Positions 1 to 26,924 are shown, counted from the stretch's first letter. The stretch: 26,924 nt of DNA from a virus (IMGVR_UViG_3300005828_000091:1-26924), one strand, 5' to 3'. The notes: generated by a model from the sequence alone, not told the origin. Made by a program: numbers and translations.

Positions 1-4
1 ATTG

Positions 5-32
5 TGTACTTTATTGATACGCGTAGTAGAAT
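5..32 (+). promoter_or_regulatory. Promoter P1 (repeat copy 1)
   Basis: TGTACT at 5-10 and TAGAAT at 27-32, 16 bases apart, give a sigma70-like promoter. The same hexamers at the same spacing recur before the next two genes, which is the main reason to believe it. The transcript should start near 39, at the base of the hairpin at 39-60. Confidence 0.7.
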
Positions 33-38
33 ATGCCT

Positions 39-60
39 ATGTTGAAAATAACTTCAACAT
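39..60 (+). other. 5' UTR stem-loop
   Basis: ATGTTGAA (39-46) pairs perfectly with TTCAACAT (53-60) around a 6-base loop. It sits almost exactly at the expected transcript 5' end and ahead of the SD at 66-73. It could protect the mRNA 5' end, or be a binding site for the protein encoded downstream. Function is inferred only. Confidence 0.5.
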
Positions 61-80
61 CAACTAAAGAGGAAATAGAA

Positions 81-368
81 ATGGCTACAATCAAATCACT
101 CGAATCAACGATCGAAGAATTAATGGCTCGGATCGAAGTTTTGGAATCTCGCCCAACTCGTGATCGTGGACCCGCTTCGGAGCGCCAGATGACTGAAGAC
201 GATGCTCGGGCAATTCTCCTGGGAGAGGATTCAAGTTTATCTCATAAAGCTGCTGCTGAAAAACTGGGGCTGTCTTATGGTCAAGTTTATTCGGCTCGCA
301 ACGGATTTACATTCAAAAAGATCTATAAGGAATTTCGAGATATCGAAAATAAAGTTGACGAAGCTTAA
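81..368 (+). CDS. Small coiled-coil / HTH-like putative DNA-binding protein
   Basis: This 95-residue protein has two parts. Residues 1-30 form a short acidic coiled coil (ESTIEELMARIEVLES), a likely dimerisation helix. Residues 50-80 read as a helix-turn-helix of the 'AAEKLGLSYGQVYSARNG' kind. The start is set at 81 rather than the upstream in-frame start at 33, because AAAGAGGA lies 7 bases before 81 and 33 lies within the promoter and transcript-start region. The gene is a single transcription unit, with P1 upstream and a factor-independent terminator directly downstream. It may be a phage regulator of early transcription. I see HTH-like sequence but cannot assign it to a named family. Confidence 0.7.
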   Translation: MATIKSLESTIEELMARIEVLESRPTRDRGPASERQMTEDDARAILLGEDSSLSHKAAAEKLGLSYGQVYSARNGFTFKKIYKEFRDIENKVDEA

Positions 369-381
369 AGTCAACAAATTC

Positions 382-408
382 GAAGCCCCTTAATTGGGGC
401 TTCTTTTT
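382..408 (+). terminator. Factor-independent terminator after the HTH-like gene
   Basis: GAAGCCCC (382-389) and GGGGCTTC (396-403) form a perfect 8-bp stem with loop TTAATT, followed by five T. It starts 14 bases after the stop codon and closes the first single-gene unit. Confidence 0.9.
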
Positions 409-657
409 GCGTGTTTTTTGCGCTTCTTTTTGGGCCCCGTGCTAGAAGATCGACACTTTTATTTTCGCGCCCTAAAACAGCGTGTGGCGCACGAGAAATA
501 TATGTTTAGCAGTTTCACTTAGTGCAATATGCGCATTCGAACCAGCGCTGATATAAGACGCTAAATTATTAAGCGATGAATGTATCGCTAACATTATTTG
601 GTGCTGATGGAGATGAATCTGGCACATCATTTATTTTCGGTTTTTTTGTGAAAAATG
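409..657. other. Gene-free stretch between the first two genes
   Basis: No convincing gene lies here. An open frame starting at 576 runs through the next promoter into the following gene, but its first 48 codons have no good SD and are best read as untranslated. Small inverted repeats such as GCGAT/ATCGC near 573-588 are visible, with no assignable role. Confidence 0.5.
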
Positions 658-685
658 TGTACTTTGGTATCAGACGTGGTAGAAT
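658..685 (+). promoter_or_regulatory. Promoter P2 (repeat copy 2)
   Basis: TGTACT (658-663), 16-base spacer, TAGAAT (680-685). The spacer and 5' leader closely resemble P3 (GGTATCAGA in the spacer, TTGTCAATCAA in the leader), so the two were duplicated as a block. Confidence 0.75.
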
Positions 686-719
686 AAGTATTGTCAATCA
701 AACAAACGAGGAAGTAGAC

Positions 720-938
720 ATGAGCACAACGATCAGAAGAGAAGTAGTAGGCAACCACGCACTCAGCCTGTTTGAAAACAGGATCTCTTTGTCTAAGAAC
801 GGCTTCATACAGAGTAGCGTTGTAGCTACTGATTATGACGCTGCACTCTCCAGACTACAGGAATGGTACGACGTTAATGGCGATGATTTCCTGGCCGATG
901 GGCGGTTTGTCGATTACGTTCTCTTTAACCGCAAATAA
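720..938 (+). CDS. Small hypothetical phage protein (72 aa)
   Basis: The 72-residue product (starts MSTTIRREVVGNHALS, ends DYVLFNRK) is soluble, with no Cys, no signal peptide and no membrane segment. I recognise no family. The start at 720 is chosen over an in-frame ATG at 576 because ACGAGGAAG lies about 5 bases upstream, and because promoter P2 lies between the two starts. The gene is preceded by P2 and followed within 4 bases by promoter P3, so it appears to be an independently transcribed early gene. Confidence 0.7.
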   Translation: MSTTIRREVVGNHALSLFENRISLSKNGFIQSSVVATDYDAALSRLQEWYDVNGDDFLADGRFVDYVLFNRK

Positions 939-941
939 ACG

Positions 942-969
942 TGCACTCTGGTATCAGATGCAGTAGAAT
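942..969 (+). promoter_or_regulatory. Promoter P3 (repeat copy 3)
   Basis: TGCACT (942-947), 16-base spacer, TAGAAT (964-969). It starts 4 bases after the previous stop codon. Spacer and leader match P2 closely. Confidence 0.75.
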
Positions 970-1002
970 AGATCTTGTCAATCAACGAAAGAGGTAATAA
1001 AC

Positions 1003-1452
1003 ATGAAAGCGTCAGTAAATTGGATGGAAGGATGGGCAAATCCGCCTAAGCTCGAAATTCACCTGGATAGGTATCCAGAGTCAGGTCAGTTTGTTTATGA
1101 GGAGACGCAAGGATGTTATTTCGCCGTCGACCAGGAGACCGGAGTGGTTCGCTACTTCTACTACGAACGCCCAGGCCGAGGTTATGGAGGTCGTACATTC
1201 GATCTGAAAATGAAGGATGGATCGACAAGGAGTCTGATCGGTCCATGGTCATCCAGGTGTCAGTGTATGAATGAAGTCGGTTTTCCTCACTCAGTAGAAT
1301 GCGTTATTATAACTGAAGATGGATGTAACTACGCCGGAGCGCTTCTGATCGATGTAGCGAAGGAGTATCTACGAGCCGCAGAAGGTGACGCAGCTGAGTT
1401 CGTCTTTGATTCGAAGGAGAATGAATACACGATCCAAAGAATACAACCGTAG
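1003..1452 (+). CDS. Hypothetical phage protein (149 aa)
   Basis: The 149-residue protein is rich in aromatic residues (YFYYERPGRGYGG around 51-63) and has five Cys: 38, 86, 88, 100 and 108. There is no signal peptide or membrane helix. The start is supported by GAAAGAGG about 8 bases upstream and by P3. I do not recognise a family; the mixed beta-type sequence suggests a compact globular domain. It is the third gene of the promoter-repeat series and ends about 35 bases before a large perfect hairpin at 1488-1527. Confidence 0.65.
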   Translation: MKASVNWMEGWANPPKLEIHLDRYPESGQFVYEETQGCYFAVDQETGVVRYFYYERPGRGYGGRTFDLKMKDGSTRSLIGPWSSRCQCMNEVGFPHSVECVIITEDGCNYAGALLIDVAKEYLRAAEGDAAEFVFDSKENEYTIQRIQP

Positions 1453-1487
1453 GCGTACTACAGGAGGTGCTAGGTAGATAGTAGATG

Positions 1488-1527
1488 AAGTGTCTGATCA
1501 GATAAAGGATGATCTGATCAGACACTT
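1488..1527. other. Perfect 16-bp inverted repeat
   Basis: AAGTGTCTGATCAGAT (1488-1503) pairs with ATCTGATCAGACACTT (1512-1527) around an 8-base loop. Each arm contains the 8-bp palindrome CTGATCAG. No T-tract follows on the + strand (ACTCCGG), so it is not a standard intrinsic terminator for the preceding gene. It could be an RNA stability element, a transcript processing site or a protein-binding palindrome pair. Confidence 0.75.
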
Positions 1528-1638
1528 ACTCCGGCCCGGTGTCCAGACGGAGGCCGATGTGCCGCAGACCGGAGGCCAGAGACCGAAGAAAAGAATCAGA
1601 AAAAATAATGAAAATAAATCACACTTCTCCGGCCGGTG

Positions 1639-1647
1639 TGTTATAAT
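1639..1647 (+). promoter_or_regulatory. Extended -10 promoter for the membrane micropeptide
   Basis: TGTTATAAT: a consensus -10 TATAAT (1642-1647) with an upstream TG (1639-1640). No good -35 is visible at 17 bases, which fits an extended -10 promoter. The expected start is near 1654, 23 bases before the ATG. Confidence 0.6.
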
Positions 1648-1676
1648 TACTCTGTAACTAACACACGAGGTGTATC

Positions 1677-1775
1677 ATGAAAGTACTTAAGCTCGCAGTC
1701 ATCTTCGCTCTGTTCTATTATGGATTCGCATTCTTTGCTGTTCTCGAAGCAGGTTTGAGAGCGATCGGAAAATAA
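1677..1775 (+). CDS. 32-residue single-span membrane micropeptide
   Basis: The frame encodes 32 residues: a basic start (MKVLK), then about 19 hydrophobic residues (LAVIFALFYYGFAFFAVL), then EAGLRAIGK. This is one predicted transmembrane helix with a short basic tail, and no cleavage site is evident. ACGAGGTG lies 5-6 bases before the ATG and a consensus extended -10 promoter is upstream, so expression signals are good for so short a frame. Possible roles include host membrane targeting during infection or exclusion; none can be shown from sequence. Confidence 0.6.
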   Translation: MKVLKLAVIFALFYYGFAFFAVLEAGLRAIGK

Positions 1776-1794
1776 TCGTTTATCATTCAACGAT

Positions 1795-1828
1795 CCTCGA
1801 GCCGACATCTGCTTGAGTCGGCTCGAGG
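1795..1828. other. Hairpin at the convergent gene boundary
   Basis: CCTCGAGCCGAC (1795-1806) and GTCGGCTCGAGG (1817-1828) form a perfect 12-bp GC-rich stem with a 10-base loop. It lies between the end of the + strand unit and the end of the long - strand cluster. Neither strand has a T-tract after it, so it may block or stabilise transcripts from both sides without being a classical terminator. Confidence 0.6.
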
Positions 1829-1886
1829 GGGTGGAATTGGGGCCCCTGATCCCGTGGCTGCTAGTGGCCTAGCGCCGAGGAATTTT

Positions 1887-1945
1887 GGACAAAGTACGAA
1901 GTCATTACGCGTATTAAAATCCAGGACAAAGTACGAAGTCATTAC
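1887..1945. repeat. 22-bp direct repeat, two copies 37 bp apart
   Basis: A 22-base unit (begins GGACAAAGTACGAAG, ends TCATTAC) occurs exactly at 1887-1908 and 1924-1945, separated by 15 bases. The period is not a multiple of three and the unit is read in two different frames by the only overlapping ORF, so it is not a coding repeat. It may be a pair of protein-binding sites or a replication or recombination site. Confidence 0.8.
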
Positions 1946-1965
1946 ACATAGCTCAAGCTCAGTCC

Positions 1966-2181
1966 TCAATACATTCTCACTCCATGATTAGGATCATTGA
2001 CCCAATAAACCCTCATGCCGTAGTACGTCGGCCCCTCGCCTGCACTCTGATAACGAGGTTGTATAGACCTGTGAAAATCGCGCCATTCGTCCGGGCCTAA
2101 ATACAACACCTCTGGTCGCTTATCGATATCTAATATAAACGCGTAATATAATGTTGCTATTCGTTCTTCAATCTCAGACAT
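1966..2181 (-). CDS. Small hypothetical protein, last gene of the - strand cluster (71 aa)
   Basis: The 71-residue acidic/aromatic protein (MSEIEERIATLYYAF..., ending NDPNHGVRMY) has no Cys, membrane segment or recognisable domain. An SD (GGAGAAAGGTGGAG) lies upstream of the ATG at 2181. It is the promoter-distal gene of the leftward cluster; only the direct repeat and the hairpin lie beyond it before the convergent + strand unit. Confidence 0.6.
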   Translation of the reverse strand: MSEIEERIATLYYAFILDIDKRPEVLYLGPDEWRDFHRSIQPRYQSAGEGPTYYGMRVYWVNDPNHGVRMY

Positions 2182-2230
2182 AGCGCTCCACCTTTCTCCG
2201 TAATAAGTTCATGTTGTAAAGTAACAACAA

Positions 2231-2446
2231 TTAATAAAACGACTTATACATCGTTTCAGCGGCGGGTCGGCACTTGAGTATCATGCCGTTTTCTTCGACC
2301 GCTAGACCGTATCGACGTAAATCCATGCGTATTATAGGGCCGATCGGCTCCCAATCGCTATCGAACACACCCACTGGTACTCCACCGGTTCGTTCTAAAT
2401 AGTCGACGTATTTTTGTAAAAACTCTGTATTGTGGTTAACTGACAT
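2231..2446 (-). CDS. Small hypothetical protein (71 aa)
   Basis: The 71-residue product begins MSVNHNTEFLQKYVDYLERTG, an amphipathic helix, followed by a probable small beta region (VGVFDSDWEPIGPIIRMDL). The SD TCCGGAGGAA lies about 5 bases before the ATG and is very strong. No family recognised. A 49-base gap to the next gene contains a short inverted repeat (GTTGT/ACAAC). Confidence 0.65.
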   Translation of the reverse strand: MSVNHNTEFLQKYVDYLERTGGVPVGVFDSDWEPIGPIIRMDLRRYGLAVEENGMILKCRPAAETMYKSFY

Positions 2447-2520
2447 GCTTATTCCTCCGGAAATTTTATAATCAGGTTTAAGTTAATTACGCGTTATTTA
2501 GGTATAGTCGAGATATCATT

Positions 2521-2739
2521 TTATACGCAGTCGATCATGCCACGACAACAAACATAGTCCGCCGGCACGACTCGCCAATAGTGGGGTCCTGTGTCTGTCG
2601 CAACTAATTCATTTATCAGGTCTGCTATCTTCTGCGCCTTTTCCTCGGGTAAGTAACCCACGGTGTTGACTTCGATTTCTGGCTGACAATCGCGATTAAA
2701 GTTGTCGACGCAAATAATTTTATATGCTTTACTACTCAT
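2521..2739 (-). CDS. Conserved-type phage protein (72 aa)
   Basis: The layout 'YKIICVDNFNRD - acidic beta strand - LPEEKAQKIADLINE - YWRVVPADYVC' resembles a short protein often met in phage accessory clusters, with a beta strand, an alpha helix carrying an EEKA..IAD.LNE pattern, and a final RVVP.DY strand. Its function is unknown to me. Cys at 10, 18, 64, 65 and 70. The start at 2739 is preceded by an AGAGGATACGCAACC leader, a moderate SD. The family resemblance is from memory and unverified. Confidence 0.65.
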   Translation of the reverse strand: MSSKAYKIICVDNFNRDCQPEIEVNTVGYLPEEKAQKIADLINELVATDTGPHYWRVVPADYVCCRGMIDCV

Positions 2740-2760
2740 GGTTGCGTATCCTCTATGAAT

Positions 2761-3093
2761 TCATTCATTTTTAGACCATGTTTTTCCGCAGTCTGGGCAT
2801 TCGTATGCATAAGTCATATCTTTTTCTAAGCTATATAGCCCAATCTTTCGTGAAGCGTGTGTAGCGCCAAATGACGCTTGTAACTGTTCTGGAATAGGTT
2901 CGCCCTGTAAATCGGCCCCACAATATGGGCAAGTTTCTGTTTGTTCGGGGGGCCATTGTTGTTCCCCACATCGCATGCAAGCAGTTATATTGTACTGATT
3001 GGTTTCAACGCGATGTCCGAGTATCTTGCATACCCATACTCGCAGGCGTAGCCAGTTGTTTGCGCTCCAACATTGGCTTTGATATTTCATCAT
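2761..3093 (-). CDS. Zinc-ribbon protein, DUF1660-like N-terminus (110 aa)
   Basis: The 110-residue protein has three CxxC knuckles: C39-x2-C42 (CMRCG), C55-x2-C58 (CPYCG) and C99-x2-C102 (CPDCG). The first two probably form one zinc ribbon; the third has no visible partner pair, unless the protein dimerises or C8/C22 contribute. The segment VCKILGHRVE near 21-30 resembles the 'C+.fGH' start of DUF1660 prophage proteins. It starts at tandem ATGATG (3093 and 3090). The spacing from the AGGAG favours the second ATG. It overlaps the upstream 55-residue gene by ATGA. Likely role: nucleic-acid or protein binding; unproven. Confidence 0.7.
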   Translation of the reverse strand: MMKYQSQCWSANNWLRLRVWVCKILGHRVETNQYNITACMRCGEQQWPPEQTETCPYCGADLQGEPIPEQLQASFGATHASRKIGLYSLEKDMTYAYECPDCGKTWSKNE

Positions 3094-3257
3094 TCTCTCC
3101 TGTCGTTATCTGTAGCCCATTCGGTGTAAATACGTTCGCCGGTAACTGAATCCTCCCATGCAATATTGATGCCATCGTCGTTTTTAATACCGTCACATCT
3201 ATGCCCTTGCAATTGAGCGTGTTCAAATAGCCATTTGTCTAGTTCTTCACTCATCAT
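3090..3257 (-). CDS. Small acidic hypothetical protein (55 aa)
   Basis: This short gene lies between two obvious ones and fills an otherwise empty gap. It encodes 55 residues, MMSEELDKWLFEHAQ... to ...IYTEWATDNDRRE, acidic, with one Cys at 21. It has the same CAGGAGAGAATGATG translation start as its neighbours, and its TGA overlaps the ATGATG of the next gene. Translational coupling on both sides supports it strongly despite its size. The mid-section 'DDGINIAWEDSVTGERIYTEW' looks like a beta hairpin. No family recognised. Confidence 0.7.
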   Translation of the reverse strand: MMSEELDKWLFEHAQLQGHRCDGIKNDDGINIAWEDSVTGERIYTEWATDNDRRE

Positions 3258-3290
3258 TCTCTCCTGTTTGGGTGTTCATACAGGTTTAGC
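3252..3290 (-). repeat. Intergenic cassette, copy d (with 10-codon ORF)
   Basis: The mini-ORF MNTQTGENDE starts at 3279 and ends with TGA at 3249-3247, just inside the downstream 55-residue gene. The DNA upstream (CTAAACCTGTATGAACACCC) differs from copies a-c by only a few bases. Confidence 0.75.
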
Positions 3291-3296
3291 CGCTAA

Positions 3297-3494
3297 TCAC
3301 TCATACCCTTTCGTTGGTGATAATGGCCCGATCGACCGAGTCCATTGCTTGTTCCCATCTTCATCGATGACGGTTTCTAGGTTCCCGATAATTGGGTCGC
3401 ATTGGGCTGCTTGCCTAAACTTCTTTTTGCAATTGTCGCATTTTTCTTTTGGCTCCCAGTTCTGGTGTCCGCAGCGTACGCATATTTTCATCAT
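3297..3494 (-). CDS. Small zinc-ribbon protein (65 aa)
   Basis: The 65-residue product begins MMKICVRCGH. C5-x2-C8 and C19-x2-C22 make a compact N-terminal zinc ribbon, followed by a basic KKKFRQ and an unstructured-looking tail. It starts in tandem ATGATG (3494/3491) after GGGGAG and overlaps the upstream gene's TGA. Likely binds one zinc and a nucleic acid or protein partner. It is one of several Cys-rich micro-proteins in this block that share the same initiation region. Confidence 0.7.
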   Translation of the reverse strand: MMKICVRCGHQNWEPKEKCDNCKKKFRQAAQCDPIIGNLETVIDEDGNKQWTRSIGPLSPTKGYE

Positions 3495-3691
3495 TCTCCC
3501 CTGTTTGGGTGTTTCTGTTGAAAATGATCCTCAAGACCGAAGTCACATTCAGGGTTGCTGCACCATTCATCACCAACCGCATTTCCAAATAATTGCGCTC
3601 TGCATTTCGGGCATCGCTTTTCAATGAGGTCGCCAACTAAATTCTCAAATAGTTGTTCGTGTTTTTCTTCTAGCTCTGATCTATCCATCAT
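3491..3691 (-). CDS. Small zinc-ribbon protein (66 aa)
   Basis: An N-terminal charged helix (SELEEKHEQLFENLV) is followed by C27-x2-C30 and C44-x4-C49, a plausible zinc-ribbon arrangement with spacing differing from its neighbour. The C-terminus (QKHPNRGE) is encoded within the recurrent intergenic cassette itself, so here the cassette has been absorbed into the reading frame. Starts at tandem ATGATG after CAGGAGGA. Exact function unknown. Confidence 0.7.
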   Translation of the reverse strand: MMDRSELEEKHEQLFENLVGDLIEKRCPKCRAQLFGNAVGDEWCSNPECDFGLEDHFQQKHPNRGE

Positions 3692-3727
3692 TCCTCCTGA
3701 CTATCTGGGGTGTTCATATAGGTTTAA
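3686..3727 (-). repeat. Intergenic cassette, copy b (with 9-codon ORF)
   Basis: Nearly identical to copy a. The mini-ORF MNTPDSQEE starts at 3717 and ends with TGA at 3690-3688, inside the ATGATG of the 66-residue zinc-ribbon gene. Confidence 0.75.
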
Positions 3728-3972
3728 CGACTAAGCGCCGCTCTTGCGCGCTCAATGATTCCAGGCACTTCTTCTGTGCGTGGATCGCTACCTCGATCTA
3801 ATATCGCGCAGGCTTCAGCGTGCATCCACCCAATTGCAACATACCGTTCTTGTTCAATGTAATGCTCTAGCGCGATGCAGGTTGTGCTGGCTGGGGGAAT
3901 GCCACTCGGGTCTGAGCTATCAAGCAGTTGTGAAATAATTTCATATATTTTGGTTCTATCTTTATTCATCAT
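3724..3972 (-). CDS. Small helical hypothetical protein (82 aa)
   Basis: The 82-residue, mostly helical protein contains ALEHYIEQERYVAIGWMHAEA and ends IIERARAALSR. Two Cys (32 and 56) are far apart, so no zinc site is apparent. It starts at tandem ATGATG (3972/3969) following CAGGAGAGA. A cassette copy with a tiny ORF lies on each side. The central 'E.YVAIGWMHAEAC..LD.G.DPR' has the feel of conserved phage proteins, but I cannot name a family. Confidence 0.65.
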   Translation of the reverse strand: MMNKDRTKIYEIISQLLDSSDPSGIPPASTTCIALEHYIEQERYVAIGWMHAEACAILDRGSDPRTEEVPGIIERARAALSR

Positions 3973-4003
3973 TCTCTCCTGTTTGGGTGTTCATATAGTG
4001 TTA
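3967..4003 (-). repeat. Intergenic cassette, copy c (with 10-codon ORF)
   Basis: The mini-ORF MNTQTGENDE (ATG at 3994) shares its ATG with the TGA of the upstream Cys-rich gene and runs across the tandem ATGATG of the downstream gene, ending in TAA at 3964-3962. Copy d encodes the same ten residues. Confidence 0.75.
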
Positions 4004-4230
4004 ATCTTCAGTCCGCAATCACCTTCATCTGTCGGCACCATTGGATTCAAACTGCTCCCGTTTTCGTGCACCCACGCTGTATTCCACATCATACAGGCAG
4101 ATCCGATGCAAAGCGTGCCTGATTGCGGATGGCCATCCTTAGTCCGATTATTGCCGTGTTCGTCTTCGTAATCACCACAAGCACGGACCATTGGGCACCA
4201 CTTCGTTCTTGCTTCTGATTCTTTCATCAT
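3991..4230 (-). CDS. Cys-rich hypothetical protein (79 aa)
   Basis: The 79-residue product has five Cys (12, 18, 41, 46, 72) in the layout WCP..R.ACGD - CIGSACMMW - EGDCGL. This 'CP - C.GS.CM.W - G.CG' pattern is familiar from small phage proteins of unknown function and suggests a metal (Zn or Fe-S) site using four or five Cys. The CAGGAGGA SD sits just before tandem ATGATG (4230/4227). Its TGA at 3991-3993 overlaps the ATG of the tiny cassette ORF at 3994. Confidence 0.7.
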   Translation of the reverse strand: MMKESEARTKWCPMVRACGDYEDEHGNNRTKDGHPQSGTLCIGSACMMWNTAWVHENGSSLNPMVPTDEGDCGLKINTI

Positions 4231-4239
4231 TCCTCCTGT

Positions 4240-4527
4240 TTATTGGTCATCACCGAATATCTCAACGTCTAAAATCATCTCGTCTATATTACGAACAAAC
4301 CCGACTTTCGCTCGGTTGCTGAAATAATGCTCGTAATAACTGGCCGTTGAAACTATCTCACCATCATCACCAATACCAAGACATTTAACTGTTTTGCTGC
4401 GCTCAGTGCGGGCTATTACGACCCAGAAGCAAGGCGAGTTATTGCCGCCTCGCGCTGCGTACATATCACCGACGTGAACCCCGCCGCAGTATTTATCTAG
4501 TACTTGTTGCTCTATATTAAATCTCAC
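4240..4527 (-). CDS. Hypothetical phage protein (95 aa), GTG start
   Basis: I place the start at a GTG (4525-4527) because TTGGAGGTGGAAA stands directly before it (GGAGGT about 5 bases away). A longer version from 4566 would lie inside the upstream gene with no SD. The 95 residues include 'GGVHVGDMYAARGGNNSPCFWVVIART..KTVKCLGIGDDGEIVST.SY', a small beta-rich domain reminiscent of short phage proteins that handle or cap a ligand; no function known to me. It overlaps the upstream stop by 11 bases, a sign of translational coupling. Confidence 0.65.
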   Translation of the reverse strand: MRFNIEQQVLDKYCGGVHVGDMYAARGGNNSPCFWVVIARTERSKTVKCLGIGDDGEIVSTASYYEHYFSNRAKVGFVRNIDEMILDVEIFGDDQ

Positions 4528-5281
4528 TTTCCACCTCCAATGCTTTTGCCGCTGAGACGCAGGCATCTAAATCAATGCGAGCTAATTTCGACAGATTGAA
4601 ATCGCCTTTGATGTTATCGTGATGCATTTCCATAATGTTAATAATCATCCGCGAATTATGTTTCCGCAGCCCCGCAATCTCAGCTTCCAAGGCTTCGATT
4701 CTCTGCGCTAACTCGCTGTCGGATGCATCAACATTCCCAAGTTTGCAATTTACCGCATAAATCCTCGACTCTTGTAATTCTTCTTTCAGCCCCGCAATCT
4801 CAGCTTCCAGCTCGGCCACCTTGGCGCGCAATTGTTCTTTTTCCTCGACGCACATTTCGCGCTCTACCCAGTTGCATAAAACACAGCCTTGGCGCGCTCG
4901 AATGTCAGCTTCTAGCAAACCAACCTTGGCGCGGAGAGATTCGATCTCTCTGGCTTTGTTACCAAGCACCTTGTGATACGAGGTTTTAAATACTTTCATC
5001 ACGCGAATTGCTCTTTCCAGATCGGCAACTTTGGCGCGGAGGGATTCGATTTCATCGAATAGCCGCAGCTCTATTTCGTGGCTTCCCTTCATAGACTCTA
5101 TAAGTCCATTTTTTAATTCCTGAATCAGTTTGGCGTCGGCATCGAGTTGAATATCAGTTAATTCTTTGTCGTAACCGAACACCAGTCCCTCGCCGTTATT
5201 GTGCCTATACTGTCGTATAGCAAGATTTTTGAACCGACGAGTAGGGTTATCACCCTTGTCGTTTGTGTCAGTGGTCATCAT
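4517..5281 (-). CDS. Long coiled-coil protein with repeated heptads (254 aa)
   Basis: The 254-residue protein is almost entirely coiled coil from about residue 45 to 225. A heptad unit recurs: SLRAKVADLE, SLRAKVGLLE, QLRAKVAELE, then EAEIAGLKEE and EAEIAGLRKH. The DNA repeats too (a 23-bp exact repeat at 4667-4689 and 4787-4809, 120 bp apart), so the array grew by duplication. A CNWVEREMC segment near the middle interrupts the coil. It starts at tandem ATGATG (5281/5278) after CAGGAGGA, preceded by a cassette copy. A structural or scaffold-like dimer or trimer is the safest reading; target unknown. Confidence 0.65.
   Translation of the reverse strand: MMTTDTNDKGDNPTRRFKNLAIRQYRHNNGEGLVFGYDKELTDIQLDADAKLIQELKNGLIESMKGSHEIELRLFDEIESLRAKVADLERAIRVMKVFKTSYHKVLGNKAREIESLRAKVGLLEADIRARQGCVLCNWVEREMCVEEKEQLRAKVAELEAEIAGLKEELQESRIYAVNCKLGNVDASDSELAQRIEALEAEIAGLRKHNSRMIINIMEMHHDNIKGDFNLSKLARIDLDACVSAAKALEVESEI
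4667..5055. repeat. Diverged coding repeats in the coiled-coil gene
   Basis: A 23-bp exact repeat (begins CAGCCCCGCAATCTCAG) at 4667-4689 and 4787-4809 encodes EAEIAGL. A second unit containing ACCTTGGCGCG or ACTTTGGCGCG (encoding LRAKV) occurs near 4817, 4922 and 5028. A further copy lies in another gene at 7361-7395. Confidence 0.75.
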
Positions 5282-5318
5282 TCCTCCTGTCTATCTGGGG
5301 TGGTCATATAGGTTTAGC
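5276..5318 (-). repeat. Intergenic cassette, copy a (with 9-codon ORF)
   Basis: On the - strand the unit reads GCTAAACCTATATGACCACC, then CCAGATAGACAGGAGGAATGATG. It encodes the mini-ORF MTTPDRQEE (ATG at 5307, TGA at 5280-5278), whose stop overlaps the tandem start of the 254-residue gene. Related copies are at 3686-3727, 3967-4003 and 3252-3290, with partial ones at 3489-3516, 4225-4240 and 3088-3107. Confidence 0.75.
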
Positions 5319-5333
5319 CTTCAAATCACTCAG

Positions 5334-5759
5334 TTACCCAATCATGTCGCGAATTTTCATTTCCAGGTTGTTTTGCATTTGATACATGTCCTGCGAAAAA
5401 ATACTTTCCATTGCGTGCATGACGGCAAACAGCAGCCCTTTGTCCAGTGTCTTTCTAACCTCTGCGAGAACCTCGTCATTGTTTTCGGCAATCCAGTTTT
5501 TGACAGCACCTCTTACAATGGGGTTAATCGCGTCATTGAGCAGTTCATGCAAAAGGGGTGGTTGATGCTTTGGCTCACGACCTCCATAACCAGTACCGGC
5601 ACCCTCAATAATTCGTGGTTTCAAAAGCATATCGTCAATGGCTTTATCAACCAAAGGTTTCAAATCCTCCTCGGTGATTAAGTCTCCGATACTTTCTATT
5701 ATTTTCTCGGAAACCCTCTCTTGTACGGTTTTTTGCTTTTCAATTTTCGTAGCTGTCAT
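5334..5759 (-). CDS. Helical hypothetical phage protein (141 aa)
   Basis: The start at 5759 is set by a strong AAGGAGGTAGAGAC leader; the longer frame to 5828 lacks an SD and overlaps the neighbour. The 141-residue protein is helical and charged (N-terminal ERVSEKIIESIGDLITEEDLKPLVDKAID, C-terminal MQNNLEMKIRDMIG), with a Gly/Pro-rich linker (GAGTGYGGREPKHQPPLL) at about 54-71. No Cys or membrane segment. The 'I.E.GTGYGG' linker followed by a helical domain occurs in conserved phage hypotheticals, but I have no function for it. Confidence 0.65.
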   Translation of the reverse strand: MTATKIEKQKTVQERVSEKIIESIGDLITEEDLKPLVDKAIDDMLLKPRIIEGAGTGYGGREPKHQPPLLHELLNDAINPIVRGAVKNWIAENNDEVLAEVRKTLDKGLLFAVMHAMESIFSQDMYQMQNNLEMKIRDMIG

Positions 5760-5790
5760 GTCTCTACCTCCTTCGGGTTTCGGTTGTATT

Positions 5791-6063
5791 TTATCGAGCG
5801 GAGAAAGGGTTTTTCCCTCGATGTGCATTTAGTTTCCCTGGCGACCAGTCCCATTGTTTTGCCTTGCTTCCTAACCGAAGCACCTCGCGAAAGTCTTCCT
5901 TTACAGTTTCTAAATTCACCCAGTCGCCACGACATAAGCGCTTGGCGATCGACTCCAACCTTTCGGCGTATTCCGCCAAGGTCTCGGACTGCTCTGACGT
6001 AGCCTTTTCGGGGTCATACCCTTGCATTACAGTCACCCATAATTTCCCATTCTCCGCAACCAT
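5791..6063 (-). CDS. Hypothetical phage protein (90 aa)
   Basis: The 90-residue, mostly helical protein (EQSETLAEYAERLESIAKRLC) ends in a basic tail, WSPGKLNAHRGKNPFSAR. It starts three bases after the TGA of the upstream paralogue gene. The SD is weak (AAGG about 15 bases away), suggesting translation by re-initiation. Family not recognised. Confidence 0.6.
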   Translation of the reverse strand: MVAENGKLWVTVMQGYDPEKATSEQSETLAEYAERLESIAKRLCRGDWVNLETVKEDFREVLRLGSKAKQWDWSPGKLNAHRGKNPFSAR

Positions 6064-6066
6064 TGA

Positions 6067-6414
6067 TCATTTCGGGTGCCTTGCGTTGTAGGCGTCGAGG
6101 GCGTCCGCGAGAACCACCCATTCCCGCCCAGCTATCTGAGCTTTAACAAACTTTATGGCCTCCACCAAATCCGCTACAGCAGGGCCGTGCTCGGGTTGGG
6201 TCTGCGCACGATAATTTATATATTTCATACAATCATTGGCGCGAACCGTTAGGCAGCTACCCTCTTTATATAGATCAACCAGCAACTCCCCCTCCGCAAA
6301 CTCGATAGCAGGGGCGGACAGGGCTTTAATCAACTGCTCGCGCTGGTCATTGTATATCCCGATCTTCTTGGCTTTCGCTGCAATTTCAACCAACTGATCT
6401 TCAGTAAAATTCAT
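6067..6414 (-). CDS. Paralogue A of a duplicated phage protein (115 aa)
   Basis: The 115-residue protein shares its C-terminal half with the product of 7573-7959: QTQ.EHGPAVADLVEA near the middle and ALDAYNARHPK at the end. A shared central EFAEGE motif is also present. The N-terminal thirds are only loosely alike (helical, EDQLVEIAAKAK versus EEHLEAIRQVY). The DNA of the shared block is nearly identical, including 36 identical bases at 6158-6193 and 7685-7720, so duplication or gene conversion is recent. It overlaps the end of the upstream Ala-rich gene by 14 bases. Function unknown. Confidence 0.7.
   Translation of the reverse strand: MNFTEDQLVEIAAKAKKIGIYNDQREQLIKALSAPAIEFAEGELLVDLYKEGSCLTVRANDCMKYINYRAQTQPEHGPAVADLVEAIKFVKAQIAGREWVVLADALDAYNARHPK
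6158..6193. repeat. 36-bp exact repeat, copy 1 (paralogue A)
   Basis: The block begins GCCTCCACCAAATCCGC and ends GGCCGTGCTCG. It is identical to 7685-7720 and encodes the EHGPAVADLVEA segment in both paralogues. Confidence 0.85.
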
Positions 6415-7024
6415 TTATCATCCCACCATATAATGTAAAGTGTTTGCGGTATAAGGATTCGATTTCTTCCCATTTGGGTTTCCTCGCGGCATAGGTGGCG
6501 ACGGCATAGAGAGCATTGGCGACGGCATAGGCAGCATCGGTGGCGGCATCGGCAGCCTTGGCAACGGCAGCGGCAGCGGCAGCGGCATTGGCGACGGCAG
6601 CGGCGGCATAGGCGGCGGCATCTACATCAGCGGCGGCAGCAGCGGCGGCATCGGCAGCCTTCTTTAACTGCTCAGCCGTGGCGACGCCTGCGTGATAATC
6701 GCGGATTGTTTGAATTGCGTCGCGCGGCGCTGTGCTATCACCTACAACCTCGTATATTGGTAAAACACTTTCCACAATATCGGCGAGGAAAAGACAGTAA
6801 TTGCGATAGTCCTGAGTACGCAGACACCAGATAGCATCCTCGATACCGACAGCATCCAGCAGCGTGATAAAATCTAGCGGCTCATCATCGCCGTTGGTTT
6901 TACCGAGATATGACAGCAGTTTTTCCCAGCCAGGTTTACAGGGGCGGTATTCTCGGATTTTATTCAGTGTTGTTTCCATGCCTATAGTTCCCACCATTCG
7001 ATAAACTTCACTTTCCACATCCAA
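6401..7024 (-). CDS. Ala-rich protein, Imm5-like (up to 207 aa)
   Basis: The N-terminal part (about 1-110) contains VGIEDAIWCLRTQDYRNYCLFLADIVESVLPIYE, then PRDAIQTIRDYHAGVATAEQL. After it comes about 70 residues of Ala/Asp/Val/Tyr repeats, and a C-terminal KWEEIESLYRKHF. This order (a helical 'edAiwcLR - CLFLA.. - AI..IR.Y..G' module plus an AAxxAAA array) is that of Imm5-like putative immunity proteins and related phage hypotheticals, as I know them. The frame opens with TTG at 7024. GTG 7018 and ATG 6997 are alternative starts, and no SD is decisive. The GC-rich repetitive array is prone to length change. Confidence 0.65.
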   Translation of the reverse strand: MDVESEVYRMVGTIGMETTLNKIREYRPCKPGWEKLLSYLGKTNGDDEPLDFITLLDAVGIEDAIWCLRTQDYRNYCLFLADIVESVLPIYEVVGDSTAPRDAIQTIRDYHAGVATAEQLKKAADAAAAAAADVDAAAYAAAAVANAAAAAAAVAKAADAATDAAYAVANALYAVATYAARKPKWEEIESLYRKHFTLYGGMINEFY

Positions 7025-7094
7025 TAACCAGTAAATTAATCCCGATCATCATTAGACTAATCAGGACAATGATTGATAGGAATACGATACTCAC
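7008..7094 (-). CDS. 28-residue membrane micropeptide, GTG start
   Basis: A short frame opens at GTG (7094) four bases after the upstream TGA, behind TTGGGTGA. It encodes 28 residues: MSIVFLSIIVLISL, then MMIGINLLVIGCGK. This is one strongly hydrophobic span ending in a Cys and a Lys. It fills the 73-base gap and overlaps the start of the Ala-rich gene. The uninterrupted hydrophobic composition argues against chance; the GTG start and small size argue for caution. Confidence 0.45.
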   Translation of the reverse strand: MSIVFLSIIVLISLMMIGINLLVIGCGK

Positions 7095-7097
7095 GAG

Positions 7098-7289
7098 TCA
7101 CCCAACTGTGTCGGGCGCTGTTATTTTGTCGTCGGGGATAAACTGACGGCTATCACCAAGTCGCTCGATCACTTCATCCTTGCGCTTGAGTTCGGCGATA
7201 AGGTTTCGAATAATGGTTCGCGCTTTTACAGGATGTGCCCAATCTAGTGAGGCTGTTGCTTGTGCAATCAATTCATCGTGCTTATTCAT
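7098..7289 (-). CDS. Small hypothetical protein (63 aa)
   Basis: The start at 7289 (MNKHDELIAQATASL) is chosen over the frame extension to 7334 because it makes an ATGA overlap with the upstream stop and an AGGAAACCAA leader lies before it. The 63-residue helical, charged protein (TIIRNLIAELKRKDEVIERLGD) is likely a short coiled coil. No family recognised. Confidence 0.65.
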   Translation of the reverse strand: MNKHDELIAQATASLDWAHPVKARTIIRNLIAELKRKDEVIERLGDSRQFIPDDKITAPDTVG

Positions 7290-7573
7290 TTGGTTTCCTC
7301 GGCTGCTTTTAGTTTCCGCAGTGCTTTCATCCATTCACATTTCAGCTCGGCATTATCTTCCTCCAGCTCGGCAACCTTGGCGCGCAGGGATTCATTGCTT
7401 ATTTGCAAATCAACTAGAGCTTTTAGTGGCCCTTTAGTGGTCACTTGCGGTAATAATTCATTCAGCTCAGCGATCCGCTTGACGTCAGCTTCTAACTTTT
7501 TACAGTTAAAACAATAAGTTTTTGAGCGCATTGATGGGTCAGCAATCCAGTCTAGTTCTTCGTCATTGGTCAT
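7286..7573 (-). CDS. Coiled-coil protein with CxxC (95 aa)
   Basis: The frame opens at a GTG (7576) followed directly by ATG (7573). AGGAGGAC is 6-7 bases from the ATG, which I take as the start. The 95-residue protein has one CxxC (YCFNCKKLE, residues about 21-24) and a long coiled coil containing SLRAKVAELEEDNAELK, the same heptad unit that is repeated in the 254-residue protein 2 kb away, with matching DNA (7361-7395). The two may co-assemble. Coupled by TGATG to the upstream paralogue B. Confidence 0.65.
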   Translation of the reverse strand: MTNDEELDWIADPSMRSKTYCFNCKKLEADVKRIAELNELLPQVTTKGPLKALVDLQISNESLRAKVAELEEDNAELKCEWMKALRKLKAAEETK

Positions 7574-7959
7574 CACTTGTCCTCCTTCGGGTGCCTCGCG
7601 TTGTAGGCGTCAAGGGCTTTCTTGATCCGATGATAGGCGAGCAAGCTATTGCATCCTGCTATCATGTCTTTCGCGTACTCGGCAGCCTCCACCAAATCCG
7701 CTACAGCAGGGCCGTGCTCGCGCTGTGTTTGTGGGCGGCGATGCCCTGTTGAGCATACGTGTGGCCCTGATTGGTCAGGTCCCCAGCGATACAAATCTGA
7801 ACCACCGTGTAAGTACTGGAAGGCATAAACTTCCCCCTCCGCAAACTCGACATCGAGGCGGGCGAGTTCGTTTATAAGTTCGTCTTCTGACAGTCTGCCA
7901 TGATTCGGCTTGTCACGGTATACTTGCCGTATCGCCTCTAAATGTTCTTCGCTAAACAT
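7573..7959 (-). CDS. Paralogue B, first full gene of the leftward cluster (128 aa)
   Basis: The C-terminal half matches paralogue A (6067-6414), ending ALDAYNARHPKEDK. The N-terminus differs (FSEEHLEAIRQVYRDKPNHGR), and the middle has an extra W/H/C-containing insert (RWGPDQSGPHVCSTGHRR) absent from A. I choose ATG 7959 over 7971 because no SD precedes 7971, while a leader ORF with a good SD (7991-7959) ends in TGATG and would feed ribosomes directly to 7959. Function unknown; being first after the promoter, it should be among the most expressed of the block. Confidence 0.7.
   Translation of the reverse strand: MFSEEHLEAIRQVYRDKPNHGRLSEDELINELARLDVEFAEGEVYAFQYLHGGSDLYRWGPDQSGPHVCSTGHRRPQTQREHGPAVADLVEAAEYAKDMIAGCNSLLAYHRIKKALDAYNARHPKEDK
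7685..7720. repeat. 36-bp exact repeat, copy 2 (paralogue B)
   Basis: Identical to 6158-6193, about 1.5 kb away in the same orientation, within the first gene of the leftward cluster. Confidence 0.85.
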
Positions 7960-7991
7960 CACAGCCACCATATTTTTATAAATGTACCCAT
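7959..7991 (-). CDS. Putative 10-residue leader peptide
   Basis: ATG at 7991 follows GGAG (8001-7998) by 6 bases and opens the frame MGTFIKIWWL, ending in a TGA that shares its A with the ATG of paralogue B (TGATG). It is the first start codon on the transcript from the promoter at 8016-8044. It may set translation of the first gene. The two adjacent Trp invite comparison with attenuator peptides, but no attenuator hairpin is visible. Confidence 0.35.
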   Translation of the reverse strand: MGTFIKIWWL

Positions 7992-8015
7992 CACTTTCTC
8001 CAAATAACTATATCT

Positions 8016-8044
8016 ATTATATCTACATATATTACACCTGTAAA
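8016..8044 (-). promoter_or_regulatory. Promoter for the leftward cluster
   Basis: On the - strand: TTTACA (8044-8039), 17-base spacer, perfect TATAAT (8021-8016). The expected start is near 8009, about 18 bases before the leader ORF. Confidence 0.85.
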
Positions 8045-8075
8045 TGTATATACACATAGTTCCAAGAATTCAATA

Positions 8076-8103
8076 TGTACATTTATTTGTCTACAAGTAC
8101 AAT
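8076..8103 (+). promoter_or_regulatory. Promoter P4 for the basic-protein gene
   Basis: TGTACA (8076-8081), 16-base spacer, TACAAT (8098-8103), the same architecture as P1-P3. The sequence is nearly symmetric: on the - strand TTGTAC (8102-8097) and TACATA (8079-8074) are also 17 bases apart, so it could fire both ways. Confidence 0.65.
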
Positions 8104-8136
8104 ATACTCTTTATTATATACGTAGGTGCGTACGTT

Positions 8137-8286
8137 ATGACTATTCGTAAAGTTAAAGGACCTCGAGGTGGCACACAGTATCAACTGGTATCTAAAAGCG
8201 GTAAAGTTTTAGGTAAAGGCTATACTAGAGCCGCCATGGAAAAACGTGAGAAGCAGGTAAATTATTTCAAACACAAAAATAAATAA
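8137..8286 (+). CDS. Small basic phage protein (49 aa)
   Basis: The start is placed at 8137 (MTIRKVKGPRGG) behind GTAGGTG; the longer in-frame extension to 8044 would begin upstream of promoter P4. The 49 residues are very basic, with a beta-hairpin-like core (TQYQLVSKSGKVLGKGYTRAAMEKREKQVNYFKH). Short 'Y.LvSksGkVLG...tr..AekrEkqv' proteins are common near phage terminase genes and are usually annotated as hypothetical. Nucleic-acid binding is an inference from charge. Transcribed from P4, divergent from the leftward cluster. Confidence 0.7.
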   Translation: MTIRKVKGPRGGTQYQLVSKSGKVLGKGYTRAAMEKREKQVNYFKHKNK

Positions 8287-8302
8287 GATCCAAGTATTTA
8301 CT

Positions 8303-8333
8303 AGTTTACACCGTAAACTGTCTGTAGTATAGT
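8303..8333 (+). promoter_or_regulatory. Promoter P5 with operator-like inverted repeat
   Basis: TTTACA (8305-8310), 17-base spacer, TATAGT (8328-8333). The -35 lies inside a perfect 7-bp inverted repeat, AGTTTAC (8303-8309) / GTAAACT (8313-8319) with a 3-base centre, a natural place for a repressor to bind. It drives the secreted-protein gene. Confidence 0.75.
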
Positions 8334-8383
8334 ATATATCTGATATAGTAATAGTGCTATATCTAAACGAGTAGGAGGTGTTA

Positions 8384-8713
8384 ATGAAATATATTTACGC
8401 TTTTCTGCTTTCATTAGTTGTAATGTGTCCGACATTTGCTGTGGAGTACGATTCTGGTGTAATAAAAGTACCAGTTTCGGTACATGATCCCGGTGCCGTA
8501 ATATGTTCGGTAGATATGCTATCGAATCAGGCTAGTCAAGCCGTAGACACATATAAACTTTTGCAAGTAGCTTCTACAGTCGAGCCCTGGTATTTCGCCG
8601 CCGCCGTCGATGCGGTGCTGATGACCGATATGACTGTTAACTCCTGGATATCGCCGCTGGCCGAAAGAGCCAAAGAACATGAGCGATGTCGATGCTCACT
8701 GACAGTCGTATAA
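8384..8713 (+). CDS. Secreted/periplasmic small protein, moron-like (109 aa)
   Basis: AGGAGG 5 bases upstream fixes the start at 8384. Residues 1-21 form a classical signal peptide: basic n-region MKY, hydrophobic core IYAFLLSLVVMCP, and a cleavage site after TFA. The mature protein of about 88 residues is mixed, with Cys in ICSV and in CRCS near the C-terminus that could form disulfides in the periplasm. No family is recognised. The gene has its own promoter (P5) and its own terminator (8756-8783), the hallmark of a phage moron. Superinfection exclusion or host-surface change is a reasonable but unproven role. Confidence 0.7.
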   Translation: MKYIYAFLLSLVVMCPTFAVEYDSGVIKVPVSVHDPGAVICSVDMLSNQASQAVDTYKLLQVASTVEPWYFAAAVDAVLMTDMTVNSWISPLAERAKEHERCRCSLTVV

Positions 8714-8755
8714 ATTAGGCGACACCCATAGAAGCCAAGCTCTTAATTGAGTTCT

Positions 8756-8783
8756 AAGGGCCGGAGATCTCCGGCCCTTTTTT
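8756..8783 (+). terminator. Terminator after the secreted-protein gene
   Basis: AAGGGCCGGA (8756-8765) and TCCGGCCCTT (8770-8779) form a perfect 10-bp GC-rich stem with loop GATC, running into TTTTTT. It isolates the secreted-protein unit from the terminase operon. Confidence 0.95.
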
Positions 8784-8800
8784 ATTAGTTCAAAAAATTG

Positions 8801-8829
8801 TTTACAAAGGTTTTTGAGCTATGTACAAT
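8801..8829 (+). promoter_or_regulatory. Late-operon promoter P6
   Basis: TTTACA (8801-8806), exact 17-base spacer, TACAAT (8824-8829). The expected start is at about 8836, immediately before the small-terminase ATG at 8837. Confidence 0.8.
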
Positions 8830-8836
8830 CTATCCC

Positions 8837-9124
8837 ATGAGTGAATCCAGAACAAATACAGCCTTATTAAGCATGTTACAGGCCAAATTCCCCAACTACC
8901 ATCCGCTAATCGCGATGGCTGAGATGGCCCATGACAATTCTGTAGAAGACGGTATCAAATTGAACTGCCATAAGGAAATTGCCAAGTATATTGAACCCCA
9001 ACTTAAAGCAGTAGAGCACCGTGGTACGGTGAAAGCTGATTTTGGAACTCTTCGAGTCGTTCCAGCTCAATTACCAAATCCGGTGGATACAAATGGAGCT
9101 GCCGCTTCATCCGAAGCAGCTTAA
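8837..9124 (+). CDS. terS: Terminase small subunit (putative)
   Basis: The 95-residue protein lies directly before the large terminase. The core 'NYHPLIAMAEMAHD - ED.IKLNCHKEIAKYIEPQLKAVEHRG' resembles short small-terminase-like proteins in which a helical 'HP...MA.mA.d....' unit and 'H+EIAkYi.PqLKAv' precede a beta tail. It would bind the packaging site and recruit TerL. Start ATG 8837: the frame extends upstream only through the promoter to TTG 8798. No SD is present and the ATG coincides with the predicted transcript start, so translation may be leaderless. The end overlaps terL by 32 bases. Confidence 0.65.
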   Translation: MSESRTNTALLSMLQAKFPNYHPLIAMAEMAHDNSVEDGIKLNCHKEIAKYIEPQLKAVEHRGTVKADFGTLRVVPAQLPNPVDTNGAAASSEAA

Positions 9125-10508
9125 ATTTATAGGGTCTTTAGCCAACGAAGTATTCTTCGGTGGTGCAGCGGGAGGTGGTAAGTCATATGTACTAAGAGCC
9201 GACGCTATTATTTGGTGCATGCAAGTCCCTGGTATCCAGGTATATTTATTTCGTCGTCTTTATAAGGACTTACTTCGTTCTCATATGGCTGGGCCTTCCA
9301 GCTTTCCTATTTTACTTCGTGAATTTATTGAAGATAAGTTAGTTCGTATAAATTACTCAGCTAATGAGATTATTTTTGAAAATAACTCTAAAATCGTTTT
9401 AGCGCATATTCAGCATGAGACTGATTTAGAAAATTACCTGTCTCAAGAAATAAATATCGCATTATTTGACGAAGCATCAACTTTTACAGAGAAAATGTAT
9501 CGATTTATACGTTCTAGGGTTCGAATCGGTGGATTACAAATTCCTGATGAGTTTAAAGGTCGATTACCAAGAATCGGTTTAGCCTCAAATCCACGTGGAC
9601 CTATGCATTCGTATCTTAAAACAGGTTGGGTTGATGCTGCACAACCAGAGACTGTGTTTACAGCGCCAGCTCTTGACGGCGGTATGTTAAGGGAATATAT
9701 TCCTAGTCGTATAGATGATAATCCTACCTTAACCAGCAATGATCCACAATATAAAGAACGATTGATGGGTATGGGTGACCCGGATATAGTATTAGCGTAT
9801 CTTGAAGGAGATTGGAATGCCGTAGAAGGTGCAGCTTTGAATATGTGGGATTCAGCTGTTCATATATTAGACCCATTTGATATACCATTTAGTTGGAAAA
9901 TAAAGCGAGGATACGACTATGGGTACTCTGCACCATACTCAGTTTTATGGATGGCTATCAGTAATGGTGAGTCGTATATAAATAGTGAAGGTCGGGAGTG
10001 TACATTGCCTAAAGGAAGCTGTATATTTATACGTGAGCTTTATGGTGATGATGGCCAAGAGCATGGTTTGAAAGAAGATGTACGACTTACCGCACAGAAA
10101 ATAAAGATGATTGAAATGACAGATTTAAGCGGTAAGCAAATTTCAAAAGGACCTGCTGATACGTCTATATTTAATAGTGAGCAAGGTCCTTCAATAGCGA
10201 GTATTATGGGCGAAGAAGGTATTGGATGGACTAGAGCAAATAAACGACCAGGTAGTCGTGTTATCGGTCTATCTACAATGCGACAAATGTTAACAGAAGC
10301 AACGAAAGAATTTCCAGAAAGACCGTGTATGTATATTTTTAACACGTGTCCTAGATTAATTTCTCATTTACCTTTATTATCAGTAGATGAGAAGAGTGGG
10401 GAAGACGTAGAGACTACGGGCCAACCAGATCACGACTATGACGTCGTTAGATACCTGCTACTTGATGTTGGAAATCAAGTTAGTGTGGTTAATATAGAGG
10501 GTATATGA
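9093..10508 (+). CDS. terL: Terminase large subunit
   Basis: The 471-residue protein is the ATPase/nuclease that packages DNA into the procapsid. Walker A is GGAAGGGKS (residues 23-31) and Walker B plus catalytic Glu is IALFDEAS (122-129). A SNPRG coupling segment follows, and the nuclease domain opens with YDYGYSAP (first metal-binding Asp) and ends HDYDVVRYLLLDVG (last Asp). Start 9093 is preceded by CGGTGG; the upstream in-frame start at 9042 has no SD. Its TGA is one base before the portal ATG. Confidence 0.95.
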   Translation: MELPLHPKQLKFIGSLANEVFFGGAAGGGKSYVLRADAIIWCMQVPGIQVYLFRRLYKDLLRSHMAGPSSFPILLREFIEDKLVRINYSANEIIFENNSKIVLAHIQHETDLENYLSQEINIALFDEASTFTEKMYRFIRSRVRIGGLQIPDEFKGRLPRIGLASNPRGPMHSYLKTGWVDAAQPETVFTAPALDGGMLREYIPSRIDDNPTLTSNDPQYKERLMGMGDPDIVLAYLEGDWNAVEGAALNMWDSAVHILDPFDIPFSWKIKRGYDYGYSAPYSVLWMAISNGESYINSEGRECTLPKGSCIFIRELYGDDGQEHGLKEDVRLTAQKIKMIEMTDLSGKQISKGPADTSIFNSEQGPSIASIMGEEGIGWTRANKRPGSRVIGLSTMRQMLTEATKEFPERPCMYIFNTCPRLISHLPLLSVDEKSGEDVETTGQPDHDYDVVRYLLLDVGNQVSVVNIEGI

Positions 10509-10509
10509 C

Positions 10510-11865
10510 ATGCCAGTAAGTTCCACTCATCCTAAATATAATAAATTCTCTACCCAATGGACCCGTTGTAGAGACGTCATAGATGGTTCTGATGCCGTAA
10601 AAGATAAAGGTAATACATATTTACCTAAACTTGCTGGTATGACTACAAGTGAGTATAATGCGTATAAACAGCGCGCTCTGTTTTTCTCCGCAGCAGGTCG
10701 ATCATTACAAGGTCTAGTAGGAACTATGACCAGACGCACTCCGACTATAGTTCATAGCGGTATGGAGTCACATTTTAATGACACTAGCCTTACTGCCAAA
10801 TCTTTTACTGAATTGTTTATCAATACATGTGAGGAAGTACTATCTGTCGGCCGTTTTGGGCTATTGGCAGACGTAGGGATAGACGGAGGTCGAGCGTATA
10901 TCGCTACCTATGAAACTGAACATATTTTGAATTGGGACATAGATGAGCGAGGCAATTTATCTATGGTAGTATTATCAGAGATAATTAATGTTCCTTCTAA
11001 TAAAGACAAGTTCGAAATAGATGAGCAGACTCAATATCGTCATTTATACATGAGTGGTGGCGTGTATACAGTAGATGTGTATAATGAAGATGAGGAGAGA
11101 ATAAGTACATTTGTACCAAGGCTGCAAGGCTCACCTTTAAATTATATTCCGTTTGTATCTGTAACACCTCATGGTTTACAGATTGATCCAGAAAAACCAC
11201 CTATTCTTGATATTGTAGATGTGAATTTAAGTCAATATATGACGTCTGCTGATTTAGAGAACGGGCGCCATTTTGCTGGATTACCTACTCCAGTTGTAAC
11301 AGGCGCTGAAAGTGAAGCCACATTAAAAGTCGGCGGTATGACTGCATGGGTAATCTCTAATGATAAGGCTAAAGCATATTATCTTGAGTTTCAGGGCCAA
11401 GGTCTTCAGTCTCTAGAAAAAGCTATAGCTGAAAAAACAGGGCAAATGGCACAATTTAGTTCTCGTTTGATGGATACAGCTACAAGAGGATCAGAGGCGG
11501 CTGATACTGTACGACTTCGCCATTCAGCTGATTCTGCGACACTATCCAGTGTGGCTATATCAGTGGAGGCGGCATTTAATCAAATCTTTAAATATGTAGC
11601 CGCTTTTGATAGACTTGAGTCGCCTTCGATTGAACTGAATAAAGATTTCCTAGATACTAAACTATCACCATCTGAACTTACAGCATTAACATCATCGTAT
11701 GTAGAAGGTGCGATTGATCTAGATACGTACATTTATAATTTGCAACGTGGAGAGCTTTTACCACACGGTAAAGTTACCATGGATACAAAACCTGCTGCTC
11801 CTGGCAGTGCCGGTGCCCCTGCCGATCAGGGGAATAATGGAGGCTCAGGTCAGCCACCAACCTAG
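10510..11865 (+). CDS. Portal protein (DUF4055 family)
   Basis: The 451-residue protein is the dodecameric ring at the capsid vertex through which DNA enters and leaves. The N-terminal segment (W..CRDVIDG...V...GNTYLPKL..M...EY..YK.RALFFSAAGRSLQGLVGTMTR..P) and 'E.LSVGRFGLLADV' are typical of DUF4055 phage portals. The C-terminal 30 residues are Gly/Pro/Ala rich and probably disordered. GAGG lies 9 bases before the start. The order terS-terL-portal is the standard one. Confidence 0.88.
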   Translation: MPVSSTHPKYNKFSTQWTRCRDVIDGSDAVKDKGNTYLPKLAGMTTSEYNAYKQRALFFSAAGRSLQGLVGTMTRRTPTIVHSGMESHFNDTSLTAKSFTELFINTCEEVLSVGRFGLLADVGIDGGRAYIATYETEHILNWDIDERGNLSMVVLSEIINVPSNKDKFEIDEQTQYRHLYMSGGVYTVDVYNEDEERISTFVPRLQGSPLNYIPFVSVTPHGLQIDPEKPPILDIVDVNLSQYMTSADLENGRHFAGLPTPVVTGAESEATLKVGGMTAWVISNDKAKAYYLEFQGQGLQSLEKAIAEKTGQMAQFSSRLMDTATRGSEAADTVRLRHSADSATLSSVAISVEAAFNQIFKYVAAFDRLESPSIELNKDFLDTKLSPSELTALTSSYVEGAIDLDTYIYNLQRGELLPHGKVTMDTKPAAPGSAGAPADQGNNGGSGQPPT

Positions 11866-11880
11866 TAGAGAGAAAAAGAT

Positions 11881-12597
11881 ATGTCGCTTAAATTCATGTT
11901 AGATAGTCTGGAAGGTCTGGACGAATCAGTAGCGGCGCTATATACAGAGCATGACGATGGTAAATTTTACCTCGAAGTAGATGGCGCCGTAGCAAAAGGA
12001 AAACTCGATGAGTTTCGTAATAATAATATCGAGCTTTTGAAAAAGCTTGAGTCTTTTAAGGATATAGATCCTAAGAAGTATAAAGAGGCTCAAGACGAAT
12101 TGGCTAGAATCCAGGCCGAAAAAGATAAGGGTTCAGTTATCCCTAAAGAACAAGTAGATAAACTAGTGGCGGATCGAGTTGCTGAAATGCAGTCTGAATA
12201 TGAGGCTAAACTCCAGCAAGCACAAGAAGCAAACGGAACTATGAGCCGTCAACTTGAATCACTGGTTATTGATTCAGCTGTACGTAAAGCCGCTACTGAT
12301 ACAAAAGTTCTGCCGAGTGCTGTAGATGACGTGTTGCTTCGTGCCAAAACTACTTTTAAAGTGGTTGATGGAACAGCAATTCCGCATGATTCCAACGGTA
12401 ATATTGTCTATGGAAAAGACGGATCTAGCCCAATGGGTATCGGTGAATGGATGGGTAAACTAGCGAAAGATGCTAGCCATTTGTTTGAAGGATCGCAAGG
12501 CAGTGGCGGTGGTGGTGGTGGAGGCGGCCGACCCCATCAAGATACGAGCAAGATGTCGCCTGCTCAAAAAATTGCAGCCGGTCTAGAAACATTGTAG
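11881..12597 (+). CDS. Scaffolding-like protein
   Basis: The 238 residues start MSLKFMLDSLEGLDESVAALYTE. A long charged helix/coiled coil follows (about 35-125, with KYKEAQDELARIQAEKDKG and QVDKLVADRVAEMQSEYEAKLQQAQ), then a small domain (VVDGTAIPHDSNGNIVYGKDG). A Gly run (SGGGGGGGGRP) precedes the C-terminal DTSKMSPAQKIAAGL. This build and its place between portal and major capsid protein match scaffold proteins of HK97-like phages. The scaffold should direct procapsid assembly and be removed before maturation. SD: GAGAGAAAAAGAT. Confidence 0.85.
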   Translation: MSLKFMLDSLEGLDESVAALYTEHDDGKFYLEVDGAVAKGKLDEFRNNNIELLKKLESFKDIDPKKYKEAQDELARIQAEKDKGSVIPKEQVDKLVADRVAEMQSEYEAKLQQAQEANGTMSRQLESLVIDSAVRKAATDTKVLPSAVDDVLLRAKTTFKVVDGTAIPHDSNGNIVYGKDGSSPMGIGEWMGKLAKDASHLFEGSQGSGGGGGGGGRPHQDTSKMSPAQKIAAGLETL

Positions 12598-12615
12598 ATC
12601 GACAGTAATAAAAAG

Positions 12616-12644
12616 TGTACACGTAAGCTTTTATGTTGTATATT
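12616..12644 (+). promoter_or_regulatory. Major capsid gene promoter
   Basis: TGTACA (12616-12621), 17-base spacer, TATATT (12639-12644). It shares the TGTAC -35 type with P1-P4. The transcript would start near 12651, giving a 65-base leader that contains the hairpin at 12662-12709. Confidence 0.6.
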
Positions 12645-12661
12645 ATATCCTAGTCAAGACG

Positions 12662-12709
12662 ATCTCCGGTGGAGTGAATTGATTTTTAATTATTAATGAA
12701 ACCGGAGAT
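12662..12709 (+). promoter_or_regulatory. Leader hairpin hiding the capsid gene SD
   Basis: ATCTCCGGT (12662-12670) pairs perfectly with ACCGGAGAT (12701-12709) across a 30-base AT-rich loop. The right arm contains the GGAG SD (12704-12707) used by the major capsid ATG at 12716. The arm also places the SD at a fixed spacing, so it may limit translation or stabilise the mRNA. Confidence 0.55.
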
Positions 12710-12715
12710 ATTCTT

Positions 12716-13636
12716 ATGCCAAGTGTTACCCTAGTAGAATCCGCAAAACTGACGCAGAACATGCTTCTGGCGGGTGTTATTGAGGCGATTGTCGTTGTTG
12801 ATCGCTTTTACGAAATTTTGCCTTTCATGGAAATTGAAGGCAACGCTCTTTCTTACAACCGTGAAAACGCTCTGGGTGATGTTCAAAACCTGGGTGTAGG
12901 CGGAACCATTACTGCGAAAGCAGCCGCTACCTTCACGAACGTTACCGCAGCACTTACCACCATGATCGGTGACGCTGAAGTTAACGGTCTGATTCAGGCT
13001 ACTCGATCTAATATCACGGATCAAAAAGCCACTCAGATCATGTCCAAAGCCAAAAATATCGGCCAGACATACCGTAATCAACTGATTAACGGCGATGGTA
13101 CAGGTGATACTATCACTGGTCTTCTGGCACTGTGTGCCGCCGGCCAAACCCTCACTGGTGCGGGTGCTAATGGTGATGCACTTTCTTTCGACGCCATTGA
13201 TGAACTCCTGGATGCCATCAAGGACAAGAACGGTGATGTAGATTACATCATGATGAATTCTCGTACTCTGCGGTCGTATTACGCTCTTCTGCGTGCCCTG
13301 GGCGGTGCTGGCATCGGTGAAGTCGTTACTCTTCCTTCAGGTGCTCAAGTTCCTGCGTATCGCAATACTCCGATTTTCCGGAATGATAATATTCCGATCA
13401 ATCAGACGAAAGGTCTTACTACTACATGTACGACCATGATCGCTGGAACCCTGGATGATGGTACTGGTAAAATCGGTATTGCTGGTCTGACTGCCATGGG
13501 TGAAGCAGGTATTCGTATTGCGAATATCGGTGAAGCTGAAACGAAGGATGAAAATATCACTCGTATCAAGTTCTATAACGGACTTGCTAACTTCAGCGAG
13601 CTCGGCCTGGCCATTTACACAGGTATCACTAACTAA
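12716..13636 (+). CDS. Major capsid protein (HK97-fold)
   Basis: The 306-residue protein starts MPSVTLVESAKLTQNMLLAGV. It carries 'ILPFMEIEGNALSYNRENALGDVQ', 'TDQKATQIMSKAKNIGQTYRNQLINGDGTG' and 'NSRTLRSYYALLRALGG', with C-terminal 'ITRIKFYNGLANFSELGLAIYTG'. This pattern of N-arm, spine helix and P-domain belongs to small major capsid proteins of siphoviruses. Codon choice (CTG, GGT, CGT, AAC) is more biased and GC-richer than that of neighbouring genes, as expected for the most abundant protein. It is bracketed by its own promoter and terminator. Confidence 0.92.
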   Translation: MPSVTLVESAKLTQNMLLAGVIEAIVVVDRFYEILPFMEIEGNALSYNRENALGDVQNLGVGGTITAKAAATFTNVTAALTTMIGDAEVNGLIQATRSNITDQKATQIMSKAKNIGQTYRNQLINGDGTGDTITGLLALCAAGQTLTGAGANGDALSFDAIDELLDAIKDKNGDVDYIMMNSRTLRSYYALLRALGGAGIGEVVTLPSGAQVPAYRNTPIFRNDNIPINQTKGLTTTCTTMIAGTLDDGTGKIGIAGLTAMGEAGIRIANIGEAETKDENITRIKFYNGLANFSELGLAIYTGITN

Positions 13637-13649
13637 TTGTTAGTCCATC

Positions 13650-13688
13650 CTTAGAGAGTCACAGTGTGACTCTCTAAGTTATTTTGTT
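13650..13688 (+). terminator. Terminator or attenuator after the capsid gene
   Basis: CTTAGAGAGTCACA (13650-13663) and TGTGACTCTCTAAG (13665-13678) are perfect complements with one central base (a 12-bp stem with a 5-base loop is sterically likely), followed by TTATTTTGTT. The T-rich tail is interrupted, so partial termination that raises capsid mRNA over downstream genes is likely. Confidence 0.8.
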
Positions 13689-13701
13689 ATCGGAGATAAG
13701 C

Positions 13702-13971
13702 ATGTCATCACAAGAAGTCCATAAGTTTAAACTGGTAGGAACTAACGCTGGTAAAGATGTACGCCTGGGTGCCAATGGCCAGTATGTGTTTAAAAAAGGT
13801 ATTTGCACTATCGAATGTGGTCTGGAAGACGCTAAACGTCATCAGCACATTCTTGGTAAATTCTATTCGGCCAAACGTGTTCGTTCTAATGCTGAAATCG
13901 GTACAGTCGATGATGAAGTTGAAGATACCGAATCTGAATCAGCACCGGCTAAAAAGACAGCTGCTAAGTAG
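13702..13971 (+). CDS. Small capsid-associated protein (putative)
   Basis: The 89-residue protein starts at ATG 13702 behind CGGAGATAAG. It has a compact N-terminal region (HKFKLVGTNAGKDVRLGANGQYVFKKGICTIEC) and an acidic then Lys/Ala-rich tail ending APAKKTAAK. Its position directly after the major capsid gene, and codon use like the capsid gene, suggest a decoration or head-stabilising protein. I see no specific fold signature. An alternative role is head-tail adaptor helper. Confidence 0.65.
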   Translation: MSSQEVHKFKLVGTNAGKDVRLGANGQYVFKKGICTIECGLEDAKRHQHILGKFYSAKRVRSNAEIGTVDDEVEDTESESAPAKKTAAK

Positions 13972-13981
13972 GAATGAGTAG

Positions 13982-14473
13982 TTGTCTATAGATGCGTCAG
14001 TCGGAACTTTAACAGCGAATAGTTATGTAACTATTGCTGAGGCTGACGCATATTTCGCAAATCATATATCTTCAGATTCTTGGGATACGTATACTCAAAG
14101 ATCAGCGTTATTAATTAACGCATCCAGATTATTAGACCATTACATGGATTGGAATGGTACGCCAGTAAATAATGAAACGATTCAATCTATGGGTTGGCCG
14201 CGTTATGATGTATATGACGTGGATAGTGACATTATTCCACAAAGAGTTAAAAATGCCACATTCGAATTAGCTAACTATATAGCGGGCAATAGCGGTATAA
14301 GTAGTGATTTAGCTGAAGTTAATAAGATTAAAGTTGGACCTATTACGATTGATTTAGATTCTGAAGGATCAGGCTATTTATTACCTCCTCAAATAAGTCG
14401 TATTCTTAGTAATCTCGGTGCACCTAAGACACTACCTAAAAATGGGGTTTCGGTTGTTTCACTGACGAGGTAG
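13982..14473 (+). CDS. Head-tail adaptor, DnaT-like/gp6-like (163 aa), TTG start
   Basis: The N-terminus 'GTLTANSYVTIAEADAYFANH' followed by 'LLINASRLLDHYMDWNG' and 'GWPRYDVYD..... IPQRVKNATFELANY' is the classic layout of phage connector proteins often labelled 'DnaT-like'. They form the ring under the portal. The start is a TTG at 13982 with AGGA 8 bases before it. The motif begins only a few residues after this TTG, and no in-frame ATG is suitably placed, so a rare start is likely. Confidence 0.82.
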   Translation: MSIDASVGTLTANSYVTIAEADAYFANHISSDSWDTYTQRSALLINASRLLDHYMDWNGTPVNNETIQSMGWPRYDVYDVDSDIIPQRVKNATFELANYIAGNSGISSDLAEVNKIKVGPITIDLDSEGSGYLLPPQISRILSNLGAPKTLPKNGVSVVSLTR

Positions 14474-14475
14474 CT

Positions 14476-14832
14476 ATGTTAACTACCGACATCACTAAAT
14501 ACGTAGCTCTGGCCTTTACCAAAGCAGGTAATTTGGTTAAAACACTCACTATATCCACTGAGACTAAAGGTGCGTTTAATCCTGCAACCGGTAACTATCC
14601 TAGAACAGTATCTACCTTCCAAATTGAAGTTATTGACGATGAGGAAGATACCAGAATTCTCCAAGCTAACTTTAGTAATAGGAACATACGTAGTTATATA
14701 GTTAAGGCTACAACTATGGCTGAAGTGGGTCAAAAATTTACAGATGGTGGAATAGAGTATACTATCTATCGAATAAGCCCTATTCAACAGGGAAATGTTG
14801 ATTTTGTATATACTATGTGGGCTGAGGCATGA
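14476..14832 (+). CDS. Head-tail connector/stopper protein (118 aa)
   Basis: The 118-residue beta-rich protein (TKGAFNPATGNYPRTVSTFQIEVID..., ending EYTIYRISPIQQGNVDFVYTMWAEA) sits in the standard position for a neck/stopper protein that closes the portal channel after packaging. GAGGTAGCT precedes the ATG. It overlaps the next gene by ATGA. The call rests on position and general composition more than on a diagnostic motif. Confidence 0.72.
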   Translation: MLTTDITKYVALAFTKAGNLVKTLTISTETKGAFNPATGNYPRTVSTFQIEVIDDEEDTRILQANFSNRNIRSYIVKATTMAEVGQKFTDGGIEYTIYRISPIQQGNVDFVYTMWAEA

Positions 14833-15185
14833 CTAGATTATCCGTTGAAGGCTTTCAAGTATTTATTGATGGTGATACTATTTCACAAATTCAAGAAGTC
14901 GTTAATGACATATACACAGGTATAGTTAGTAGAACACCTGTAAGAACGGGTAGAGCTAGAGCATCTTGGACTGTTGGAGTAGGCGCACCAAATTTAACTG
15001 TGTCGCCGGATGTAGGAACACCCGGTAATCCGATTCCAGCGCCTAAACCACCGATACTAAACTTAAAGAAGCCAGAACCAGTATATATTGATAACGCACT
15101 TCCGTATATACAGTATTTAGAGTTCGGTTCTCCAACCACTGTACCCACAGGTATGGTTGCAGTTACGATGAGTAAATACTTGTGA
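14829..15185 (+). CDS. Tail completion protein, HK97 gp10-like (118 aa)
   Basis: 'IVSRTPVRTGRARASWTVGVGAPN' near residues 35-58 and 'VYIDNALPYIQYLEFGSPTTVPTGMVAVTM' near the end are the two hallmarks of the gp10/HK97 tail-completion family: the first is the RTGrar.sW box, the second the '..N.LpYi..lE.G.s...P.GMv' box. It joins the neck to the tail tube. It overlaps both neighbours by 4 bases (ATGA and GTGA). Confidence 0.88.
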   Translation: MTRLSVEGFQVFIDGDTISQIQEVVNDIYTGIVSRTPVRTGRARASWTVGVGAPNLTVSPDVGTPGNPIPAPKPPILNLKKPEPVYIDNALPYIQYLEFGSPTTVPTGMVAVTMSKYL

Positions 15186-15577
15186 ATTTACTAGATTCTC
15201 ATGATGCCATAATAACTGCGTTTAATACATATTGGACATATACACCAGTAGCGTGGCCAAATTTACAATTCGACCCATCAGTAGTTGATGAGTGGGTTAG
15301 AATCACTAATATCCCAGGTGATTCAAATCAAGCTAGTATGGGAGGTAGTACTAATTTACATAGACAGTTCGGTTTGGTACTATTAGAACTATATATTGAC
15401 CAGGATAGCGGGGCTCGACGGTCCGTAGAACTTGCCGATTTGGCAATTAACTTTTTTCACGGTTTAGCATTGACTGGGATTACTTTTCGTTCACCTGATA
15501 CAGCACATATCGGGATAGTAGATGGGTGGCTTCAGAAAAATGTATCCTGTGATTATTATACTGACCAAGACTTTTAG
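15182..15577 (+). CDS. Tail terminator protein (131 aa), GTG start
   Basis: The 131-residue protein (AIITAFNTYW.......WPN..FDPS..DEWVRITNIPGDSNQASMGG......RQFGLVLLELYIDQDSGARRSVELADLAINFF) has the alpha/beta layout of tail terminators, which cap the tail tube and meet the head. The GTG start at 15182 overlaps the upstream TGA (GTGA); the SD is weak, so translational coupling is likely. Its position before the tail tube gene is standard. Confidence 0.82.
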   Translation: MNLLDSHDAIITAFNTYWTYTPVAWPNLQFDPSVVDEWVRITNIPGDSNQASMGGSTNLHRQFGLVLLELYIDQDSGARRSVELADLAINFFHGLALTGITFRSPDTAHIGIVDGWLQKNVSCDYYTDQDF

Positions 15578-15586
15578 GAGAAATAT

Positions 15587-16759
15587 ATGAGCCTCGCATC
15601 ATCAAATCGAGTAGCAGTACGGAGAATCAAAGAAGTAACCTTTGGTACTATCCCAGCTACACCTACACTGTTAGATCTCCGCTATACTGGTGAGAGTTTT
15701 AACTACAATATCTCTAATATCGTATCTGAAGAAATTCGTGCTGATAGAATGGTCTCAGATCTAATTCAGGTTCAGGCAGACGCATCAGGCGATGTTAATG
15801 TAGAGTTGAGTTATGGATCGTATGACGATTTCATTGAAGGGGCTATGGCCTCTACTTTCTCAGCGGATATCGGTATTTCAGGCACGGATATAGGTATCAC
15901 TACAGGTACGGATATATTATCTTCTTCATCTACTGACTTTGTGGCCGCCGGTCTTGTTGTAGGTCAGTGGTTTAAAGTAGGTGGATTTTCAAATGCCGCT
16001 CTTAATAAGTACTACAAAGCCATTTCAGTTGCGACTAATGCAGTAGGCGTAGTAGCAGGGTCTGTACCAGCAACTGAAGCCGCTGGTAATACGGTTACTG
16101 TAGACGGGTCAATGATTCGTAATGGCGTAGTTGAGTCATCTTTCTCAATCCAAAAACATATTCAGGATGCGACTGTACCGACGTTCATTAACTTTAATGG
16201 TACGCGTATTGGGGGTATGGCTTTAACCTTCGCTACCGGTCAGATTCTAACAGGATCGTTTAACCTCATGGCTTTGGGCGCTGTTGTAAGTACCTCACAA
16301 ATTGCTGGAGCCACAGTTACGCCAGTAGGCTCTTCTTCTGTTCTAAATGCGGTTGACAATGTATCTGAAATATACGAAGACGATGTGTTATCTACTTCTA
16401 ACTTCAGTAATCTGTCACTTAACCTAAGTAATAACCTTCGTGCACAAGATGCCATCGGTTCTCTTGCTCACGTAGGCATTGCTCTAAGTCGTCTGGAAGT
16501 TACAGGCGATATATCGATCTATTTTGAAGATAACGTGATGTACAATAAGTATATTAACGCTACTCAATTTAGCCTTTCCTTCAGAGTTCAGGATGCAGCT
16601 GGAAACGCGTATATTTTCACTTTACCGGCGGTGAAGTTCGAATCTGGTAGCGTTGTTTCAGGTGGACTCGATCAAGATATTATTCTTGAAGCATCATGGC
16701 GAGCTATTGCGGATTCTACTACTAACTGCATGATTCAAATTGACAGAATTGCTGCGTAG
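15587..16759 (+). CDS. Major tail tube protein
   Basis: The 390-residue, Ser/Thr/Ala-rich beta protein is preceded by AGGAGAAATAT. The start (SSNRVAVRRIKEVTFGTIPATPTLLDLRYTGESFNYN) and 'VESSFSIQKHIQDATVPTFINFNGTRIGGMALTFATGQILTGSFNLM' are characteristic of long tail-tube proteins. The central part (about 95-165) looks like an inserted extra domain. Codon use is closer to the capsid gene than to flanking genes, fitting an abundant structural protein. Confidence 0.88.
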   Translation: MSLASSNRVAVRRIKEVTFGTIPATPTLLDLRYTGESFNYNISNIVSEEIRADRMVSDLIQVQADASGDVNVELSYGSYDDFIEGAMASTFSADIGISGTDIGITTGTDILSSSSTDFVAAGLVVGQWFKVGGFSNAALNKYYKAISVATNAVGVVAGSVPATEAAGNTVTVDGSMIRNGVVESSFSIQKHIQDATVPTFINFNGTRIGGMALTFATGQILTGSFNLMALGAVVSTSQIAGATVTPVGSSSVLNAVDNVSEIYEDDVLSTSNFSNLSLNLSNNLRAQDAIGSLAHVGIALSRLEVTGDISIYFEDNVMYNKYINATQFSLSFRVQDAAGNAYIFTLPAVKFESGSVVSGGLDQDIILEASWRAIADSTTNCMIQIDRIAA

Positions 16760-16786
16760 TCGTCACATTACTTATAGAGGTTCTAT

Positions 16787-17173
16787 ATGTTTGATTTAGA
16801 TAAGACAACTGCAGAGCAGGAGTCAAATGGGGTATGGACCGATTTTAATGGTGGTAAGTTTAGAATCGCTCATACAAATAATATGGTCTTTCAGAGAGAG
16901 ATCGCTCGCTTACAGGCACCTTATCGAAAGAAAATTGATAAGGGTACTTTAGACCCAAAAATTCAACTCGAAATCATGTGTAAAGCCATGGCTAGAGGGA
17001 TTCTTCTGGATTGGAAGAATGTTGGTTCTAAAGGCCAAGAAATTCCGTATAATGAGGATTCAGCTATTAGTGTCCTTACTCTAAACTCCGATTTACGTGA
17101 GTATATTCAGGATTTCGCACTTGATCTTGAAAACTTTCGTCAGGAGGAGATAGAGGATACGGGGGAGCTTTAA
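16787..17173 (+). CDS. Tail assembly chaperone, short form (gpG-like)
   Basis: The 128-residue protein starts behind GAGG and lies exactly between tail tube and tape measure genes, where dsDNA siphoviruses encode the chaperone that coats the tape measure. It contains 'WTDFNGGKFRIAHTNNMVFQREIARLQAPYRKK', then MCKAMARGILLDW, a common opening in these proteins. It ends in an acidic tail (EEIEDTGEL). A predicted -1 slip at 17161-17167 fuses it to the next frame, giving a minor long form of about 244 residues. Confidence 0.82.
   Translation: MFDLDKTTAEQESNGVWTDFNGGKFRIAHTNNMVFQREIARLQAPYRKKIDKGTLDPKIQLEIMCKAMARGILLDWKNVGSKGQEIPYNEDSAISVLTLNSDLREYIQDFALDLENFRQEEIEDTGEL
17161..17167 (+). other. Predicted -1 ribosomal frameshift site (GGGGGAG)
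   Basis: In the chaperone frame the codons are ACG GGG GAG CTT TAA. The tRNA on GGG can slip one base back onto GGG because the run has five G (17161-17165). It then enters the other frame at GGA (17164), two codons before the zero-frame stop. That frame is open from 17131 to the stop at 17518-17520. A 10-bp stem at 17190-17221 lies downstream. Confidence 0.6.
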
Positions 17174-17520
17174 AAGAGTTTCTTATATGGGAACTCCAGT
17201 GGGGTAATAAGCTGGAGTTCCTTGAGGAACTCGAAAGTCAAGGTAAGAATCCATCGGCCTTGCAGAATAGGCCGGAACTTAGTGCAGGAGATTTTCACTA
17301 CATTGAGTCGTTTTTTATATTGTCAGCAAGAAGACCTGTAAATACTGTAGAAGGAGCTATACCTTTATCTGAGATTCTTGCTTATTTGCAATTATACCCG
17401 TGGTATGATTATGATTTATTCGTTAGGTATATATTGATTTTAGACGACGCATATTTAAAACATAAGCTGGATTCTCATGACAACAAAACAATCGATTTTA
17501 GAAGTAAAAATAGATCCTAG
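17164..17520 (+). CDS. Tail assembly chaperone, frameshift extension (gpT-like)
   Basis: This 118-codon frame, in -1 relative to the chaperone, reads GALKEFLIWELQWGNKLEFL and continues LQNRPELSAGDFHYIESFFILSARRP and further. It has no ATG or SD of its own in the right place; a TTG at 17260 could only make a truncated protein. Size, order and overlap with the tape measure gene (44 bases) match the lambda G-T arrangement, where the T domain links chaperone to tube. I annotate it as the 3' part of one frameshifted gene. Confidence 0.68.
   Translation, partial: GALKEFLIWELQWGNKLEFLEELESQGKNPSALQNRPELSAGDFHYIESFFILSARRPVNTVEGAIPLSEILAYLQLYPWYDYDLFVRYILILDDAYLKHKLDSHDNKTIDFRSKNRS
17190..17232 (+). 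promoter_or_regulatory. Alternative hairpins after the slip site
   Basis: GGAACTCCAG (17190-17199) pairs with CTGGAGTTCC (17212-17221), a 10-bp stem. The right arm can instead pair with GGAACTC (17226-17232) through GAGTTCC (17215-17221) and a 4-base loop. The two structures exclude each other. The first starts 22 bases after the slip site, longer than the usual 5-9. Confidence 0.6.
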
Positions 17521-20146
17521 TGGAGCTAAGTCTGGGTCTGCTCAGGCTACTTCTGCATATAGAGAATTCTTAAAAACATTTGATAGTGGAACTAAGCGAA
17601 TCAATGATTCGTTTCAGAAATTTGTTGTAAATGCAGGTAAGGCTAATTCAACACTTCTATCCAAAATGACTTCCGGTTGGAGTAGTTTTACAAGATTCAT
17701 CGGTAGTGCTACTAGTAAAGCATTCAGCGGGATAGGTTCAGCTCTAAAAACACTCTATGGTGGAGCCGCTAAGTTAGCGTCTATTTTAGGGCCCGCTGGT
17801 GTAGTAGGTGCTATCAATGAAGTCATACAAGCGGGTTTAAAAATTCAAAAATTTGGAATCACTTTTTCTGTGATTTCAGGTAATATAGCCGATGGTCGAA
17901 AAGAATTACAAGGTCTAGTTAATATGACCCGGGCCTTGGGATCTTCCTTTGAAGCTTCAGCAGCACCAGCCGCTAAGTTCTTTGCCGCAGCAAAAGATTC
18001 ACTATTATCGTCTGATATTCGAGATATATTTAAGGCGTTTTCTGAAGTATCAGTCGCGTTGCAGTTGAATAAACAAGAGGTTACTGGTGTGTTCTTGGCA
18101 TTGCAACAGATCGCATCTAAAGGCCGAGTATCAATGGAAGAATTAAGACTTCAACTTGCTGAACGTGTTCCAGGGGCTATGCATTTCGCGGCTCAATCAA
18201 TGGGTATGTCTATGGTTGAGTTTGAAGACGCTGTTAGAAAGGGTACAATCAACGCTAGCGAATTCCTGGTTAAATTCGGTGCTGTTCTTCATCGGGAGTT
18301 CGGTCCTGCTGCAGCGATTGCATCTAAATTAGGTCAATCAGCTATTAATAGGTTTGATACGGCTTTAACACTGTTTCTTAATAAAATATCAGAGACAGGT
18401 GTTCTTAAAGGATTTCAAGATTTTCTGGATAATATACGTGAAAAATTCCTTGAAAGCTCTACTGTAGCAGAGGTTTTAGGCACTGCTATTAAACGGGTTA
18501 TAGACAGGGTTAATGAGTTCATTAAGTCTATAGATGATCAGTCAATACTCGACTCAGTGGTATTTATATCTAACGCTTTTGTTACTATTTATAATACACT
18601 TTTAGATATTATTCCTTCACTATCTACATTTACTGACTTGTTAAAGAAAGGAGCGAGTTTTATTGGCCGAGTTAGTGAGTGGTTTGAAACACCTTCAGCA
18701 ATAGAAAAACAACGTAAGGCTATAGATAAATTAAAAACTCATTTAAATGAGCTACAAGAAGTTTATATGAATAATGCTAAAAGCGCTGAAGAATTGGGTA
18801 GTAGTGGATTTATGACTTGGTTTGAAGAAGATGGCCGAGCCATGTGGAAACAAATGGTAGAAGTAGAAAATCTTATTCGTGATTCTGAAATGGCTTTACG
18901 GGCTATGGAATCAGCAGCGAATGATACAGCTAAAGCAATAGACAAAATACAACCTAAGAAGATGGACCTTTTATCAGCGAAAGATTTTATAGGCCGAACT
19001 CCTTCAAGAGGTAAGCCTAGTGTATCACCGAATCGTGGTGAACTGAAGGTTATGCAAGACGAAATAGATAAGAAAAAGAAAACTATAGAGGGATTTATAA
19101 TTGATTCTAATAAGTTGCTTGAAGCATCTACTACTATGCAAGTTGAAACGGTAGATAAGTTAGCGGATGCACGCAAAGAGATGGCTGAAGCTCAATTAGA
19201 AATGATTAAGTTATATGATACTGCTGCCAATGTTTCAGGTGATGTACAGTTACGAGATATGTTAGTTGCATCTCAAAAATTAGTAGAACAAACAAAGGTC
19301 TTTATTGAAGCAAGAACTGAGTTTGAAGATATTTTTGCGGCTGAACGAGATAAAGAAAACAAGCGTTTAACTGATGTGTTTAATTCAGAAGCAGAAGGTA
19401 TGACACAGTATTTGTCCTTTGGTCGTGATCTACAAAAAGCCGATTTGGAAATGCGTCAAAAAGATATTCAAGCCGCAGCTGATCAACGATTAATCACCCA
19501 ATCTCAGGCTAATGAATTAATTGAGACTATGGAGCTACAACATTTAGCTAAAATGGGGGATATTCGTGCTCAATTTGCTTTAACTACTAAAGAATTTGAT
19601 AATCAGACTAGTAAACAGCGAGTTGACTCAGTATTAAGTGATATAGTAAAAACTACAAGCGCCGTTGCAGGTAGTAATAAGAAATTATTCGAAATTAACA
19701 AAAAGGCTAGAATAGCACAAGCCGTTATGGAATTGCCTGCAGCCGTGATGACGTCCTTTGCACGAGGTGGTGGTTTTCCATGGGGCGTCATACCTGCAGG
19801 TATTACACTAGCATCAGGTCTGGCGAATATTCAACAAATTCGCTCATCTAGCTTCGGTGGGGGTGGTAGTGGGTCGGCCTCAATCCCAGCAGGTAGTTCC
19901 GGTAGTACTCCGAGTATATCAACTCCAACGCCGGTACAACCTGCTTCAGACGCTGTGTTTACCCAATCAATTAATGGTGATCCAAGATCAGTAGATTCCG
20001 GTGGAGTGACGAATATTAATTTTAGGATAGAAGCTATGGATGGCGCTAGTGTTAATAGAGTACTTAATTCACAAAAAGGCAACATTATAAGTATGGTACA
20101 ATCAGCATATACTGAACGCGGTAATAATGGCGGGCCTTTGAAATGA
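17477..20146 (+). CDS. Tape measure protein
   Basis: The 889-residue protein sets tail length and is delivered during DNA ejection. The N-terminal tape-measure domain is at about 115-295: 'KIQKFGITFSVISGN', 'MTRALGSSFEASAAPAAKFFAAAKDS', 'VSMEELRLQLAERVPGAMHFAAQSMGM' and 'FGPAAAIASKLGQSAINRF'. Hydrophobic spans lie at about 95-115 (LASILGPAGVVGAI) and 740-800. A helical central region and a Gly/Ser-rich stretch (SFGGGGSGSASIPAG) come before the end. At the usual 1.5 Angstrom per residue it predicts a tail near 130 nm (rule of thumb). Its start overlaps the chaperone extension. Confidence 0.93.
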   Translation: MTTKQSILEVKIDPSGAKSGSAQATSAYREFLKTFDSGTKRINDSFQKFVVNAGKANSTLLSKMTSGWSSFTRFIGSATSKAFSGIGSALKTLYGGAAKLASILGPAGVVGAINEVIQAGLKIQKFGITFSVISGNIADGRKELQGLVNMTRALGSSFEASAAPAAKFFAAAKDSLLSSDIRDIFKAFSEVSVALQLNKQEVTGVFLALQQIASKGRVSMEELRLQLAERVPGAMHFAAQSMGMSMVEFEDAVRKGTINASEFLVKFGAVLHREFGPAAAIASKLGQSAINRFDTALTLFLNKISETGVLKGFQDFLDNIREKFLESSTVAEVLGTAIKRVIDRVNEFIKSIDDQSILDSVVFISNAFVTIYNTLLDIIPSLSTFTDLLKKGASFIGRVSEWFETPSAIEKQRKAIDKLKTHLNELQEVYMNNAKSAEELGSSGFMTWFEEDGRAMWKQMVEVENLIRDSEMALRAMESAANDTAKAIDKIQPKKMDLLSAKDFIGRTPSRGKPSVSPNRGELKVMQDEIDKKKKTIEGFIIDSNKLLEASTTMQVETVDKLADARKEMAEAQLEMIKLYDTAANVSGDVQLRDMLVASQKLVEQTKVFIEARTEFEDIFAAERDKENKRLTDVFNSEAEGMTQYLSFGRDLQKADLEMRQKDIQAAADQRLITQSQANELIETMELQHLAKMGDIRAQFALTTKEFDNQTSKQRVDSVLSDIVKTTSAVAGSNKKLFEINKKARIAQAVMELPAAVMTSFARGGGFPWGVIPAGITLASGLANIQQIRSSSFGGGGSGSASIPAGSSGSTPSISTPTPVQPASDAVFTQSINGDPRSVDSGGVTNINFRIEAMDGASVNRVLNSQKGNIISMVQSAYTERGNNGGPLK

Positions 20147-20739
20147 GCGGTACGTATCCATCAACACCTAGATTTTCTAGCGTTGATTTAGAATCTAATT
20201 TTCAGGTTTTTGTCAGTATTACACAATCGGGTAAACGAAATGTGCGTCAAACTGGTGCGCATCGTTGGATTTTACGAGGGACATATAGTAGTTTAACTCG
20301 TCAGCAGTTTATGCCAGTGTACGCTTTTTTAATGGACCAAGAAGGCCAGTATGGCTCATTTAACTTTGTAGCTCCTGATTTGGCAACCCCTCAAGGCTCA
20401 GGTAACGGAACACCGCTGGTTGATTTAGCTAGTCAAGTCGGTAAGAGTATTAATACTAAAGGGTGGGCCAATAATGAGACCGTGTTAAAAGCAGGTGATA
20501 TACTTAGATTTGCAGGACATTCTAAAGTTTATATGATGACAGCCGACGCTACATCTGATGGTACAGGTTTGGCTACATTGGCTATTAGTCCAGCACTACA
20601 AGAAAGTCCTGCGGATAATGAAGGTATAACTATTAACAATGTACCTTTTAATGTGATGCAAACAGGGAACGTTCAGAAGTATGGGGCTAGAAATCCACTA
20701 TTATACACGTTTGAAGTGTCATTCGTTGAAGTACTCTAG
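20143..20739 (+). CDS. Minor tail protein, distal tail-like (198 aa)
   Basis: The 198-residue beta-rich protein follows the tape measure by an ATGA overlap. 'HRWILRGTYSSLTRQQFMPVYAFLMDQEGQYGSFNFVAPDL' with C-terminal 'NPLLYTFEVSFVEVL' suggests a small tail-tip ring protein that joins the tube end to the hub (Dit or gpM-like role). No diagnostic catalytic residues are expected. The functional class rests mainly on gene order and this general layout. Confidence 0.7.
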   Translation: MSGTYPSTPRFSSVDLESNFQVFVSITQSGKRNVRQTGAHRWILRGTYSSLTRQQFMPVYAFLMDQEGQYGSFNFVAPDLATPQGSGNGTPLVDLASQVGKSINTKGWANNETVLKAGDILRFAGHSKVYMMTADATSDGTGLATLAISPALQESPADNEGITINNVPFNVMQTGNVQKYGARNPLLYTFEVSFVEVL

Positions 20740-20833
20740 CTACTCAGAGCTATTTCAGGCTATTAAAATTTTAACTATAGTATCTATAGTATATTTAAAA
20801 ATAACTTAGTGGAGAGCATTCTAGCTATCAGAG
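20735..20833. repeat. Imperfect direct repeat flanking a non-coding gap
   Basis: TCTAGCTACTCAGAG (20735-20749) and TCTAGCTATCAGAG (20820-20833) flank an AT-rich gap of about 70 bases containing the repeated TATAGTAT. It is the only gap of this size in the tail block (20740-20834). The first copy overlaps the stop of the upstream gene. Confidence 0.6.
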
Positions 20834-20834
20834 T

Positions 20835-21401
20835 ATGTCAAGAAATCTACCAGCTTTAATAACAACAGAAATAGCAAAAGAAACGGTAATTTCTTTTCAT
20901 TTAGTCGAGTTTTTATTTGATAGTGGAACGATACGTTTTACTACATTTCCTAGAAATATTATCTTTAATGCAAATACGTATATATCATCTCCAGATTTTT
21001 TAAGTTTTGGGGATGTAATAGAGTCAACGGATATAGAAATAGGATCTATGTCCTTTACTTTGTCAGGTGCGGATCAGTCTGTTATAGCAGTTGCATTATT
21101 AGAAGATTTTCCAGACAGAGAGATAAACTTATATCGTGGGTTTTTAGATCAGTCCACATATCAAGTTATTGTAGATCCCATACTAATTTATGAAGGTAGG
21201 ATTACGAACTTTAAACTATCAGAAGATGTAGATAGTAGCACTTCTACACTAACGTGGATTACAGCGTCTATATGGGCTGATTTTAATAGAACAGCTGGTA
21301 GACGAACTAATAATAATGATCAACAAGTATTTTACCCGGGTGATTTAGCATTTGAGTACGCGCATCTAATTACATATGACTTAATGTGGGGTCGTACGTA
21401 A
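20835..21401 (+). CDS. Minor tail protein, DUF2163-like (188 aa)
   Basis: The 188-residue protein has 'HLVEFLFDSGTIRFTTFPRNIIFNANTYISSPDFLSFGDVIESTDIEIGSMSFTLSGADQSVIAVALLEDFPDREINLYRGFLD' and 'IYEGRITNFKLSEDVDSSTSTLTWITAS', the sequence layout of DUF2163-like tail-hub proteins (gpL-like role). These sit between distal tail and host-specificity proteins. No strong SD is present (GGAGAG is over 15 bases upstream), so expression may be low. It shares its TAA with the next ATG (TAATG). Confidence 0.75.
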   Translation: MSRNLPALITTEIAKETVISFHLVEFLFDSGTIRFTTFPRNIIFNANTYISSPDFLSFGDVIESTDIEIGSMSFTLSGADQSVIAVALLEDFPDREINLYRGFLDQSTYQVIVDPILIYEGRITNFKLSEDVDSSTSTLTWITASIWADFNRTAGRRTNNNDQQVFYPGDLAFEYAHLITYDLMWGRT

Positions 21402-24400
21402 TGGGCAGTATTGTAAAAGATGTTTGGGACGCTGGCGTAGACTTTGTAGAAAGTACGATTGATGATTTTACAGACGTTATCAACTTAAATCTAGGTTCTT
21501 TAGGGTTAGGCAATGCGATAGATTTCCTACAAGATACTCTAACTGGCTTTTTAGGTATAGATACGGACTTACCTAAAGCTGCGGCAGCCATAGACGGTAT
21601 TCTAATCACATCAAGATCCAACACAGCCGGAATACCTGTACTTTATGGTAAACGGGTACTGGGCGGGAATATGGTTTACATGTCTATCTCTGGCACTAAT
21701 AATGAGTATTTACATATTGTATACGCTCTATGCGAAGGACCAGTGGATAGTATACCGTATATTCAAATAAATGATGAGTCTATAGATGGGGCCAAATATA
21801 GCCCGTATTGTACGTATGAGATAGCGTATGGTGATCAAGTATCACAGCCATTCCCTATTTTGGCGGCAGCCGATTCACAATGGACCGCAGCACATATAAT
21901 GAACGCTACAGCAGGCGTTCATATCAGATACGAGTGGAACAGAGACGTATTTAGTGGTATACCAAAAGCCCAATTTACCGTACTTGGTAAAAAGATACTT
22001 GATATTAGGTCTGCATTAACTGCGTATAGTAGTAACCCTGCATTGTGTATTTATGATTACCTAACTAATTCTATATACGGCAAAGGTATAGACGTATCAA
22101 AAATAGATACTCAATCGTTTATAGATGCCGCTAATTATTGTGATGACAGTATAACTTCCTACTTTGGTGGACCGTCCCATACTAGATTCAGTTGTAATAT
22201 CCCTATAGATATATCGAGTCGGTTAATTGATAATTTAAAGATTTTACTTATATCTTGTCGTGCCTCTTTACCATATGTAAACGGTAAGTTTTACTTAACA
22301 GTTGAAAAAGATTACGCCTCATCTTTTAATTTTAATGAGGATAATATAATTGGAGGATGGACTATTTCTTCTGGAAATATAAATGAAAGGTTTAATAGAA
22401 TAAAAGCCGTATTTCCTAATGAAGATCTAAATTACACCTCTGATTATGTTATAGTAGAGTCATCAACATTTAGAACTGAGGATAATGGTAGACTACTACA
22501 AAAGGACGTATCTTTATCAAATGTAACCAATATTTATCGAGCGTTAGATACGATATCCGTATTACTAAGAAAGTCAAGGTCCCAATTAACCGCTAGTTTT
22601 ACAGCAACTATAGAATCATTGCAAGTAAAAGTAGGCGATATAGTCACTATTACACATCCGTCTGTAGGTTGGACGAATAAGTTATTTAGAGTAGTTCGTA
22701 TGACTCTATCTAGTGAAGGTAATGTGTCTGTAAGTGTCACTCAACATGAGTCTACGGATTATGATTTATCAGTACCTAATGAAGTGGCCATTTCCACTAG
22801 TACATCTTTACCTAACCCATTTGATTTAACAGGTGTTGTTATAAGCGGATTACTAGTAGAATCAGATGAGGCACAGTTAGTGTTTATGTCAGACGGTACA
22901 TTAATGAGTCGCATACATGTATCATGGGATCCGCCTACGAATATCTATATTAATGGCCATGAAGTTGAGTATAAAAAGTCTATTGATTCTACATGGATAC
23001 CAGCATCTTTTTCAACTGAACCAAATACAGTTAGCGTATATATACCTAATGTTGTTGATGGTGTTGATTATGATATACGGGTTAGAGCGATTAACTCTAA
23101 TGATTTTGCTGGTGCTTGGTCATATGAATATAGTCATACTGTTATAGGAAAAACTAGCCCACCATCTGATGTTATAGGTTTAGTTAGCTCTATTAGTGAG
23201 AATTTAATACGATTAAAGTGGGACCAGGTTCTTGATTTAGATCTAAAAGAATATGAAATTCGCATAGGTGCGGTGTATGGATCTAGTACCTTTGTAGCTG
23301 TGACACAAGATAGTGAATACTCTATAGAAGGTAGCGCTGTTGGATCATCTACGTATTGGGTTATAGCTCGAGATACTACTAATAATGTATCAGTTACACC
23401 TGCATCAATAGTGGTCACTATCACAGCCCCATCTGCTGTTCCTGCTATTAGCAGTAATATACTCGCCGTACTCGGTGATACGATAAGTATATTTTGGGGT
23501 GCCGCAACTCAAGGTAGTTTTCAAGTAGGATCTTATGAAGTGAGATACGGTCCTACTGATTGGGATAACTCAACAGTTTTAGCCACAGTTAGTTCAACTG
23601 AGTATATTATATCCGATGTATGGGTAGGTGATAGAACTATACGAATAAAGCCCATCGATGTATACGGAAATTATGGTGCTGAAACGACAACTGTACTAAA
23701 TATTATTTTACCCTCAGCGCCCACATTAATAAGTAATACCATAAGTGGCGATCGTGTTGAAATAGAGTGGCATAATGATTCAAATTTAGGTACATTTCCT
23801 ATAGCTCAATACGATATACGATATGATAATGGCACAGGCACTTTTTCAGCGGCTACACACATCGTTATAACAGGTACGGATGGATTTAATAAGACTGTCA
23901 ATTGGCTAGGCACTAGACGATTTTGGATCGCGCCGATAGATTCAGTAGGCAATTATGGGTCTGAATTAACAGCGAGTGTTACAATATCTGCGCCAATTGC
24001 CGTAACACTTACTTCTCAAGTCGTAGATAATAATGTGTTACTAAGATGGACAAATGCTCAAAATACTTTGCCTATAGATCATTATGAAATCAGACGTGGT
24101 GCTATATACGCATCAGCTGAAGCTATAGGCACTATATCAGCGCTATTTTTTACGATATTTGAAACACTATCCTCTACCTATACATACTGGGTGACGGGAG
24201 TAGACACAGCCGGAAATTACGGCGTTAATAACCAGATAACCGCGGCTGTGGCTGAGCCACCAGATTATGTGTTATTGGTAAATGCTGTGGACGATTTTGT
24301 TACAGTTGATGCTAATTTTACAGGTAGAACGTTAGTTAACGCGTTTGTAAACTCCGCCGGCAATCTTAATTTACCTGTTACTACGACGCAGACATGGGCT

Positions 24401-25054
24401 ACCCACTTTACGGACAATTCTTGGACCACTATTCAGCAACAAATAGACGCAGGGTTTCCGATTTATATACAAGACACACCTGCTAGTGCGTCGTATGAAG
24501 TTCTATATGATTACGGTTCAGTATTAGAAAACTTATCTGTAACAGCTAATGTGACATATCTACTTATAGACGGCGATCCTACATTTGAATTACAGCTTGA
24601 GACATCAGATGAGGACGTACTTAGTCCCACAGTTTGGACTACATATCCAGTTACTAGTAATGCGTCATTAAAAGTATTTTCAGCTGCATTTAGACATGTG
24701 AGATTAACTATTACAATAGTGTCTACGGCTGACGATGAGGATCTAATTGAGATAAGTAATATTGCATTAGTGATTGACGTAAAAGAACAAACAGATTCAG
24801 GTACAGTAGATGCACTATCTACTGATACGGGTGCAGGTTATGCTAACGGTACATTAGTTACACTAAACAAGCCATTTATTGATATAGCAGGTATTACTGT
24901 GACGCCTAATTTAGGAGGTGGTTCTGAAGATAACTTATCCGCAATTTATAACTTTCTGGATTCACCAAATCCCACTCAATTTAGAGTACTACTATTCGAT
25001 GGAGCCGGTGTCAGAGCATCGGGCAAAGTCTCCTGGAATGTGAGAGGATATTAG
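21401..25054 (+). CDS. Tail tip/host-specificity protein, gpJ-like with FnIII repeats
   Basis: The 1217-residue protein starts at ATG 21401; an earlier in-frame GTG at 21386 lies inside the preceding gene. The hub part opens with 'GIPVLYGKRVLGGNMVYMSIS' (about residues 70-95) and 'NPALCIYDYLTNSIYGKGID' as in gpJ-like tail tip proteins. From about residue 475 to 955 there are four to five fibronectin type III-like units of about 90 residues (ending in patterns such as 'YDIRVRAINSNDFAGAWS' and 'DVYGNYGAE'). A C-terminal region follows that may contact receptors. It joins the tube to the fibre and should be a main determinant of host binding. Confidence 0.88.
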   Translation: MGSIVKDVWDAGVDFVESTIDDFTDVINLNLGSLGLGNAIDFLQDTLTGFLGIDTDLPKAAAAIDGILITSRSNTAGIPVLYGKRVLGGNMVYMSISGTNNEYLHIVYALCEGPVDSIPYIQINDESIDGAKYSPYCTYEIAYGDQVSQPFPILAAADSQWTAAHIMNATAGVHIRYEWNRDVFSGIPKAQFTVLGKKILDIRSALTAYSSNPALCIYDYLTNSIYGKGIDVSKIDTQSFIDAANYCDDSITSYFGGPSHTRFSCNIPIDISSRLIDNLKILLISCRASLPYVNGKFYLTVEKDYASSFNFNEDNIIGGWTISSGNINERFNRIKAVFPNEDLNYTSDYVIVESSTFRTEDNGRLLQKDVSLSNVTNIYRALDTISVLLRKSRSQLTASFTATIESLQVKVGDIVTITHPSVGWTNKLFRVVRMTLSSEGNVSVSVTQHESTDYDLSVPNEVAISTSTSLPNPFDLTGVVISGLLVESDEAQLVFMSDGTLMSRIHVSWDPPTNIYINGHEVEYKKSIDSTWIPASFSTEPNTVSVYIPNVVDGVDYDIRVRAINSNDFAGAWSYEYSHTVIGKTSPPSDVIGLVSSISENLIRLKWDQVLDLDLKEYEIRIGAVYGSSTFVAVTQDSEYSIEGSAVGSSTYWVIARDTTNNVSVTPASIVVTITAPSAVPAISSNILAVLGDTISIFWGAATQGSFQVGSYEVRYGPTDWDNSTVLATVSSTEYIISDVWVGDRTIRIKPIDVYGNYGAETTTVLNIILPSAPTLISNTISGDRVEIEWHNDSNLGTFPIAQYDIRYDNGTGTFSAATHIVITGTDGFNKTVNWLGTRRFWIAPIDSVGNYGSELTASVTISAPIAVTLTSQVVDNNVLLRWTNAQNTLPIDHYEIRRGAIYASAEAIGTISALFFTIFETLSSTYTYWVTGVDTAGNYGVNNQITAAVAEPPDYVLLVNAVDDFVTVDANFTGRTLVNAFVNSAGNLNLPVTTTQTWATHFTDNSWTTIQQQIDAGFPIYIQDTPASASYEVLYDYGSVLENLSVTANVTYLLIDGDPTFELQLETSDEDVLSPTVWTTYPVTSNASLKVFSAAFRHVRLTITIVSTADDEDLIEISNIALVIDVKEQTDSGTVDALSTDTGAGYANGTLVTLNKPFIDIAGITVTPNLGGGSEDNLSAIYNFLDSPNPTQFRVLLFDGAGVRASGKVSWNVRGY

Positions 25055-25055
25055 T

Positions 25056-26477
25056 ATGGTTAATTGGGTGAATCCGGTATTATCTACAGCGTATACGCAA
25101 GTCTTAACGGATTTAAATGATAAAGATATAGATTCAGCAACTATGTTTGATGGTTCTGTGTCCACAAATCTTCCTACAGGCGCATATAGGATAAATTCAT
25201 CTAGCAACTATGAGCTAGAACGTTGGACAGGTTTAGCATGGGCTTCAGCAAGTTTATCAATAGGCGGCAGTATACGAGAAGGTGGAACTTTATTATCGGC
25301 TAAATATCTAGGTATAGCCGCAACAGCGGCTAATAGTACGTTATTTAATAGTCTTAATAGTTCACAGTTTCTTCGTAGTGATGCCACCGATACTGGTACT
25401 AATTTAACATTACAATCACTTACTGTTACATCCGGGGACGGGTTTTTATGGGAGTCAGGAAGAAGTCGAATAACTCATAATGATGGGGGAGGCAATTGTC
25501 AAATAAGATTTGGTAATAAGTTTAATGTTTCTGAAGTGTATACGGCTGATGATAGTTCAGCTGTGCGTATACGACAAGACATAGATAGTGTCTTACAACC
25601 CTTAATGATAACCGTAGGAAATAACGCAACAGTAACTGACGGGGATGCAGTTACTTGGGGAACTACATTATATTTATACCCAACGTCTTTAAATTTTGCA
25701 GGTACAATTAATGCGACCACTTTTGTAGGCGCACTCACAGGCAATGCTTCGACAGCTACTACTGCGGGAACTGTTACAACACCAGCTCAATCAGTTATTA
25801 CAAGTGTAGGAACATTAACATCATTAGATGTGTCTGGAGCCATAACTGTAACTAACGGTGTCAATAGACTAACTAGAAGTGGTGGATATGTTTCTGTTAG
25901 TGCGGCTGCGGCCCCTTCAACAGGGCAAGTTCTTATGGCTACAGGTGCTTCAGCTGCTACATGGCAAACAATTCAAGGTGTTCCAGTAGGAAGTACACTT
26001 ATATGGCATACAGCTACCGCTCCAACAGGGTTTTTAGAATTAAATGGTGCGTCTTTATCAACGACCACGTATGCTGCATTATTTGCTGTATTAGGGTACA
26101 CATACGGTGGATCCGGGGCTAATTTTTCATTGCCTGATATGAGGGGTTATTTTCCACGTGGTTGGTCACATGGTTCTTCAACTGATCCTGATAGAGCTAG
26201 TAGAACAAACAGGGGTGATGGTACCACAGGTGATAACATTGGTACTAAACAAGCGAATCAGAATGCATTACACGGCCACCCCTATCGAGGCAGGCCAGCA
26301 AGCGAGTCCAGCGCAAGCGTTCAGACTACTGGTGGATTCCCGTTTAAGACGACAGGTACATCGTACCCAGAATTTACTGGTACTGTCAGTGATACGGCTG
26401 GACAACAGATCGGTGGAAATGGTGGTAATGAATCAAGGCCTGTTAATATAAACGTTATGTGGATAATAAAATACTAA
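25056..26477 (+). CDS. Tail fibre with collar domain
   Basis: The 473-residue protein starts one base after the gpJ-like stop, behind GAGAGGAT. The N-terminus (LTDLNDKDIDSATMFDGS......GAYRINSSSNYELERWTGLAWAS) is a typical attachment module. The middle contains 'INATTFVGALTGNASTATTAG', a fibre repeat. Residues about 306-368 form a phage tail collar domain (PVGSTLIWHTATAPTGFLELNGASL, then GANFSLPDMRGYFPRGW). The end (QNALHGH..., ESRPVNINVMWIIKY) is usual for such fibres and may bind the receptor. Confidence 0.9.
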   Translation: MVNWVNPVLSTAYTQVLTDLNDKDIDSATMFDGSVSTNLPTGAYRINSSSNYELERWTGLAWASASLSIGGSIREGGTLLSAKYLGIAATAANSTLFNSLNSSQFLRSDATDTGTNLTLQSLTVTSGDGFLWESGRSRITHNDGGGNCQIRFGNKFNVSEVYTADDSSAVRIRQDIDSVLQPLMITVGNNATVTDGDAVTWGTTLYLYPTSLNFAGTINATTFVGALTGNASTATTAGTVTTPAQSVITSVGTLTSLDVSGAITVTNGVNRLTRSGGYVSVSAAAAPSTGQVLMATGASAATWQTIQGVPVGSTLIWHTATAPTGFLELNGASLSTTTYAALFAVLGYTYGGSGANFSLPDMRGYFPRGWSHGSSTDPDRASRTNRGDGTTGDNIGTKQANQNALHGHPYRGRPASESSASVQTTGGFPFKTTGTSYPEFTGTVSDTAGQQIGGNGGNESRPVNINVMWIIKY

Positions 26478-26920
26478 TGGATATTCAAAATTACGATGAT
26501 AACGGTATATATCTTTCTACTAGTCTTGCGGATATTGATCCTTTAAATGAAGGACAGTATATCATTCCAGCGAATGCCACAACTATACCTATACCCTCGT
26601 ATGCTCAAAACGAAATACCTGTTTTCGACGGTACAAGTTGGTCTATAGAAATAGATTTTCGTGGTACAGTTTATTGGGACGATGATGCTACTAAGTATCA
26701 TATTACTGACATAGGTGAGGCTCCACCTGTTTGGGCTCTATACTCTGAGCCTGTGATACCTCTACCTCCTCCACCTACCTTAGATGAGTTATATGATCTT
26801 GAACTACAATCTTTTAATGTACTAAAAGCCCTTATTATAGCTCTTAATGATGGGACATTTGTACCTGGATCAAATTATACAGCCGCTGAAGGTAAAACTA
26901 GAATTAAGAGTAAAATGTAA
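26477..26920 (+). CDS. Tail fibre assembly-like protein (147 aa)
   Basis: The start is set at ATG 26477, which shares its A with the fibre's TAA (TAATG); an earlier in-frame GTG at 26459 has no better SD. The 147-residue protein (EGQYIIPANATTIPIPSYAQNEIPVFDGTSWSIEIDFRGTVYWDDDATKYHITDIGEAPPVW) has the outline of fibre-assembly chaperones: a beta-rich N-part with W/Y residues and a Pro-rich linker (VIPLPPPPTLDELYDLE) before a helical end. It follows the collar-domain fibre, the usual place for one. It ends four bases before the window edge. Confidence 0.72.
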   Translation: MDIQNYDDNGIYLSTSLADIDPLNEGQYIIPANATTIPIPSYAQNEIPVFDGTSWSIEIDFRGTVYWDDDATKYHITDIGEAPPVWALYSEPVIPLPPPPTLDELYDLELQSFNVLKALIIALNDGTFVPGSNYTAAEGKTRIKSKM

Positions 26921-26924
26921 TATA

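Follow-up and report, generated by a model that had tools for sequence, protein, structure and literature searches.

The window spans a complete IMG/VR record (26,924 nt) of a distant Xp15-like siphovirus. The portal protein of this phage shares 43.6% identity with the portal of Xanthomonas phage Xp15 and reaches 56% with IMG/VR relatives. Within it, eight consecutive minus-strand genes form a cluster in which all but the gene starting at 4527 are preceded by a copy of the same repeat unit (Table 1). An all-against-all BLASTP of the region's proteins found no relation among the cluster proteins other than a weak zinc-ribbon match of 20 residues between 2761-3093 and 3297-3494 (E 1e-4). A true paralogue pair, 6067-6414 and 7573-7971, lies outside the cluster, at 43% identity. 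Searches with PADLOC and NCBIfam returned nothing beyond coiled-coil and zinc-ribbon background.

Table 1. Genes, repeat units and mini-ORFs of the cluster, with the region that holds them; upstream and mini-ORF stops are numbered from the first ATG of ATGATG.
Feature	Position	Strand	Remarks
Lineage-specific expansion holding cluster	369..8797	.	between conserved genes 33-368 and 8798-9124
Coiled-coil protein, 254 aa, downstream of unit	4517..5281	-	
Gene without unit, phrog_23156	4240..4527	-	GTG start; 11-nt overlap with upstream neighbour
Orphan, 79 aa, downstream of unit	3991..4230	-	
Orphan, 82 aa, downstream of unit	3724..3972	-	
Orphan, 66 aa, downstream of unit	3491..3691	-	cysteine pairs (CPKC)
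Zinc-ribbon-like, 65 aa, downstream of unit	3297..3494	-	
Orphan, 55 aa, downstream of unit	3090..3257	-	
Zinc-ribbon-like, 110 aa, downstream of unit	2761..3093	-	
Full unit, class A	5276..5316	-	TAAACCTATATGACCACCCCAGATAGACAGGAGGAATGATG
Core only, class A	4225..4239	-	ACAGGAGGAATGATG; upstream gene stop at -12
Full unit, class B	3967..4003	-	TAACACTATATGAACACCCAAACAGGAGAGAATGATG; upstream TGA inside unit, overlaps mini-ORF ATG (ATGA)
Full unit, class A	3686..3726	-	TAAACCTATATGAACACCCCAGATAGTCAGGAGGAATGATG; TAA of unit is the stop of the upstream gene
Partial unit, class B, lacking the mini-ORF ATG	3489..3514	-	AAACACCCAAACAGGGGAGA; C-terminus of upstream gene, stop +1 (ATGA)
Full unit, class B	3252..3288	-	TAAACCTGTATGAACACCCAAACAGGAGAGAATGATG
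Core only, class B	3088..3103	-	ACAGGAGAGAATGATG; upstream gene stop at +1 (ATGA)
Mini-ORF MTTPDRQEE	5278..5307	-	stop +1 (ATGA overlap with gene start)
Mini-ORF MNTQTGENDE	3962..3994	-	stop +8, supplied by downstream gene
Mini-ORF MNTPDSQEE	3688..3717	-	stop +1
Mini-ORF MNTQTGENDE	3247..3279	-	stop +8, supplied by downstream gene

All seven copies lie on the minus strand and every copy ends at a gene start (5281, 4230, 3972, 3691, 3494, 3257 and 3093). The starts have in common CAGG(A/G)G-(G/AG)A-ATGATG, with CAGGAGGA, CAGGAGAGA or CAGGGGAGA preceding the tandem ATG, and the core of the unit is ACAGGAGRRATGATG. The copies are roughly 15-41 nt long. At four junctions the unit is full, opening with TAAACC-TATATGAACACCC or a close variant, running for 37-41 nt through ATGATG and containing a mini-ORF of 9-10 codons; junction 3494 holds most of the unit, without the TATATG part and read in another frame, and junctions 4230 and 3093 hold the core alone. 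Two classes can be told apart by their starts, class A with AGGAGGA-ATGATG (5281, 4230, 3691) and class B with AGGAGAGA- or GGGGAGA-ATGATG (3972, 3494, 3257, 3093); they differ by 4 nt in the length from ACACCC to ATG, where that part exists, and their copies are interleaved along the cluster. An earlier note on this DNA had reported the four full copies, the three partial ones and the peptides of the mini-ORFs, all of which are recovered here, and it had placed the mini-ORF stops in or just past ATGATG, where they indeed fall, two at +1 and two at +8.

The repeat is far above chance, because junctions 3972 and 3257 are exactly identical over 30 nt and several further pairs over 14-18 nt, whereas the longest exact match among ~5,000 random pairs of 69-nt same-strand stretches was 13 nt. 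The tandem ATGATG is found at 7/7 of these cluster starts versus 57 of 910 Shine-Dalgarno (SD)-supported ATG ORFs (6%) in the other fetched loci, and is absent at the other minus-strand gene starts listed for the window. The full units also contain a stop codon in every frame, but since ~11% of random 41-mers from the window do the same, the three-frame stops alone are not significant. Homology among the junctions ends at the start codon, and with the proteins unrelated as well, whole-gene duplication is not the cause of the repeat. Recent tandem duplication of whole genes, the explanation that the earlier note had set against its own reading, is therefore not the general cause of the copies. 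What recurs at the seven starts is a genuine, phage-specific start-associated repeat with an exact edge.

As initiation sites, the seven gene starts have strong predicted SD sequences (anti-SD duplexes of -7.4 to -10.3 kcal/mol), spaced 4 nt in class A and 6 nt in class B from the second ATG of ATGATG. RNA folding at the seven junctions was unremarkable (z between -0.63 and +1.16), Rfam families and tRNA gave no match, a promoter and terminator scan of the region gave no excess over shuffles, and no 17-bp imperfect inverted repeats of the ESAS type were found in the unit sequences.

The location of the repeat is variable among related phages. The two conserved genes that flank the expansion enclose 8,429 nt here, against some 0.5-4 kb in the eight relatives where both could be located (L004, L008, L009, L013, L015, L018, L021 and Xp15), all of which have other content between them, and 18 minus-strand proteins tested from the expansion had no match in 147 fetched loci. 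Thus, with a wider gap than in the relatives and no protein matches in the fetched loci, the cluster lies inside a lineage-specific gene-gain region. The most informative relative is L018, in which the two flanking genes enclose 4 kb: within this gap, a different ~70-nt start repeat of its own leads into the ATG of each of two small genes that are unrelated to each other, and a partial third copy is present. When start-proximal 45-mers were scanned de novo, other start repeats, with no relation to the present unit, came up in Xp15, L018, L028 and L054. Two candidate parallels were rejected: several of the nine copies of GCGGGGTCGGCGACACC in L101 lie inside coding frames, which makes them a different kind of repeat, and the repeated start in L015 is an ordinary duplication taking in coding sequence. 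As a separate observation, the first flanking gene (the counterpart of 33-368) is inverted in several of the eight relatives.

The earlier note had proposed looking for the unit across phage genomes, and nothing above chance was found in IMG/VR or INPHARED, near-identical records, which these searches may not show, being a possible exception. Against IMG/VR, three specific patterns of the cassette had no match and the loosest had 62 single matches, near a chance estimate of ~56; GTDB genomes gave 12 single matches, near an estimate of ~9, both chance figures being rough calculations from assumed collection sizes. Two cassettes in one stretch were found nowhere among the IMG/VR or GTDB matches, and BLASTN of two units against INPHARED returned short chance-level matches only. 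The genes themselves are similarly isolated: no relatives of 4240-4527 and 3991-4230 were found in IMG/VR, and when ten proteins were joined and run by TBLASTN against INPHARED, the sole matches were weak ones to gene 4240-4527 from Burkholderia phages. No relative with the cassette was found, which makes the comparison of the relatives an indirect test of whether cassettes mark boundaries of gene gain and loss, a check that the earlier note had proposed. In the single genome where the unit was found, recent copying alone would give the same picture as conservation by selection or movement between genes.

What, then, would place the same start before unrelated genes? The reading I favour, at a probability of roughly 60%, is that the unit is a start-associated repeat similar to the Start-Associated Sequences (SAS) of Cluster K mycobacteriophages (PMC3203893) and Microbacterium cluster EF phages (PMC7302621), that is, a translation-initiation region copied before unrelated small accessory genes. 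Each copy would be a ready-made initiation region, made up of a spacer with stop codons, a strong SD and a tandem start codon, and its copying within the gene-gain region of this Xp15-like phage would provide every gene with an identical strong initiation site, from which initiation would probably proceed at the second ATG. With stops in all three frames, a full unit would ensure that translation of the upstream gene runs no further than the next start, and the short repeats may double as homology for the gain, loss or swap of small genes. Successive gains of genes are the probable origin of the repeat; that it acts on translation, that ribosomes use the second ATG and that the copies spread by recombination is my inference. 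The earlier note had suggested a portable initiation and coupling module, and its portable half is supported by the unrelated proteins, the edge of homology at the start codon, the shorter and different region in the eight relatives and the start repeat of L018. Translation of the mini-ORF and coupling through it are more conjectural, as the mini-ORF has no SD and just two of the four mini-ORF ATGs are as near as 6 nt to an upstream stop.

Rather than a functional peptide, the mini-ORF is most likely an optional ribosome relay or a by-product of this sequence. With no SD at any of the four mini-ORF ATGs (anti-SD duplexes of +0.7 to -3.3 kcal/mol), a frame relative to the gene that changes with the 4-nt difference between classes, and two substitutions between the class A copies that are both residue-changing, the peptide is unlikely to matter; although MNTQTGENDE occurs in two identical copies, these are identical in DNA as well, and the corresponding DNA of junction 3494 belongs to the upstream gene, in another frame. 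That the 9-10 residues are functional products is thus scarcely credible. A natural bicistronic relay is likelier; in it, ribosomes that leave the upstream gene would restart on the mini-ORF and read its 9-10 codons through the SD as far as the following start, thereby bridging junctions that are too wide for direct coupling. Mini-ORFs occur at exactly the four junctions where the upstream gene, mini-ORFs ignored, stops at -55, -35, -42 and -21 (the other three have -12, +1 and +1), and with them included, a stop codon falls between -12 and +8 at each of the seven starts. Such bridging would be relevant, because ~20 nt sufficed to nearly abolish termination-reinitiation coupling in the six E. 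coli and Haloferax gene pairs of one study (PMC10666635). Furthermore, both class B mini-ORFs take their +8 stop from the downstream gene, versus 96 of 910 background ORFs (10.5%), which suggests a relay, although the comparison is post hoc, with ~1% expected for both mini-ORFs together. The upstream stop overlaps the mini-ORF ATG (ATGA) at 3972 and lies 6 nt before it at 3691, as a relay would have it, but the gap is 17 nt at 3257 and 26 nt at 5281, and the mini-ORF has no SD. Since the gene starts have their own strong SDs and no inhibitory structure, coupling is not needed, and I regard the relay as possible but doubtful.

The upstream gene's stop lies inside repeated sequence at four of the seven junctions (at 3691 the TAA, at 3972 the TGA overlapping the mini-ORF start, at 3494 and 3093 the TGA of ATGATG). 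The unit might be seen as a natural, frame-independent 'translation adaptor' that would stop upstream genes in any frame, hand ribosomes over directly or via the mini-ORF, and allow small accessory genes to be added in any order without loss of expression, with the repeats as exchange sites; I consider this extended form unlikely. Conservation upstream of the SD (TAAACCTATATGAACACCC) exceeds what anti-SD pairing explains, as it also does in SAS (PMC3203893), and would fit a repeated leader bound by a phage or host protein or a small RNA for the joint control of the seven genes. However, the junctions have no unusual structure and no Rfam match, the upstream half is absent or cut at three of the seven, and promoter-like sites in the region are not above shuffles, so that a regulatory target seems rather improbable. 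Finally, the units could be the 5' ends of ancestral paralogues whose bodies were replaced later, and the region does contain a paralogue pair, outside the cluster, as well as the short zinc-ribbon stretch common to 2761-3093 and 3297-3494; nevertheless, no homology extends past the start codon and no relation was found among the other cluster proteins, and such remnants of gene duplication are distinctly improbable.

A copied initiation region would have some general interest. Phages gain small accessory genes fast, the prompt expression of a newcomer is an open question, and a copied start unit before each newcomer would be a simple answer to it. Start repeats of such a kind are already described in a few other phages, and the unrelated start repeats seen in other phages suggest repeated independent origin. 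Start units would also give a search signal for islands of accessory genes. T4-type early-promoter stem-loop cassettes would be another comparison for start repeats.

Like the unit described here, SAS are short phage-specific repeats, nearly all in one orientation and in the position of the ribosome-binding site, before genes of different families, and are conserved beyond the needs of anti-SD pairing. However, SAS are 13 nt long and genome-wide, whereas the present unit is up to 41 nt, is clustered at 7/8 neighbouring genes and includes the tandem ATG, the stop codons and the mini-ORF, and the sequences are unrelated. Because its core, ACAGGAGRRATGATG, does not match the 13-nt consensus of Cluster K (GGGATAGGAGCCC) or of EF (GGGAAAGGACCCC), the unit is SAS-like but is not the SAS of either cluster. 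It also differs from the extended SAS (ESAS) of Cluster K, with their 17-bp inverted repeats, none of which was seen in the unit. The mycobacterial interspersed repetitive unit (MIRU; PMC12548453) is likewise an intergenic repeat with a small ORF coupled to the start of the next gene, but MIRUs are bacterial, apparently mobile and coupled at -4 nt, whereas this unit is found in a phage, varies in length and has a mini-ORF that ends at +1 or +8. ORF-11 of attI1 in class 1 integrons (PMC8876359) is, similarly, a very short ORF that precedes an exchangeable gene and takes its stop from the downstream sequence, as in class B here; unlike the mini-ORF, it comes with an SD and acts for genes without one, whereas the genes here have strong SDs. 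Of two traits of a coupling element, a stop overlapping or near the next start is found in four of the seven copies (+1, +8, +1, +8), and an SD of its own, as in ORF-11 or a bicistronic leader, in no mini-ORF. Engineered bicistronic leaders are themselves efficiently initiated. The leaders of bicistronic designs also use a short first cistron to deliver ribosomes to a second start (PMC5995908; PMC12548453), and although the mini-ORF here differs from them in having no SD, the start unit would be their natural counterpart.

In L018, a comparison locus from a relative of the window phage, two unrelated small genes each lie behind a near-identical leader of ~70 nt (4650-5017), a third, partial copy of which is found near 5313; the leader pair sits in a region homologous to the variable region of the window. 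On the minus strand of a second comparison locus, L054, the start repeat CAAGCCATGATCTAARAGGGGCAACAATCAAAACAGGAGTCG stands ahead of three genes (1548, 2123 and 3348), and because a TTGACAA box lies upstream, this repeat is perhaps a promoter plus RBS. A third locus, L101, carries nine copies of GCGGGGTCGGCGACACC (≤2 mismatches) within 1.5 kb (G001:C1:35962-37492, minus strand), several located at the 3' end of one gene immediately ahead of the next start and others falling within coding frames.

The variable region, which holds the small-gene cluster, also contains two paralogous genes (6067-6414 and 7573-7971; 43% identical across 100 aa, E = 1e-18) that have exact DNA stretches in common and both terminate in LDAYNARHPK. 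Gene 6401-7024 has an alanine-rich stretch encoded by GC-rich short-period repeats (6492-6656).

Repeats of the window left of the cluster
Feature	Sequence	Window entry	Arrangement
Inverted repeat, 16 nt	AAGTGTCTGATCAGAT	1488-1527	
Direct repeat	GGACAAAGTACGAAGTCATTAC	1887-1945	two copies, 37 nt apart

In Xanthomonas phage Xp15 (NC_007024.1), a distant relative, TTCAGAGCGCACCGGAGAGCA occurs with ≤3 mismatches over 23 nt at four sites (29527-, 37297-, 45355- and 55627+), carries no repeat annotation in that record, and in one copy immediately precedes the annotated gp34 start.
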